A DNA stretch of 62,458 nt from Rikenella microfusus. Its GTDB lineage: Bacteria; Bacteroidota; Bacteroidia; Bacteroidales; DYQK01. The DNA is taken from contig DYQK01000004.1 in the NCBI GenBank assembly GCA_020719385.1, positions 1-62,458 of the forward strand, given 5' to 3'. Both the position numbers and the translations under genes were made by a program. This document shows positions 1-62,458 of the stretch, piece by piece. Position 1 is the stretch's first letter. Each line of letters begins with the position of its first letter. Under the pieces are notes generated by a model. The model was given only the letters and a program-made list of their open reading frames with translations. It was not told the origin of the DNA and made no database searches.

Positions 1-1
1 A

Positions 2-238
2 AGCAAGAAGAAACTTGCTGCGAGCAAAGAACTTCTTTCGCAAAAAGATGCTGCAATTTTTGAAAGTAAAGAACTTCTTTCGCAAAAAGATGCTGCACTT
101 TCGCAAAAAAACGCTGAAATTGCAAAACATCGTCAACAAATGTTGGATTTGGCAAAAATGTTGAAATCTCTGAGTGTTTCTGTTGAGATAATTGTCGGGA
201 AAACAGGTTTGTCGCAACAGGAGATAGAAAATTTTTAA
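2..238 (+). CDS. C-terminal part of an Rpn-like PD-(D/E)XK transposase-family protein (partial)
   Basis: The gene enters from outside the window; 78 codons to a TAA stop are visible. The visible part is a Lys/Glu/Gln-rich heptad-type coiled coil, ending in a short segment (IIVGKTGLSQQEIENF) that resembles the small helical tail common at the end of Bacteroidota Rpn-family (recombination-promoting nuclease, PD-(D/E)XK) proteins. The catalytic domain is not in view, so the family call rests on the tail and coiled coil only. A second gene with an N-terminus of the same kind starts at the right edge of the window (62366). The coiled coil contains a near-perfect 33-base internal repeat with 42-base spacing. 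Confidence 0.5.
   Translation, partial: SKKKLAASKELLSQKDAAIFESKELLSQKDAALSQKNAEIAKHRQQMLDLAKMLKSLSVSVEIIVGKTGLSQQEIENF
23..97 (+). repeat. Near-perfect 33-base direct repeat (period 42) inside the coiled-coil coding region
   Basis: Bases 23-55 and 65-97 are identical except for one C/T difference. The period of 42 bases equals 14 residues, or two heptads, so the duplication keeps the coiled-coil register. It looks like a recent slippage or recombination duplication in the tail of the Rpn-like gene. Confidence 0.85.
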
Positions 239-245
239 CAGAAGG

Positions 246-276
246 ACCTTGTCAAACTTTAAAAATTTGGCAAGGT
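246..276 (+). terminator. Terminator-like hairpin after the Rpn-like gene
   Basis: An 11-base-pair stem (246-256 with 266-276, one G-U pair) with a 9-base loop follows the stop codon at 238. There is no clear T-run after it, so it may be a weak terminator or a transcript-end stabilising hairpin. Confidence 0.5.
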
Positions 277-306
277 TATAAAAGAATTAATAATATTCTA
301 AATTTT

Positions 307-918
307 ATGACTTTATTTTTTGTTTTGGTAACGGTTTTGGTTTCTGCTTGGGCATTTCAAAATCAGTCAATTTTTGAGAAATGTAAATTTAATGCGTCTT
401 ACATTTATCACAAAAAAGAATTATATAGAATGTTGTCTCACTCGCTGATTCACGCAGATTGGGCTCATTTGGCGTTTAATATGATTGGTCTTTATAGTTT
501 TGGTGACTTTGTTGAGACATTCTTTTCTATGCATTTTTCTGATGGTTTAGGGAAAATCTATTATGTGTTATTATATTTGTCGGGTATTGTTGTTGCTTCA
601 TTATCAACGCTTTACAAGCACAAAGATCATGAATGGTATAATTCTGTTGGTGCTTCGGGAGGCGTTTCGGCAGTTGTTTTTGCTGCGATATTTTTAAATC
701 CGATGTTAGGAGTGAACTTATTTTTAATTCCTATTGATATTCCTGGATTTATTTTTGCTATTGCATATTTGGCTTATTCGCATTATATGAGTCGAAGAGG
801 AGGCGATAACATTAATCATGATGCCCATCTTTATGGGGCAGTTTATGGTTTTCTCTTTCCATTAATTCTAGAACCTCGTTTAATAAATATGTTTATAAAC
901 AGTTTGATGGGATATTGA
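307..918 (+). CDS. Rhomboid family intramembrane serine protease
   Basis: A 203-residue polytopic membrane protein with the hallmarks of rhomboid proteases, which cleave transmembrane substrates inside the lipid bilayer. The catalytic serine is S117 in the GASGG motif (115-119). The catalytic histidine is H174 in AHLYGA. The HxxxN oxyanion-hole motif is H54-N58 (HLAFN). The short length fits the minimal six-helix bacterial core with no extra soluble domain. The ATG at 307 is the only reasonable start and follows an AT-rich leader. The gene sits alone between two hairpin terminators (246-276 and 929-958). The natural substrate cannot be predicted from context. Confidence 0.93.
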   Translation: MTLFFVLVTVLVSAWAFQNQSIFEKCKFNASYIYHKKELYRMLSHSLIHADWAHLAFNMIGLYSFGDFVETFFSMHFSDGLGKIYYVLLYLSGIVVASLSTLYKHKDHEWYNSVGASGGVSAVVFAAIFLNPMLGVNLFLIPIDIPGFIFAIAYLAYSHYMSRRGGDNINHDAHLYGAVYGFLFPLILEPRLINMFINSLMGY

Positions 919-928
919 AAAAAAATTT

Positions 929-958
929 TTTTTCATTTTGTTAAATGAAAAATTTTTT
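929..958 (+). terminator. Rho-independent terminator after the rhomboid gene
   Basis: A 10-base-pair stem (929-938 with 943-952) with a 4-base loop is followed by six T. The next gene's promoter begins inside this hairpin: its TTG element (938-940) starts at the end of the left arm and runs into the loop, and its TATCTTTG box follows the T-run. Confidence 0.85.
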
Positions 959-967
959 GTATCTTTG
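938..967 (+). promoter_or_regulatory. Bacteroidota-type promoter of the giant T9SS protein gene
   Basis: TTG at 938-940, exactly 19 bases, then TATCTTTG at 960-967, matching the phylum consensus TTG-N19-TAnnTTTG. Predicted transcription start is near 972-974, about 37 bases before the ATG at 1010. Confidence 0.85.
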
Positions 968-1009
968 CAAAGTTTAATTTTTTTAATTATTCACCTTAAA
1001 TTTTAGTGT

Positions 1010-4000
1010 ATGATGTCAAAAATGAAGATTCTTTTCGTTTTGTTATTCTTTTTGGCGAGCGGTGTTCTTTATGCTCAGACCGAAAAAGAAAAAGCGTTAA
1101 TCGAAAAAGGGTTGCTGAAGTTCCAAGAAACTTCACCTGACCGCGAGATTGCTCCTACCTTAGTGAGCGTAAATCCAAGCAAAGCGGTAAAAAAATCTGC
1201 TTTCAAAAAAGCAGTGCGTTCCCATAAAAATAAAGCACAATGGGACATTCTCTACTCGTTTAATGTTCACGCTGCAGGTGAACAAGCCGTTGAGACCGAT
1301 GGTCAATACATTTACACCACAAAGTGGGGAGCAGGAAATAATTTGTTTTTCAAGTATGATTTACAGGGAAACTTTTTAGATTCGTTCTCTATTGCGGGTG
1401 CAACTTCGGTTCGCGACCTTGCGTATGACGGTCAATATTTTTACGGCAGTACGAATGCGACAAGCATTTATCAAATCGATATGAATTCGCATACGCTTGT
1501 CAGTACAATTTCTACTCCTGTTGTGACTCGTCATTTGTGTTATGACCCAACTGCTGATGGCGGTAATGGTGGTTTTTGGTGCGGTCCTTGGGACGGAATG
1601 GTTTTAGTTAGTCGCACAGGCACACAGTTAAGCACTTTAACAACAGGCTTGACAGGTGTTTATGGTTCTGCTTTCGACAATGTTTCTGCAGGTGGTCCAT
1701 ATTTATGGTTATTTAACCAAGACGCAACCGAACCCAAGGTTGACATTGTGAAAGTTGAAATTGCCACAGGTACAATTGTTGAGACTCACGATGCTTCTGA
1801 TGTTCCAGGAATGGATCCAGCAGCGTTAGCAGGTGGGATGGCTTCTTCTGAAACATTGGTTCCTGGCAAATTCGTTTTACTTTGTAATGCTCAGCAGGAT
1901 CCGAATTTTGTGTTTATTTATGAAATCGCAAACACTGCTGCTGCAGGTGCGCCTGCTGTAGCAACGAATTTTGTGGTAACTCCTGGTGCAAATGGTGCGT
2001 TAAGTGCTGTTTTAACTTGGACAAATCCTTCAACAACAACAAATGGTGCGGCGTTAACTTCATTAACGGGAGTCAAGATTTATCGTGATGGCGATTCTAT
2101 TTACACTTTAACAGGAGTAACTATTGGTGGCACTGCTACTTGGACAGATAATTCTGTTACCGCAGGCAATCATGTGTATATGGTTAAGGGTTATAACGCA
2201 GATGGTGATGGTTCAGCAGCAAATGCAAATGCTTGGGTTGGTCCCGATGTTCCTGCTGCTCCGACTGCTGTTGAGTTAACTGCTGCTGGAAATGATGGAC
2301 AAATTACTTGGGTTGCTCCGACAACGGGTTTACATAACGGTTATTTCACAGGAGTGACAGGTTACAAAATTGTTCGTAATCCTGGTGCTGTTGTTGTTGA
2401 GGCAAATTTCAACGGTACAACTTATCTTGATACAACAATTTCTGCTCCTGGAATGTATAGTTATACAATTACTTCGTTAAATGCTTCGGGAGAAGGTGGT
2501 TCAACAACTTCGAATGAAGTATTATTGCATTCTGAGGGAATGGTTTTGATGGCAAATGGCACGGTTACCGTTTCAGAGGGAACATTTTATGATTCAGGTG
2601 GTCCAACAAGTCCTTATGCTGCGAGCGAAAATTATGTTATGACATTTATGCCTCCGACAAAGGGTGGGAAAATGACTTTCGTTTTCAATACCTTCGCTGT
2701 AGAGTCGGGTTATGATAAACTTTACGTTTATGATGGTCCAGATGAAACTGCATCTCAAATTGCGGGCAGTCCATTTTCAGGTTTGACCGTTCCTGCGGCT
2801 TTGGCGTTAGTTCGTTCTTCTCACGAGACAGGTGCTTTAACGTTCAAATTTACTTCGGATAATTCTGTACAAAAAGATGGTTGGGATGCAACAATTAGCG
2901 TTTTCAATCCTGCTAGTGTTCCTGGCTGTACAAATTACACAAACCCAATTAATGGAGCAACCAGCATTAACCCCAATGCTGTTTTACAATGGGCTGTTGA
3001 ACCTAATGCTACAGAATATGATGTTTATTTAGGCACAACTTTACCTACAACTCCAACAGCAACGGTTTCTGCACCTCAATATGTCGCTGCAATGGCACCA
3101 AATACAACTTATCATTTCAAAGTTGTTCCGAAAAACGCTATTGGTCTGGCTACGGGTTGTCAAGAAATTACTTTCACAACCGGCGATGCTGTTGAAAGTT
3201 TCGAAGCAGGAAAAATTCCTGACGGTTGGAAAGTTTATAATCTTGACGGTGATGGAAAACAATGGAAAGCCTCAAACACAGGAACTGGTGCGCACACAGG
3301 TACTTGGGTTGTGAATGTTGGTTACAACTCATCAGGGAATAATGACTGGTTAGTTCTTCCAAGATTAAAACCTACTGCAGAGAAACATACCTTCTCGTTT
3401 TGGGCAAAATCAGGAAGCAGTTATTTTCTCGAAGATATGAATGTTGTTTTATCAACAACAGATACTGTTCCTGAAAGTTTCACAGTTCAACTCGGAACTT
3501 ATACTGCAATGGCAAATTCTTGGACAGAATTTACGTTTGATTTAACTCCTTATATCAACCAAGAAGTGTATGTTGCTATTGTTTGTGTTTCTGTTGACCA
3601 ATCTACATTGAATGTTGATGATGTTACCGCTCCGATTCTTTATCTTGACAACGATATGAAAGCCGTTGCCGTGGCAGGTAATGCTACCCCGACTGTAGGC
3701 GAGGAACAAATTTATCAAGTTGTTGTGAAAAATGCAGGTATGTTACCTCAAAGTAATTATACCGTTAATTTGTTTAAAGATGGAACATTAGTCGCTTCAC
3801 AAGCAGGCACAGAACTTACACCTCAAGCAACAGGTTCATTTGATTTTCCAGTAACTTTTGACGTAGAAGGAAATGCTACCCTTCTCGGACAAGTTGTTTT
3901 TGCAGGCGACCAAGATACTTCGAACAATAAAACTGCTCCATTTGCAGTTAATGTTCAAGCATCAGGTACGGTTGTTGTCAGTGTTGGTACGGGGGCAACT

Positions 4001-7000
4001 CTCAACCCAATGCCTTTAGATTTTTATTGGAAAAATAGTTTGAGTGAGGAAATTTATTACTCGACAGAATTAAACATTGGTGGTTTGTTGACAGGAATTT
4101 TCTATCATACAAGTTTTGCTACAGGTTTAATGCAAAAACCTGTAAAAATTTGGGTTGGCGAGACACAATCTGCAAACCTTGCTGATGGTTGGATTCCTTC
4201 TACTGAATTGACCTTAGTTTTTGACGGAGTTATTGATTTTCCTGCAGGCGAGCATGATATTTTCATTCCATTTACAGCACCTTTCATCTACACAGGTGGA
4301 AATTTAGTTGTTTTGGCAAATCGTCCTATGGATTCTCAATATTTTGCAAATTGCAAATTCAAATCGACAGAATGTTCAACAGCAGATGCACGTAGCCGTT
4401 TAGCTGCTTCTGATTCACAAACTTATGACCCTGCTAATCCTCCTGCAGCTGCGTCTTCACAAATCAAAGCGTATTTCCCAAATACTTCGTTTATGTTCAA
4501 TACCGAAGGTCTTGGTGCTTTGGAAGGTTATGTAACTGTTGGAACAGATTCTGTGGCAGATGTTGAAGTTTCTATCGCAGGAACACAAATCAAAACCTTC
4601 ACTGACGAAAATGGTCATTATATTTTCCCATATCTTTTTGCAGGTACAAGAGAAGTTGTTGCTTCGTTATATGGTTATTATGACGCAACCGCAACGGTAA
4701 CTATTGTTGGAGACATCACGGTTCAACAAAACTTTACTCTTACTTCTTTGCCAAGAATTACAGTTAGCGGACACGCTGCTTTAAGCGATATTCCTAACGT
4801 AATGGTTACAAATGTTGCTGTAGAAATTATGGGTTATGACACAGTTGCTATTGACACAACTGACGCAAACGGTTATTTCGAGTTTACTAATTTATATGGT
4901 GGACAAGAATATTTCGTTGCAGCAGAATATTTACCTGGCGGTTATCAAATATTTGAGGACACTATCGTTGTTGGAGCATCGAATTATGATATGGGAACAA
5001 TTTTGATTCCTGAACAAACTCGTCCACCAAAACGTTTAACTGCTGTTGATAACGTAACAAACGCTCGTTTAACTTGGTGGAATCCGAATTCTGTTTCAAG
5101 CGTTGAACAATGGATTCATTGGGATGACGGAGCAAATTACTCTTCTATCGGAACAGGCGCCGCTGCTGATTTTGATGTCGCAGCAAGATATACTCCCGAA
5201 GATTTGACAACATTAGGTGTTGAACAAGGTCAATATTTAACGAAAATTAAAATTTTTGTTAGAGAAGCTGCTTCTACTTACTCTGCACGCGTATGGGTCG
5301 GCGGAGACGCAACTGCTCCTGGAACAATGGTTGTTGACCAACCTTTGAACATCACCGCTGCCGACACAGGCATTTGGTACGAAGTACTTTTAACTTCACC
5401 TGTCGAAATTGACCCAACTCAAGAATTATGGGTCGGTTATAACATCAACACAACAGGAGGACATCCTGCAGGCATTGATGCAACAACAATGGGTGGCGGC
5501 ACAGTTGACGGAAAAGGAAATATGATTTATTTCCAAGGAGCTTGGTCTACTGTTTATGCTCTCGCACAAATTGAAGGTAACTGGAACATTCAAGGTTTCG
5601 TTGCAAACGATGCAAAAGGCGAAGCAAAAGTATTCTTAAACAAATACAACGTTTACCGCGTTAAAAACGACACAATTGTTGAAGCTCTCGCAACGAATGT
5701 TACCGATACTTTCTACACAGATAACACTTGGGCTGCAGCAACTTTCGGCGTTTACAAATACGAAGTAAAAGCAGTTTACACGAATAATGTTCTTTCAGAC
5801 CCTGCAGTTTCTAATGAATTGCCAAGAGGAATGAATGTTCCTGTTGCTGTAACTATTACCTCGAATGTTGGTGGTGTTGTTGCAGGTGCGAAAGTTGTAC
5901 TTGTAAACCAAACAAATCCTTCTCTCAAATATGAAGGCGTTTCTAACGCTTCAGGTGTTGCGAATATTGATTCGGTTTGGCGAGGCACTTATGATATAAA
6001 AGTTTCTCACCCATTACACGAAAGTCTCGCAGATACTATTGAAGTTGATAATGATGTCAACAATTTCTCTGTTGTTTTAATTGAGAAAATTGTTCCTCCT
6101 TCCAATGTAAATGTTGTTACGAATCCTTCTGCAGCGATAATTAATTGGAATCGTCCGGGTGCAATTTCGGGTTATCAAGAAGAATTTAATTCTTTACCTG
6201 ACTGGACATATTCTACTCCTTCGAAATTCTCTGTCGTTGATGGAAAATTGACAGTGACAGGTGTTGGTTCAACAACTCGCGAAGACGCATATCCTGCTGA
6301 CGCAATATTCGGTGATTTTACCTTAGAATTTGAAGTAACTAAAGCGGCTGGCAGCGAAACAGGTTCGCACGGAGCATTTATTCGTTCTAATGGTTCAGTT
6401 GTTCCTGCTTCCTGCACAGGTTATAGAATTAATCTCACCGCAGACGGTTCTTACGGCGTTTGGAAATACACAGGAGGAAGTCCTGTTGCAATTCAAGGAT
6501 GGACAACAGCAAACTATCTCAACGCAGGCATTGGTGCTTCGAATGTTGTTACCGTCAACGCTGTTGGTTCACACTTCGATATTTATTTCAACGGACAATT
6601 AGAATTCTCTTTTGACGATGCAGATCATGCTGAAGGAAATATTACATTATTGATGTATGATAGCGATCCTGCTGACGTTGCTACTTTCGATTATTATCAC
6701 GTTTCTGAAGGTGCAAAATTAGCAAAAGCAAAAACTCCAAAACATTCGTTCCGTCAACAATTAAAAGGAGACGAAAATCAATGTTTTACTACTTTGAACA
6801 GACGAAACAATGTTCCTGTTAAAGGTTTATTATACGGAACAAACAACAGCAAGCCCGTTGTTGCTTACTCTATCTCAAGAGGTTTAGTTGAAAACGGTTC
6901 AGTTAATACTTGGAATGAAGTTGCGTTAGTGACCGATACTTTCCACACAGATTATACCTTCGTTTCCTTACCACAAGGTACTTACAAATATGCGGTTAAG

Positions 7001-9454
7001 TCACTCTATATGAACGGACAACTTTCTGACCCCGCTATTTCGAATGAAGTTTATTGCAATATGTTCGCTGCAGTTACTTTGAATGTTACAACAAACGGCG
7101 GAGACGCTCAAGGTGCAGTTGTTACTCTCACAAACGTTGACGGCAATCCTGAACACGAATATATCGCAACTGCTCCCGCAAGTGGAATCGTTATCTTTAA
7201 CGAAATCTGGAAAGGTACATACAATTTGACCGTTACAAAAACAGGATTCCAAACTTATACGCAAAACGGAATTGCTGTTCAAAATGCAACAATAACACTC
7301 AACGCTAATTTACTCGAAGTACTTGCTCCAGTTGTAAATCTTCAGGCACAAGTTATTGACAGAAATGTCAACTTATCTTGGATGTTAGGCGGCGGTGCTT
7401 CAGCAACTTGGATGAAATGGTGTGCTGAAGAGTACAACACAGGAATCGGTGGAGGACAAAGCCCATTTGGTTTTGACTTCGCTGCTGCTTTTGAACCCTC
7501 TGACTTAACTGCACACAACGGTAAATTACTCAAAAAAGTTAAATTCTACCCAACAGACCCAACTGCAACTTATTCAGTTAAAATTTGGCAAGGTGCAGAC
7601 TCAACACTCCTCTTTGAACAACCAATTGCAACATTCGACACAGGAACTTGGAACGAAATTGAACTCACAACTCCAGTAACTATTGATGCCTCGCAATTAT
7701 TGCTCATCGGTTTCTCGTGCAGCGCTGTTCCTTATCCCGCAGCGGTTGACGCAGGTCCAGCTCTTGTCGGCAAAGGTGATTTATTAAATGACGGAACAGG
7801 ATGGTATTTCCTCAGCGGTTTCGGTTTAGATTACAACTGGATGATTCAAGGAATGGTTGATTATGGAAAAGAAATGAAAGTTCTCTCCCATAACAAAGCA
7901 GTTACAGGTTATGACGTTTATATTGACAACATGACCTCGCCTGTCGCAAATGTTAAAACACAAAATTACTCTGCGACCAACCTTTCACTTGGAACTCATA
8001 CAGCAGGCGTAAAAGCAGTTTATGCTTCAGGCGCTTCGCAAATGACGACCATTACTTTTGAAATCCCAAATCAAAATCCTTCGTTCTCTTCAACACCAGT
8101 TACAGAAGTTTACGCAACAAGACCTTATTCTTATAACGTAACAGCAACTGACCCAGACGCAGGACAAACTCTTACTATCACAAAAACTGCCGCTCCAGAA
8201 TGGTTAACATTAACCGACAACGGAAACGGAACAGCTAAATTACGCGGAACAACCGCAACACCAGGAACTTATAACGTAACATTAACCGTCTCTGACGGAA
8301 TTGCAACTGCAACACAAACATTTGCTATTAATGTTCTCGTTGTTCCTAACGTTGCTCCAGCAATTACCTCAACTCCTGTTGAAACAGGTAATCTGGGTGC
8401 TGCTTATCTCTACGAAATCATCGTTACAGACCCCGACACCGCAACAACAATAACCGTAAACGGAACAATCCCAACTTGGGCTTCAATAACTAAAGTTGAC
8501 AACTACAACTTCAGACTCGAAGGCACGCCAGACGCAGAAGAAACATTTGATGTTACCTTAGTTGCAACTGACGGAGTAGAAACTGACTCGCAAACATTCC
8601 AAATTGTTGTTGGACCCGCATTGAACGAAAACCCAACATTCACTTCAGAACCCGTTTTGGCAGGAACTGTCGGCGTTGAATATACTTATGAAGTTGTTGC
8701 TATCGATGTTGACGGCGACGTATTAGCATTCACCGCTGAAAAACCAAATTGGTTAGAATTAGCAGAAGGTGCAAATAATGGAGAAGCATTATTATCAGGA
8801 ACTCCAACAGAAAAAGGAAACTTTGATGTAACATTAGTCGTATCAGATGGAAATGGCGGCGCAGATACGCAAATTTTTGTCATTACAGTTGCTACAGCAC
8901 CTATCAATAACAAACCCGAATTTGTATTCCCTGTTCCAGTTCCAGACACTCTCGAAATTGTACAAGATTCTATTTACAATGTTCCATTTGGAGTAATGGA
9001 TGCTGACAACGATGATTTAACTCTTTCCTTAGGCGTAACTTATTCTTGGCTCACGCTCACTAATCTCTCTGATACAACAGCATTGCTCACTGCTAACACC
9101 GCAGGACTTCAAGAAGGTACTATTTATCCCGTTATTGTTTCTGTTACAGACGGAAAAGACACAACAACAAAAGCATTTTCTGTAAAAATCTTGAAAAAAG
9201 ATGCTGTAAACTCGCTTGACGCTGCTAAAGTTTCTGTTTATCCAAATCCAACAGCCGACGTAGTTAAAGTTTCTGTCAAAGGAATCAATAATTACACAAT
9301 TTTTGTTCGAGATTTGAACGGAAAACTCGTTGCTACGAAACTCGCTAATAACGAACTTTCTACTCTTGATTTATCTGCTTTGCCGTCAGGAACTTATCTC
9401 ATCACGGTAAAAGAAGGTAACAAAACTTACACTCAACAAATTATTGTAAAATAA
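1010..9454 (+). CDS. Giant multidomain T9SS-secreted surface protein (adhesin-like)
   Basis: A 2814-residue exported protein, probably a cell-surface adhesin or matrix component. It starts with a signal peptide (residues 1-22, ending VLYAQ). By rough position: a beta-propeller-like region (about 75-305); fibronectin-III-like modules (about 315-505); a CUB-like domain (525-637); an Ig/MAM-like 'choice-of-anchor' domain with the FEAGKIPDGW motif (about 725-880); two carboxypeptidase-regulatory-like folds (1173-1337); and a jelly-roll-like module (about 1347-1543) with a second copy (about 2110-2287), each followed by linker and PEGA-like segments. A laminin-G/DUF1080-like domain lies at about 1723-1900. 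Four cadherin/He-PIG-type Ig repeats (about 2353-2730) precede the T9SS sorting domain (2733-2814, VYPNPTADVVKVSV). No catalytic motif was recognised. The gene is monocistronic, with its own promoter and terminator. Its base composition looks less extreme than its neighbours, as expected for Ala/Thr/Gly-rich repeats. Confidence 0.9.
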   Translation: MMSKMKILFVLLFFLASGVLYAQTEKEKALIEKGLLKFQETSPDREIAPTLVSVNPSKAVKKSAFKKAVRSHKNKAQWDILYSFNVHAAGEQAVETDGQYIYTTKWGAGNNLFFKYDLQGNFLDSFSIAGATSVRDLAYDGQYFYGSTNATSIYQIDMNSHTLVSTISTPVVTRHLCYDPTADGGNGGFWCGPWDGMVLVSRTGTQLSTLTTGLTGVYGSAFDNVSAGGPYLWLFNQDATEPKVDIVKVEIATGTIVETHDASDVPGMDPAALAGGMASSETLVPGKFVLLCNAQQDPNFVFIYEIANTAAAGAPAVATNFVVTPGANGALSAVLTWTNPSTTTNGAALTSLTGVKIYRDGDSIYTLTGVTIGGTATWTDNSVTAGNHVYMVKGYNADGDGSAANANAWVGPDVPAAPTAVELTAAGNDGQITWVAPTTGLHNGYFTGVTGYKIVRNPGAVVVEANFNGTTYLDTTISAPGMYSYTITSLNASGEGGSTTSNEVLLHSEGMVLMANGTVTVSEGTFYDSGGPTSPYAASENYVMTFMPPTKGGKMTFVFNTFAVESGYDKLYVYDGPDETASQIAGSPFSGLTVPAALALVRSSHETGALTFKFTSDNSVQKDGWDATISVFNPASVPGCTNYTNPINGATSINPNAVLQWAVEPNATEYDVYLGTTLPTTPTATVSAPQYVAAMAPNTTYHFKVVPKNAIGLATGCQEITFTTGDAVESFEAGKIPDGWKVYNLDGDGKQWKASNTGTGAHTGTWVVNVGYNSSGNNDWLVLPRLKPTAEKHTFSFWAKSGSSYFLEDMNVVLSTTDTVPESFTVQLGTYTAMANSWTEFTFDLTPYINQEVYVAIVCVSVDQSTLNVDDVTAPILYLDNDMKAVAVAGNATPTVGEEQIYQVVVKNAGMLPQSNYTVNLFKDGTLVASQAGTELTPQATGSFDFPVTFDVEGNATLLGQVVFAGDQDTSNNKTAPFAVNVQASGTVVVSVGTGATLNPMPLDFYWKNSLSEEIYYSTELNIGGLLTGIFYHTSFATGLMQKPVKIWVGETQSANLADGWIPSTELTLVFDGVIDFPAGEHDIFIPFTAPFIYTGGNLVVLANRPMDSQYFANCKFKSTECSTADARSRLAASDSQTYDPANPPAAASSQIKAYFPNTSFMFNTEGLGALEGYVTVGTDSVADVEVSIAGTQIKTFTDENGHYIFPYLFAGTREVVASLYGYYDATATVTIVGDITVQQNFTLTSLPRITVSGHAALSDIPNVMVTNVAVEIMGYDTVAIDTTDANGYFEFTNLYGGQEYFVAAEYLPGGYQIFEDTIVVGASNYDMGTILIPEQTRPPKRLTAVDNVTNARLTWWNPNSVSSVEQWIHWDDGANYSSIGTGAAADFDVAARYTPEDLTTLGVEQGQYLTKIKIFVREAASTYSARVWVGGDATAPGTMVVDQPLNITAADTGIWYEVLLTSPVEIDPTQELWVGYNINTTGGHPAGIDATTMGGGTVDGKGNMIYFQGAWSTVYALAQIEGNWNIQGFVANDAKGEAKVFLNKYNVYRVKNDTIVEALATNVTDTFYTDNTWAAATFGVYKYEVKAVYTNNVLSDPAVSNELPRGMNVPVAVTITSNVGGVVAGAKVVLVNQTNPSLKYEGVSNASGVANIDSVWRGTYDIKVSHPLHESLADTIEVDNDVNNFSVVLIEKIVPPSNVNVVTNPSAAIINWNRPGAISGYQEEFNSLPDWTYSTPSKFSVVDGKLTVTGVGSTTREDAYPADAIFGDFTLEFEVTKAAGSETGSHGAFIRSNGSVVPASCTGYRINLTADGSYGVWKYTGGSPVAIQGWTTANYLNAGIGASNVVTVNAVGSHFDIYFNGQLEFSFDDADHAEGNITLLMYDSDPADVATFDYYHVSEGAKLAKAKTPKHSFRQQLKGDENQCFTTLNRRNNVPVKGLLYGTNNSKPVVAYSISRGLVENGSVNTWNEVALVTDTFHTDYTFVSLPQGTYKYAVKSLYMNGQLSDPAISNEVYCNMFAAVTLNVTTNGGDAQGAVVTLTNVDGNPEHEYIATAPASGIVIFNEIWKGTYNLTVTKTGFQTYTQNGIAVQNATITLNANLLEVLAPVVNLQAQVIDRNVNLSWMLGGGASATWMKWCAEEYNTGIGGGQSPFGFDFAAAFEPSDLTAHNGKLLKKVKFYPTDPTATYSVKIWQGADSTLLFEQPIATFDTGTWNEIELTTPVTIDASQLLLIGFSCSAVPYPAAVDAGPALVGKGDLLNDGTGWYFLSGFGLDYNWMIQGMVDYGKEMKVLSHNKAVTGYDVYIDNMTSPVANVKTQNYSATNLSLGTHTAGVKAVYASGASQMTTITFEIPNQNPSFSSTPVTEVYATRPYSYNVTATDPDAGQTLTITKTAAPEWLTLTDNGNGTAKLRGTTATPGTYNVTLTVSDGIATATQTFAINVLVVPNVAPAITSTPVETGNLGAAYLYEIIVTDPDTATTITVNGTIPTWASITKVDNYNFRLEGTPDAEETFDVTLVATDGVETDSQTFQIVVGPALNENPTFTSEPVLAGTVGVEYTYEVVAIDVDGDVLAFTAEKPNWLELAEGANNGEALLSGTPTEKGNFDVTLVVSDGNGGADTQIFVITVATAPINNKPEFVFPVPVPDTLEIVQDSIYNVPFGVMDADNDDLTLSLGVTYSWLTLTNLSDTTALLTANTAGLQEGTIYPVIVSVTDGKDTTTKAFSVKILKKDAVNSLDAAKVSVYPNPTADVVKVSVKGINNYTIFVRDLNGKLVATKLANNELSTLDLSALPSGTYLITVKEGNKTYTQQIIVK

Positions 9455-9470
9455 TTTGATATCTCAATAT

Positions 9471-9504
9471 TCTGTCAAGTCTTAGGACTTGACAGATTTT
9501 TTTT
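9471..9504 (+). terminator. Strong Rho-independent terminator after the giant T9SS gene
   Basis: An 11-base-pair perfect stem (9471-9481 with 9486-9496) with a TTAG loop is followed by eight T (9497-9504). Confidence 0.95.
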
Positions 9505-9635
9505 AAAAAAAATATCTACGCATAAAAAATGGAAAATATCGAAATTCGTTTACCTTTTGGAATAAAATTTTCGAAAAGCGAAATACAACAATAATTCACA
9601 AATTGAAGTTTACAAAAATCTTTTTTTATTAAAAA

Positions 9636-10997
9636 ATGTTAAAAAAAATATTTTTTTCGCTTCTTGCAATTTGCAATTTTTTGTTTTCTTTCTCTCAAGA
9701 AAATAAAATCATTGACCACATTGTTGCCGTTGTCGGTACAAAAATTATTACTCTCTCCGAGATTGAGTCCCAATATATGCAGTATCAAGCACGCGGCTAT
9801 CACCAAAATGCTGATATGAAATGCGTTATTTTTGAAGAACTTCTTTTTCAACGACTGCTGTTAAATCAAGCAGAACTCGATAGTTTGCAAATTTCCGACA
9901 AACAAGTGGACAAAGAACTCGAAGCAAGAGTCTCTTCCATCGTTGAACAAATGGGCGGACAACAAAAAGTAGAGGAATATTTTAACAAAACGCTCATCGA
10001 AATCAAAGAAGACCTTCGAGATGCCATTCACGACCAACTGCTCGCACAAAAAATGCAAGGCGAAATCACAAAAGAAGTAAAATCGTTGCCCTCTGATGTG
10101 CAAATTTTTTTCAATAGCATTCCAAAAGATAGTTTACCGACCATTGAGTCTGAAGTTGAAATGGCTCAAATTGTTAAATATCCCGAAGTTTTAGATGAAA
10201 TGAAAAAAATCACAAAGCAACGACTGAACGAATATCGCGAAAGAATTTTAAAAAGTACAAATCCTGACGTAGAATTTGCAGGTTTAGCCCGACTTTACTC
10301 CGAGGACAAAGAATCTGCAAAAAATGGAGGAAATCTTGGTTTTATCGGGCGCGGAGAATTAGTGCCTGAATTTGCCGCTGTTGCGTTCAATCTCAAAATC
10401 GGCGAAGTTTCGAATATTGTCGAGACAGAATTTGGGTTTCATATCATCAAAGTTCTCGAAAAACGCGGTGAACAAAGCAGCATTTCGCATATTTTGCTCT
10501 CGCCGCCTGTTGCTTCGGAGCAAAAAATTAAATCGAAAAATTATCTCGACAGCCTCGCAACCGTCCTTCGCACAAAAAAAGATACTTTGACTTTTGAGGA
10601 AACAGCAATGTTTTACTCCGAAGATAAAAATACGCGAAATAACGGCGGTTTAATTGTGAATCCGCAAACAGGCTCGACAAGATTTACCATCAACCAACTT
10701 GACGCAGCAACCAATTTCACTCTAAAAACGATGAATATCGGTGAGATTTCTGCTCCTTTCGAAACGAAAGACGAGAAAGGAAAAGTTTGTTACAAAATTA
10801 TTTGGTTAAAATCTCGCACAAAGGAACATATTGCGAATCTCAAAGATGATTATCAGAAAATTATGGAATTTTCTTTGAGAAAGAAAAAACAAGACGCAAT
10901 AAACAAATGGATTTTGGAAAAACAAAAAACTACTTACATTCACATTGATAATTCGTACAAAAATTGTTCGTTCAATTTTAAAGGATGGCTGAAATAA
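9636..10997 (+). CDS. SurA-like periplasmic peptidyl-prolyl cis-trans isomerase/chaperone
   Basis: A 453-residue exported protein. A signal peptide (1-21, ending FSFSQ) is followed by a SurA N-terminal-type helical region beginning DHIVAVVGTKIITLSEIE, which is the usual SurA start. Then come two parvulin (PPIC) domains: about 195-285, with the GGNLGFIGRGELVPEF and FGFHIIKV hallmarks, and about 285-400, more divergent but with NNGGL. SurA chaperones outer-membrane proteins across the periplasm, which would suit a cell exporting TonB receptors and T9SS cargo. The start is the ATG after an A/T-rich leader. The gene ends at a hairpin shared with the convergent metalloprotease gene. Confidence 0.88.
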   Translation: MLKKIFFSLLAICNFLFSFSQENKIIDHIVAVVGTKIITLSEIESQYMQYQARGYHQNADMKCVIFEELLFQRLLLNQAELDSLQISDKQVDKELEARVSSIVEQMGGQQKVEEYFNKTLIEIKEDLRDAIHDQLLAQKMQGEITKEVKSLPSDVQIFFNSIPKDSLPTIESEVEMAQIVKYPEVLDEMKKITKQRLNEYRERILKSTNPDVEFAGLARLYSEDKESAKNGGNLGFIGRGELVPEFAAVAFNLKIGEVSNIVETEFGFHIIKVLEKRGEQSSISHILLSPPVASEQKIKSKNYLDSLATVLRTKKDTLTFEETAMFYSEDKNTRNNGGLIVNPQTGSTRFTINQLDAATNFTLKTMNIGEISAPFETKDEKGKVCYKIIWLKSRTKEHIANLKDDYQKIMEFSLRKKKQDAINKWILEKQKTTYIHIDNSYKNCSFNFKGWLK

Positions 10998-11018
10998 AAT
11001 GTTTTTGTAAATAAAAAT

Positions 11019-11049
11019 ACTCTGACAAAATTAAAAAAATTGTCAGAGT
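11019..11049. terminator. Bidirectional terminator between SurA-like and metalloprotease genes
   Basis: A 10-base-pair stem (11019-11028 with 11040-11049) with an 11-base A/T loop lies between convergent stop codons at 10997 and 11059. A/T-rich flanks on both sides allow use in both directions. Confidence 0.85.
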
Positions 11050-11058
11050 TTTAATCTT

Positions 11059-13404
11059 CTACTCAATAACAAACTTTTGTGTCGCGGTTTTTTCATTTGA
11101 AATGAGTTGTAAAAAATAAATTCCCCTTGTTAAATGTGAAAAATCAAAGTTTTGTTTACCTTTTTTCACTGACATTTTTCCCGAATAAACATTTTGTCCG
11201 TTTAAATTTAAAATTTTTACCTCAACAAATTGTTCTTTCTCAAACTCAATAAAAAATTGTCCGTTATTAGGATTTGGCTGAACTTTTTTCTCCGCAATCT
11301 CCTGATTTTCAACAGAAACAGGAATGCCGCTCTGCGTTAAATAAACATTTTTCATCTCCCCACTATTGCCGTAATGAACTTTTATTGTCGCACTTCTGTC
11401 TTGACGAGAATTATTTTCTCCAACAGAAACGTAAATTGTCGAAGACATTTCACCGCTTCGAACATCAAAATTCACCCACGATTCCGCACACGAAACCGCC
11501 CAATAAGTATTTGAGGCAAAACCTAAACTCGAAGAACCAACAGAATGCGAAAAATACATTTGTGAATTGGCAAGACTCAACTTCGGAGTAATCGAAATTT
11601 TACTCGTCAAAGTGGTTGTGTTATTTCGCCAATGGTCGTCAAAAGTAAACTGATTTTTATAAATGGCAATTCCAACGAAATATTCGCCCGCAGGAACATT
11701 CCAAGGAATAAACCGATTTGCCCCAAAACGAGAACGACTTTCCGCATTAAAATTATCAAAATACAGATAACTGCCCAATTCATAATCATTCGCAGGAATA
11801 TCGCGGTTGCGAGAAAGAAAAAATTGTACCCGCACATCCGACAAACTAACATTCGAGTTATTCTCTGCGGTAACATTCGAAATAGAAATTACCTCGTCAG
11901 GCTCATAAACAGCTTTATCTGTTGTACTTGGTCGCAAATTAAATTGAGAAACATCGGGGTCGGCATAATATGACTCAATTCCTACATCAACATAACTTTT
12001 TATTGCAGTCTGCGATTTATAATGTTGACGCAAAAGATACGCATCTGCGGCGTGTAAAAGTCTACCGTTCTCATAAATATTTTGATAACCGCCGTGCATA
12101 ATACTTAATTGGTCGTAAGCATAAGTTTCGGAGTACGGACCAAGCATAAAACCGCAAACGTGACCCAACTCGTGCATCGAAACTTGAACCAAATTATAAA
12201 TATTCGAACCATTAATTACGTCATCAATGTTTTCTGACCAAGAATAACTCGGATTATACATATGATCAGACTCCGCTATTGGTCCACAATCTGCCTCCGC
12301 ATACGTAATTGTCATTCCCAAAGCACCGCCCCATTGAAAACCATATTGAGAATTTAAAGCCTCGTTGCTAACAGAATTACAAAACTCATTTACACCGTTA
12401 TTTCCTGCAAAACTTCCATCACTGTCGATGTAAGAAAAAATATCCATCACCAAATTCATATCATACATAATATTATTATAGACTCCAAATTCAGAAAACG
12501 ATGAAGGAACTTGTTTCATAACAATATTTAACGAATGAGAACCACACATTCCAAGACTGCCATGTTTAATATCAGATTTTTTTACCTGAAAAAAACTTGA
12601 TTTCTCTTTTGTGAACAAACTTTTTATTGCGAAACACTCAAGTTCATTATTTTTATTCCTAAAATAATAAAAACCTTGACCATCAAGTCTCAATTTCTTC
12701 TCTTTCAAAGGTGTTTTTAAAATTTTTTTCTGTATTATCTCAATAACTTGAGATTTTTCCATAGGTGAAAGTGAATCTTTCTTGAGATTTTTCGACTCAA
12801 AAACTTGATCCTTAGAATCTGACGAAACAGGAAGAGACTGATTTCTCAATATTAACGTATCATTTTGATACTCAAACTGATTATTCGCAATTTTTTTCAC
12901 AGAGTTTTTCGAAAAACTCCATTTATTTCCGTCATAACCTGTGATAATTTTCTTTGAAACATCAATAACATACTCTTTTCCCGTTACAGAATCTTTTATC
13001 ACCTCAAATTTGCCTTGAAAATTTCCCAAAATCGGATTTGAGTAAACTTTCTCGTTGTCAAAAGTGAAAATTAAATAACGTTTATCGACCTCGAAGTGCG
13101 GCATATCACTGACAGAAATATTTTTGCCGTCAAGTTTGCCGCCTGCGTAGGTGAGAGAAAATGTCTTTGCGTTTTTTTGCTTCGCATTTTCTGAAAAATG
13201 CACCCACTCAATAGAACGAAAAAAGACATCTGTAAAAATCATTGTGCGTTTTTCATTCCAACGACAAGAAATTTTTTCAACCGTGCCGACAAAAATTGCG
13301 TCTGAGGTTTGAGCAATTTCATTTATCGACAAATCAACAGGCTGCGAGATTACAAAATTTATTTTCAAAACGAAAATTAAGAAAAGAAAAAATAATTTTT
13401 TCAT
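11059..13404 (-). CDS. T9SS-secreted zinc metalloprotease with BACON domain
   Basis: A 781-residue exported protein with a signal peptide (1-20). The zinc-protease motif HELGHVCG has H411, E412 and H415, followed by a Met-turn-like SIMHGG about 25 residues later, as in metzincin/gluzincin-type enzymes. The residue where a canonical HExxHxxGxxH third histidine would sit is Leu421, so the third zinc ligand must lie elsewhere if the enzyme is active. A BACON domain, usually protein- or glycan-binding, lies at about 606-692 (AVSCAESWVNF). The C-terminus is a T9SS sorting domain starting near KVQPNPNNGQFFIEF. The long N-terminal region (about 21-230) looks like an inhibitory propeptide. A TATTTTTG box lies upstream on the minus strand. 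Confidence 0.85.
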   Translation of the reverse strand: MKKLFFLFLIFVLKINFVISQPVDLSINEIAQTSDAIFVGTVEKISCRWNEKRTMIFTDVFFRSIEWVHFSENAKQKNAKTFSLTYAGGKLDGKNISVSDMPHFEVDKRYLIFTFDNEKVYSNPILGNFQGKFEVIKDSVTGKEYVIDVSKKIITGYDGNKWSFSKNSVKKIANNQFEYQNDTLILRNQSLPVSSDSKDQVFESKNLKKDSLSPMEKSQVIEIIQKKILKTPLKEKKLRLDGQGFYYFRNKNNELECFAIKSLFTKEKSSFFQVKKSDIKHGSLGMCGSHSLNIVMKQVPSSFSEFGVYNNIMYDMNLVMDIFSYIDSDGSFAGNNGVNEFCNSVSNEALNSQYGFQWGGALGMTITYAEADCGPIAESDHMYNPSYSWSENIDDVINGSNIYNLVQVSMHELGHVCGFMLGPYSETYAYDQLSIMHGGYQNIYENGRLLHAADAYLLRQHYKSQTAIKSYVDVGIESYYADPDVSQFNLRPSTTDKAVYEPDEVISISNVTAENNSNVSLSDVRVQFFLSRNRDIPANDYELGSYLYFDNFNAESRSRFGANRFIPWNVPAGEYFVGIAIYKNQFTFDDHWRNNTTTLTSKISITPKLSLANSQMYFSHSVGSSSLGFASNTYWAVSCAESWVNFDVRSGEMSSTIYVSVGENNSRQDRSATIKVHYGNSGEMKNVYLTQSGIPVSVENQEIAEKKVQPNPNNGQFFIEFEKEQFVEVKILNLNGQNVYSGKMSVKKGKQNFDFSHLTRGIYFLQLISNEKTATQKFVIE

Positions 13405-13426
13405 AAAAAACGAAATTAAATATTTA

Positions 13427-13434
13427 CAAAAATA
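13427..13434 (-). promoter_or_regulatory. -7 box (TATTTTTG) for the T9SS metalloprotease gene
   Basis: A minus-strand TATTTTTG lies 22 bases upstream of the ATG at 13404. The nearest TTG is 23 bases further upstream, a less than ideal spacing. Confidence 0.55.
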
Positions 13435-13466
13435 AAAATATTTTTCGAGAAATATTTCAAAAAAAG

Positions 13467-13497
13467 TTGAATATTGAAAAAATAAATTCTAAATTTG
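13467..13497 (+). promoter_or_regulatory. Promoter of the beta-propeller/barrel protein gene
   Basis: TTG at 13467-13469, 20 bases, TAAATTTG at 13490-13497. The longest ORF starts at that TTG, so it would begin inside the promoter. The promoter therefore decides the start: the ATG at 13533. Confidence 0.8.
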
Positions 13498-13532
13498 CCG
13501 CACAAAATATTTTCGTTTCTCAAAAATTTTTT

Positions 13533-16500
13533 ATGCACAAGTTTTCAAAGTTTTTTCTCCTTATAATTCTGTTTTTGTTATTTTTCAAAGAAAATAACGC
13601 ACAATTTTATTACGGACATCAAATGGAATTCGGCAAAAATCGGGTTCAATATGGCGAATATTATTGGACTTTTTATCGTTATGAAAAATTTGATGTATAT
13701 TTTTATCTCAACGGGAAAAATCTCGCTCAATATACGGCTTCTGTCGCTGCGAGAAAACTTGCTGAATTTGAGAATTTCTTTAACCACACGCTCGACCATC
13801 GAATAGTTTTTATTGTTTACAACAAACTTTCCGAGTTTCGACAAAGCAACATCGGACTTGTTACCGCAGATAATCAAGCAAACACTGGCGGCGTAACAAA
13901 AATTATCGACAACAAAGTGTTTCTCTACTTCGAGGGCGACCACAAAAATTTTGATACGCAAATATCAGCAGCTATTGCTGAAGTGCTTGTGAATCAAATA
14001 CTTTACGGCGGAAATTTTCGCGAAAAAATCACAAATTCTACGTTGATAGAATTGCCCGAATGGTACACAAAAGGGTTAATCTCGTATCTCTCGAATGAAT
14101 GGGATTTTGAAATCGAAAATCGTATAAAAGACGGAATATTGAGTGGAAAATATGAAAAATTTAATTATCTTTTGAACGAAGACGCTCAGTTTGCGGGGCA
14201 TTCTATTTTTTATTACGTTGCACAAATTTATGGAAAAGCCGTGATTCAAAACATTATTTACATGACAAGAATCAATAAAAATGCGGATAGCGGTTTTATG
14301 TACGTCCTGGGTGCGTCAGTGAAGGATATTTCTTTCGATTGGTTAAATTTTTACAAAGAGAAATTCCAAAATTTTTCAGATTCTTCGTTGCGAGAGAAAA
14401 AAAATGAAGTTAAAAAACGAATCAAAAAAGACAGAGTTTATCAACAAATGAAAATGAGTCCCGATGGGAAAAATCTTTGTTACTCCACAAATCAGTCGGG
14501 AAAATATAAAATTTATATTTACAACATCGAGACGCAAAAACGCAAAAAAATTCTCACTCGCGAGCATAAACTTGAACAAATTACTGATTATTCTTTTCCC
14601 TCTCTTGCGTGGCATCCTTCGGGCAAAATCCTTACGTATTTCACCGAAGAGGAAGGAAAATTGTTTATTTCTCATTACGATTTAGAGACAAAACAAACTT
14701 CGCGAAATTATTTTTTCTTTTTCGAAAAAGTTTTAGATTTTAGTTATTCCAACAACGGTGCAAAAATGGTGCTTTCTGCGATTTTGAACGGGAAATCTGA
14801 CATTTTTATCTACAATGCTGCCTCAAATTCTGTCGAAACAATTACAAAAGATATTGCCGATGATTTGCAACCGCGTTTTATTGAAAATTCTACGAAAATT
14901 ATTTTCTCCTCGAATCGAATTAGCGACACAATAACTTTTGACAAAGAAACGGCACGCGAGTTTTTACTAACAAATATTTCTCAATCTTATGATTTGTTTA
15001 TTTTTGATTTAAAAACGAGAAATAAAATTTTAACGAGAATTTCAGAAACACCGTATATCAATGAATATCAACCAATTGAGGTAAAACCGAATACTTTTTT
15101 GTATCTCAGCGATGAAAGCGGAATTATTAATCGACAAATCATTCGTTATGACAGCACAATTTCTTACATTGATACGGCGGCACATTATCGGTATTTTAGT
15201 ACCAAAAATACCTTAACTTCGTATCCGCGAAATATCGAAAAATTTGATTATCAACCAAAAACTAAAACATTATCTGAAATTTTGTATTTTGACAAAAAAT
15301 TTCATTTGTTTTACAACGAATTTGATTTCTTAGATACGACTAACAATTCTTTTCAAACCCCTTTTCGCAAAGAATTAACCGCACAAATGCAGAAAAAAGA
15401 CAGTTTAGGAAAAGTTGAAAAAATTAAACTCGAAAAAGAAAAATTTGAAGCAGATAGTTTGTTGAAAAAACCATTGAAAATTCTCACTCATCCCGATTCT
15501 ACGTTTCTAAGTATCAATAATTACGTTTTTGAACGCGAGAAAAATAAACAATATGAATATTTATTTCGCCGCGATAGTTTAAAAAGTGAGAAAAAAAGCA
15601 ACGAAACAGGACTTCCACCTGTGCGGGAATATTTTACGTGGTTTTACATCGATTATTTAGTGAATCAAGTCGATTTTAGTTTTTTAAATTCGTCTTATCA
15701 AGCGTTTACAGGAAATGGTTTTTATTTTAACCCTGGTTTTAACGTACTTTTTAAAGTTGGAGCGAAGGATTTGTTCGAAAATTACAAAATTACAGGCGGA
15801 GCAAGATTCGCAGTAGATTTTCAAAGCAACGAATATTTGTTGAGTTTCGAAAATTTAAAATATCGTCTCGACAAACAATTCGTTTTGCATCGGCAGGTTT
15901 TGGCAAGTATTGAGGAAAATTCAATTCAAAGCGTTGCGACAAAAGTATATACTCACGAGGCAATGACCATTTTGCGTTACCCATTTTCGCAAGTTCTTGC
16001 ATTGAAAAGCACTTTTAGCTTGCGATACGATGAAGGTATGTTTCTCGTTACCGATTACAGATATTTGAATCGAAAACCAACAGATAAATTTGTGGCAGGT
16101 GGAAAATTGGAGTATATTTTTGACAACACTATTTCGCGCGGAGTAAATTTGTTCGAAGGTTTTCGATATAAAATTTTCGGCGAATTTTATCAACATCTCA
16201 ATGATAAATTTCACAATTTATCAGTCCTTGGTGCGGATTTTCGAAGTTATACAAAAATTCACAGAAATATTATTTGGGCGAACCGTTTTGCGACAAGTAC
16301 ATCTTTTGGAAGTAGTTTATTGATTTATTATCTCGGCGGCGTTGATAATTGGACGAATTTTTTGTCAGGAATCTCAACTTTTGACAGAGAAATTCCTATT
16401 GACACAAATTATCATTATACTTATCAAGCCGTTGCGACCAATATGCGTGGTTTTGTGCAAAATGTTCGAAATGGCACTTCATTTGCCGTGTTTAACTCTG

Positions 16501-16835
16501 AAATTCGTTTCCCAATTATTCGATACTTCGCAAACAGACCGATTAGTTCAGAATTTTTTAACAATTTTCAAATTGTTGGTTTTTTCGATATGGGTTCTGC
16601 CTGGACAGGAATAATTCCGTTTGCAAAGAAAAATGCCTACGACATTGAAACGATAAAAAACGGTCCCATCAGAATTACTATTGACAAAGAACGCACACCG
16701 ATAGTTTACGGTTATGGTTTTGGGTTGCGAACAAAATTATTTGGTTATTTTATTCGCACCGACTGGGCTTGGGGAATTGACGGCGATGTTGAGTTGCCGC
16801 AAATTTTTTATCTTTCACTTAATTTGGATTTTTAA
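13533..16835 (+). CDS. PD40/TolB-like beta-propeller protein with C-terminal outer-membrane barrel
   Basis: A 1100-residue exported protein; the signal peptide starts at the ATG at 13533 (MHKFSKFF, ending ENNAQ). The N-terminal part resembles a peptidase-M1-like fold with a degenerate active-site region (ELPEWYTKGLISYLS). A WD40/PD40 TolB-like propeller follows, with motifs such as MSPDGKNLCYS and LAWHPSGKILTYF. The last 350 or so residues have the alternating pattern of an Omp85/BamA-type beta barrel ending in an aromatic-rich strand (FYLSLNLDF). Proteins of this architecture are common in Bacteroidota and usually annotated as TolB-like; their function is not established. It ends 4 bases before a Fic gene, suggesting co-transcription. 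Confidence 0.8.
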   Translation: MHKFSKFFLLIILFLLFFKENNAQFYYGHQMEFGKNRVQYGEYYWTFYRYEKFDVYFYLNGKNLAQYTASVAARKLAEFENFFNHTLDHRIVFIVYNKLSEFRQSNIGLVTADNQANTGGVTKIIDNKVFLYFEGDHKNFDTQISAAIAEVLVNQILYGGNFREKITNSTLIELPEWYTKGLISYLSNEWDFEIENRIKDGILSGKYEKFNYLLNEDAQFAGHSIFYYVAQIYGKAVIQNIIYMTRINKNADSGFMYVLGASVKDISFDWLNFYKEKFQNFSDSSLREKKNEVKKRIKKDRVYQQMKMSPDGKNLCYSTNQSGKYKIYIYNIETQKRKKILTREHKLEQITDYSFPSLAWHPSGKILTYFTEEEGKLFISHYDLETKQTSRNYFFFFEKVLDFSYSNNGAKMVLSAILNGKSDIFIYNAASNSVETITKDIADDLQPRFIENSTKIIFSSNRISDTITFDKETAREFLLTNISQSYDLFIFDLKTRNKILTRISETPYINEYQPIEVKPNTFLYLSDESGIINRQIIRYDSTISYIDTAAHYRYFSTKNTLTSYPRNIEKFDYQPKTKTLSEILYFDKKFHLFYNEFDFLDTTNNSFQTPFRKELTAQMQKKDSLGKVEKIKLEKEKFEADSLLKKPLKILTHPDSTFLSINNYVFEREKNKQYEYLFRRDSLKSEKKSNETGLPPVREYFTWFYIDYLVNQVDFSFLNSSYQAFTGNGFYFNPGFNVLFKVGAKDLFENYKITGGARFAVDFQSNEYLLSFENLKYRLDKQFVLHRQVLASIEENSIQSVATKVYTHEAMTILRYPFSQVLALKSTFSLRYDEGMFLVTDYRYLNRKPTDKFVAGGKLEYIFDNTISRGVNLFEGFRYKIFGEFYQHLNDKFHNLSVLGADFRSYTKIHRNIIWANRFATSTSFGSSLLIYYLGGVDNWTNFLSGISTFDREIPIDTNYHYTYQAVATNMRGFVQNVRNGTSFAVFNSEIRFPIIRYFANRPISSEFFNNFQIVGFFDMGSAWTGIIPFAKKNAYDIETIKNGPIRITIDKERTPIVYGYGFGLRTKLFGYFIRTDWAWGIDGDVELPQIFYLSLNLDF

Positions 16836-16839
16836 AAAT

Positions 16840-17586
16840 ATGGAACAAATTCTCTGCGAAATTGATAAAATAAAAACAGAATTAGATTTTTTGCGAAAAA
16901 ATCTTGACAATTTTACGATTCTCGAAGCGTTGAGGACAGAATTTTTGTACGAAAGTAACCGAATCGAAGGAAATTCCTTGACTTTGCGAGAGACACAATT
17001 AATTGTAAACGAAGGAATTACTATTTCGGGCAAAACTGTTCGCGAACATTTGGAAGCAATAAATCACAAAGAAGCAATTTTATTTATCGAAGAAATTGTT
17101 TCGCAAAAAATTTCTCTTTCAGAATACGTTTTAAAACAAATTCACTCAATAATTTTGTATGGAATCGACAGAGTGAACGCAGGAAAATATCGTTCTGTGC
17201 CTGTAATGATTTCAGGAAGTCAATATTTGCCGCCGCCGCCGTATGTTTTACAAAGTTTAATGGATAATTTTTTTATTTTCTATGAAAAAAATTGCGAAAT
17301 GTTGCATCCCGTAATTCTTGCCGCAGAGATTCACGAAAAATTAGTCTCAATTCATCCATTCATTGACGGAAACGGAAGAACTGCACGGTTAATTATGAAT
17401 TTGATTTTGTTACAAAATGGTTTTCCGTTGATTATTATTGGTGGAGACAGCAAAACTCGACTCAATTATTACGAATCATTGGAATTTTCACAAATCAATA
17501 ACGACAATTCCTGTTTTATTTTGTTTATTGCGGAAAAAGTTTTAGAAAATTTAAAAAGATATTTAAAAATTTTTAAAAATTATTAA
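16840..17586 (+). CDS. Fic family protein AMP-transferase (class II type)
   Basis: A 248-residue Fic-domain protein. Fic enzymes transfer AMP (or another nucleotide moiety) from a nucleotide onto target proteins. The catalytic motif HPFIDGNGR starts at H172 and is complete (HPFx(D/E)GNGR). An N-terminal SNRIEGN segment (S39 to E43-G44) matches the (S/T)xxxE(G/N) inhibitory-helix motif of self-inhibited class II Fic proteins, so no separate antitoxin is needed. The longest ORF begins far inside the upstream gene; the ATG at 16840, 4 bases after its stop, gives a normal N-terminus (MEQILCEIDKIK). Partner and target are unknown. Confidence 0.93.
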   Translation: MEQILCEIDKIKTELDFLRKNLDNFTILEALRTEFLYESNRIEGNSLTLRETQLIVNEGITISGKTVREHLEAINHKEAILFIEEIVSQKISLSEYVLKQIHSIILYGIDRVNAGKYRSVPVMISGSQYLPPPPYVLQSLMDNFFIFYEKNCEMLHPVILAAEIHEKLVSIHPFIDGNGRTARLIMNLILLQNGFPLIIIGGDSKTRLNYYESLEFSQINNDNSCFILFIAEKVLENLKRYLKIFKNY

Positions 17587-17605
17587 TTTTTCACAAAAAA
17601 AATGT

Positions 17606-17613
17606 TATTTTTG
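17606..17613 (+). promoter_or_regulatory. -7 box (TATTTTTG) for the REC-PAS-histidine kinase gene
   Basis: TATTTTTG lies just upstream of a TTG-initiated longest ORF. The implied transcript start, near 17618, supports the downstream ATG at 17639. Confidence 0.6.
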
Positions 17614-17638
17614 TCTTTTGAAAAAAATTTTCTCAAAA

Positions 17639-19138
17639 ATGAAAAATAAATTGAAAATTTTGATAATTGATGATATGCTTGCTGATGCAAATTATCTCAA
17701 ACGTATTATCTCGAAATTGCCGCTTTGGGAAAGCAACATAGAAATGGCGGTTGACAGCACGGAAGGATTAAAAATTTGCCGCGAATTACATCCAGATGTG
17801 ATTTTTGTTGATTATCTCTTGGGAGCAGAATATGGCGTAAATATTATTAAACAATTCTCAGAAATGGGAATAAATGCGTCTTTTGTTTTGCTAACTGCTT
17901 TTGGCAGCGAAAGTGTTGTTACAGAAGCACTGCGCGCAGGTGCATCAGATTATATCTCGAAAAACGAACGCACTACAGAAAACATTGACCGAACACTTCG
18001 ACATATTTTTCAAAAAAAACAAGCAGACGAAAAATTACGAAAAACAGAAACTAAATTAAAAACAATTATTGAAAATACGAGAACAGGAATTATTACTATT
18101 GATATTTGGGGCAATATTATTGAAGCGAATGCCCCATATTTAGACCTTGTTGGACGTTATCTGATGGAGCAAGTCATCGGACATTCCATTTTTGAATGGA
18201 CTGCATCGAAATATATTCCCAAGATGAAAGAATTTATGCAAGAAGCGTTACAAAACAACGGATTTGACGACAAAGAAGTGGCATACATCAAACCAAGCGG
18301 AGAAACGGTCTACATTCTTTTGAACGCCGCAACGGAATATGTTGATAATGAAGTATTTATCTCGTTGTTGTGTCGAGACCTCACTTTTCACAAATTAGCC
18401 GAGGAGCAACTTTTACTCGCAAAACAGAAAGCCGAAGAGTCAGATAGGCTCAAAAGTGCCTTTCTCTCAACTATCTCTCACGAAGTAAGAACACCGTTAA
18501 ACGTAATTCAGCAAGGAGTAACCGTTTTAAAAGAAGAAGATTCTACAGACGAGGTAAAAGAAATGTGCTTTCAATATATCGAAAATAATATTAATATTCT
18601 TTTGCGAATGTTTAGCGATATGCTTGATATTGCCGGGATAGAATCGAAACAATTTCACTTAAAAAAACAACGATTTTCTGTTTATTCTTTGTTAGAAAAA
18701 TTGTTGAAAACTTTCGAAACCGAAAAAATTGTGATGGAAAAAAGTTTTATTGACTTGCGAATCTCTATTTCTGAAGAAAATAAAAATCTCGAAATTTTTA
18801 CAGACGAAGAATCTTTGTTTAAAGTCTTCTCGCATTTGATACGCAACGCAATTAAATTTACGGACAAAGGTTTTATCGAATTTGGGTACAAAATCAGCCG
18901 ACATAATTACGTAGATTTTTTTGTCATTGATACAGGAATCGGAATCAAAGCAGAAAAAATTCCTTATATTTTTGATGTTTTTCGAAAAACAAATGAGGAT
19001 AAAAATCGACTTTTCGCAGGAACAGGCATCGGACTAACGTTGGTAAAAAAAATTCTCAGTACTCTCGACGGCGAAATTAACGTAGTTTCAGAACCGCAAA
19101 AAGGGTCAACATTTCACTTTTCGATACAATGTTTATAA
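17639..19138 (+). CDS. Cytosolic hybrid sensor: receiver-PAS-histidine kinase
   Basis: A 499-residue two-component protein with the order receiver, PAS, kinase. The receiver domain (about 1-120) has the acidic pair D11-D12 and phospho-acceptor D58 (VIFVDY). A PAS domain (about 135-255) follows. The dimerisation/phosphotransfer helix has H281 in TISHEVRTPLN. The HATPase domain shows the N box (HLIRNAIKF), G1 (DTGIGI) and G2 (GTGIGLTLV). No membrane segment is visible, so it should sense an internal signal or be fed by another kinase through D58. The ATG at 17639 is preferred over the longer TTG start because of the promoter. No response regulator is adjacent. Confidence 0.9.
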   Translation: MKNKLKILIIDDMLADANYLKRIISKLPLWESNIEMAVDSTEGLKICRELHPDVIFVDYLLGAEYGVNIIKQFSEMGINASFVLLTAFGSESVVTEALRAGASDYISKNERTTENIDRTLRHIFQKKQADEKLRKTETKLKTIIENTRTGIITIDIWGNIIEANAPYLDLVGRYLMEQVIGHSIFEWTASKYIPKMKEFMQEALQNNGFDDKEVAYIKPSGETVYILLNAATEYVDNEVFISLLCRDLTFHKLAEEQLLLAKQKAEESDRLKSAFLSTISHEVRTPLNVIQQGVTVLKEEDSTDEVKEMCFQYIENNINILLRMFSDMLDIAGIESKQFHLKKQRFSVYSLLEKLLKTFETEKIVMEKSFIDLRISISEENKNLEIFTDEESLFKVFSHLIRNAIKFTDKGFIEFGYKISRHNYVDFFVIDTGIGIKAEKIPYIFDVFRKTNEDKNRLFAGTGIGLTLVKKILSTLDGEINVVSEPQKGSTFHFSIQCL

Positions 19139-19156
19139 AATTTCGAAAAAATTTTT

Positions 19157-19164
19157 TATCTTTG
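19157..19164 (+). promoter_or_regulatory. -7 box (TATCTTTG) for the nuclease-methyltransferase gene
   Basis: TATCTTTG sits 20 bases before the ATG at 19185, in the 46-base gap after the kinase gene. No convincing TTG at the expected -33 position. Confidence 0.65.
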
Positions 19165-19184
19165 CAGCGAAAAATTTATCAGAA

Positions 19185-22082
19185 ATGAAAACTTTTATTC
19201 AGGAAACTTCACTTTATCCCGATATTATTCAATATTTTCTGCAACAAGGTTTAAGTGCCATCGGCGAAACGAAAATTAAGGAATCGCAACAACGACCCGA
19301 TATTATTTTTGAATTTGCAGGCGAACAATTTATTGTCGAAGTGAAACTCGACGATGTCGAAAAAGTTTTGTCGCAGGCGGCAACGCAAGTGATTCGTTAT
19401 GCGTTTCAACTCGGAATACAAAATTGTCTCGTTTTTGTTTATCCGAAATATCTCAAAGAGCAAGAAATTTTGAATCAAGATTTTTTGCGAGAAATCGTTT
19501 GCAAAACAGAAATGTATGTGCAGGTAACGGTCTCTTCAAAAACTTGGATTGATGATTTTGAAAAAATCTCGTTGATAGATTTTGTCGAAAAATTAAAAGA
19601 AAAATTAATTAATCCGCAGTCTGAAAAAAGTATTAATTTTGCTTCGGTGGTGTTGCGAATCAATTCGCTTGTGCGAAACTTGAACGCAGCAATTTGTACT
19701 CTCGAAGAAAAATCAATTATTGACAAAATTACCGAAGAAGTTGTTGATAAACTCGATTTATTTGCCGCCATCGGTGATTTCAAAGACAAAGAAGCCGCAC
19801 AAAAACAGGTTTTGCATCTCGCAGCGTTTTTACTTTTTAACCAAATTTTGTTTTACAACATTTTTCAGCGAAAAACAGAAAATCTGGTTGCGGAATTGTT
19901 GCAAATTAAACAACTGCGCGATATGCAAAATTATTTCGAAGCAATAACCAATATCGATTATAAATCAATTTACAAAGTCAATATTCTCGGACATATTCCA
20001 AATACTTCGTTTTTTGTAGAAAAAATTAATGATTTAATTTTAGAAATAAAATTATTGCGAGCAGAATTTATCACGCACGATTTGGCAGGAAGGTTTTTTC
20101 ACGAATTAATTCCTTTCGAAGTGCGAAAAGTACTCGCCGCGTTTTATACGCACCCAAATGCCGCCGACCTTCTCGCAGGAATCTGCATCGAAAGTGCCGA
20201 TGACTCGATTATTGACCCCGCTTGCGGAAGCGGAACTTTGCTTGTCGCTGCTTATAAACGAAAACAATTTCTCTACGAAAAAGTGTACAGTTTGGCAAAT
20301 TCGAAAAAAATGCATTCCGATTTTGTCGAAAAACAAATTACAGGAATCGACATAATGCCGTTTGCAGCACATATTTCGACAATTAATCTCACGATGCAAA
20401 ACATCGGACAAATCACCAATACGGTGCGAATTGCAACACGCGATTCGCTCGAAATGGCAACACCATTTTTGCGAAAAACCAAAGACGGAATGTTGATGGA
20501 ACGCTACACCGAGACAATTCAGACACTTCTGATTCAAATTTATGACCCCAAAATTCTCAAACGCGGGGCAATAAACGCAGACGGCACAGACGGCGAAGGG
20601 TTTAGACTCGAACAATCTGATGCGGTAATTATGAATCCGCCATATTCTGACAGGGAAAAAATGCCGCAAAAATGGCTCGACAAGTTAAATAAAAATGATA
20701 CGTTGAACGTTCATTGCGGCACTCAAGTAAATTTATGGGGACATTTTCTCATTTTGGGTGATATTTTAGTGAAGGAAAATGGTTTTGTTGGGTCAGTTAT
20801 TCCGATAAGTTTTGCTCAAGGTCGTGCAACGGACAAAATCCGCGAGTTTATTTTAAAAAATCATACGATTCGCTACATCATTAAACCTGTCGGCGATTTG
20901 GCTTTTACCGAAGATTCGATGTTGAAAGATATTTTGCTCGTTACTGAAAAGAAAATTCCCGAAGCAGACGATATTTGCAAAATCGTTTATTTTAAAACGA
21001 GTATTCGCAATTTTAAAAATGAGAATATTCCCAAACTTTACACGCAAGTTTTAAAACTTGAGAATCAAGAAAATAAAAATTTCGACATTTTTACGGTTAA
21101 ACATTCGGAATTATTGGAAAATCAAAATAATTTAATGCATTTTCTTTGGGCAAAAAATTATCGCAATTACCAAATTATCGCAAAATTGTTTAAAAATATG
21201 GAGAAAAAGAAAATTGCAAAATTTCCCAAAGGAATAATGCTTGACGGTTTTCACACTGCACCCGCAGGACTTTCGGAATTAATTTTGATAACAAACCCGA
21301 TGAACGAAAAAAGTCGTCTTGGTCGGGCAAATTTGATTTATGACAAAACAGACGAAAAGGGAAATTTAATTGTACATCTGAAAAATACAGATTTTTCGTA
21401 TCAAATTCCGTCTTCGTGCTGCGAGAAAGCGTTGCGAACTTTGACAGGCGTTAAAACAATGAAACTTGAAAAAGATTTTGATTATTTTATTACAAGTTCA
21501 TTTGCTGATTTTAAAGAAATTTCCCGTTTTTCGAAATTTAAAAAAAGAGAAAATTTCGATTGGAAGTGGTTGAATAACAAAGCGAAAGGGAAAAAAGGAC
21601 ATTTTGCGTTGGCAAGCCGTTTAGGAATCGAATCGCCGAATACGTCTGTAATTGCCGTTTATTCCGATGAACCGTTTATTACCACCAATACTCAAAAAGT
21701 TTTTCCGAATCTCGATAAAAATCAAGCGAAAATTTTTTGTTTATTTTTTAATTCCATCATTGGAATAATGCAAATTTTGCTGCACAAAGGACAAGCAACA
21801 GGAATGTATGGACATATCAAAGAGCCGCATCTTGCGTTGTTTAAATTTTTAGATGTTGACAATTTGCAAAACAAAGAAATCGAAAAACTGTTGTTGGTTT
21901 TCGATGAGATAAAAAATGTCGAATTTCCGAGTATTGTCGAGCAAATCGAAAAACGTTTTCCGCAACGTGTGAAAATGGATATTGCGATTTTAGAAGTTTT
22001 AGGTTACAAAAAAGGCGAAATCAACGAATTATTACCCGAATTGTACGAGGTAATTTTGTCGGAGTTGAAAAACGAAAAATGA
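19185..22082 (+). CDS. Nuclease-N6-adenine methyltransferase fusion (type IIG-like restriction-modification protein)
   Basis: A 965-residue protein combining a putative nuclease with a DNA adenine methyltransferase. The N-terminal domain (about 1-130) shows a PD-(D/E)XK signature: D39, then E52 and K54 in EVK. The central domain carries the AdoMet-binding motif DPACGSG (344-350) and the catalytic NPPY (484-487), characteristic of N6-adenine methyltransferases. The C-terminal 300 or so residues contain no known motif and are the likely target-recognition region. Nuclease, methyltransferase and specificity region in one chain, without separate HsdR or HsdS genes, is the layout of type IIG enzymes. 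It could also be a type-I-like methylase with a degenerate nuclease. It has its own -7 box and is followed by other defence-like genes. Confidence 0.85.
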   Translation: MKTFIQETSLYPDIIQYFLQQGLSAIGETKIKESQQRPDIIFEFAGEQFIVEVKLDDVEKVLSQAATQVIRYAFQLGIQNCLVFVYPKYLKEQEILNQDFLREIVCKTEMYVQVTVSSKTWIDDFEKISLIDFVEKLKEKLINPQSEKSINFASVVLRINSLVRNLNAAICTLEEKSIIDKITEEVVDKLDLFAAIGDFKDKEAAQKQVLHLAAFLLFNQILFYNIFQRKTENLVAELLQIKQLRDMQNYFEAITNIDYKSIYKVNILGHIPNTSFFVEKINDLILEIKLLRAEFITHDLAGRFFHELIPFEVRKVLAAFYTHPNAADLLAGICIESADDSIIDPACGSGTLLVAAYKRKQFLYEKVYSLANSKKMHSDFVEKQITGIDIMPFAAHISTINLTMQNIGQITNTVRIATRDSLEMATPFLRKTKDGMLMERYTETIQTLLIQIYDPKILKRGAINADGTDGEGFRLEQSDAVIMNPPYSDREKMPQKWLDKLNKNDTLNVHCGTQVNLWGHFLILGDILVKENGFVGSVIPISFAQGRATDKIREFILKNHTIRYIIKPVGDLAFTEDSMLKDILLVTEKKIPEADDICKIVYFKTSIRNFKNENIPKLYTQVLKLENQENKNFDIFTVKHSELLENQNNLMHFLWAKNYRNYQIIAKLFKNMEKKKIAKFPKGIMLDGFHTAPAGLSELILITNPMNEKSRLGRANLIYDKTDEKGNLIVHLKNTDFSYQIPSSCCEKALRTLTGVKTMKLEKDFDYFITSSFADFKEISRFSKFKKRENFDWKWLNNKAKGKKGHFALASRLGIESPNTSVIAVYSDEPFITTNTQKVFPNLDKNQAKIFCLFFNSIIGIMQILLHKGQATGMYGHIKEPHLALFKFLDVDNLQNKEIEKLLLVFDEIKNVEFPSIVEQIEKRFPQRVKMDIAILEVLGYKKGEINELLPELYEVILSELKNEK

Positions 22083-22224
22083 AAAAAATTGTAGGGACAA
22101 TTTGCAAATTGTCCCTACAAAAATAAATTTTTTGAAAATTCGCCAACGTGAAAATGCCTTTTAATAAAAAAATCCCTCGCACTAACGTCCAAAACGATTT
22201 GGCTACTTTTTCTGTATTACAAAA
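22081..22224 (-). ncRNA. Candidate small RNA (promoter-terminator unit without ORF)
   Basis: A minus-strand promoter at 22231-22260 would start transcription near 22224-22226. About 105 bases downstream the transcript meets a perfect 32-base palindrome (22089-22120) followed by seven T on that strand (22082-22088). The span has no credible reading frame: the only minus-strand ORF there begins at a TTG inside the -7 box. A small internal hairpin (CCAAA/TTTGG, about 22190-22204) is visible. The RNA, if real, would be about 140 nt and just touch the 3' end of the methyltransferase gene. It could equally be the remains of a deleted gene or a copy of an interspersed repeat. Confidence 0.45.
22089..22120. 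terminator. Perfect 32-base palindrome; bidirectional hairpin
   Basis: TTGTAGGGACAATTTG followed by its exact reverse complement. It lies 7 bases after the methyltransferase stop codon. On the plus strand an A-rich run follows it; on the minus strand seven T follow, so it terminates best leftward. Similar GTAGGGACAATT-type palindromes occur as interspersed repeats in many bacterial genomes, so it may also be a repeat copy. Confidence 0.8.
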
Positions 22225-22230
22225 CTGACG

Positions 22231-22260
22231 CAAAGGTAAAAATTATATGTATAATAACAA
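22231..22260 (-). promoter_or_regulatory. Minus-strand consensus promoter for the candidate small RNA
   Basis: Read on the minus strand: TTG (22260-22258), exactly 19 bases, then TACCTTTG (22238-22231). This fits TTG-N19-TAnnTTTG as well as any promoter in the window, yet no gene lies downstream of it. Confidence 0.65.
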
Positions 22261-22350
22261 AATATTAAAGTGCGTTTTGGGACATAAAACAGAAATCTCG
22301 GTACAAAAAACATTTTTCTCAATACAAAAAATTTTTTTCTTAACTAAATT

Positions 22351-22378
22351 TTTGTTACGAAAAATTAAGTTTAATAAA
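22351..22378 (+). repeat. 28-base direct repeat, copy 1
   Basis: Identical to 23101-23128 at 27 of 28 positions (C/A difference at the eighth base). Lies just upstream of the promoter of the PD-(D/E)XK gene. Confidence 0.9.
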
Positions 22379-22380
22379 AT

Positions 22381-22410
22381 TTTGTTTTTGAAAATTTTTT
22401 CGTATTTTTG
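22381..22410 (+). promoter_or_regulatory. Promoter of the PD-(D/E)XK gene
   Basis: TTTG at 22381-22384, 18 bases, TATTTTTG at 22403-22410. It rules out the longer GTG start at 22410 and supports the ATG at 22434. Confidence 0.75.
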
Positions 22411-22433
22411 TGAAAATTTTAAACGAAAATTGT

Positions 22434-23084
22434 ATGGAAAAGAAAAAACCTGAAAAAATTATTTTTCAAACTGTTCGCTTAGACGATTTGGTGGAAGTTG
22501 TTGATTTAAAACAACTTCCTGAACAAGAAATTTTTAAAGAATGGTTTAATTTTCAACATTCTATTTCTGTTGAAGAGGAAAAATTTTTGCAAGATTTGAT
22601 AAAAGACAATTATGATTTTTTGTCTTATTGTTCGGAAGAAGATTTGAAAATGGAATTTATCGCACTTTTGCTTGCGAAGGTTCGTTTTCGATTCAAAGAT
22701 AAACGCGGTTTTTATGAACAACCGTTAAAAGCAAAAATTAATGGCGTAGAATTTTGTGGAAAAACTGATTTTATGTTTGCGATGGGTGTCGAAGTGCCGC
22801 AAAAACCCTATTTTTTTATTCAGGAATTTAAACGCGAAGGGAAAAGTTCGCATCCCAAAAATCAACTTCTTGCCGAAATGCTTGTCGCAATAGAGTTAAA
22901 TAAAGTTAATTTAATGCGAGGTGCGTATATTGTTGGTCGGCATTGGAATTTTGTTATGTTAGAAAAAATTGCAGAAAATTCTTTTCAATATTTCGTTTCA
23001 GATTCTTTCGATTCGTTAAATTTCAAAAGTTTAAGGCATATTTATAACAATTTGCAGGCAATAAAATTGGTTTATTGCGTTTAA
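22434..23084 (+). CDS. PD-(D/E)XK nuclease-like protein of a common Bacteroidota family
   Basis: A 216-residue cytosolic protein. The order GKTDFMF (D112), FIQEFK (E131, K133) and a following helix with Q144 matches a PD-(D/E)XK nuclease fold, with D112-X18-E131-X-K133. Similar proteins with the N-terminal pattern TVRLDDLVEVVDLK are widespread hypotheticals in Bacteroidota; I know of no experimentally assigned role. It lies between the restriction-like gene and the MNT-HEPN pair, flanked by a 28-base direct repeat (22351 and 23101). A restriction, defence or mobile-element role is inference from fold and context only. Confidence 0.7.
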   Translation: MEKKKPEKIIFQTVRLDDLVEVVDLKQLPEQEIFKEWFNFQHSISVEEEKFLQDLIKDNYDFLSYCSEEDLKMEFIALLLAKVRFRFKDKRGFYEQPLKAKINGVEFCGKTDFMFAMGVEVPQKPYFFIQEFKREGKSSHPKNQLLAEMLVAIELNKVNLMRGAYIVGRHWNFVMLEKIAENSFQYFVSDSFDSLNFKSLRHIYNNLQAIKLVYCV

Positions 23085-23100
23085 ATCGATATTTTTAACT

Positions 23101-23128
23101 TTTGTTAAGAAAAATTAAGTTTAATAAA
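23101..23128 (+). repeat. 28-base direct repeat, copy 2
   Basis: Second copy of the repeat at 22351-22378 (one mismatch), 750 bases downstream, ending 4 bases before the ATG of the MNT gene. No TAnnTTTG box follows it here. Confidence 0.9.
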
Positions 23129-23132
23129 CGAA

Positions 23133-23462
23133 ATGAAAAATTTAGATTCTGAAACACTTTTGATTTTGCAGCAGTTTAAAACTGCTGTTCAAGGGTTGTA
23201 TGGTTCTCGTTTTGTGAAAATGATTTTATTTGGTTCTTATGCTCGCGGCTGTGCGAATGAATTTTCTGATATGGACATTTTAATTCTCTTGACATCAATG
23301 CGTTCACCATATGTTGAGACTCGTCGAATGAGTGAAATAAAATTTCATTTTCTTGAAGAATACGAGAAAATAATTAGTACAATTCCAACGACATTATTTC
23401 GTTATGAAAAATCATTAGTCCCTTTGTATCGAATCATTAAAAACGAAGGCGTTGAAATATGA
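23133..23462 (+). CDS. MNT-type nucleotidyltransferase (MntA-like antitoxin candidate)
   Basis: A 109-residue minimal nucleotidyltransferase. The full GSX10DXD motif is present: G34-S35 ... D46-M-D48, in the segment FGSYARGCANEFSDMDI. In MNT-HEPN toxin-antitoxin modules the MNT partner inactivates the HEPN ribonuclease by adding AMP to it. The gene overlaps the downstream HEPN gene by an ATGA junction, the usual translational coupling. Copy 2 of the direct repeat ends just before its start codon and may carry its leader or operator. No separate promoter is evident, so it may be read through from the PD-(D/E)XK gene. Confidence 0.88.
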   Translation: MKNLDSETLLILQQFKTAVQGLYGSRFVKMILFGSYARGCANEFSDMDILILLTSMRSPYVETRRMSEIKFHFLEEYEKIISTIPTTLFRYEKSLVPLYRIIKNEGVEI

Positions 23463-23848
23463 ATGCAATAGAACAATATTTAAAAATGGCTGACGAAGCT
23501 TTACAAGAATCAAAATTAATGTTGCAACATCAATTTTATCGGGGTGCAGTTTCTCGTGCTTATTATGCTTCGTTTTATGCGGTGCAAGCGTGTTTAGAGA
23601 GTATTTCGGTGAATGTAAAAACTCATCAAGGAGCATTATTGATGTTTAGTAAACATTTTATCAAAACGAATCTGTTGCCGAAACAATTTGGTAAATTTTT
23701 GCAAGATAATCTTGAACAGCGTTTAATTGGTGATTATGAAATTGGGTTTAAAGCAAAACTTCCTGATGCAACAATTTCTCTTGAAAATGCAGAAACAATT
23801 GTTTCGGGAATAAAAGAATTGTTGCAAAATGAAACGACAAAACATTGA
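23459..23848 (+). CDS. HEPN-domain protein paired with MNT nucleotidyltransferase
   Basis: A 129-residue all-helical HEPN protein with the typical helix SRAYYASFYAVQACL and the conserved RLIGDY segment near the C-terminus. It overlaps the MNT gene (ATGA at 23459-23462). The RX4-6H catalytic motif of ribonuclease-active HEPN toxins is not visible: no histidine stands the required distance after a conserved arginine. It may therefore be a non-catalytic HEPN of the substrate-binding type rather than a toxin. The pair together resembles an MNT-HEPN module; toxicity is unproven. Confidence 0.85.
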   Translation: MNAIEQYLKMADEALQESKLMLQHQFYRGAVSRAYYASFYAVQACLESISVNVKTHQGALLMFSKHFIKTNLLPKQFGKFLQDNLEQRLIGDYEIGFKAKLPDATISLENAETIVSGIKELLQNETTKH

Positions 23849-23885
23849 CCGCACACAGAAAAATCATTGTAAATTAAAAATCGAA

Positions 23886-24008
23886 ATGACCGATTCTTAC
23901 ATTTTGGAACTTTACGAAACAAATTTAGGTGACGAAAATACTTTTTTTCATATTGCGTTACTTTGTCGAAATCATTTTGGGGGAATTTTTGATTTTCCGA
24001 AAATATAG
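23886..24008 (+). CDS. Possible small protein, 40 residues, unknown
   Basis: An ATG-initiated frame (MTDSYILELYETNLG ...) ends with TAG at 24006-24008, 38 bases after the HEPN gene. The composition is protein-like, but there is no visible ribosome-binding or homology evidence. It could be a chance frame or a remnant. Confidence 0.2.
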   Translation: MTDSYILELYETNLGDENTFFHIALLCRNHFGGIFDFPKI

Positions 24009-24109
24009 AAACGCTAAGAAATTGAAAATTTTTTTTTCGAGAAATAAAAAAGCATTGCCAAATTTTGAGAAAAATGGCAACACTAATTAAACGCAATTGG
24101 GTGAATTTT

Positions 24110-24418
24110 CTATGCCTGTGCTTGTTGTCCGCCGAAGTTCATCGGTAAAACTGCCCCTTCGGGAATTTGAATTTTCCCAATATTCGCTTCGAACTTCGCA
24201 ATATTGTCCTTAAGTGCCATCAAGAGACGTTTTGCGTTGTCGGGCGTGAGAATAATTCGCGATTTCACTTGTGCCTTTGGAACGCCTGGCAACATACGAA
24301 TAAAATCCAAAATAAATTCCGATGAAGAATGCGTTATTACCGCCAAATTTGAGTAAATTCCTTGGGCGACTTCTTCAGAAACCTCAATATTTATTTGGTT
24401 TTGATTTTTATTTTCCAT
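24110..24418 (-). CDS. DUF3467 family protein
   Basis: A 102-residue small cytosolic protein matching DUF3467, which is common in Bacteroidota and of unknown function. Recognisable features are the N-terminal NQINIEVSEEVAQGIYSNLA segment, a central SSSEFILDF helix and the AKVKSRI-like segment (here AQVKSRIILTPDNAKRLL). The ATG at 24418 (MENKNQNQ) is chosen over a longer version because a minus-strand TACTTTTG box lies at 24449-24456, inside that extension. The 261 bases to its right-hand neighbour HEPN gene hold only a doubtful 40-residue frame. Confidence 0.88.
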   Translation of the reverse strand: MENKNQNQINIEVSEEVAQGIYSNLAVITHSSSEFILDFIRMLPGVPKAQVKSRIILTPDNAKRLLMALKDNIAKFEANIGKIQIPEGAVLPMNFGGQQAQA

Positions 24419-24448
24419 ATTTTTAAAGAAATTTTGTGAAAAACTTTG

Positions 24449-24456
24449 CAAAAGTA
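24449..24456 (-). promoter_or_regulatory. -7 box (TACTTTTG) for the DUF3467 gene
   Basis: Minus-strand TACTTTTG, 30 bases upstream of the ATG at 24418; no TTG at the ideal spacing. Confidence 0.6.
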
Positions 24457-24486
24457 AATATTTTTCTCAAAAAAACGAAAAAATTT

Positions 24487-24515
24487 TTGATTTTCACAAA
24501 AAAAAAGTAATTTTG
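24487..24515 (+). promoter_or_regulatory. Promoter of the dCache-HAMP-GAF-PAS sensor gene
   Basis: TTG at 24487-24489, 18 bases, TAATTTTG at 24508-24515. It places the start at the ATG at 24544 rather than the upstream TTG at 24517. Confidence 0.75.
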
Positions 24516-24543
24516 CTTGTTAATTTATTTCGAAAAATTTATT

Positions 24544-26853
24544 ATGAAAATAAAAGCAAAAATTTATCTCTTTATTTTAACGACTTCTGTTGTCATTTTT
24601 GCCGCAACCATCGGGTTTATTACTCAGAATTATAAATCAAAATCGTTAATTGATGCTGAACGCATTGCGAATGCCTCGGCAGGCGAATCCGCCAATATGG
24701 CTCAAGCCATATTGAACACAGACGTTGCCATTGCGAGAACTCTACAAAATAGTTTTCAGGATTATAAAAAAGTTCCGAAAAAATTGCGAGATGAAATTTA
24801 CAAAGACATCTTAGAAAATACGTTAATCGAAAATCCTGATTATACTGCGGTGTGGCTTTCGTGGGAATTAAACGCTATTGACACCTCTTGGGAAAAAAAT
24901 TATGGACGAGTTCGATATATTTATCACCGAATAAATAACGAGATTCGTTTATTAGTCGATAGTGTAAATCTCAACGGTGATAATCCCAATTCCGATTATT
25001 ACCGCATAAAACAGACAGGCGAGGAATATTTGAGCAATCCATATTATTTTCCTTATGGAAAAGATACGATTTTTGAGTCAAGTATTTGTTCTCCAATAAT
25101 GGTTGACAAAAAGTTGGTCGGTGTTTCGGGTCTTGATGTGCCGCTGACGCGTTTTCAAAATATTATTCAGAAGGTTAAAACGTTTAAAACAGGTGATGCG
25201 TTTTTAATTGCGAACAACGGAATAATTGTCGCACACGCACAGCCTTCATTGATGGGAAAGAATATTGAGATTCTTTACTCGAATCAAAATGTTTTGCAAA
25301 ATATTCAACTTGGAAAATCGTTTTCGTTTACAAATTCTGACGAGAAGGGGGAGAATTTTGTCTCTTTTGTACCGATTTTTATTGGAAAAACGAAGACTCC
25401 TTGGTCGATGGGCGTTTCGTATTCGTTAGACGAGATTATGAAAGAAGCGAATCATAATTTTAACATTTCGATTCTCGTTTGGCTCATTGGTCAGTTAATT
25501 TTGTCAATAATGATTTTTATCATTTCGCAAAATATTACCGTTCCACTGAATCAAACAATTGGGATTCTCGGTGATTTGGACAAAGGAATTATTGACAAAA
25601 ATCGAAAGTTGAAAATAAAATCGAAAGATGAATTGGGTGAAGTTGCTCGTTCTGTAAATAATCTTGTTGATACTTTGAACGATGCGGCGAGTTTCGCAAA
25701 GCAAGTCGGGAAAGGAAATTTAGAAGTTTCTTTTGAGGTGAAAAGTGAATTTGATGAACTTGGAAATGCACTTTTGGAAATGCGAAAGAATTTGATTCAG
25801 GCAAAAGAAGAAGAGGAGAAAATGAATTTCGAGGGGCAAAAACTAAATTGGTCGCAGCAAGGAATTGCAAATATCGGCGAAATTTTGCGTCAAAATAGCG
25901 ACAATATGAAGGAGTTTAGTTATGCGATAATGAGTAATTTGGTGAAATATCTTGGTGCGGCACAGGGCGGAATGTTCATTGTGAATGATAATGATAAACA
26001 CAATATTTTTGTTGAATTGCTTGCTGCTTATGCTTTTGACCGTAAAAAAACTTTCGAATCGAAATTGGCAATTGGTGAAAATCTTGTTGGTCGTTGCGTG
26101 CAGGAGAAAGAGAGAATTTACATCACAAATTTGCCCGAAGGTTATATGTATGTTACCTCGGGCTTGGGTGAGAAGACGCCGAATGTTTTGTTAATTGTTC
26201 CATTGATTTTCAGTGAAGAGACTTTTGGGGCAATCGAAATTGCGTCTTTCAATGCGTTTGAGAATTTTCAAATTGATTTTGTCGAGAAAATTGCGGAACG
26301 AATCGCTTCGACCATCTCAATAATTAAGAAAAATGTTAAAACTGCCGAATTGTTAAAACAATTTCAAGATAAATCTGAGGAGTTGGCTGTTCGCGAAACC
26401 GAGATGCGTGAAAATTTCAAGGAATTACAAATTGCTCAGGAAAAAGCCGTTCTCAAAGAGCAAGAAACGGCAGGCATTCTGGAGGCAATAACGTCTGCTG
26501 CGTCAGTGGTTTACTATGATATAAACGGAAATATTCTCGAAATCAATGATAAAAATCTCGAAACGATGGGATATCGCCGCGAGGATATTGTTGGTCGGAA
26601 TCAAAGCGAATTTGCTCCTGAAGCGAGAAATAATCCGAAATGGTATCGCGAATTTTGGAACGATTTGCGAACAGGAATTCCGCGAAAACGAATTTTTCAT
26701 CACGAATATAAGGGCAACGAAATATGGATTTCGGAACATTATACCCCGATTCTCAAGGATGGAAAACCGTACAAAATCATCAATATCGGTTTTGACATCA
26801 CTGAAATTAAACTTCAAACACAAAAGTTAACTCAAAATACAAATCTCGAATGA
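24544..26853 (+). CDS. Membrane sensor: dCache-HAMP-GAF-PAS, no output domain
   Basis: A 769-residue inner-membrane signalling protein. The first transmembrane helix lies at about residues 6-27, followed by a periplasmic double-Cache domain (about 35-300, with PIMVDKKLVGVSGLDV). A second membrane helix (about 310-332) leads into a HAMP domain (about 335-390), then a helical linker, a GAF domain (about 440-590), a coiled coil and a PAS domain (about 640-760, IVGRNQSEFAPEARNN, ending in a PAC-like segment). The protein stops right after PAS with no histidine kinase, GGDEF, methyl-accepting or phosphatase domain. The stop codon overlaps the next start (ATGA at 26850). It must signal by protein contact, or it has lost its transmitter. 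Confidence 0.85.
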   Translation: MKIKAKIYLFILTTSVVIFAATIGFITQNYKSKSLIDAERIANASAGESANMAQAILNTDVAIARTLQNSFQDYKKVPKKLRDEIYKDILENTLIENPDYTAVWLSWELNAIDTSWEKNYGRVRYIYHRINNEIRLLVDSVNLNGDNPNSDYYRIKQTGEEYLSNPYYFPYGKDTIFESSICSPIMVDKKLVGVSGLDVPLTRFQNIIQKVKTFKTGDAFLIANNGIIVAHAQPSLMGKNIEILYSNQNVLQNIQLGKSFSFTNSDEKGENFVSFVPIFIGKTKTPWSMGVSYSLDEIMKEANHNFNISILVWLIGQLILSIMIFIISQNITVPLNQTIGILGDLDKGIIDKNRKLKIKSKDELGEVARSVNNLVDTLNDAASFAKQVGKGNLEVSFEVKSEFDELGNALLEMRKNLIQAKEEEEKMNFEGQKLNWSQQGIANIGEILRQNSDNMKEFSYAIMSNLVKYLGAAQGGMFIVNDNDKHNIFVELLAAYAFDRKKTFESKLAIGENLVGRCVQEKERIYITNLPEGYMYVTSGLGEKTPNVLLIVPLIFSEETFGAIEIASFNAFENFQIDFVEKIAERIASTISIIKKNVKTAELLKQFQDKSEELAVRETEMRENFKELQIAQEKAVLKEQETAGILEAITSAASVVYYDINGNILEINDKNLETMGYRREDIVGRNQSEFAPEARNNPKWYREFWNDLRTGIPRKRIFHHEYKGNEIWISEHYTPILKDGKPYKIINIGFDITEIKLQTQKLTQNTNLE

Positions 26854-28502
26854 AAGCAATGATTCTTGCCGCAGGAAAAGGCACAAGACTGCAACCTTTG
26901 ACGAATTTTCAACCCAAAGCACTCGTTGAGGTGAATGGAAAACCGTTAATTGAAATTTTGATTCAGCGACTGAAAAAATTTGGTTTTAACGAAATCATTA
27001 TCAATTTGCATCATTTTCAAAATCAAATTATCTCTTTTTTGGAGAAAAAAAATTTTTTCGACACAAAAATTGAATTTTCTTTTGAGGAAAATTTGCTCGA
27101 AACAGGCGGCGGGCTGCTCAAAGCATCGCACTTTTTTTTCGATAAAAAACCGTTTCTTTTGCATAATGTTGATGTTTTGTCAGAGATAAATTTGCTCGAT
27201 TTTTATGAGAAACATTGCGAAAACAAAGCATTAGCGACCTTGGCTGTACAGGAAAAAAATTCTGACCGATATTTGCATTTCGATGAACAAAATTTTTTGT
27301 GTGCCTGGCAGAATGTCTCGACTAATGAACTTCGAAAAGTACGAAATCCGAATGGAAATTTGAAAATTGCTGCATTTAGCGGAATCCACGTTGTTGACCC
27401 CAAAATTTTCGATTTGATAACGCAAAAAAATTGTTTCTCTATAATCGAAACTTATCTCAATCTTGCCCCGCAGCACAAAATTGCTCCGTATTTTTACAAA
27501 GAAAATACTCAAGATGTGGGCAAAATTTCTTCGATTTTACAAACTTCGTATCTCGTTGATTCTCCGACTTTTACAGAGATAAAAGAATCTTATGAAAAAA
27601 TTAAACCTTATATTTCTCAAACGCCAGTTTTGTCTTCGCAAAATTTAAACGAATTATTCGGTGCCGAATTGTTTTTCAAGTGTGAAAATTTTCAGAAAAC
27701 AGGAAGTTTTAAGATTCGCGGTGCAACGAATGCAGTTTTTTCGCTTTCAGAAGCCGCAGTAAAGCAAGGAATAATTACTCATTCATCAGGAAATCACGCA
27801 GCGGCAGTAGCTTTTGCAGCGAAACTTCGAGAAACGAAATCTTATATTGTAATGCCCGAAAATTCGCCTGAAGTGAAAAAAGAATCGGTGAAAAATTACG
27901 GTGCAGAAGTATATTTTTGCGAACCAACACTCTCGGCACGCGAGGAAATCTTGAAATTATGGATAGAAAAAACGGGAGCAAATTTTATTCACCCATACGA
28001 CAACGTAAAAGTAATTTGCGGACAAGGAACAATCTCGTTAGAATTTTTGGAGCAAGTTTCGAATCTCGAAATATTACTGATTCCTGTAAGCGGCGGCGGT
28101 TTATTGAGTGGAAATTTGATTGCCGCAAAAGCGTTAAAACCTGATTTAAAAATTTTTGGAGTCGAACCACAAGGAGCCAATGACGCCTTTTTGTCTTTTT
28201 ATGAGAAAAAATTGATAAAACTTGACAAAATCGAGACAATTGCTGACGGTTTGCGTGCCTCGCTCAGTCCTTTGACGTTCAATATTATCTCAAAACTCGC
28301 AGACGGAATAGTTACCGTAAGCGAAGGAGCAATTCTTTGTGCGATGTATTTGTTGGCAGAGAAGTTAAAAATTGTTGCAGAACCTTCGTCAGCAGTGCCT
28401 TTGGCAGCACTTTTGGAAAATAAACTTGAGTTTAAAAACAAAAAAGTCGGAATAATTGTCTCAGGGGGAAATATTGATTTAAAAAATTATTGGAAATTTT
28501 AA
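26850..28502 (+). CDS. Fusion of MurU-like nucleotidyltransferase and serine racemase/threonine dehydratase-like enzyme
   Basis: A 550-residue two-enzyme fusion. Residues 1 to about 235 form a sugar-phosphate nucleotidyltransferase: LAAGKGTRLQPLT (6-18), PK at 22-23, TGGG (85-88) and HNVD with metal ligand D108. The closest resemblance is to MurU, which makes UDP-MurNAc from MurNAc-1-phosphate in cell-wall recycling. From about 245 the chain is a fold-type II PLP enzyme: SFKIRG with PLP lysine K288, HSSGNH with S313 at the position of the second catalytic base of serine racemase (Ser84 in the human enzyme), the phosphate loop SGGGLLSG, and a terminal SGGN. Simple threonine dehydratases usually have SAGNH at the S313 motif, so serine racemization with dehydratase activity is favoured. 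The linker is in frame and shows no sign of a frameshift. Confidence 0.88.
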   Translation: MKAMILAAGKGTRLQPLTNFQPKALVEVNGKPLIEILIQRLKKFGFNEIIINLHHFQNQIISFLEKKNFFDTKIEFSFEENLLETGGGLLKASHFFFDKKPFLLHNVDVLSEINLLDFYEKHCENKALATLAVQEKNSDRYLHFDEQNFLCAWQNVSTNELRKVRNPNGNLKIAAFSGIHVVDPKIFDLITQKNCFSIIETYLNLAPQHKIAPYFYKENTQDVGKISSILQTSYLVDSPTFTEIKESYEKIKPYISQTPVLSSQNLNELFGAELFFKCENFQKTGSFKIRGATNAVFSLSEAAVKQGIITHSSGNHAAAVAFAAKLRETKSYIVMPENSPEVKKESVKNYGAEVYFCEPTLSAREEILKLWIEKTGANFIHPYDNVKVICGQGTISLEFLEQVSNLEILLIPVSGGGLLSGNLIAAKALKPDLKIFGVEPQGANDAFLSFYEKKLIKLDKIETIADGLRASLSPLTFNIISKLADGIVTVSEGAILCAMYLLAEKLKIVAEPSSAVPLAALLENKLEFKNKKVGIIVSGGNIDLKNYWKF

Positions 28503-28547
28503 ATTTTTATATAAAATTTGGAGTTTTATAACAACAAATTTAAAAAA

Positions 28548-28578
28548 CCTGCAAAACTTTTTCAGAAAATTTTGCAGG
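28548..28578 (-). terminator. Terminator between the fusion gene and the DUF2135 gene
   Basis: A 9-base-pair stem (28548-28556 with 28570-28578) lies between convergent genes. On the minus strand it is followed by a T-run, so it serves the DUF2135 gene best. The plus-strand side is A-rich. Confidence 0.75.
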
Positions 28579-28587
28579 TAAAAAATC

Positions 28588-30309
28588 TTAATTGACTTCA
28601 AATTCTATGACGGTAACCATTTCTCCTTCGCGAATTGTACCTCTGTAATCTTTTCGAACGCCTTTGTAAATGACGGTAACATTAAATTCAACTGGTCCTG
28701 AATGTTCAAAATCTTGTCGAATGCAATGTTTGACCTTAATTTTATATTTTCCCTTTGCGGGAGTGTTCCAATATGCGTTTTCTTGAGCGTTTCTGGTCCA
28801 TAAATCTCTCGAAAAACGATTCGTATTTGCGTCAATGTCCAAAGTTCCTGTTCCTCCGTTGCAGGTGTGCGACAACTCTAATGCCCAAACCGTTTGTTTG
28901 CAAGGATCTTCGACATATAAATCTAAATCGTCAAGCGTTTTCCATTGCAAATTGATTCGTAAATCACCTCCTTCGCCCTTAAAATCATCTTGCGGAGGAT
29001 TAGGTGGCGGTGGAGGAGGAGGTGGCGGTGGTGGAGGAGCAACAACTGTCAATGGAATATCTCTGTCATTTTGCGGTGCAGAGAGTAAATCTCCAAAAAT
29101 TTTATTCTGAATTTTTGTATTATTCGTATTGTAACCTGTTTTTGAGGCAACAATGGAGATATTGTCGCTTGCCGCAACATCTGAAACGGCAAAAATTCCT
29201 GACGAATTGCTAAGTTCTGTTCCGCGAAGTGTTCCGTTGATAAAAATTTCGTTTTTTGCACCCGAAATCGGTGAACCATTCGCAGCATCAACATCGCGAA
29301 ACGTTAAACTTTGACGTTTCGGACGCAAATAAAACGTTCTTCCTTCGTTATTGAGTCTAATAAATTGGTCAGCAACAGCGGTTTTCGAAGTGTCGTGATA
29401 AAAAGTTTTCTGTGCAAGAATCTCAATTTTTGCCAAAATCGGAATATTCTCAAAAACACCTTCCCCGACTCCGTTTGTATTTGTTCGCATTGTTATCGCC
29501 CTTTTCCCTTCAATTTTCAACGTAGCAACCGCTGCGGGCAAAGGTTGACGCGTAACTAAATCTTTTACAAAAATCTGAATCATTTTTTTTATCGGCTTCA
29601 GACGCAAAACTCGTTTAACTTTCGTTTCACCGAGCAAATTTTTCACTTCATTTGAGATGCTGTCGCTTTCATAACCATATTTTGAGGCAACAACGTTCAA
29701 TTTTCCGCAATAAATTGCTTTTTTCACCGTAGAATTTCCTGCGACATTCGTAGAATCTTGCGTTTTAGTTTTGTTTGAGGAGAAAATAATTTCTGTTCGC
29801 ATCGTTGCGTCAGGAATTGGTTCAGAATTTTCTTTGTTGATGACTAAAAATTCCAAATCATAACTTCGCAGCGGCAAAGGAATTTGAAGAATTTCTTTGT
29901 GTTTGAGAGAATGAAAAAGTAAAGACAAAGAATCTGCCAAAAAACATTCATTCGAAGCCTCGACAAATGCCTTCGTTTTTGAGTGAAAAATCACTGAATA
30001 AAGCGTATATTTCACACTTTTAAATTCGACAATTCCTTGATTATTGGTTGTATCCTGTTTCTCGACAAGCGATGGTTTTTGCAGAAAACCTTGATAGGTG
30101 TAAGAAAATTTAACATTTGACTTAACTATCGGCGAGAGCGTTGTTGATTCGACAACTTTAAAAATTACATCTTTTTCAAGCGGAATGAACAAAAGCAGCG
30201 GCAGCAAAAGCAGCAAAAACCACAACAGCCACCAATATTTTTTTCGTTTTAATGTTACAACGTATTCCGTTTGATTTTCTTGAAAAGGGAATTTCGTTTG
30301 TGCTTTCAT
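28588..30309 (-). CDS. Membrane-anchored protein with carboxypeptidase-like repeats and C-terminal DUF2135 domain
   Basis: A 573-residue protein. A short cytosolic N-terminus is followed by one strong transmembrane helix (about 25-43), giving a type II membrane anchor. The outer part has several carboxypeptidase-regulatory-like beta-sandwich segments (about 60-400, with phrases such as VKDLVTRQPLPAA and DAANGSPISGA). A run of 12 prolines forms a rigid linker at about 430. The C-terminal domain is YfaP/DUF2135-like (DLDLYVEDPC, GTLDIDANTN, NAYWNTPAKGKYKIKV). The ATG at 30309 is preferred to the longer ORF start. Function is unknown; a cell-envelope ligand-binding role is inferred from the domain types. 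Confidence 0.75.
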   Translation of the reverse strand: MKAQTKFPFQENQTEYVVTLKRKKYWWLLWFLLLLLPLLLFIPLEKDVIFKVVESTTLSPIVKSNVKFSYTYQGFLQKPSLVEKQDTTNNQGIVEFKSVKYTLYSVIFHSKTKAFVEASNECFLADSLSLLFHSLKHKEILQIPLPLRSYDLEFLVINKENSEPIPDATMRTEIIFSSNKTKTQDSTNVAGNSTVKKAIYCGKLNVVASKYGYESDSISNEVKNLLGETKVKRVLRLKPIKKMIQIFVKDLVTRQPLPAAVATLKIEGKRAITMRTNTNGVGEGVFENIPILAKIEILAQKTFYHDTSKTAVADQFIRLNNEGRTFYLRPKRQSLTFRDVDAANGSPISGAKNEIFINGTLRGTELSNSSGIFAVSDVAASDNISIVASKTGYNTNNTKIQNKIFGDLLSAPQNDRDIPLTVVAPPPPPPPPPPPPNPPQDDFKGEGGDLRINLQWKTLDDLDLYVEDPCKQTVWALELSHTCNGGTGTLDIDANTNRFSRDLWTRNAQENAYWNTPAKGKYKIKVKHCIRQDFEHSGPVEFNVTVIYKGVRKDYRGTIREGEMVTVIEFEVN

Positions 30310-30382
30310 AGAAAAATTTACAAAGAATCCGCAAGGTTGATGTTTCAAACCTCACGGAATTTTTTTTGACAAATGTGAAATT

Positions 30383-33300
30383 TTATAATTTCTTTTTTAT
30401 TTCAGTTTCTTGGAACGCTTCAATAATATCGCCTTCTTTGATGTCGTTGAAGTTTTTGATTCCGATTCCGCAGTCCATTCCTTTCTGTACTTCTTTGATG
30501 TCATCTTTGAATCGTTTTAACGACAGAATTTCTCCTGTATAAACAACAATTCCATTTCGCACAAGATGTACTCTCGAACTTCTCGTGATTTTTCCGTCAA
30601 CAATCATACAGCCCGCAATAGTTCCGACTTTCGTAATTTTGAAAACACTTCGCACCTCGGCGGCTCCAAGCGTTTCCTGTTTAATCTCAGGAGCAAGCAT
30701 TCCTTCGATGGCTTGAGTAATTTCCTCTATTGCGTCATAAATAATAGAATACAAACGGATGTCAATACCTTCTTTTTCTGCTAATTTCTTTGCATTTAAC
30801 GAAGGTCGAACTTGAAAACCAACAATAATTGCGTTAGAAGCGGCAGCAAGCATTACGTCTGACTCTGATATTTGCCCGACGGCTTTGTGAATGATTCGTA
30901 CCTGAATTTGTGTTGTTGAAAGTTTTAAAAGTGCGTCTGAGATTGCTTCGACGGTTCCGTCAACATCGCCTTTTGCGATAATATTGAGTTCTTTGAAGTT
31001 TTCAATTTTGCGGCGGCGACCAATCTCTTCCAACGTGATATGTTTTTGAGTTCGAATATCCATTTCGCGTTGAATTTGTTCGCGTTTTGTAGCAATCTCT
31101 TTTGCATCTTTTTCGCTTTCGAGAACCGTGAAAATGTCGCCATCTTGTGGTGCGCCGTTTAATCCCAACACTTGGACAGGTTCTGAGGGACCAGCAACTT
31201 TGATTTTTTGCCCTCTTTCGTTGTACATCGCCTTGACTTTTCCATAATGACTTCCTGCCAAAATAATGTCACCTTGATGTAAAGTGCCTGTCTGAATCAA
31301 AATTGTTGCGACATAACCTTTTCCTTTGTCTAACGTTGAAACAATAACGGTTCCTTTTGGTCGGCGATTTGGATTTGCTTTTAAATCAAGAAGTTCTGCT
31401 TCGAAAAGTACTTTTTCTAAGAGTTTCTCAACGTTGATTCCTTTTTTTGCGGCGATTTCTTGAGACTGATATTTTCCGCCCCAATCTTCGACTAACAAAT
31501 TCATTTTTGCCAGTTGTTCCTTAATTTTTTCGGGCAAAGCGGCAGGTTTGTCGATTTTATTTATCGCAAAAACGATGGGAACGCCTGCGGCTTGCGCATG
31601 GTGAATTGCCTCAACGGTTTGCGGCATTACGTTGTCGTCGGCTGCGATAACAATAATTGCAATGTCCGTGACTTTTGCACCTCTTGCTCGCATTGCGGTA
31701 AAGGCTTCGTGTCCTGGAGTGTCGAGAAATGTGATATTTTTTCCATCGCCCAAAGAGACGTGATAAGCACCGATATGTTGCGTTATTCCGCCTGCTTCTC
31801 CTGCGATAACATTCGTTTTGCGAATATAGTCCAACAACGAGGTTTTTCCATGGTCGACGTGTCCCATAACGGTAACAATAGGAGCGCGTGGTTTTAAATC
31901 TTGAAGATTATCTATCTCTTCTTCTAATGTTTGTTGTCCCTCAACACTAATAAATTCTACTTTATACCCAAATTCGTCGGCAATTAAACTGATGGTTTCA
32001 GCACCAAGTCGTTGATTTATAGAAACTTTAACATCTAAACTTAAACATGCTTCAATAACTTTATTCACAGGAATATTCATCATTGTTGATAATTCGTTAG
32101 CCGAGATAAATTCGGTAACTTTCAAAATATTTTTATCTTGTTCAAGTTTAGCCATTTCTTCTTGCATTCGAGTGCGAATTTCGTCTCGTTTTTCGCGTTT
32201 ATATTTCGAAGATTTGCTTTTGGGCTTCGAAGTTAAACGGGCAAGAGTTTCTTTTACTTGTTTTTGAATATCGTCATCGTTAATTTCGATTTTTACGCGT
32301 TTTTTCTTTTTCAGACTTGCGTTTTTATTTTGCTGTTGCTGCTGCTGCAATTTATTGCGTTCAGCAAAAGAGGTAACCTTGGTTGCGGGTTTATTGCTGT
32401 TGTTGGTTGTGGAGGTAGAGGTCGTTCTTACCTGTACTCTTTCAGGTGGTTTGTTTCGTTGGTCGTTTCTGCGTGAAGTTTGGTCGTTAAAATTACGATT
32501 TTTATTAAAAGGACGTTGCTGCTGCTGTTGATGCGAATCTCGTTCTTTGTTCACTTTATTTTCGTCACCTTCTTTTTCGCGAATCTTAGAGATAGATTTT
32601 GAAATATCATCTTTCTTTTCCTTCTCTAATTGTTTTCTCTCCTTCGCTTGATTTTCTCGAATAGTACGTTCCTTTGCTTTTCGTTCGTCTTCGCGCTCTT
32701 TGCGAGTCTTCTTTGGGGGACGAGTACGTTGATTTAACGCATCTAAATCAATTTTCCCAACAACTTTCAACTCCGGACCATCAGATTTCTCTTTATTAAG
32801 AGTATTTGCGGTGATATAAATCGGCGTATCAAGATTCGAAATTTGTTCCTCAAGAGTTTTTTTATCAACAGTTTTCTGCTCTTGCTTAACATTTTTATCT
32901 TTTTGAGAAAAATTGTTACTGCGAAAACTGTTGTTGCGAGAATTATTATAGGAAGAATTGTTGTTATTCTGTCCATCATTTCGATTTCCTTGATTCTGAT
33001 TTGAAGAATTGTTGTTATTCTGTCCATCATTTCGATTTCCTTGATTCTGATTTGAAGAATTGTTGTTGTCATTATATCGACCACTGCCGCCTCCGCGACG
33101 ACGATTTCTGCCTCGCCCGCGACGATTATTGTTGTTATTTTGGTTGGAATTATTGTTTTGCGAATCTTTTTCGGAACGAGAGTTCTCCTCTTTTTTCGAA
33201 GAATCATTCTTCTCTTGCGAATAACGACTCTTATTGAAGGCATTTAAGTCAATTTTTCCCAAAATTTTTACACCTTCCTTCTTTTCAGGATTTTCCTCTT

Positions 33301-33649
33301 TTTGCGGAGGGACAAGAACTTTTCTTCCACTGACATCTTTGATTAAAATGTCAGCAGTTTCTTGCTTCGTTTCATCTTGCTTATGTTTATTCCTAAGATT
33401 ATCAAGCGAAACGGTCTCTTTCTTCTCTCGAACTTTATGAAAATCTATACGTTCTGTCTCGCGTTTGCTCTTGAGGTCAGAATTGTATTCTTTCTGCAAC
33501 ATTTCATAATATTCGAGAGGAATTTTATTATTAGGATTGGAATCGAGTTGCAATCCTTTTTTGTTCAAAAATTCAACAATTGTAGAAATACCAACGTTAA
33601 ACTCTTTTGCGACTGCATGCAGTCGAATGATTTTGTTTGAATCCGCCAT
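30383..33649 (-). CDS. infB: Translation initiation factor IF-2
   Basis: A 1088-residue GTPase that delivers initiator fMet-tRNA to the 30S ribosome. The short IF2_N domain is at the N-terminus ([22 protein letters not shown]). A very long, low-complexity, charged and Asn/Gln/Gly/Arg-rich linker follows (about 60-470). The GTPase core has G1 GHVDHGKT at 596-603, DTPGHEAF and NKID. Domains II to IV run to the end. The linker contains two exact 51-base units encoding a Asn/Gln/Gly/Asp repeat. The start ATG lies 43 bases downstream of a minus-strand TATATTTG box. nusA and rbfA, frequent infB neighbours, are absent. Confidence 0.98.
32952..33053 (-). repeat. Two tandem 51-base units in the infB linker
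   Basis: Copies at 32952-33002 and 33003-33053, with a third partial start at 33054. Each encodes 17 residues rich in Asn, Ser, Gln, Gly and Asp. In-frame tandem duplication in an intrinsically disordered linker. Confidence 0.9.
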
Positions 33650-33692
33650 ACAATATTTTTTCCAGCCGAAATAATTGCATTAATTTGCGGGG

Positions 33693-33700
33693 CAAATATA
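33693..33700 (-). promoter_or_regulatory. -7 box (TATATTTG) for infB
   Basis: Minus-strand TATATTTG within the 207-base divergent region between infB and mnmH. Confidence 0.65.
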
Positions 33701-33807
33701 AGTAAAATTTTTATTAAAAAAGCACTTTTTATAAAAAAAAATTATTTTATTTTATAATTTTTTTTATAACTCTTTTATTTTCAAAGACTTACAATTTAAA
33801 AATTATT

Positions 33808-33837
33808 TTGTAAAGTTTAAAATTTGTTTTATTTTTG
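33808..33837 (+). promoter_or_regulatory. Consensus promoter of mnmH
   Basis: TTG at 33808-33810, exactly 19 bases, TATTTTTG at 33830-33837, 20 bases before the ATG at 33857. Confidence 0.85.
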
Positions 33838-33856
33838 TAAAAAATTTTTCTAAAAT

Positions 33857-34897
33857 ATGGAAAAAATCGAAATCTCTGAATTCTTGCAGCAGGCAAAAAA
33901 TCTGCCGATTATTGATGTGCGTTCTCCTGCAGAATTTTCGCAAGGACACATTCCGTCAGCGTTTAATATTCCTTTGTTCAACGACGAGGAACGAGCCGCA
34001 GTGGGTACAACTTACACAAAAATTAACAAAGAAGCCGCAGTTTTATTAGGGCTTGAAATTGTTGGGAAAAAATTGGCAGAAATGGTGCGGCAGGCTCGAA
34101 AAAAAGCGAAAAATCAACAACTTTTAGTGCATTGCTGGCGGGGCGGAATGCGAAGTGAAAGTGTTGCGTGGCTTTTAGAACTTGCAGGAATGAAAATTAA
34201 ACTTTTAAATGGCGGCTATAAATCGTATCGAAATTTTATTCGCAAAGATTTTGAACGAAAAGCGAATCTCATTGTTGTTGCGGGAATGACGGGAACAGGA
34301 AAAACTGAAATTTTACAACATTTTAAAAAACTCGGACAGCAAGTTATTGATTTAGAAGCACTTGCGAATCACAAAGGTTCGGCATTTGGTGCGTTGGGAC
34401 AGGAAAAACAACCGACCAATGAACAATTTGAGAATAATTTATACGATATTTGGCAGCATTTTGATTTTGAAAAACCGATATTTCTCGAAGATGAAAGTGA
34501 AAAAATTGGCAATATTACGTTACCGAAATCATTTTTTTTACAGATTCGAAATGCGAAAACTTTGCAAATTATCTTAGACAAAAACATTCGTCTTAGTCGG
34601 CTTTGCAAGGAATATGCGTTTTTTGACAAAGAAATTTTAAAAGATTCGGTTTTAAAAATTTCGAAACGTTTAGGAAGTTTATTGACTCAAACAATTATTC
34701 AACACATTGATAATCAAGAGTTTAATTTTGCTGTTGAGAAAATTTTGTCTTATTATGACAAAACTTATTTTTACGGTATTTCTCTTCGAGACGAAAAAAC
34801 TTTACAAACAATAGAGTTAAATAATGAAAATATGTACCTCAATGCTCAAATTATTTTTGAAAAAACAAAAAACTTTTGTGAAAAATTTAATTTTTGA
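33857..34897 (+). CDS. mnmH: tRNA 2-selenouridine synthase (rhodanese + P-loop)
   Basis: A 346-residue enzyme that converts wobble 2-thiouridine of Lys, Glu and Gln tRNAs to 2-selenouridine through a geranylated intermediate. The N-terminal rhodanese domain carries the catalytic C93 in HCWRGGMRSES. The family hallmarks ERAAVGTTYTK and GGYKSYR are present. The P-loop domain has GMTGTGKT (143-150) followed by the typical LEALANHKGSAFGALG segment. Length matches the family (about 340-370). It has its own consensus promoter and shares a terminator with the convergent alcohol dehydrogenase gene. The selenophosphate donor gene selD is not in the window. Confidence 0.95.
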   Translation: MEKIEISEFLQQAKNLPIIDVRSPAEFSQGHIPSAFNIPLFNDEERAAVGTTYTKINKEAAVLLGLEIVGKKLAEMVRQARKKAKNQQLLVHCWRGGMRSESVAWLLELAGMKIKLLNGGYKSYRNFIRKDFERKANLIVVAGMTGTGKTEILQHFKKLGQQVIDLEALANHKGSAFGALGQEKQPTNEQFENNLYDIWQHFDFEKPIFLEDESEKIGNITLPKSFFLQIRNAKTLQIILDKNIRLSRLCKEYAFFDKEILKDSVLKISKRLGSLLTQTIIQHIDNQEFNFAVEKILSYYDKTYFYGISLRDEKTLQTIELNNENMYLNAQIIFEKTKNFCEKFNF

Positions 34898-35018
34898 AAA
34901 AACGAAAAATATGTCTTATTCAGTTTATATTTTGCAAGATGTTGTTGAAACTTTTCAATTAAAATTTCGAGATTTCTCAAAAAATTTAATTTTTTGAGAT
35001 TATTTTTTCAAAAAAAAA

Positions 35019-35061
35019 GTATCTCTTTCGCTTGAAAACAAAAGAGATACAATTTTTTTTT
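35019..35061. terminator. Bidirectional terminator between mnmH and the alcohol dehydrogenase gene
   Basis: A 10-base-pair stem (35019-35028 with 35041-35050) with a 12-base loop, preceded by an A-run and followed by a T-run, so it can stop transcription from both sides. Confidence 0.9.
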
Positions 35062-36238
35062 ACAAAGATTTTTTCAAAATTTCGAGAATGTCAGGTTTTG
35101 CAAGACGTCTGAACAAACCAATTGCTCCTGTTGCTCCGCCTAATCTCACTGCTTTTGCTGCCATTTCCTCAAGACGCAATTCGTCAATACCTACTTCTCG
35201 CAAATTCATTGGAATTCCGAGAGAAGCAAAAAATTCATACGTTTTTGCGATACTTTTGTGGGCAATATCTGAGGCACTTCCTTCTTGAATATTCCAAACA
35301 TTGCGTCCGTAATCTGCAAATTTTTCGATATTGTCGTTTCGCAAAACGTATTCCATCCATCTTGGAGTGAGAATTGCCAAACCGATTCCGTGAGTAAGGT
35401 CATAAATGGCACTTAATTCGTGTTCGATGAAGTGAACCGCCCAATCTCCGCCGTCTTTTCCTAAACCTATCATCGTATTTAACGCAAGACTGCTTGCCCA
35501 CATTAAATTGGCTCGTGCTTCGTAATTTTCGGGTTCTTTCACTGCTATTGGTCCGTATTTGATACAAACTTTTAACAATGCCTCGGCTAATCTGTCGGGA
35601 ACATCTGAAGCGGTTAAATTGCTGAAATATTGTTCAAAAATATGACTCATAATGTCAGCAGTGCCTGCCGCTGTGTGATGTGCGTTGACAGAAATAGTGT
35701 AAGTTGGGTCGAGAATTGAGAATTTGGGACGTAATGCTTCGGAATAAGTGGGAAATTTATCTAACATTTCGTCGTTGCTCATTACAGAGAAACCGTTCAT
35801 TTCAGAACCCGTTGCTGCCAAAGTCATAATTGCTCCGAGAGGTAAGGCTTGCGTTGCGGCTGCTTTTCCACAGAAGAAATCCCAGCAATCTCCGTCATAT
35901 AAAGCACCTCCAGCAATAGTTTTTGCACAGTCTAACGTACTTCCGCCGCCAACGGCTAATACGAAATCAAGTTTATTTTCTTTGCATAAACGCACTCCTT
36001 CTCTTGCACTTGTGATTCGAGGATTTGGTTGAACGCCTGAAAGTTCTTTGAAAAATATTCCTTCAGCGTTTAATTGCGAAACAACTGCGTTATGGAGACC
36101 AATTTTTTTGATACTTCCACCGCCGTAAACCAATAAAACGCGGTTTCCTCCGAAAGATTTTATTTCTCTCGCAAGATTCGAAACTTGACCTTTACCAAAT
36201 AAAACTTTAGTGGGAATGTGATAAACGAAATTTAACAT
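35060..36238 (-). CDS. yqhD: Iron-containing alcohol dehydrogenase, YqhD/BdhA type
   Basis: A 392-residue group III alcohol dehydrogenase, probably an NADPH-dependent aldehyde reductase. The nucleotide-binding segment GGGSIKKIG (39-47) and the GGGSTLDCAK motif (97-106) match YqhD/butanol dehydrogenases. Metal-ligand regions are DIMSHIFEQYF (Asp and His) and EHELSAIYDLTHGIGLA (two His). Length is standard for the group. It reduces reactive or fermentation aldehydes in the cytosol. No clear promoter is seen in the 38 bases after the DUF1828 gene, so it may be the last gene of that transcript. Confidence 0.93.
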   Translation of the reverse strand: MLNFVYHIPTKVLFGKGQVSNLAREIKSFGGNRVLLVYGGGSIKKIGLHNAVVSQLNAEGIFFKELSGVQPNPRITSAREGVRLCKENKLDFVLAVGGGSTLDCAKTIAGGALYDGDCWDFFCGKAAATQALPLGAIMTLAATGSEMNGFSVMSNDEMLDKFPTYSEALRPKFSILDPTYTISVNAHHTAAGTADIMSHIFEQYFSNLTASDVPDRLAEALLKVCIKYGPIAVKEPENYEARANLMWASSLALNTMIGLGKDGGDWAVHFIEHELSAIYDLTHGIGLAILTPRWMEYVLRNDNIEKFADYGRNVWNIQEGSASDIAHKSIAKTYEFFASLGIPMNLREVGIDELRLEEMAAKAVRLGGATGAIGLFRRLAKPDILEILKKSL

Positions 36239-36276
36239 TTTCTGTTCGTTGATTTTAAAAGTTTTTAAATAAAAAT

Positions 36277-37056
36277 TTAGGCTGCTAATTTTTCTTTTTC
36301 ATTATATCTGTTTGACCACAACATTATCTCGCTGTTTTTCGATTTTAATGCTTCTAAATATTCTGTTTTAACATTTTTCTCATCATTTATAATTGCCAAT
36401 GCCTTGACATTTTTGCGAATCATTCGTTCACGAGTAGGTTTAATGTCTTCCCAAGAAAATAAAAAATGAGAAATTAAGGGTTTTGTTAAATTTCCAAAAG
36501 ATTTTATAACCAATTCTGTTGATTTTCCTGCAATTTGAAAATCAAAAGTAAAATCTAAATTTGTAACAGAACCTTTTGCTGCAAATTCAGGTGTAAAAAT
36601 AATATTCTCTTCTTCAAGAAATTTTCGCACGTCTTCTTTAAAAAGATGAGAAACATTATTTTTTGAAAGAACATATAAATTATTAACCTCTAAAATAGCA
36701 GAAATAAAATTATGCTTTTTTTGTGAAAAATTTTTTTCATTGGCAGTAACAAACAATTCATTATTTTGCAATTTTATACCATAATTAATCAAAATTGAAT
36801 CAATAATTTCTTTTCTTTTCCCCTCTTTTCCAATTTTTACACCAACTAATTCTAAATTGTCTAACGTTTCGTTATCATCAGACAGCACAATTTCTTTGTC
36901 AATTTGCTTTATGTAAATAGTTACTGTGTCGTTGAATAAACCAACAAAAGGCGTATCAACGGCAAACCATCCTGTTTGCTCATCTTTGAAAATAGTTGTT
37001 TCCTGACGCAACCAGTCATAATATTCAGAAACCAAATTATCAACCCAATTTTTCAT
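36277..37056 (-). CDS. DUF1828/DUF1829 domain protein
   Basis: A 259-residue cytosolic protein. The N-terminal half matches DUF1828 (DTVTIYIKQIDKEIVLSDD, then ETLDNLEL) and the C-terminal half DUF1829 (KSTELVIKSFGN ... RNVKALAIINDE-like strands). The second half looks like a nuclease-type alpha/beta fold, but no catalytic set is certain. Its start overlaps the stop of the upstream DUF6978-type gene by 4 bases (ATGA), so the two are translationally coupled. This pairing recurs in bacteria and is often found near defence or mobile genes; its biochemical role is unknown. Confidence 0.85.
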   Translation of the reverse strand: MKNWVDNLVSEYYDWLRQETTIFKDEQTGWFAVDTPFVGLFNDTVTIYIKQIDKEIVLSDDNETLDNLELVGVKIGKEGKRKEIIDSILINYGIKLQNNELFVTANEKNFSQKKHNFISAILEVNNLYVLSKNNVSHLFKEDVRKFLEEENIIFTPEFAAKGSVTNLDFTFDFQIAGKSTELVIKSFGNLTKPLISHFLFSWEDIKPTRERMIRKNVKALAIINDEKNVKTEYLEALKSKNSEIMLWSNRYNEKEKLAA

Positions 37057-37403
37057 TGAAATAATTTTAATGTTGGAAAAATAAATTCTTCTATTAAATT
37101 AATTTCTTTCGCAAAATCACAAAGCGATTCTTTAAAATCCAAATTATTTGTTATATTTTTTGTTTTAAAATTTTCATAATCTGTTAAAGGCAAAGCCCAG
37201 CCGAGTTGTTTATAACCTTCTACGTGAAAATGTATATGAGAAACATTAATTTTCATTCCTGCATATTCATAGAAAAAATGAGGCAAAGTAGGTAAAATAT
37301 CAACTGGATTAGGATGACTCTTCCCAAAATTTCCAAAATCAACTCTTATTAACCCAAAATTTACATAATTTTCGAGACAATGTAATGAAATTCGAGATAA
37401 CAT
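37053..37403 (-). CDS. DUF6978-type protein, C-terminal frame (gene interrupted by a frameshift)
   Basis: The visible frame encodes 116 residues from an internal ATG. It carries the family pattern RISLHCLENYVNFGLIRVDFG, then SHPNP and SHIHFHVEGYKQLGWALPL, typical of the partner found next to DUF1828 proteins. The same frame stays open upstream of the ATG to about 37505, and the extra residues (HFIISPHDKELEQDYKF) look like genuine family sequence. The true N-terminus lies in another frame (37459-37575), separated by a nine-base A tract (coding strand). As it stands the product is truncated or absent, unless the tract changes length or is misread. Family name given from memory, moderately sure. 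Confidence 0.7.
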   Translation of the reverse strand: MLSRISLHCLENYVNFGLIRVDFGNFGKSHPNPVDILPTLPHFFYEYAGMKINVSHIHFHVEGYKQLGWALPLTDYENFKTKNITNNLDFKESLCDFAKEINLIEEFIFPTLKLFQ

Positions 37404-37458
37404 TTTTTGATTCGCAGTAATTTCTAATCTAAATTTATAATCTTGTTCTAATTCTTTA

Positions 37459-37575
37459 TCATGAGGGGAAATAATAAAATGCTGTTTTTTTTTGAGAAAA
37501 ATCTATTTTGGGATTTTTCTCTTCAAAAACTTTGGGAAGTTTCATTATTTCTTGATATTCAAAATTTGTAAACAT
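37459..37575 (-). pseudogene. 5' fragment of the DUF6978-type gene, out of frame at an A9 tract
   Basis: Starts at an ATG at 37575, correctly placed behind a consensus promoter (37601-37630). It reads 38 residues (MFTNFEYQEIMKLPKVF ...) and then runs into TGA at 37461-37459. Removing one A from the run at 37485-37493 (A9 to A8) joins it in frame to the 37053-37403 ORF and gives one protein of about 174 residues without internal stops. This is either a pseudogene, a phase-variable gene, a slippage-expressed gene or a sequencing error. Confidence 0.75.
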
Positions 37576-37594
37576 AACTTTTTTATAAAATTAA

Positions 37595-37649
37595 ACTTTG
37601 CAAAATTAATAAATTTTTTTACTTTTGCAAAATTAATAAATTTTTTTTT
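37595..37649. repeat. 26-base tandem duplication in a divergent promoter region
   Basis: Two units, 37595-37620 and 37621-37649, each ACTTT(T)GCAAAATTAATAAA followed by a T run. Each carries a minus-strand TAATTTTG. The second unit also supplies the TTG of the minus-strand promoter and of the plus-strand promoter. Confidence 0.85.
37601..37630 (-). promoter_or_regulatory. Consensus promoter of the DUF6978-DUF1828 operon
   Basis: Minus strand: TTG (37630-37628), exactly 19 bases, TAATTTTG (37608-37601). Transcription start is predicted near 37595, about 20 bases before the ATG at 37575. Confidence 0.8.
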
Positions 37650-37656
37650 ATTTTTG
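37625..37656 (+). promoter_or_regulatory. Promoter of the T9SS serine protease gene
   Basis: TTG at 37625-37627, 21 bases, TATTTTTG at 37649-37656. It overlaps the divergent minus-strand promoter and supports the ATG at 37679 over the TTG at 37661. Confidence 0.7.
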
Positions 37657-37678
37657 CACTTTGAGAAAAATATTTTTT

Positions 37679-40531
37679 ATGAACAAATTAATTCCTCTTT
37701 GTATAATCTTGATTTTCAACAACTTCTGTTTTTCGCAAATTTCAGAAAACGGAATTCCTCGCCGTTTTCAAAACTTGACGGCAAAAAAAATTTCTTTCAT
37801 AGAAATGCCAAAATTCGACAAAAATAAACTTCTTAGCGAAAAACTAAATTTGCACAAAACTTTGCTTTTTGGAAAAATTTTTGATACAGCAATAAATATT
37901 TGTAAATCAAATTATTGCGAAGTTTTACCAAATGGAAAATTGTTTTTGCTCGGCATAACTTCGAAAAATGCGTTGTCTATTCAGTTGATTTTCAAGCAGT
38001 TTCGAATACCAAAAGGCGCAGAATTGTTTATTTTTAGTTTCAACAAACAACATTTCATCGGCAAATTTACTGAAAAAAACAATACTCCTTCAACAACATT
38101 TCCCCTCGCGCCTGTCTCCTCAGACAGTATTGTTATTGAATATTTCGAACCCGAAAATGCCGAATTCACAGCCTTTCTCGAAATTGGACAAATTGTTCAC
38201 GATTTTGTCGGAATAAAAAATTTGTTAAACTCAGGTTCTTGCAACAGAAATGTGAATTGTCCCGAAGGGCAAAATTGGCAAAACGAAAAAAGGGCTACCT
38301 GCAAGTTGACTTACAGCCGCAATGGAAGTCGATATCTCGGAACGGGTTGCCTCATCAATAACACTAATTTTGATGGAATTCCTTACGTACTCACGGCTAA
38401 TCATTGCATTTCAACGCAAGAAGAAGCCGAATCGGCATTGTTTTTTTTCAATTATGAATCAACAACTTGCGATGGCTCGTATGGAAATGAAAATCAAACT
38501 ATTTCGGGAAGTACTCTCGTTGCAACTGCTCCAAATCACGAACTTGACTTTGCCTTGTTGCGGTTAAATCAAGCAATTCCAAGAAGTTACAACGTTTTTT
38601 TCGCAGGATGGAATCGGTCAATAAACATTTCGGGCAAAACCGTTTGCCTGCATCACCCTTCGGGAGACATCAAAAAAATCTCTGTTGACAACGAAGCACC
38701 GCAAACGGGAAATTTTGGGGAAGGTTATAATTCCAATTCGCATTGGAAAATTGCTCGTTGGGACATTGGAACAACTGAACCAGGTTCGTCAGGGGCACCG
38801 TTGTTCAATGTTGAACATCAAATTATCGGAAATCTCACGGGAGGAGAGGCAAGTTGTGCGAATTCTGTGAACGATTATTTCGCAAAAATTGACCGTTCTT
38901 GGAATGAATATAACCTTGAAAATCAACAACTTAAACGTTTGTTAGACCCGTTAAATGTTGGTTGTCTCTCGCTTGAAGGTTTTGACCCAGAAATTGGTTT
39001 TCTGACTCTTGATGCAGAATTATTACAAGTTTTAAACCCTAAAAAAGAAAATTGTAACACAACGAAAATTCAACCAACAATTTTGATTCAAAACAAAGGA
39101 AAAGATACTTTAACTTCGTTACAAATTTCGTATTCCATTGATAATCAACAAATTAAATCGATGATTTGGCAAGGAAATCTTTCTTATATGAAAATTGATA
39201 CGGTCGTTTTTTCGAATATTGACTCGAATCTTGTGAATTTTCACACTTTTAAAATTTGGATTTCGAAACCCAATAACAAAACAGACGAAAATCACAAAAA
39301 CGATACAATTTTAACAAATTTTAACAATAAATCGGGCAAAGAAGTTGCGTTAAATTTGCAAACCGATAATTATGCGAATGAATTTTCGTGGAAAATTTTG
39401 TCGGACTCAAATGTTTTGTATAAAAATCCGCAATACTTTAATAATCAACAATATAGCGATACTTTTTGTCTTGCGAATGGTTGTTATACGTTTTTTGCAA
39501 CCGATTCGGGGCAAGATGGAATTTGTTGCAATTATGGAAATGGAAATTTAGAGTTAAAAAATGTTAAAACACAGGAAATTTTTATTTCTCAAGGGAAATT
39601 TGGAAAATTTTTGAGTAGAAATTTTTGTATTTATGACTCAATTTTTCAAAATGACGCAGAGATTCTCGAAATTTTGTCTCCAAAAACGCAAAATTATTGC
39701 AATTCTCAAAAAATTAAACCTAAAATTTTGATTCGAAACAATGGGAAAAATTTGTTAAAATCTTTACTAATTACTTGTAAATACGGCACTTCCGACACAA
39801 TAACAAAAAAATGGACAGGAAGGTTAAAATATACCGAATCTGAAACCGTAGAATTTGATTCGATATTTTTTGATAAAACGCAATATTTTTTCGAAGTTTC
39901 GATTTCAAAATTTAACGACTCAATTCCCGAAAATTTCACTGAAAATAATGTTAAAAAACTTAATTTTAACATTTTAACCGAGAAAACGCCGTTTACGCTT
40001 GAGATAAAAACCGATAAATTTGGTTCAGAAACAAAATGGCAAGTGCTTGAAAATGAAAATGTTATATACGAAGGTGGACCGTATAAAAATAATTTTCAGC
40101 ATACAATTATTGAGAATTTCTGTCTCTCGGCGGGTTGTTATACTTTTGAATTTTTCGATGAACGCGGCGATGGAATATGTTGCAATTATGGAGTCGGTTT
40201 TGTGCATCTTTTCAACGAGGTAACAAAAGATTTTCGAGTCAAAGATAGTATTTTTACAAATTTTGTGACTCGACCATTTTGTACATATAAACTTGATATT
40301 CAAGACGTTACAAATTTAAAAGAAATAAAAATTTTTCCGAATCCTGTTTCTGAAATTTTATTTTTCGAAAAAAGTATTGAAAATATAGAAATTTTTAATA
40401 CTTTTGGAAATTTAATTCTAACCCGAAAAAATGTTTCTCAAATTAATTTTTCCCAATTTCCGTCAGGAATTTATGTGGTAAAAATTTTTCACAAACGAAG
40501 TTTAGAGATTCGCAAAATTATAAAGTTATGA
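37679..40531 (+). CDS. T9SS-secreted trypsin-like serine endopeptidase (lysyl-endopeptidase-like)
   Basis: A 950-residue exported protease. Signal peptide about 1-19 (ending FCFSQ). The chymotrypsin-fold domain spans about 190-430 with a complete triad: H242 in LTANHC, D290 in HELDFALLRL and S371 in GSSGAP. The layout resembles Achromobacter-type lysyl endopeptidases. Two CARDB-like plus GEVED/proprotein-type repeats follow (about 440-670 and 670-870), each with the motif DGICCNYG. The C-terminus is a T9SS sorting domain (EIKIFPNPVSEILFFE). It would be displayed or released extracellularly. It ends in an ATGA overlap with the U32 gene, an odd coupling of a secreted protease with a tRNA-modification-like gene. 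Confidence 0.9.
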   Translation: MNKLIPLCIILIFNNFCFSQISENGIPRRFQNLTAKKISFIEMPKFDKNKLLSEKLNLHKTLLFGKIFDTAINICKSNYCEVLPNGKLFLLGITSKNALSIQLIFKQFRIPKGAELFIFSFNKQHFIGKFTEKNNTPSTTFPLAPVSSDSIVIEYFEPENAEFTAFLEIGQIVHDFVGIKNLLNSGSCNRNVNCPEGQNWQNEKRATCKLTYSRNGSRYLGTGCLINNTNFDGIPYVLTANHCISTQEEAESALFFFNYESTTCDGSYGNENQTISGSTLVATAPNHELDFALLRLNQAIPRSYNVFFAGWNRSINISGKTVCLHHPSGDIKKISVDNEAPQTGNFGEGYNSNSHWKIARWDIGTTEPGSSGAPLFNVEHQIIGNLTGGEASCANSVNDYFAKIDRSWNEYNLENQQLKRLLDPLNVGCLSLEGFDPEIGFLTLDAELLQVLNPKKENCNTTKIQPTILIQNKGKDTLTSLQISYSIDNQQIKSMIWQGNLSYMKIDTVVFSNIDSNLVNFHTFKIWISKPNNKTDENHKNDTILTNFNNKSGKEVALNLQTDNYANEFSWKILSDSNVLYKNPQYFNNQQYSDTFCLANGCYTFFATDSGQDGICCNYGNGNLELKNVKTQEIFISQGKFGKFLSRNFCIYDSIFQNDAEILEILSPKTQNYCNSQKIKPKILIRNNGKNLLKSLLITCKYGTSDTITKKWTGRLKYTESETVEFDSIFFDKTQYFFEVSISKFNDSIPENFTENNVKKLNFNILTEKTPFTLEIKTDKFGSETKWQVLENENVIYEGGPYKNNFQHTIIENFCLSAGCYTFEFFDERGDGICCNYGVGFVHLFNEVTKDFRVKDSIFTNFVTRPFCTYKLDIQDVTNLKEIKIFPNPVSEILFFEKSIENIEIFNTFGNLILTRKNVSQINFSQFPSGIYVVKIFHKRSLEIRKIIKL

Positions 40532-41766
40532 TTATCAACGATATAGAAATTACAGCACCTGTCGGAAGTTTTGAGTCTTTGCAAGCCGCCATTCAAGCAA
40601 AGGCGGATTCGGTTTACTTCGGTGTTGAAAAGTTAAATATGCGGGCAAAATCAACCATCAATTTTACGCTTGCAGATTTAAAAAATATCGTTTCGGAGGC
40701 AAGGACCAACAATTTGAAAACGTATTTGACGGTCAATACGGTGATTTACGATGAGGAAATTCCGCTGATGCAGGAAATTATTGAAACGGCAAAAAACGAA
40801 GGTGTAGATGCGATTATTGCGTCAGATTTGGCGGCAATTTTATTTGCGAAGAAAATCGAAATGCCCGTTCATATTTCTACGCAGTTGAACGTCAGCAATA
40901 TCGAAGCGGTGCGGTTTTACGCACAATTTTCGGAAACAATTGTGCTTGCCCGCGAGTTGTCGTTGGAACAAATTGCGTCAATTTGTAAAGTTATTGAGAA
41001 AGAGAGAATTTTGTCTTATTCGGGAAAACCTTTGCGAATCGAAGTTTTTGCACACGGTGCTTTGTGTATGGCAATTTCGGGAAAATGTTATTTGTCGTTG
41101 CATCAGCATTTTTTATCTGCGAATCGCGGTGCGTGTTTGCAGCCTTGTCGAAGGGCGTATTGGGTCAAAGAAGTTGAGACAGGAATGGAGTTTGTTGTTG
41201 ATAATCAATACATTATGTCGCCGAAGGATTTGTGTACAATTTCGTTTTTAGACAAAATTATTGAGTCGGGAGTCAAAGTTTTGAAAATTGAAGGTCGAGC
41301 CAGACCTGCAGAATATGTTAAAACGGTCATTTCTTGTTACAGAGAAGCGATTTTTTCGCATTTTGAGGGCAGTTTTTCTCGCGAAAAAGTTGAAAAATGG
41401 ACAGAGAAATTGTCGTCAGTGTTTAACAGAGGTTTTTGGGGCGGCTATTATTTGGGCAATTCTCTTGGTGAATGGAGTAATTCTCACGGTTCGAAGGCAA
41501 CGCATCGAAAAGTTTACATCGGCAAAGTTACAAATTATTTCTCGAAATTGCATGTTGCTGAAGTTTTGTTAGAGGCAGGTGATTTGCAGTTGAGTGACAA
41601 AATTTTAATTACAGGTCCAACAACAGGCGTAGAGGAGGTTTTTGTGTCAGAGATTCGTTTTGATTTGGAAAAAGTAGAATCTGCCACTCGCGGACAAACT
41701 ATTTCGATTCCTGTAGAGATTTTGGTTCGCCGAAATGACAAGATTTTTCGTTGGGAAAGGGTTTAA
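40528..41766 (+). CDS. Peptidase U32 family protein, TrhP/YegQ-like (tRNA hydroxylation)
   Basis: A 412-residue cytosolic protein of the U32 family. The N-terminal TIM-barrel starts with ITAPVGSFESLQAAIQAKADSVYFG, the family signature. The U32 signature with cysteines is present (EVFAHGALCMAISGKCYLS, then RGACLQPCRRAY), and a short C-terminal beta domain follows. Members with this Cys pattern, such as TrhP (YegQ), are needed for 5-hydroxyuridine formation at the wobble base of tRNA and are thought to bind an iron-sulphur cluster. The start overlaps the stop of the protease gene. A collagenase-like activity, the historic annotation, is less likely. Confidence 0.88.
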   Translation: MIINDIEITAPVGSFESLQAAIQAKADSVYFGVEKLNMRAKSTINFTLADLKNIVSEARTNNLKTYLTVNTVIYDEEIPLMQEIIETAKNEGVDAIIASDLAAILFAKKIEMPVHISTQLNVSNIEAVRFYAQFSETIVLARELSLEQIASICKVIEKERILSYSGKPLRIEVFAHGALCMAISGKCYLSLHQHFLSANRGACLQPCRRAYWVKEVETGMEFVVDNQYIMSPKDLCTISFLDKIIESGVKVLKIEGRARPAEYVKTVISCYREAIFSHFEGSFSREKVEKWTEKLSSVFNRGFWGGYYLGNSLGEWSNSHGSKATHRKVYIGKVTNYFSKLHVAEVLLEAGDLQLSDKILITGPTTGVEEVFVSEIRFDLEKVESATRGQTISIPVEILVRRNDKIFRWERV

Positions 41767-41808
41767 AAAATAAATAAATTCTGTCAAATTTTTAGAAATT
41801 TGAAAAAA

Positions 41809-42534
41809 ATGAATATACGAACAATTGTTTTCGCAACATTTTTCTTTTCAACAATGATAATAGCCATAATTTCGGTTATTCCATTTTTGATTTTTTACAT
41901 TTTTCGTGCAAAAAAATGCACTAATTTTTTATTAATTTTGATTTTACAAGGTTGGTCGAAATCTCTGCTTTGGGTCGCAGGAATGAAACGCAATGTTTTT
42001 GGAAAAGAAAATTTACCCAAAGAGAACAGCGTTTGTTTTGTGAGTAATCATCAAAGTATTTTTGACATTTTATTGATTTTAGCAAATGTGCCGAAGGTTA
42101 TTGGTTTTATTGCAAAAAAAGAATTGCTAAAAATGCCTTTTCTGAATTTTTGGATGATAATGATTGGCTGTGCGTTTATTGACCGCAAAAGCAGAACGCA
42201 ATCCATGGCGTTGATAAAAGACCGTTTACATCAAATTCACAATGGAAAACCAATGTTGATATTTCCCGAAGGAACGCGAAGCCGCTGCGCTGAGATGAAC
42301 AAATTTAAAACAAGCGGCTTGCAACTTGTTATAAATGAAGGAATTACAATAGTTCCGCTAACGGTTGTTGATACATATAAATGTTATGAACACAATGGAA
42401 ATCGTGTTGTTGGAAATAAAATAGAGTTATGGATTCATAAACCTGTTGATGTTTCGCAACTTTCCGATGAGGAGAAAAAGAATTTAATTGATACTTTACA
42501 AAATATTATCGCAAAACCCAATGAGAATCGGTAA
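41809..42534 (+). CDS. plsC: 1-acyl-sn-glycerol-3-phosphate acyltransferase
   Basis: A 241-residue inner-membrane acyltransferase that makes phosphatidic acid from lysophosphatidic acid. The catalytic NHQSIFD (HX4D motif), the substrate-binding FPEGTRSR and the intermediate motif around GCAFIDRKSR are present. The N-terminal hydrophobic helix (about 5-30) is typical. The ATG at 41809 (MNIRTIVFATFF) is chosen over an upstream TTG. The gene lies 42 bases after the U32 gene and is likely co-transcribed with it. Confidence 0.93.
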   Translation: MNIRTIVFATFFFSTMIIAIISVIPFLIFYIFRAKKCTNFLLILILQGWSKSLLWVAGMKRNVFGKENLPKENSVCFVSNHQSIFDILLILANVPKVIGFIAKKELLKMPFLNFWMIMIGCAFIDRKSRTQSMALIKDRLHQIHNGKPMLIFPEGTRSRCAEMNKFKTSGLQLVINEGITIVPLTVVDTYKCYEHNGNRVVGNKIELWIHKPVDVSQLSDEEKKNLIDTLQNIIAKPNENR

Positions 42535-42544
42535 AAATTTGCCC

Positions 42545-42578
42545 AACGATGTTATCGCTAATAAACGGTAACATCGTT
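42545..42578. terminator. Hairpin between convergent plsC and TPR-membrane protein genes
   Basis: A 10-base-pair stem (42545-42554 with 42569-42578) with a 14-base loop; short inner pairs extend it. There is no good T-run, so termination efficiency is uncertain. Confidence 0.65.
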
Positions 42579-42602
42579 AAGATTTGGGATTAAATGAGAA
42601 AT

Positions 42603-45155
42603 TTATTTTCCGCAAATTGTTTTTAATTGTTGTTCTGCGGCTTTGATTCCTAATTGAAGTGCTTTTTCGAAATCGTTGCAAGCATCATTTTTTCGATTTA
42701 GTCGTACTAAAAGAATTGCACGGTTATAATATGCGTCTCCGAAGGTCGGACTGTATTTTATTGTTGCGTCAAAGTCGGACAAAGCACCTTGAAAATCATT
42801 GACTTTCTGTCTCATTAAACCGCGATTATAATATGCTGTTGCAGAATTTGGGTCAAGTCGAATTGCTTGTTCGTAATCTGATATTGCCCCTTTTACATCA
42901 TTTCCAATTGCTTTTGCGAAACCTCGATTCGAGTAAGCCGCTGCATTTTTAGAATCTATCTCAAGAACTTTGTTAAAATCTTGCATTGCGAAGTTCAATT
43001 TTCCAAGACGTCCATACAAAACGCCGCGAGCGAGCAAACTTTCGATATTTTTAGGTTCAAATTTTAAAATTTGGTTATAAGAATTTAACGCATTTTGCCA
43101 TTGATTTGCCCTTTCGTAAGCGATGGCGTTTTGCAAAAGTGAAGTTAAATATTGCGGATTTAATTTTAAAAATATCGCAAAATCTTCTTCTGCTTCTTTT
43201 TGTTTTCCCATCAATTCTTTTAGTAAACCACGATTCAAATAGACAAAAGTATTTTTTTTGTCAAGCGAAAGGGCTGTCTCGTAATCTTTCATTGCCCCTT
43301 CGAAATCATTGAGATTCATTTTCGCAAAACCACGACTTGAGAAGGCATAAGAATTATTAGGTGCTAATCTCAAAAGTCTGTTATAATCCTCGACAGCACC
43401 TTTGTAATCAGCAACCATCGGATTGGAACGGGCATTTGCTCGGTTATAAATTGCATCAATATAGAGAGAATCGTCATTTATTGCGCGCGTATAATCTTTT
43501 ATTGCTCCGTTGATGTCACCTAACATCATTTTTGCGTTTCCGCGATTTGAGTAAATATTAGAATAATTTGAGTCAATTTTAACAACTTTGTTAAAATCTT
43601 GCAACGCACCTTCGGCATCGCCTTTTTTTGCTTTTGTTATTCCGCGATTCGAAATTGCACCAATATGATTCGGATTCAAAAGAATTGCTTCGGAGTAATC
43701 TTTTATTGCCTCGTCAAATTTTTCCAATTCCTGAAAATAATTTCCCTTGTTGTAATACGCAACAATCACTTTCGGGTATTTCTCGTTCACATCTGACCAT
43801 AAAGTTGCGGAATTTTGCCACACATCAACTCTATCTCTTGTCAAAAATATCAACATTAAAACGTAAATTCCTAAACCAACATTGAGATAAGGTTTTGTAA
43901 GTGGTTTAAAATCAACAAGTTTCGCATACCCAAAACTCATTAAAAAGAAAAAACCTATCGAAGCGATATAACTATATCGGTCGGTCATTATAAAACTTTG
44001 ATACGAGAAAAGTTGCAAAACGAAAATTAAATTGAACGAAAAAAACGCAATAGAGAAAGTTAAATGTTTCCAACGTTTAAAACCGTAGAAAAATAAGGCA
44101 ACAACAATTAAAACCGCAATGGGATAAAACCAAAATTCAAGCGGAATTTCGCCGTTAAATTTTTCGGGATACGGATAAATCGCCGATAAATGAAACGGAT
44201 AAATTAATTTTAAAATGTACATCAGAAAACCATAAGACGCATACAACGCATTCTCGTACAAAGGACGCCCAACTTTCTCAACATTTTCTGAAGGATCTTT
44301 TTTATCAGCGAAAGGTTCGTCAGTGCCGACAGCGAGAATGGCTAATATTCCAAAAAATATCGAAAGTAAAAAATACGGAAGTTTCTCTAAAAGAACTTTT
44401 TTGCTCCATAAATCTCGTTCCAAAAAATAATCTATTGCCAAAACCGAAAGCGAAAGCGAAACCGCCATTCCCTTAGAAAGTGCCGAACACGCAAAGAGAA
44501 ATAACGAAAGAATCAAAAATTTTGAACTCGATTTTTGTAAAAATTTCAGATACAAAATTAACGAAGAGAGAAAGAAAAACGAGTACAAAACATCTTTTCG
44601 TTCCGACATCCACGCAACCGATTCGACATGAAACGTATGAATCCCAAAGAGAAGTGCGACAATAGTTGCCATTTCTTTGTAATATTTTCCCTTTGCCTGT
44701 TTTACCAAAGAAAAAATAAAGAAAAAAACGAGTAAAGTGTTTATTAAGTGAAGCGAAAAACTATCAAAATGATAGAGGTAAGGTTTATATTCCACCAAAT
44801 GATATTCTATTGCATAAGTAGACATCGTTATCGGAATGTACATCAGGAAGTAAAAATTGCCCCAAAAAAACGCAAGCGATTCGGCAAGCGGCTTACGTAA
44901 ATGCACATTTCCTGTGATATATCGGTCATCGTCCCAATTTACAAATTCGTTGTTGAAAATCGGAGTGTACGCAATAAACGTTAAAAGTGCAACGAAAAAA
45001 GCAAGATAAAATGTGGAATATTTTTTTAAATGATTCAAAATTGGTTGAAAATCAAAATTTTCCTCCTCATTTTGCGAAACATTTTCAATTTTCTCAACAT
45101 TTTTAGTTTCAGGATTAGAATTTTCTTTTGGAAACTTATATTTTTTTTTACTCAT
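42603..45155 (-). CDS. TMTC-like polytopic glycosyltransferase with C-terminal TPR array
   Basis: An 850-residue membrane protein. The N-terminal 450 or so residues contain about ten transmembrane helices of GT-C type. Conserved loops match TMTC/O-mannosyltransferase-like proteins: FVNWDDDRYI after the first helix, then HTFHVESVAWMSERKDVLY. The C-terminal part (about 465-845) is an array of roughly eleven tetratricopeptide repeats of the YYNRG/YSNRGFAK type. Eukaryotic TMTCs transfer mannose from a lipid carrier to Ser/Thr of exported proteins; a similar role for the abundant surface proteins here is inference. The ATG at 45155 is chosen over a TTG at 45173. Confidence 0.82.
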   Translation of the reverse strand: MSKKKYKFPKENSNPETKNVEKIENVSQNEEENFDFQPILNHLKKYSTFYLAFFVALLTFIAYTPIFNNEFVNWDDDRYITGNVHLRKPLAESLAFFWGNFYFLMYIPITMSTYAIEYHLVEYKPYLYHFDSFSLHLINTLLVFFFIFSLVKQAKGKYYKEMATIVALLFGIHTFHVESVAWMSERKDVLYSFFFLSSLILYLKFLQKSSSKFLILSLFLFACSALSKGMAVSLSLSVLAIDYFLERDLWSKKVLLEKLPYFLLSIFFGILAILAVGTDEPFADKKDPSENVEKVGRPLYENALYASYGFLMYILKLIYPFHLSAIYPYPEKFNGEIPLEFWFYPIAVLIVVALFFYGFKRWKHLTFSIAFFSFNLIFVLQLFSYQSFIMTDRYSYIASIGFFFLMSFGYAKLVDFKPLTKPYLNVGLGIYVLMLIFLTRDRVDVWQNSATLWSDVNEKYPKVIVAYYNKGNYFQELEKFDEAIKDYSEAILLNPNHIGAISNRGITKAKKGDAEGALQDFNKVVKIDSNYSNIYSNRGNAKMMLGDINGAIKDYTRAINDDSLYIDAIYNRANARSNPMVADYKGAVEDYNRLLRLAPNNSYAFSSRGFAKMNLNDFEGAMKDYETALSLDKKNTFVYLNRGLLKELMGKQKEAEEDFAIFLKLNPQYLTSLLQNAIAYERANQWQNALNSYNQILKFEPKNIESLLARGVLYGRLGKLNFAMQDFNKVLEIDSKNAAAYSNRGFAKAIGNDVKGAISDYEQAIRLDPNSATAYYNRGLMRQKVNDFQGALSDFDATIKYSPTFGDAYYNRAILLVRLNRKNDACNDFEKALQLGIKAAEQQLKTICGK

Positions 45156-45181
45156 AACTAAATTTTTTTTCAAAAACTTCG

Positions 45182-45211
45182 CAAAATTAAATTTTATTTT
45201 TCAAAAAACAA
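45182..45211 (-). promoter_or_regulatory. Consensus promoter of the TMTC-like gene
   Basis: Minus strand: TTG (45211-45209), exactly 19 bases, TAATTTTG (45189-45182), 27 bases upstream of the ATG at 45155. Confidence 0.8.
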
Positions 45212-45240
45212 ATTTTAGCTTCTTTTTCGAAAATTTTTTA

Positions 45241-45248
45241 TATTTTTG
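45241..45248 (+). promoter_or_regulatory. -7 box (TATTTTTG) for the CNB-aspartase gene
   Basis: TATTTTTG 29 bases before the ATG at 45278; no TTG at the ideal spacing. Confidence 0.65.
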
Positions 45249-45277
45249 CCGCACTTAATCTCTTATTTTAGAAAAAA

Positions 45278-47164
45278 ATGGAACAAAATAAAATTTTGTC
45301 TTTCATAAAAGATGTTGAATTGTTCAAAGATTTAACGGAAGAAGAATTGTTGCTGTTGGTAGACAAATTTTTTGAGAAAGATTATCGCATCAACGAATAT
45401 ATTTTTCAAGAAAATTCTCCTCGCAAAAATCTTTACGTTATTTATGAAGGTGAAGCAGAGTTGGTTAAAATGCTTTCTTTTGGCGAGGAAAAACGAATTT
45501 CGTATTTTCGAGCGAAAGATTTTCTCAGCGAAAGTGCGTTAATAAACGATGAACCTTATTCTACTTCGGCAAGAACCGTTACGCGTGCTACGTTGTTGGT
45601 TATCAAAAACGAGGATATTGTTAAAATTTTCAAGGAAAACGGGAATATTGCGTTGAAAATGATGGCACAAGTGGCACAAGTTATCTCGCGGCGAATTTCT
45701 CACGCAAATACGCGTTTGGTCAATGTTGGAAGTCAATATACTTCGGCAAGAACACGACAAGAACACGATTTATTGGGCAATCGCGAAGTTCCTGACGAAT
45801 ATCTCTTCGGCATTCAGACTCTTCGGGCAATGGAAAATTTTAACATCAGCGGCGTAACTCTCAATTTTTATCCGTTGTTAGTCGAAGCGTTGGCGATAGT
45901 AAAAATGGCAGCGGCAAAAGCAAATTACGATTTGGGTTTATTAGACCGAGATATTGCAGATAACATTGTCAAGGCGTGTCAAATTATTATCGATGGAAAT
46001 TATCATAAGCAGTTTGTCGTTGATATGATTCAAGGCGGAGCAGGCACTTCGACAAATATGAACGCAAATGAAGTTATCGCAAACCTTGCTTTAACGTTGA
46101 TGGGACATCAAAAAGGCGAATATGAATTTTGTCATCCGAATAATCACGTAAATTTGTCTCAGTCAACGAATGATGCTTATCCTACGGCAGTGAAAATTGC
46201 GTTGATAAATTCTAACCAACATTTGATTCGCGTTTTAGAAAGTTTAATTATTTCGTTTCGAAACAAAGGAAAAGAATTTTCGCATGTGTTAAAAATGGGG
46301 AGAACGCAACTTCAAGATGCCGTTCCGATGACTTTGGGTCAGGAATTTGAAGCCTACGCTGCCACTTTAGAAGAGGAAATTCAAAGATTAAACGAGAACG
46401 CAAAATTGTTTCTTGAGGTCAATATGGGAGCAACCGCCATCGGCACAGGAATAAATTCCGACCCCGATTACAGCGCGCGAGTAGTCAACAGACTTCGCGA
46501 TATCACTCATTTCGAAATAGTTTTAGCGTCAAACTTGGTCGAAGCAACGCAAGACACAGGTGCGTTTATTATGTATTCGTCTGCACTGAAACGTTTATCT
46601 ATCAAATTATCAAAGATTTGCAACGATTTGCGTTTACTTTCGTCGGGACCGCGAACGGGTTTACACGAGATAAATCTTCCGCCGATGCAACCTGGTTCAT
46701 CAATAATGCCTGGAAAAGTGAATCCAGTTATTCCTGAGGTTGTAAACCAAATTGCGTTTAAAGTTATTGGAAACGACCTAACCGTTTCGCTTGCTTCCGA
46801 AGCAGGACAATTAGAGTTAAATGTGATGGAGCCAGTTATTGTTCAAAGTATATTTGAGTCTATTGAGATGTTGAAAAACGGAATGTTGACTCTGAAATAT
46901 CGTTGCATTGACGGAATAACGGCAAACGAGAAGCGTTGTCTCGATTATGTTTTGAATAGTATTGGTTTAGTGACTGCGTTGAATCCGATTTTGGGTTACG
47001 AAACGTCAACTGCCCTTGCCAAAGAGGCTCAAGAGACAGACCGCGGCATTTATGAACTTGTTTTAGAGAAAAAATTACTCACCAAAGAAGAGTTGGATGA
47101 ATTTTTGTCTCCACAAAATATGTTAAAGCCGCAGCGTTTAAAAATAAATCACAATTCCAAGTAG
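45278..47164 (+). CDS. aspA: Aspartate ammonia-lyase with N-terminal cyclic-nucleotide-binding-like domain
   Basis: A 628-residue fusion. Residues 1-140 form a CNB (CAP-like) beta-barrel with its closing helix (FLSESALI at 82-89). The canonical phosphate-binding cassette needs an arginine (R-S/T-A), but the matching segment reads PYSTSA with Tyr94, so ordinary cAMP binding is doubtful. From about 160 the chain is a full-length class II fumarase/aspartase: signature GSSIMPGKVNP (from about 473), followed by PEVVNQ, which favours aspartase over fumarase. GTSTNMNANEVIAN and HPNNHVN are also aspartase-like. It catalyses reversible deamination of aspartate to fumarate, feeding fumarate respiration or nitrogen supply. 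It has its own promoter and terminator. Confidence 0.9.
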   Translation: MEQNKILSFIKDVELFKDLTEEELLLLVDKFFEKDYRINEYIFQENSPRKNLYVIYEGEAELVKMLSFGEEKRISYFRAKDFLSESALINDEPYSTSARTVTRATLLVIKNEDIVKIFKENGNIALKMMAQVAQVISRRISHANTRLVNVGSQYTSARTRQEHDLLGNREVPDEYLFGIQTLRAMENFNISGVTLNFYPLLVEALAIVKMAAAKANYDLGLLDRDIADNIVKACQIIIDGNYHKQFVVDMIQGGAGTSTNMNANEVIANLALTLMGHQKGEYEFCHPNNHVNLSQSTNDAYPTAVKIALINSNQHLIRVLESLIISFRNKGKEFSHVLKMGRTQLQDAVPMTLGQEFEAYAATLEEEIQRLNENAKLFLEVNMGATAIGTGINSDPDYSARVVNRLRDITHFEIVLASNLVEATQDTGAFIMYSSALKRLSIKLSKICNDLRLLSSGPRTGLHEINLPPMQPGSSIMPGKVNPVIPEVVNQIAFKVIGNDLTVSLASEAGQLELNVMEPVIVQSIFESIEMLKNGMLTLKYRCIDGITANEKRCLDYVLNSIGLVTALNPILGYETSTALAKEAQETDRGIYELVLEKKLLTKEELDEFLSPQNMLKPQRLKINHNSK

Positions 47165-47173
47165 AAATAAAAA

Positions 47174-47210
47174 AACCTGTCAGGTTTTGAGAAGTACTGA
47201 CAGGTTTGTT
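47174..47210. terminator. Bidirectional terminator between aspA fusion and recQ
   Basis: A 10-base-pair stem (47174-47183 with 47197-47206) with a 13-base loop, with an A-run on the left and T-rich sequence on the right. Confidence 0.9.
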
Positions 47211-47216
47211 TTTATT

Positions 47217-49412
47217 TTAATTTCCCATTTCTGACAAATATTTGAGTCGCACTAAGCGAACATCAATTTCTGTAAATTCGTCTTCGCCAAGAATTTCGAG
47301 CGCTTTTTGCACGGATTCGGTCTGAGCAGTAGAGAAATATTCATAAATTATCTCTTGATGCTCGCGGTCCATAATTTGATTGATGTAATAATCAATGTTA
47401 ATTTTCGTTCCAGAGTTGACAATTGCCTCGATTTCGGTCAACAGTTCCTCGACTTCTAATTGTTTTGCTTCACAAATATCTTCGAAAGCAACTTTTCTGT
47501 CAATGGCTTGAATGATATAAACTTTTAAACCCGATTTATTCACCACCGACTTAACAATCATATCTTGAGGACGCTCAATTTCCTTTTCCTCTACGTATGC
47601 TTTTATCAACGTAATAAACTCTTTGCCATATCGTTTAGCTTTTCCCGCACCGACACCGACAATTTGCTGCAATTCCTCCATTGTTATCGGATATTGAATT
47701 GCCATGTCTTCGAGTGAAGTATCTTGAAAAATGACAAAAGAAGGAATGTCTTTCTGTTTTGCGATTTTCTTTCGCAAATCTTTCAACAGGGCGAACAACT
47801 CTGCGTCAGCAGCTCCTGTACCGATTCCTGCTTGTACGGGAGGAGTATCGTCCTCGTCCTCTTCTTCGAATTGGTGATCTTGTGTTATCATAAACGAAGT
47901 GGGATTTTTTAAATATTTCTGTCCCTGTGGGGTGATTTTCAGTAAACCGTAATTTTCTATGTCTTTTTCCAAAAAGTGTGCCACCATCATTTGTCGAATC
48001 ACTGCTCCCCAAAACTTCGAATCCTTGTCCTCACCAATAGCGAAGATGGGAAGTTTGTGATGCTTGTAAGAACGAATCGCAGCGTTGACCGTGCCGCTAA
48101 GAATATTTGAAACATGGTCCGCTTTAAACTTCTCGCGAACAGTCGTTATGACTTTGAAAGCTTTTATAACAAATTCCTTGCCCTCAAACTGCGGACGAGG
48201 ATGTAAACAATTATCGCAATTCTCACAATTTTGATGAAAATAATCCTCTCCAAAATAATGCAACAACATTTTTCTTCGACAAACAGAAGACTCCGTATAC
48301 GAAACCGTCTCGACAAGCAACTGTTTTCCAATTTCTTGCTCCGCAACAGGTTTGCCCTGCATAAACTTCTCTAATTTCTGAATGTCTTTGTAACTGTAAA
48401 ACGCAATACAACGTCCCTCGCCGCCATCACGACCTGCTCGCCCTGTTTCCTGATAATAACCTTCTAAACTTTTCGGAATATCATAATGAATCACGTAACG
48501 AACATCAGGCTTGTCAATACCCATCCCAAAAGCAATGGTTGCGACAATAACGTCTGCCTCTTCCATCAAAAATTTATCTTGATTACCCGAACGCATCGAA
48601 GACTCCATTCCTGCATGATAAGGAAGTGCTTTCACGCCATTTACGACCAACAACTGTGCTAACTCCTCAACTTTTTTGCGACTAAGACAATAAATTATTC
48701 CTGATTTCCCCATATTTGCTCTCACAAATTTGATTATCTCTCTTGCCGCACTCACCTTAGGACGAACCTCGTAATACAAATTGGGACGATTAAACGAAGT
48801 TTTAAACACCATTGCGTCAAGCATTGCCAAATTCTTCTGAATATCATGCTGAACCTTCGGCGTAGCAGTGGCGGTCAAAGCCATCAAAGGCGCACGACCA
48901 ATCTCTTCCATAATTGGACGAATCCTTCTATATTCTGGACGAAAATCATGACCCCACTCCGAAATACAATGTGCCTCATCAACAGCATAAAACGAAATTT
49001 TCACTCGTTTTAAAAACTCAATATTCTCTTCTTTTGTCAAAGATTCGGGAGCAACATACAATAACTTCGTTAAACCCGATAAAATATCTTCTTTAACTTT
49101 TGCAATTTGATTCTTATTTAACGAAGAATTCAGAAAATGTGCAACACCATCCTCGTTACTAAAACCACGCATAGAATCAACTTGATTTTTCATTAAAGCA
49201 ATTAACGGCGAGATAATAATGGCTGTACCTTCCAATAACAGAGCAGGAAGTTGATAACAAAGCGACTTTCCCCCACCCGTAGGCATCAACACAAACGTAT
49301 CACCGCCTCGCAAAACGTTACGAATAACGCCTTCCTGTTCACCAATAAAGCGATTGAAACCGAAATATTTTTGTAGATATTCCTTTATTGGATATTTTTT
49401 ATCGTCTCTCAT
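47217..49412 (-). CDS. recQ: ATP-dependent DNA helicase RecQ
   Basis: A 731-residue 3'-5' helicase for recombination and repair. The RecQ pattern FGFNRFIGEQEGVIRNVL, Walker A TGGGKS, the DEAH-type box AVDEAH and the aromatic-rich loop nearby are present. The RecQ zinc domain has cysteines in CRRKMLLHYF and CENCDNCLHP. A winged-helix RQC domain and an HRDC domain follow (about 530-610). About 100 extra C-terminal residues form a helical segment (AFEDICEAKQLEVEELL) seen in Bacteroidota RecQs. The longest ORF starts at a TTG 3 bases from a minus-strand TATCTTTG box; the ATG at 49412 (MRDDKKYP) is the sensible start. Confidence 0.97.
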   Translation of the reverse strand: MRDDKKYPIKEYLQKYFGFNRFIGEQEGVIRNVLRGGDTFVLMPTGGGKSLCYQLPALLLEGTAIIISPLIALMKNQVDSMRGFSNEDGVAHFLNSSLNKNQIAKVKEDILSGLTKLLYVAPESLTKEENIEFLKRVKISFYAVDEAHCISEWGHDFRPEYRRIRPIMEEIGRAPLMALTATATPKVQHDIQKNLAMLDAMVFKTSFNRPNLYYEVRPKVSAAREIIKFVRANMGKSGIIYCLSRKKVEELAQLLVVNGVKALPYHAGMESSMRSGNQDKFLMEEADVIVATIAFGMGIDKPDVRYVIHYDIPKSLEGYYQETGRAGRDGGEGRCIAFYSYKDIQKLEKFMQGKPVAEQEIGKQLLVETVSYTESSVCRRKMLLHYFGEDYFHQNCENCDNCLHPRPQFEGKEFVIKAFKVITTVREKFKADHVSNILSGTVNAAIRSYKHHKLPIFAIGEDKDSKFWGAVIRQMMVAHFLEKDIENYGLLKITPQGQKYLKNPTSFMITQDHQFEEEDEDDTPPVQAGIGTGAADAELFALLKDLRKKIAKQKDIPSFVIFQDTSLEDMAIQYPITMEELQQIVGVGAGKAKRYGKEFITLIKAYVEEKEIERPQDMIVKSVVNKSGLKVYIIQAIDRKVAFEDICEAKQLEVEELLTEIEAIVNSGTKINIDYYINQIMDREHQEIIYEYFSTAQTESVQKALEILGEDEFTEIDVRLVRLKYLSEMGN

Positions 49413-49438
49413 TCGTATTTTAATTAAAATTTTCAAAA

Positions 49439-49446
49439 CAAAGATA
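49439..49446 (-). promoter_or_regulatory. -7 box (TATCTTTG) for recQ
   Basis: Minus-strand TATCTTTG, 27 bases upstream of the ATG at 49412. Confidence 0.65.
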
Positions 49447-49563
49447 AAAATGAATTTTTAATTTTTTACTATTTTTTCTCAATTTTTTTTATTATTTTTG
49501 AAAAAATTTTTTTATTAAAATTTTATTTTTATAACTAATTGATTTTCAACAATTTATATTTCA

Positions 49564-50601
49564 ATGAATTTACAAAAAATTATCATTTCCCGAACAGATA
49601 GCATCGGAGATGTCGTTTTAACTTTGCCCATCGCAGGAATTTTAAAGCAAATTTACCCTAATTGCCGCATTTTTTTCTTGGGACAAACTTACACACTACC
49701 TATCTTAGAAACCTCACAACACATTGACGTTCCCTTAGATTGGACGAAATATGAAAAAGCACCTTTCATAGAAGCAGTAAATTTTTTTAAAAATTTGCGT
49801 GCAGACGCAATAATCCATATCTTCCCCAACTCAAAAATTGCCAGAGCCGCTTACAAAGCAGGAATTCCGCTGCGAATCGGAACAAGCCATCGATTATATA
49901 ATTGGTTGTGGTGCAACCGTCCTGTGAACATTCACCGAAAAAATTCGGATTTGCACGAAAGTCAGTTAAATATTAAATTGTTAGAACCCTTAACAGAAAA
50001 TATTGATTTCTCGTTGAAAGAAATTTCTCAATATTTCGGAATAACAAAAATTTCCCCGTTAAAAAATGAGTTATCTCAACTTATTGATAATAAACGTTTT
50101 AATTTAATTTTACACCCAAAATCACGCGGCAGCGCGCGCGAGTGGGGTTTAGAAAACTTCTCGCACCTAATAGAAATGTTGCCCAGCAGTCAATTTCGAA
50201 TTTTCGTCACGGGAACACCAAACGAGGCAAACGAAATGTCGCTTTTCCTCTCTCAATACAGACAACGAATTTTTAATCTCACGGGACAACTCTCGCTCAA
50301 AGAGTTAATCAGTTTTATCAATTCCACTGACGGACTTGTTGCTGCAAGCACTGGACCTTTGCACATCGCCGCTGCTTTGGGAAAAGCCGCTGTCGGAATT
50401 TATGCTCCAATGAGACCGATCTTCCCCCAACGTTGGTCGCCAGTAGGTGAAAATTCAAGAGTATTAGTGCTTGATAAAAAATGTAATGACTGCCGAAAAA
50501 CGCAAAATTGCAAATGTATTCGCGAGATTTCTCCCGCAGATGTCAAAAAAGTTTTACTACAACTTTACGAAAAAAAATTCGGCAAACCAAATAATTTTTA
50601 A
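49564..50601 (+). CDS. Glycosyltransferase family 9 (heptosyltransferase-like)
   Basis: A 345-residue GT-B fold enzyme of family 9, which transfers ADP-heptose or related sugars to lipid A core. It begins IIISRTDSIGDVVLTLPI, the family start. The C-terminal donor-binding region has ASTGPLHIAAALGK and the typical GIYAPMRPIFPQRW. A cysteine-rich stretch near the end (CNDCRKTQNCKC) resembles that of several family members. The sugar cannot be predicted. The stop codon overlaps the convergent trmH stop by a few bases. Confidence 0.92.
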   Translation: MNLQKIIISRTDSIGDVVLTLPIAGILKQIYPNCRIFFLGQTYTLPILETSQHIDVPLDWTKYEKAPFIEAVNFFKNLRADAIIHIFPNSKIARAAYKAGIPLRIGTSHRLYNWLWCNRPVNIHRKNSDLHESQLNIKLLEPLTENIDFSLKEISQYFGITKISPLKNELSQLIDNKRFNLILHPKSRGSAREWGLENFSHLIEMLPSSQFRIFVTGTPNEANEMSLFLSQYRQRIFNLTGQLSLKELISFINSTDGLVAASTGPLHIAAALGKAAVGIYAPMRPIFPQRWSPVGENSRVLVLDKKCNDCRKTQNCKCIREISPADVKKVLLQLYEKKFGKPNNF

Positions 50602-51284
50602 CTACTTGAAGTTGTTGGAGTAAGAAAAGTTTTTTCCACCAAATCTACGTTGCGAATCGAAGCACGAAGCCATGCAAGAACTAAATCTAACTTCTCCTCA
50701 TCCGAAATTTGAAACGAAACGTCAGAACCTCGCAATTTCCACATCAAATGATGTAAAGTTACCGCTGCACAAACCGAAATATTTAAACTTTCGACAAAAC
50801 CAAACATCGGAATTCGCAAAAATTCATCTGCCGCATTCAACGACTCTTGCGTTAAACCTTCCTTCTCTGTTCCAAACAGCAACGCAATCTTTCCCTTCGA
50901 AACATCAAATTCCTCTAATTCAACATCATTTGTGTGCGGCGTTGTTGCGACAATACGATAATTTTGTGCTTTCAAATGTTCAATAACAGAACTTGTATTC
51001 TTCCAACGACGCAGAGACAACCATTTCGAAGTTCCCATCTCGACATCAGGATTTATTTGATAACGATTTTTATTCTCGACAATGTGAATATCTTGCACGC
51101 CGAAGGCATCGCAAGAACGTAAAACCGCACTTGCGTTGTGAGACTGATAAATATCTTCCAAAACGACAGTTAAATATCGAGTACGTTTTTCGACATTTTT
51201 ATAAAAAGTAGCAATTCTTTGCTCGGTAACAAATTTTGTGAGAAACGAAACCAAATTTCGCTTCATTTCCAAAAGTGAAGACAT
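50598..51284 (-). CDS. trmH: tRNA (guanosine-2'-O-)-methyltransferase TrmH-like
   Basis: A 228-residue SPOUT-class methyltransferase that methylates the 2'-O of G18 in tRNA. The family motifs are present: NASAVLRSCDAFGV (motif 1), IALLFGTEKEGLT (motif 2) and MFGFVESLNISVCAAVTLH (motif 3, the knot). The ATG at 51284 (MSSLLEMKRNLVSFL) follows the stop of the preceding minus-strand gene at 51301 by 16 bases; the longer ORF would overlap it. It is therefore likely co-transcribed with that gene. The 3' end overlaps the convergent GT9 stop. Confidence 0.92.
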   Translation of the reverse strand: MSSLLEMKRNLVSFLTKFVTEQRIATFYKNVEKRTRYLTVVLEDIYQSHNASAVLRSCDAFGVQDIHIVENKNRYQINPDVEMGTSKWLSLRRWKNTSSVIEHLKAQNYRIVATTPHTNDVELEEFDVSKGKIALLFGTEKEGLTQESLNAADEFLRIPMFGFVESLNISVCAAVTLHHLMWKLRGSDVSFQISDEEKLDLVLAWLRASIRNVDLVEKTFLTPTTSSS

Positions 51285-51300
51285 AATTTGATAAAAAGAA

Positions 51301-51921
51301 TTAATTTGAAAAAACATATTTCGCAGAAACTTCGACAATATTTTGCAAAATACCTAAAAGCTTAGGTAAATTATTGATAAAATAACGTTTTTCATCAAAA
51401 GTGATTTCATTATTTTCAAATCTCAAAAAACGCCAAACATCGCCTGTCGTTGTTGCACCGAATAATACTTCTGAATAAAAATTATTCTCATCATTAAATT
51501 TTTTTGCACCGATAAGTTGTGCTGACGCTTGAATTATCCCTAAATCTAAATCTTGTTTTTTCGCTTCGGCAACGCAAAAAATCGGCGGCGAAACAAAATC
51601 GCGAATTTTTGAAAACGAAAATAAAAAATCACACTCACCATTTAAACCAAGGTCTGCATCAACATCAAGATTTAAACCCGAATAAAGTGAAACAGAAACA
51701 TTACCCTCGTTCAACAACGCAATTTCCTCTAAAATCGGAGAAACTAAACGCTCAGAACGAGATTTCTCACTATTATAACCCAATTTCTCACTCCTCAGCA
51801 ACGTTTCAGACAACCAAGCACTTGGCTCTATTAAATTTACATTCGGAAATAAATTTTTCTCACTAAATTTCACACCAAATTTATTCCCCAAATCTTTTTT
51901 TGTAAAATTGCTGTATGCCAT
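51301..51921 (-). CDS. PD-(D/E)XK-like hypothetical protein
   Basis: A 206-residue cytosolic protein. The core GECDFLFSFS (D98) followed by PPIFCVAEAKK (E119, K121) and the helix QASAQLIGAKKFN matches a PD-(D/E)XK fold, with D98-X20-E119-X-K121. This pattern occurs in a family of uncharacterised bacterial proteins; I know no assigned role. The ATG at 51921 (MAYSNFTKK) is used because the upstream in-frame extension covers a TTG-N20-TATTTTTG promoter. The leader would then be only a few bases long. It precedes trmH in the same direction. Confidence 0.7.
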   Translation of the reverse strand: MAYSNFTKKDLGNKFGVKFSEKNLFPNVNLIEPSAWLSETLLRSEKLGYNSEKSRSERLVSPILEEIALLNEGNVSVSLYSGLNLDVDADLGLNGECDFLFSFSKIRDFVSPPIFCVAEAKKQDLDLGIIQASAQLIGAKKFNDENNFYSEVLFGATTTGDVWRFLRFENNEITFDEKRYFINNLPKLLGILQNIVEVSAKYVFSN

Positions 51922-51932
51922 AAATTTTTTTA

Positions 51933-51963
51933 CAAAAATAAAAAACTTTTGCGAAATAAACAA
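51933..51963 (-). promoter_or_regulatory. Promoter giving a near-leaderless transcript
   Basis: Minus strand: TTG (51963-51961), 20 bases, TATTTTTG (51940-51933). With the usual offset the transcript would start about 5-8 bases before the ATG at 51921. Confidence 0.65.
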
Positions 51964-51987
51964 AAAAATTTATCTCGCAAAAAAAAT

Positions 51988-53082
51988 TTACAAATAATTA
52001 ACAGAATTTGTGTTTATTTCAGAAATTTTAACAGAAACTTCAGTAAATTTTTGCAAAATTAACTCAAAAAACATCTCTCTCGCAACACTTTCTGACTCAA
52101 AATGACCAAAATCGGCAAAAATTATTCTGTCATCTGCCTCAAAAAATTGATGATATTTTATATCAGATGTTAAAAAAACATCGGCTTTTTGCGATATTGC
52201 GTTGCTAAGAAATTCTGCTCCTGCTCCGCCGCACAACGCAATTCTTCGCACTTTTTTCCCTAATAACTTCGAATGCCGCAAAACAGGAATATTTAAACTT
52301 TTCTTAACAAAAGTTAAAAATTCCAAATCTAAAACTTCCTCTTCCAAATCGCCTATTACTCCGCTGCCTTCACGCAAGCAAGAATTTTCCAACGCAAAAA
52401 TGTCATACGCAACTTCCTCGTAAGGATGATTTTTCAAAAGTGCGTCAATTAACGAATTTTGCCGATATTTCGGAAAAATTACTTCGATTTTTGTCTCTTT
52501 TTCGAAATGAATTTTACCAATTTCGCCGACAAACGGATTTGCGTTTTCCATTCCGCGAAATGTTCCCTCGCCCGCGGCATTGAAACTGCAACAATCATAA
52601 TTGCCGATATTGCCTGCTCCTGCCAAAAACAACGCCGAACGCACTTTTTCGCCGTGCGATTCGGGAACAAAAGTGATTAATTTCCGCAATTCGCCCATTT
52701 TTGGAGATAAAATTTTAACATTTTTTAACTTTAACTTCGCACCTAATCTTCCATTTATACCGTTTAAAATGTTGTCAAAATTTGTGTGGCCGCAATAAAG
52801 CGAAATGTCGTTTTTTATTGCTTTCATCACAATTTTCTCGGTAAAATTGCGGTTTATCAATTTTTTTAACCCGAAAAATATCGGCGGATGATGAGAAATA
52901 ATCAAATTAAACCCCAAAGAAATTGCCTCATCAAGCACAGATCCGGTAACATCAAGCGAAATCAAAATTCCCGTAATTTCATTTTGCGAATTTCCGACAA
53001 TTAGCCCGCTGTTGTCATAATTTTCTTGATACGAAAGCGGAGCAATTTGTTCCAAATATTTTGTTATCTCGTTGATAATCAT
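51988..53082 (-). CDS. Nif3-like dinuclear metal-centre protein
   Basis: A 364-residue cytosolic protein of the NIF3/YqfO/DUF34 family. Metal-binding residues appear in ISHHPPIFFG, the CGHTNFDN segment and the C-terminal ADFGHFESE. A PII-like insert occupies the middle (about 130-230), as in the long Firmicutes/Bacteroidota form. The exact function of the family is unsettled; it is often described as a GTP cyclohydrolase I type 2 homologue. Its ATG shares one base with the stop of the upstream DUF4153 gene (TAATG), implying translational coupling. Confidence 0.92.
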   Translation of the reverse strand: MIINEITKYLEQIAPLSYQENYDNSGLIVGNSQNEITGILISLDVTGSVLDEAISLGFNLIISHHPPIFFGLKKLINRNFTEKIVMKAIKNDISLYCGHTNFDNILNGINGRLGAKLKLKNVKILSPKMGELRKLITFVPESHGEKVRSALFLAGAGNIGNYDCCSFNAAGEGTFRGMENANPFVGEIGKIHFEKETKIEVIFPKYRQNSLIDALLKNHPYEEVAYDIFALENSCLREGSGVIGDLEEEVLDLEFLTFVKKSLNIPVLRHSKLLGKKVRRIALCGGAGAEFLSNAISQKADVFLTSDIKYHQFFEADDRIIFADFGHFESESVAREMFFELILQKFTEVSVKISEINTNSVNYL

Positions 53083-54935
53083 TATTTTCTGTTTTTAAGT
53101 TTGACCAAAATTTCTAAATTAAAAGACGAAAAAATTGTTTTATTACTTTTTTTCCCAATTTTTCCATCAATATTTATAAAACAAATTTCACTTTTCAAAA
53201 AATTATTTTCCTGAGAAAAGGTAAAATCTTTTTTCTCAACATTGTAAAAACGAAAATCAGAATGTTTTTTTTGCAATTTTTTCGGCAAAGAATCTAAGAA
53301 AAAAACCAATTCTTTCTCTTTTAACCGCTTGATTTTCAACAAATTATCTTTTTGTGAAAATGAAATAGTTAAAGAATCTTTATTTCCCAATTCGTAAGAA
53401 CGTTCTTGCAAAGCATTCAAAGAATCTTGATAATAATGATAAAAATTAAACGCAAAATAATAATCAAAATCCGAAACTTTTACCATTTTTTCATTCGGGA
53501 CAACGCTCGAAAAAGTGAAAAAATCGAAATTTTCGTGCCTTCCTGTATCAAAAACAGACTGCTGATACGAATTTATGCCCATTAATTCCAAAATTTTCGA
53601 ATGAGGATAACGCGAATTCTCCGTTGAATCGTTAAAAATTGTTGTTAAATCTTCTGTAAAAAATTCCTGAAAACATTTGTAACCGTGATAATCACACAAA
53701 TAATCAACTACATTGTAAATTTGCATATAATTTTCACTCGACATTGTTTTAGAATTTTTAACAATTTTACCATTTTTTAACAATTCTTCCTTTTCCAACA
53801 ACATTTTTAAACGACTCATTTGATTCATCTCCGACAAATTAAACGCACTCGTTGGTCCCAAAGTGGATAAAAACAACACACAAAAAAGCGAAATCGGAAT
53901 TATCGCAATATTTTTCAAGCGATTCACAAGCATAAAAATCGAAATTCCTGTCAACCAAAGGGCAAGCAACAAGATAAAAAATCGATTAACCGTTAAACCA
54001 TATTGGTTGATTCGCACTCCGATGGCGACAAATAATAAAATTATCAGCGGGAAAATTGCCCAATAAAAACCTTTTGCGTACATTCTTATCCATTGATGTT
54101 CGGTTTTCTCTTGAATCGGATACAACATTAAAAGTGAAAAAATTCCTGTTATTGAGAAACCCAAAACCAAGTACGAGACAATTCCTGACGGCAATCGAAA
54201 TTCTACAATAATTTGAATTATATAAACGTAAAGAATTGATAGATAGATAGTTACAAGTGGAATTAAGATGTATTGAGTGAAAATTTTCAGTCCCATCGGA
54301 TATTCTTCGTTGTTGAAGAACTCGAAATTTCGGGGAATTTGCGAGACAAAAAACCACGTATTAAAAATCGAAGCGACAAAAACCCACAATTCGCCGTAAG
54401 TTTTTACATCAATGTTTGTGTTAAAAAGTTTGTCAATAGTGAAAAGTGCAAGCACTAATCCCAAAAACAAAACAGCAGAAAATAAAATTGCCAAGACAAA
54501 ACGGAGAAATAAAATTCTGTTGTATTGCCAAAAAGTTTGCAAATTTCGATGCTGAAAATAAGTACTAATTGAGACAAACAAATGTGCTAAAATAGTGAAA
54601 ATCACTGCTTTAACAAAATCACTCATCAACCAATGTTCGGGCAATAAAAAATAATAGCCCATTAAAATTACAAATATTGCGAGTTGGAAAAAATGCGTTT
54701 TGAGAAAATCAAAATTTCTACCTTCTGACATCAAATAAATTCCGAGAGAAAGCGGCACGCCGAGCAGCGAAATATAAATTGCGTTCACAAACCAAAATGC
54801 TTCTTTAACATTTGGATTTTCAATGAGATAAAAACTGACGGCGAAACCAATTATCGCAAAAAATATCGTTACGGGAAAACGCAAAAGTGCGTCAACAGAG
54901 TTTTCAAATAATCTTTTGAGCGAAGGAAAATTCAT
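53082..54935 (-). CDS. DUF4153 polytopic membrane protein
   Basis: A 617-residue membrane protein. About twelve transmembrane helices fill residues 15-350 (PVTIFFAIIGFAV through to the LALWLTGISIFM segment), matching DUF4153. The C-terminal 250 residues are soluble, rich in Lys, Phe and Asn, and probably lie outside the cytoplasm. The ATG at 54935 is preferred over a TTG at 54947. It is the first gene of a two-gene unit with the Nif3-like gene. Function is unknown. Confidence 0.85.
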   Translation of the reverse strand: MNFPSLKRLFENSVDALLRFPVTIFFAIIGFAVSFYLIENPNVKEAFWFVNAIYISLLGVPLSLGIYLMSEGRNFDFLKTHFFQLAIFVILMGYYFLLPEHWLMSDFVKAVIFTILAHLFVSISTYFQHRNLQTFWQYNRILFLRFVLAILFSAVLFLGLVLALFTIDKLFNTNIDVKTYGELWVFVASIFNTWFFVSQIPRNFEFFNNEEYPMGLKIFTQYILIPLVTIYLSILYVYIIQIIVEFRLPSGIVSYLVLGFSITGIFSLLMLYPIQEKTEHQWIRMYAKGFYWAIFPLIILLFVAIGVRINQYGLTVNRFFILLLALWLTGISIFMLVNRLKNIAIIPISLFCVLFLSTLGPTSAFNLSEMNQMSRLKMLLEKEELLKNGKIVKNSKTMSSENYMQIYNVVDYLCDYHGYKCFQEFFTEDLTTIFNDSTENSRYPHSKILELMGINSYQQSVFDTGRHENFDFFTFSSVVPNEKMVKVSDFDYYFAFNFYHYYQDSLNALQERSYELGNKDSLTISFSQKDNLLKIKRLKEKELVFFLDSLPKKLQKKHSDFRFYNVEKKDFTFSQENNFLKSEICFINIDGKIGKKSNKTIFSSFNLEILVKLKNRK

Positions 54936-54985
54936 AAAATTTAACAAATTTTAAATAAAATTATGAAATCAAAAATATTTCGAGA

Positions 54986-54993
54986 CAAATATA
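54986..54993 (-). promoter_or_regulatory. -7 box (TATATTTG) for the DUF4153-Nif3 unit
   Basis: Minus-strand TATATTTG, 51 bases upstream of the ATG at 54935. Confidence 0.6.
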
Positions 54994-55036
54994 AGAAAAT
55001 TTTTTGATAAAAAAATTATTTTTCAAATATATTTTT

Positions 55037-55044
55037 TACTTTTG
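55037..55044 (+). promoter_or_regulatory. -7 box (TACTTTTG) for the family 4 glycosyltransferase gene
   Basis: TACTTTTG 22 bases upstream of the ATG at 55067. Confidence 0.65.
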
Positions 55045-55066
55045 TCTTTGATTTTAGAGAAATAAA

Positions 55067-56224
55067 ATGAAAATTTTAATTTTAAATTACGAATATCCGC
55101 CCCTTGGCGGCGGAGCGGGCGTTTGCACAAGATTCGAAGCCGAAGGACTCGCATTTTTGGGCAACGAAGTAACGGTTTTAACTACTTGGTTCGAAGGCGA
55201 AAAAGAAATTTCTCAAGAAGGAAATTTAAAAATTATTCGTTTAAAATCGAAGCGAAAATTTGTTTATAAATCGAATCCCATAGAGTTTTTGTCGTGGATT
55301 TTATTTGCGAAGAAATATCTTAGAACTTATTGCAAATCAAGCGATTATGATATTTGTATCGCCAATTTTGCGTTGCCCGGCGGTGAGGTTGCGATGTCGT
55401 TGAAAAAAAATACAGGAATTCCGTATATTGTTGTCTCTCACGGGCAAGATATTCCGTGGTCGTATCCGAAGTTGATGTTAAAATATCATTTATTGACGTA
55501 TTTTCGTATCAAAAAAATTGTGAATCATTCTGAAAAATTGGTGTTATTGAGTCAAGATAAAAAAAGAATTGCAGACAATTTTACAGGGAAGAAATTGAGT
55601 CATAAAAATGTAGTTATTCCGAATGGCTGTGATATGTCGTTGTTTAAACCCGATTTTTCAAGGAAAAATAAAAATTTTGTGATTCTTTTTGTTGGTCGTC
55701 TTGTTGATATAAAAGATCCGTTTACTTTTTTGAATGCGTTAAAAATTTTGAAAAATAGCGGTTTTTCGAGTTTTTCTGCGAGAATATTAGGTGACGGCGA
55801 TTTGCGTGGCAAGATGGAACATTTTGTGCAAAAAAATGGTTTGTCTGAGAATGTTGTTTTTCGCGGTTGGGTTTCGAAGGGCGAGATGATTTTGGAATAT
55901 CAAGCGGCAAGTTTGCAGGTAATGTCGTCTGTTGAGGAGGCAATGTCGGTGGCAATTTTGGAATCTTTGGCATGCGGTCAATATGTGCTTTCTACCCCCG
56001 TGAGCGGAAATACGGACTGCATTATTGAGGGAGAAAATGGAGAATTTTTCCCGTTTAAAAAAGCAGAAGTTCTTGCACAAAAAATTCAACAATTTTATGA
56101 ACAAAAATTTTTGAACAGTTTTTCGGTTTCGACTAACATTCTCGAAAATTTTCGAGAAAAATATGATTGGAAAGAAATTGTTAAAGAATATGAAAATTTG
56201 TTAAAAAATATTTTGAAAAAATAA
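55067..56224 (+). CDS. Glycosyltransferase family 4
   Basis: A 385-residue retaining GT-B glycosyltransferase. The N-terminal domain begins ILNYEYPPLGGGAGVCTRFEA, with a glycine-rich acceptor-side loop. The C-terminal donor domain shows ILFVGRLVDIKDP, ARILGDGDLRGKM and the EX7E-like element around EEAMSVAILESLACG, typical of family 4. It acts on the cytosolic face of the membrane and most likely adds a sugar to a surface polysaccharide or glycolipid; donor and acceptor are unknown. A strong terminator follows. Confidence 0.93.
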   Translation: MKILILNYEYPPLGGGAGVCTRFEAEGLAFLGNEVTVLTTWFEGEKEISQEGNLKIIRLKSKRKFVYKSNPIEFLSWILFAKKYLRTYCKSSDYDICIANFALPGGEVAMSLKKNTGIPYIVVSHGQDIPWSYPKLMLKYHLLTYFRIKKIVNHSEKLVLLSQDKKRIADNFTGKKLSHKNVVIPNGCDMSLFKPDFSRKNKNFVILFVGRLVDIKDPFTFLNALKILKNSGFSSFSARILGDGDLRGKMEHFVQKNGLSENVVFRGWVSKGEMILEYQAASLQVMSSVEEAMSVAILESLACGQYVLSTPVSGNTDCIIEGENGEFFPFKKAEVLAQKIQQFYEQKFLNSFSVSTNILENFREKYDWKEIVKEYENLLKNILKK

Positions 56225-56253
56225 AAAAAGTTGTAATATTTTCTGTTTCTTTG

Positions 56254-56285
56254 ACTCTGTGAAAAATTTTTCACAGAGTTTTTTG
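56254..56285 (+). terminator. Rho-independent terminator after the family 4 glycosyltransferase gene
   Basis: A perfect 26-base palindrome (56254-56279) forming a hairpin with an A/T loop, followed by a T-run. Confidence 0.9.
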
Positions 56286-56356
56286 CAAAAATGAAGTTAA
56301 ATTTTATTTTTTCTAATAATTTTTCGTTTTTAGATAAAAAATTTGAGAAAAATTTT

Positions 56357-56364
56357 TACTTTTG
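56357..56364 (+). promoter_or_regulatory. -7 box (TACTTTTG) for purL
   Basis: TACTTTTG 37 bases before the ATG at 56402. Confidence 0.65.
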
Positions 56365-56401
56365 CAAAGAATATTTTTGTTAAAAAATTCAAGAAAATTT
56401 T

Positions 56402-58627
56402 ATGTCAAAAAAAGTTTCTGCCGAAACAGCAAACGAGTTAGGTTTGTCCGTTGAGGAATTTGAAAAAATACAAGAAATATTAGGTCGTATTCCGAATTTC
56501 ACCGAGTTAAGCATTTATTCAGTTATGTGGTCGGAACACGCCTCATATAAAAATTCGATTCGTTGGTTAAAGGTTTTGCCCAAATCAGGTTCTGCCGTTC
56601 TTGCCGAGGCAGGCGAGGAAAACGCAGGAATGGTTGACATCGGCGATGGTCTTGCTTGCGTTTTCAAAATCGAATCACATAATCATCCTTGTGCTGTTGA
56701 ACCTTATCAAGGTGCCGCAACAGGAGTCGGCGGAATAAACCGCGATATTTTTACGATGGGAGCAAGACCAATTGCTCAGTTAAACTCTCTTCGTTTTGGG
56801 AATCCACAAAATGAACGCACAAAATGGCTTTTGAAAAGAGTCGTAAAAGGAATCGGAGATTATGGAAATGCCTTCGGCGTCCCTGTTGTCGGCGGAGAAG
56901 TATTTTTCGAAGAATGTTATAATGTAAATCCGCTTGTCAATGCGATGTCTGTCGGAATAGTTCGCAAAGGCGAAACTGTTTCTGCCACCGCAAAAGGAAT
57001 CGGAAATCCTGTTTACATTGTCGGTTCAATGACAGGAAAAGACGGCATTCACGGAGCAACATTTGCTTCTGCCGATATTACTGAAAATTCTGCCGATGAC
57101 ATTCCTTCGATTCAAGTTGGAGATCCATTTATGGAAAAATTACTTCTCGAAGCAACTCTCGAAGTGATTCAGACTGGCGTAATTGTCGGAATGCAAGATA
57201 TGGGTGCCGCAGGAATCATTTGTTCAACCTCTGAAATGTCGGCGAGAGGAAATTGCGGGATGAAAATTTTTCTTGACAAAGTACCTTTGCGACAATCTCA
57301 AATTGAAGCGTGGGAAATTTTATTGTCCGAATCGCAAGAGCGAATGTTGATGGTTGTCGAAAAGGGAAAAGAAGAAATTGCGGAGCAAGTTTTCGAAAAA
57401 TGGGATTTGGCATACGCAATTATCGGCGAGGTTATTGAACAAGATATTTTGCAATTTTTTATGAACAAAGAGTTGGTCGCAGAAGTGCCTGCCTCGTCAT
57501 TGGTTTTAGGCGGCGGCGCACCTGTGTATGAACGCGAATTTGTTAAACCTTCATATCTCAAAGAAATTGTAAAATTCAATATTGATGACGTTCCTGTTCC
57601 TGAAAATTTGCGAGAAGTTGCGTGGTTTTTGCTTCAAAGACCGAATATTGCCTCGAAAAGATGGATTATTGAACAATATGACTCAATGATAGGCACTGCA
57701 AATTTGAGTACAAATTCTTGGTCAGACGCCGCAATTGTCAATTTGAAAGGGACAAACAAAGCACTTGCGTTAACGGTTGACTGCAATTCGCGTTATGTTT
57801 TCGCAGATTCTGAAGAGGGAACTGCTATTGCGGTTGCGGAAGCAGCGAGAAATATTGTTTGTTCAGGTGCAGAACCCTTAGCGATAACAAATTGTTTAAA
57901 TTTTGGGAATCCGTATAATCCTGAAGTTTATTGGCAGTTTGTCGGAGCAATAAAAGGAATGGCGAAGGCATGTCGCAAATTTGATACGCCTGTAACGGGC
58001 GGAAACGTAAGTTTTTATAATCAGTCAACAATAGACGGCAAAACTGTTCCTGTTTTTCCGACTCCCACAATTGGAATGCTTGGTTTATTGCGAGATAAGA
58101 AACATCAAATGTCAATTTCGTTCAAAAACAAAGGTGATATGATTTTTCTCATCGGTGAATCGCGAAATGATATTTCCTCTTCTGAATATTTGGTTTCGTA
58201 TCACGGAATAAAATATTCACCGACTCCGTTTTTCGATTTAGATTACGAATTTCGAATGCAGGAAGTTGTGCGAGAATTAATCACAAAAAATTTAATTTCT
58301 TCCGCTCACGATATTTCTGAAGGTGGTTTATTTATAACGTTGTTGGAATGTTCCTTGGGAAATGGTTTAGGTTTCGATATTACGTCTGATGCCGAGATTC
58401 GTTTAGATGCTTTTTTGTTCGGCGAATCGCAAGGAAGAGTGGTTATTTCTGTCATTCCGTACAAAGAAACAGAATTTGTCGATTTTATGATACAAAAGAA
58501 TTTTCCTTTTTCAACACTTGGACACGTAACAAAAGGCGAAATGCGAATTGATGATATTTCGTATGGTTTTGTGCAGGATGCAGAAAAGGAATATTTAACG
58601 GCTTTGGAAAAAGTCATCGGAGAATAA
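56402..58627 (+). CDS. purL: Phosphoribosylformylglycinamidine synthase subunit PurL
   Basis: A 741-residue enzyme for the fourth step of purine synthesis, the ATP-dependent amidation of FGAR to FGAM. It is the small-PurL type, which works with PurQ and PurS as a complex. The segments SEHASYKNS near the N-terminus, FKIESHNHPCAVEPYQGAAT (catalytic His and Mg binding), GMQDMGAAGI and the second-half repeat PVTGGNVSFYNQ and SAHDISEGG all match. purQ and purS are not in the window. The gene is monocistronic with its own -7 box and terminator. Confidence 0.97.
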   Translation: MSKKVSAETANELGLSVEEFEKIQEILGRIPNFTELSIYSVMWSEHASYKNSIRWLKVLPKSGSAVLAEAGEENAGMVDIGDGLACVFKIESHNHPCAVEPYQGAATGVGGINRDIFTMGARPIAQLNSLRFGNPQNERTKWLLKRVVKGIGDYGNAFGVPVVGGEVFFEECYNVNPLVNAMSVGIVRKGETVSATAKGIGNPVYIVGSMTGKDGIHGATFASADITENSADDIPSIQVGDPFMEKLLLEATLEVIQTGVIVGMQDMGAAGIICSTSEMSARGNCGMKIFLDKVPLRQSQIEAWEILLSESQERMLMVVEKGKEEIAEQVFEKWDLAYAIIGEVIEQDILQFFMNKELVAEVPASSLVLGGGAPVYEREFVKPSYLKEIVKFNIDDVPVPENLREVAWFLLQRPNIASKRWIIEQYDSMIGTANLSTNSWSDAAIVNLKGTNKALALTVDCNSRYVFADSEEGTAIAVAEAARNIVCSGAEPLAITNCLNFGNPYNPEVYWQFVGAIKGMAKACRKFDTPVTGGNVSFYNQSTIDGKTVPVFPTPTIGMLGLLRDKKHQMSISFKNKGDMIFLIGESRNDISSSEYLVSYHGIKYSPTPFFDLDYEFRMQEVVRELITKNLISSAHDISEGGLFITLLECSLGNGLGFDITSDAEIRLDAFLFGESQGRVVISVIPYKETEFVDFMIQKNFPFSTLGHVTKGEMRIDDISYGFVQDAEKEYLTALEKVIGE

Positions 58628-58639
58628 AAACAAAATTTT

Positions 58640-58671
58640 AACCTTATCAAAAAATTTGATAAGGTTTTTTT
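58640..58671 (+). terminator. Rho-independent terminator after purL
   Basis: A 12-base-pair stem (58640-58651 with 58655-58666) with a 3-base loop, followed by a T-run. Confidence 0.93.
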
Positions 58672-58723
58672 GCACAAATTTTATAAAAATTAATTAAATT
58701 TTTTATAAAAACAAATTTTTTCG

Positions 58724-58731
58724 TATATTTG
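58724..58731 (+). promoter_or_regulatory. -7 box (TATATTTG) for the TonB-dependent receptor gene
   Basis: TATATTTG 32 bases before the ATG at 58764; no TTG at the ideal spacing. Confidence 0.65.
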
Positions 58732-58763
58732 TAACGTTTAAACTCTCACTCAATAAAATTTTT

Positions 58764-61169
58764 ATGAAAACTATTTTGTTATTTTTGTTATTTTTCACTT
58801 CAAATTTTGTGTTTGCACAAAGAATTTTGTTTGGTTTTGTTACAGATAAATCAGGAAATCCCATTGAAAATGTAAGAGTTTCTCTGATAAATACAAATTT
58901 TCAGACTTTTACAAATATTGAAGGAAAATATTCCATCGAAATTTCTGAAGAAAATAAAATTTTAGAATTTTCGAAAAAAGATTTTCGAACACAAGAACTT
59001 GAAGCGACCAACGAAAAAGAATTGAATGTTACGCTTATTTTGCTTTCTGATGTGAAAGATATTTTTGACCTAAGTTTAGAGGAATTAATGTTGTTGGAAG
59101 TCGTTTCTTCAACGAAATTTGCTCAAAAACAGTCCTCAGCACCGAATGTTATCTCTATTGTGAAAAATGACGCAACGAAAAATTTTGCTTGGCACTCAAT
59201 AAATGATGTTTTGTTTAAGCAAGCAGGTTTTTCCCCGTCTCAAGATTACGACAGAATCACAACGGGGGCAAGAGGAATTCCTGAAGGATGGAATAATAAT
59301 CATCTTTTACTCTTAATTGATGGAATTCCGTTTAACTCGACTTTGTACGGCACGGCTACCACAAACGAATTTACGCCGCTGATTTTTACAAAAACACTCG
59401 AAATTATCAAAGGTCCAGGGTCGGCACTTTACGGCTCGAATGCTACAAACGGCGTTATTACGTTAAATTCCTTCTCGGCAAACGATTTCGAAACAAACAA
59501 AATTTTTGTCAACATTCAAAATGGCGAAAAAAATACAAATTTCTACGATATTTTAGGAATTTTTAAAACCAACCTTCTAAATATTACTTCTTCTTTGAGT
59601 TATTTCTGCACAGACGGCGAGAAATATTCCTCCTTCGACGGTTCGTTAGAAATGGATTCGACTAATCATTTGAAAAAATTTGAACCCCAAAACGAACGAT
59701 TCGGAGGGTATTTTTTTCTAAAAATCGAAGGAAAAGAGAAAATAAAAGGTTTATCGATGCAAATTCACTCACAAATAACCAACACAAAAACAGGACACGG
59801 ATGGCTGTGGAATATTCCCGACAACAACGAAAATATTCGAGATGTTCATAATCATTTTGTTTTGAAATTTCAAAAAAATATTTCTCGAAATTTCAAAACA
59901 GAAATTGTGGCAAAATATTCGTTGCATTTCTTAGATTGGGATATGTGGTATTATCGCAAAGGTGCTTTCGACAATTTTTACCCCAAAGGTGTGAACGAAT
60001 ATCTCAAAACTTCGTTCAATAACATTTTTTTGCGTCTGCAATTTATTTATAAATTGCCTAAAAATGCGGTATTGGTTTGTGCCGCTGAACCCAATTTTTT
60101 TATTTACACAGGTGATAACCAACATTTCTCCAACACAGATTTGTTAAATACGACAGAAGGTTTTCCGCCATTGAACGAAAATCGTTCATTAGGTGCATAT
60201 CTTGAGTTGATAAAAAATAAACCGACCAAAAATATTGGGAGTTTTTTGCAATTTTCGACAGGAGAAATCTTGGGAAAATATTTGCAATTAACCGCAGGAG
60301 TGCGTTATGATATTAATTTTTTCGATTATTCCGATGTTTCGCTTCCCGAAAAACCTGTTAGGTCAAAGAAATTTGATGAAATTTCGCCGCGTGCTTCGCT
60401 TGTCATTGCTCCGACAGAGAAAGTTACGTTAAAAATTCTTGCGTTAACCGCTTTTCGCGCTCCTTCGCCGACAGAATTATTTGGGTACAACACTTGGGCT
60501 ATCGCTTCAAATATCAATGAGTTAAAGCCTGAAAGAATCAAAAGTTTAGAGTTAGCCCTTGATTATAATGTCAATAAATTTCTCAATTTTCGTATCAATT
60601 CATTTTATACTATTTCTGAAGGACAAATCGGTTATAGTTTAGGAAATAATAATTTGAGTACAAATATTTATGATTTAACGAATGCAGGTGTCGAAAGTGA
60701 AATTTTGTTTACCAAAAATAAATTTTCACTTTTTTTGAATGCCACTTTTTTGAAAAAAATTGATGAGAAAATTTTTGAAAATGAACTCGAATATGTTTCG
60801 TTGCACAAAGAAAAACTCACTTGGACTCCGCAAATGACTGCAAATTTGGGTGCTTCGTGGAATATTAAACAATTTCAAGTCTCGCTGCAAGGACATTTTC
60901 AGGATAAAGTGTTGCGAAGAGACAACGATTTTTACTCAAATGACGAATTAGCATCAATGAATTTAACCTCGCAACCGCGGCCAACAGAAGTTTCTGCGTG
61001 GTTTTCGCTTGATATGTTGTTTTCGTACAAATATCGATTTGTGAAATTTGGAATTTTGGGGACTAACATTTTAAATTCGGATAATTATTTAGTGAAAAGT
61101 ATGAAATTCCCATTCGATTATAAAATGGATGGCAGACGAATCGCATTTTTTATACATATTGAGATGTAA
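58764..61169 (+). CDS. TonB-dependent outer-membrane receptor with carboxypeptidase-like N-terminal domain
   Basis: An 801-residue outer-membrane transporter. Signal peptide 1-18 (ending FVFAQ). A carboxypeptidase-D-regulatory-like domain (about 20-95, GFVTDKSGNPIENVRVSL) is typical of Bacteroidota receptors. It is followed by a plug domain (about 110-235, with LLLIDGIPFNS and IEIIKGPGSALYG-like motif IIKGPGSALYGSNATNGVI), then a 22-strand barrel to the C-terminal aromatic strand. The barrel shows the common AFRAPSPTELFG and LKPERIKSLEL motifs. No SusD partner is adjacent, so a role in uptake of iron chelates, cobalamin or a metal is more likely than glycan import. The ligand is unknown. Confidence 0.93.
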   Translation: MKTILLFLLFFTSNFVFAQRILFGFVTDKSGNPIENVRVSLINTNFQTFTNIEGKYSIEISEENKILEFSKKDFRTQELEATNEKELNVTLILLSDVKDIFDLSLEELMLLEVVSSTKFAQKQSSAPNVISIVKNDATKNFAWHSINDVLFKQAGFSPSQDYDRITTGARGIPEGWNNNHLLLLIDGIPFNSTLYGTATTNEFTPLIFTKTLEIIKGPGSALYGSNATNGVITLNSFSANDFETNKIFVNIQNGEKNTNFYDILGIFKTNLLNITSSLSYFCTDGEKYSSFDGSLEMDSTNHLKKFEPQNERFGGYFFLKIEGKEKIKGLSMQIHSQITNTKTGHGWLWNIPDNNENIRDVHNHFVLKFQKNISRNFKTEIVAKYSLHFLDWDMWYYRKGAFDNFYPKGVNEYLKTSFNNIFLRLQFIYKLPKNAVLVCAAEPNFFIYTGDNQHFSNTDLLNTTEGFPPLNENRSLGAYLELIKNKPTKNIGSFLQFSTGEILGKYLQLTAGVRYDINFFDYSDVSLPEKPVRSKKFDEISPRASLVIAPTEKVTLKILALTAFRAPSPTELFGYNTWAIASNINELKPERIKSLELALDYNVNKFLNFRINSFYTISEGQIGYSLGNNNLSTNIYDLTNAGVESEILFTKNKFSLFLNATFLKKIDEKIFENELEYVSLHKEKLTWTPQMTANLGASWNIKQFQVSLQGHFQDKVLRRDNDFYSNDELASMNLTSQPRPTEVSAWFSLDMLFSYKYRFVKFGILGTNILNSDNYLVKSMKFPFDYKMDGRRIAFFIHIEM

Positions 61170-61196
61170 AATTTTAATGTTATTGAAAATATTTTT

Positions 61197-61204
61197 TATT
61201 TTTG
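61197..61204 (+). promoter_or_regulatory. -7 box (TATTTTTG) for the endo/exonuclease/phosphatase-family gene
   Basis: TATTTTTG 21 bases before the ATG at 61226. Confidence 0.6.
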
Positions 61205-61225
61205 TGAGTTTAATTTTTCAAATTT

Positions 61226-62311
61226 ATGCGAATAATTTTGTTATTGATACTTTTTTCGATTCTTTTTTTGGAAAAATGTTCGATTTCGAATCAAAATATT
61301 ACGAAAAAAACGAATCTTGACTCTTTGACTCTCGACATTTCGCGCGGCGATGTGCGAATGATGTTTTATAATTGTGAAAATTTGTACGACCCTTTCGATG
61401 ATTCTCTTACAAAAGATGGAGAATTTCTGCCCGACGGCAACAAACGTTGGACGTATCAAAAAATGCAAATTAAATTGCGGCAAATTTGTAAAGTAATTAC
61501 TGCAGTTGGTGGTTGGCAGCCGCCTGAGGTTATTGGGCTTTGTGAATTGGAAAATCGTTTTGTGCTGGAGCAATTAACGAGGAAAACGCCGCTTTCGAAG
61601 TTTGGTTATCAAATTATTCACAAAGAATCTCCCGACCAACGCGGTATTGATGTAGGACTTTTGTATTTGCCTGAAAAATTTTATCCGCTTCATTATCAAG
61701 CAATTACAATTCGTTTTCCGTTTGATACGACAAGAAGAACGCGAGATATTTTGTATGTAAAAGGTCATTTTTTTCATAAAAATGATACGGTGCATATTTT
61801 TGTGAATCATTGGCCCTCAAGAATGGGCGGTCAACTTGAGTCTGAAGAGGGGAGAATTTTTGTGGCAAAAAAAGTTCGCAATATTGTTGATTCTATTCTT
61901 GCGAAGGAAGCTGACGCAAAAATAATTTTAATGGGAGATTTAAACGATTATCCCGTGAATAAAAGTGTTACAGATTTTCTGAAAGCAAAAACGAAATTTG
62001 ACTCAATATCGAATAATGAATTGTATAATTTGTCTTATTATTTGCAGGAAATCAAGGGAATCGGCAGTTATAAATACAACGGAGAATGGGGTATATTAGA
62101 CCAAATGATAGTTTCGGGAGGTTTTTTTACAGCAAAAAATTCTTTACATTTGTCAGTTGAAAATGCGAATATTTTTAGAGCAGATTTTTTATTAATGAAT
62201 GACGAAAACTTTGTCGGAATGCGTCCTTTTCGAACTTACAATGGTTTTAAGTATCTCGGCGGTTTCAGTGATCATTTGCCCGTTTATGTAGATTTATTTC
62301 GAAAAAATTAA
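61226..62311 (+). CDS. Exported endonuclease/exonuclease/phosphatase family protein
   Basis: A 361-residue protein of the EEP superfamily. A hydrophobic N-terminus (1-15), with a cysteine at the end of FLEKC, could make it a lipoprotein, but the lipobox is not canonical. Catalytic motifs in order: MFYNCENLYDP (metal-binding Asn), IGLCELENR (Glu), GIDVGLLY, FVNHWPSRMGG, LMGDLNDYP (Asp and Asn), then SDHLPVYVDL (final Asp-His). Similar Bacteroidota proteins are annotated as endonucleases; the substrate (nucleic acid, phospholipid or inositol phosphate) cannot be told. It lies 56 bases after the TonB receptor gene, but the promoter suggests separate expression. Confidence 0.9.
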   Translation: MRIILLLILFSILFLEKCSISNQNITKKTNLDSLTLDISRGDVRMMFYNCENLYDPFDDSLTKDGEFLPDGNKRWTYQKMQIKLRQICKVITAVGGWQPPEVIGLCELENRFVLEQLTRKTPLSKFGYQIIHKESPDQRGIDVGLLYLPEKFYPLHYQAITIRFPFDTTRRTRDILYVKGHFFHKNDTVHIFVNHWPSRMGGQLESEEGRIFVAKKVRNIVDSILAKEADAKIILMGDLNDYPVNKSVTDFLKAKTKFDSISNNELYNLSYYLQEIKGIGSYKYNGEWGILDQMIVSGGFFTAKNSLHLSVENANIFRADFLLMNDENFVGMRPFRTYNGFKYLGGFSDHLPVYVDLFRKN

Positions 62312-62320
62312 ACGAAAATT

Positions 62321-62350
62321 TTGTAAAAAACGATTTTTTTTTTACTTTTG
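62321..62350 (+). promoter_or_regulatory. Consensus promoter of the right-end Rpn-like gene
   Basis: TTG at 62321-62323, exactly 19 bases, TACTTTTG at 62343-62350, 15 bases before the ATG at 62366. Confidence 0.8.
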
Positions 62351-62365
62351 CAAAAAATTTATTTT

Positions 62366-62458
62366 ATGCGAATTGTTAATCCGCTTTATGATACGGCTTT
62401 CAAAGAATGGGAGCGAATTTCAATGGAGTTGATGGAAAAAGAAGAGGAATTGCGTGAG
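62366..62458 (+). CDS. 5' end of an Rpn/PD-(D/E)XK transposase-like gene (partial)
   Basis: Thirty-one codons are visible before the window ends. The first 13 residues, MRIVNPLYDTAFK, match the usual start of Bacteroidota Rpn-like PD-(D/E)XK proteins. They are followed at once by EWERISMELMEKEEELRE, a charged helical segment of the kind normally found after the nuclease domain. Directly joined, they suggest an internally deleted copy lacking the nuclease core; this is inference from 31 residues. A good promoter precedes it, so it is probably transcribed. Confidence 0.5.
   Translation, partial: MRIVNPLYDTAFKEWERISMELMEKEEELRE

Follow-up and report, generated by a model that had tools for sequence, protein, structure and literature searches.

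The stretch analysed here, referred to as the window, comprises 62,458 nucleotides of contig DYQK01000004.1 from a draft assembly of Rikenella microfusus. At positions 26850-28502 of its forward strand lies a single frame of 550 codons, starting with ATG at 26850 and closed by a TAA that ends at 28502, with no stop or frameshift inside. A MurU-like nucleotidyltransferase is followed in this frame by a serine-racemase-like PLP enzyme. The ATG shares four bases (ATGA) with the TGA of the sensor gene upstream. The features are given below, with positions in the window unless a contig is named and with the basis of each assignment in brackets.

24517-26853, + strand: upstream gene, dCache-HAMP-GAF-PAS sensor protein (ORF and domains)
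26850-28502, + strand: fusion gene, MurU-like nucleotidyltransferase plus serine-racemase-like PLP enzyme, 550 aa (ORF and Pfam)
26853-27548, + strand: NTP_transferase domain, residues 2-233, orthologue of stand-alone genes of about 240 aa in the same order (Pfam and alignment of relatives)
26874-26918, + strand: nucleotide-binding signature GKGTR (residues 9-13) with P22-K23 (alignment)
27102-27113, + strand: T85-G-G-G88, part of the LETGGG motif common with MurU structures of the P. putida type (alignment)
27171-27173, + strand: D108 of N-V-D, conserved among relatives (alignment)
27513-27521, + strand: D222-V-G224, last conserved nucleotidyltransferase motif (alignment)
27534-27563, + strand: junction, residues about 229-238, where the end of the last nucleotidyltransferase helix passes directly into the beginning of the PLP enzyme with no separate linker (alignment)
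27564-28499, + strand: serine-racemase-like PLP enzyme of fold type II, residues 239-550, orthologue of stand-alone genes of about 320 aa (Pfam, PDB matches, tree and model)
27711-27713, + strand: K288 of SFKIRGA, PLP Schiff-base lysine (alignment, invariant)
27780-27797, + strand: H311-SSGNH (311-316), with S313 matching the re-face Ser84 of human serine racemase (alignment, invariant)
28164-28184, + strand: E439, A443 and D445, aligned with E210, A214 and D216 of human serine racemase (alignment)
Contig C178 of the same genome, 16510-17916 (locus L114, 1414-2820): AmgK-like kinase, APH plus PapZ_C (domain search)

Some other genes of the window were noted by eye. Two overlapping genes at 23133-23848 (+), one a small minimal-nucleotidyltransferase-like gene with a GSYARG motif and one HEPN-like, resemble MNT/HEPN toxin-antitoxin pairs, and a small nucleotidyltransferase ORF similar to that of this pair occurs on contig C55 (L115, 2378-2707). 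A 965-aa protein encoded at 19185-22082 (+) carries N-6 DNA methylase-like motifs (NPPY) and may belong to a restriction-modification system or to defence of another kind. Separately, the uncharacterised protein encoded at 51301-51963 (-) has a homologue, likewise uncharacterised, on a second contig of the genome (C178, 12068-12697), with 62% identity between them.

The first-pass annotation of this DNA had described one continuous frame joining the two enzymes, and this was borne out: NTP_transferase (residues 2-233, E 4.9e-19) and PALP (residues 252-539, E 6.9e-76) were both complete, with the PLP enzyme as a whole spanning about residues 239-550. These Pfam E values put both halves well beyond a chance resemblance. 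The residues it had singled out, namely D108, TGGG (85-88), K288 and S313 in HSSGNH, were all found at these positions, and sequence comparison indicated that conserved catalytic residues are retained in both halves.

Every element of the sugar-phosphate nucleotidyltransferase signature (GxGTR...PK, TGGG, NxD, DxG) was present in the N-terminal half. An alignment of 20 relatives has 64 positions conserved in 90% or more of them; the fusion keeps 61, including G9, G11, T12, R13, K23, T85-G88, D108, D222 and G224. By analogy with sugar-phosphate nucleotidyltransferases, D108 is taken by us to be the catalytic metal-site Asp. The last helix is shortened, and the W-x-D-x-G motif is without its usual aromatic residue. 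The proposed pairing of a MurU-like nucleotidyltransferase with a serine-racemase-like PLP enzyme was upheld, but assignment to MurU proper was not, as the fusion scored 134 bits with the MurU equivalog NF045761 (cut-off 250). It was also below the cut-off of NF045697 (88 versus 370 bits). A stand-alone relative (L116) likewise remained under the NF045761 cut-off, with 131 of 250 bits. Although neither the fusion nor this relative reaches the equivalog cut-off, the gene neighbourhood and the proposed Tannerella route described next make a MurU-like role the first candidate for the N-terminal half.

Among 20 relatives, 14 had the stand-alone nucleotidyltransferase gene immediately 3' of a same-strand gene encoding an AmgK-like APH kinase with a RapZ C-terminal domain (loci L116, L117, L119-L122, L124, L125, L127 and L130-L134, each in the order kinase, then MurU-like nucleotidyltransferase), and in one more it lay 3 kb off. 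A search for AmgK elsewhere in the genome had been suggested earlier, and it did reveal an AmgK-like gene, on contig C178, which is predicted from its domains to encode a candidate anomeric sugar kinase. The kinase locus is continuous there, with another gene following the kinase and no nucleotidyltransferase remnant. AmgK and MurU have been proposed to form an anabolic MurNAc route in Tannerella forsythia, a member of the Bacteroidota (PMC7670621). Among the open-access papers listed for RapZ with AmgK or MurU, none mentions RapZ, and no described MurU/AmgK/serine racemase fusion was found in the open-access literature. As a lead on how cell-wall sugars are salvaged, the conserved pair of AmgK-RapZ-like kinase and MurU-like genes in this Bacteroidota order is of wider use than the fusion.

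In the PLP half, K288 and HSSGNH with S313 were invariant in a 37-sequence alignment, and the GGG loop was kept together with E439, A443 and D445. The aligned residues E210, A214 and D216 of human serine racemase form its divalent-cation site. The best PDB matches were 6lut from Dictyostelium (330 bits), 5cvc from maize (305 bits), 3l6b from human (268 bits) and 1v71 from S. pombe (268 bits). An AlphaFold model was confident for this half, with pLDDT mostly above 85, and not for the nucleotidyltransferase half, of which the alignment used held no relatives. Related lyases may have the same residues as serine racemase. The best-scoring curated NCBIfam models were BhcB, or beta-hydroxyaspartate dehydratase (NF045641, 388 bits), and threo-3-hydroxy-L-aspartate ammonia-lyase (NF005454, 352 bits), and the PLP half stays under their cut-offs of 550 and 452. 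In a 103-sequence tree it fell in a clade (98/89) made up mostly of sequences from the same order, far from the proteobacterial sequences, which formed a separate clade (100/100, branch 0.72) and at whose loci bhc-operon-like neighbours recur. None of the bhc partners found beside those loci (regulator, aldolase, aminotransferase, reductase) was recognisable among the neighbour genes in the window. A BhcB role was rejected, with score, tree position and gene context all against it. The role of the biosynthetic threonine deaminase IlvA was likewise rejected, given 296 of 379 bits with TIGR01127 and the absence of ilvD from the genome. Serine racemase/dehydratase and hydroxyaspartate lyase are the candidate activities of the PLP half. 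As an observation in its own right, dihydroxy-acid dehydratase (ilvD) had no match in this genome versus matches in 14 of 14 control genomes, which suggests loss of branched-chain amino acid synthesis.

It had also been stated that the two activities normally belong to separate proteins, which holds for the relatives examined. A search with the full protein in 149 genomes of the order found the halves as separate genes, with up to 57% identity for the PLP half and up to 56% for the nucleotidyltransferase half. Both halves have their closest similarity to genes of this order. No second fusion was detected in larger, overlapping samplings of the class (395 genomes), the order (393) and the phylum (395). 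In plasmid records no locus matched 80% of the query length, and viral contigs gave no match. The best 80 loci from a scan of GTDB contigs by short peptide patterns, which was not exhaustive, matched essentially the PLP half only. An apparent degenerate fusion in one genome (G727, match over query residues 188-546) was discarded, because closer tblastn analysis found the PLP half only. The nucleotidyltransferase and racemase-like genes were not neighbours in any relative examined. No synteny was found between the window's other genes and the racemase or nucleotidyltransferase loci of relatives, so the window side does not indicate which gene moved. The first-pass annotation had named two patterns that would speak against the fusion, a break in the frame at the join and homologues always encoded as two genes. 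No break exists in this assembly, but every homologue found is encoded as two genes, and the fusion is therefore at most a single-lineage event.

The single ORF is known from one draft assembly, which comprises 288 contigs at 98.1% completeness and 0.27% contamination, so two separate genes could in principle have been merged by a chimeric assembly or by an indel in base calling. An ATG at 27514 in another frame lies near the junction and is followed by stops in both other frames, so that one indel could hide two overlapping genes. The genome is the sole member of its family in the collection used, which offered no independent confirmation. Against such an error, the two complete domains meet in frame exactly at the domain border; nucleotidyltransferases encoded on their own end within about 5-30 residues of the DxG motif, and unfused racemase-like proteins start ahead of the first aligned residue by a few residues up to some tens. 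GC content is similar on either side of the junction, and codon use is similar and normal throughout. The junction has no long repeat, and its 261 bases find only short matches in the rest of the genome, with exact or near-exact ones of about 20 bases, which gives little basis for a chimeric join. Neither a second copy nor leftover pieces of either fused half were found elsewhere in the genome, and the AmgK-RapZ-like locus, which in relatives includes the nucleotidyltransferase gene, is unbroken. An artefact is thus unlikely, although it keeps a small residual chance because the fusion is known from one assembly only. The join most likely is real and represents a true lineage-restricted fusion of two inherited housekeeping genes.

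Our preferred explanation, with a probability of roughly 0.76, is a real, lineage-restricted gene fusion that arose by relocation of a MurU-like gene onto the 5' end of a racemase-like gene and yields what is probably a bifunctional product. A stand-alone gene for a MurU-like sugar-1-phosphate nucleotidyltransferase, ancestrally beside the AmgK-RapZ-like kinase gene, would have been relocated so that its frame runs into the start of an independent gene encoding a serine-racemase-like PLP enzyme. The product would be a bifunctional protein, its two active sites independent of each other. Its N-terminal half would be a nucleotide transferase for a sugar-1-phosphate, with UTP as the likeliest donor and MurNAc-1-phosphate, made by the AmgK-like kinase encoded on the other contig, as the likeliest acceptor. 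The C-terminal half would be dimeric like serine racemase and may catalyze racemisation and/or dehydration of L-serine, or ammonia elimination from 3-hydroxyaspartate-like substrates.

The frame could also be real while the PLP enzyme is additionally, or only, made from an internal GTG (V223, 27516-27518), in an arrangement of overlapping or translationally coupled genes. This GTG is in frame about 15 residues ahead of the PLP domain, and stand-alone relatives have N-termini whose lengths span such a distance. However, it codes for a residue inside the conserved DxG motif, and it is the only start-like codon between that motif and the PLP domain, with none nearer to the latter. As no stop separates the domains, the full-length product would be made whenever the first domain is made, and an internal start is regarded as decidedly improbable.

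Gene fusions often indicate functional partners, and serine racemases are known to sense ATP and divalent cations. A selected coupling of UDP-MurNAc salvage to serine/D-serine metabolism, for example through such sensing, could draw on the seemingly intact active sites of both halves and on the AmgK-like kinase in the genome, but it is most improbable given two genes unlinked in every relative examined, no common metabolite and no other sampled genome with the fusion. We also give very little credence to the further idea of a bifunctional enzyme in which turnover of serine/D-serine (or hydroxyaspartate) and UDP-MurNAc salvage regulate each other, although such mutual regulation would be a so far undescribed link from peptidoglycan recycling to amino-acid racemase metabolism. 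The earlier suggestion that the fusion ties UDP-MurNAc recycling to D-serine was accordingly not sustained, because in relatives the nucleotidyltransferase gene travels with the AmgK-RapZ-like gene and not with the racemase gene, and because the specific MurU and BhcB models both score under their curated cut-offs (134 of 250 and 388 of 550 bits). Since the two reactions have no intermediate in common, the likeliest effect of a real fusion would be co-expression and a shared oligomeric state only, rather than channelling. Together with the separate location of the genes in relatives, this leaves no support for channelling between cell-wall salvage and serine metabolism or for regulation linking the two. 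Recurrence would have made a fusion of a cell-wall-salvage-type nucleotidyltransferase with a serine-racemase-like enzyme a lead, and none recurs in the searched genomes. The unfused nucleotidyltransferase gene, moreover, has its conserved neighbour in another gene, and for both reasons we regard the fusion rather as an accident within one lineage or as a device for co-expression. It unites two enzymes of known kinds in what is probably a true single-lineage fusion.

Compared with known systems, the N-terminal half belongs to the same fold family as MurU (NF045761; PDB 8hhd and 4y7t) and has a similar length and the LETGGG and N-x-D motifs; unlike MurU, it is joined to a PLP enzyme, lies apart from the kinase gene and reaches 134 of 250 bits. 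The AmgK-like APH-RapZ kinase is the likely ancestral operon partner of this half and is here a separate gene on another contig. With the eukaryotic serine racemases (6lut, 5cvc, 3l6b and 1v71), the C-terminal half has in common a full-length match, the PLP lysine, the serine equivalent to S84 and the residues of the divalent-cation site, whereas the fusion is bacterial and carries an N-terminal nucleotidyltransferase domain.
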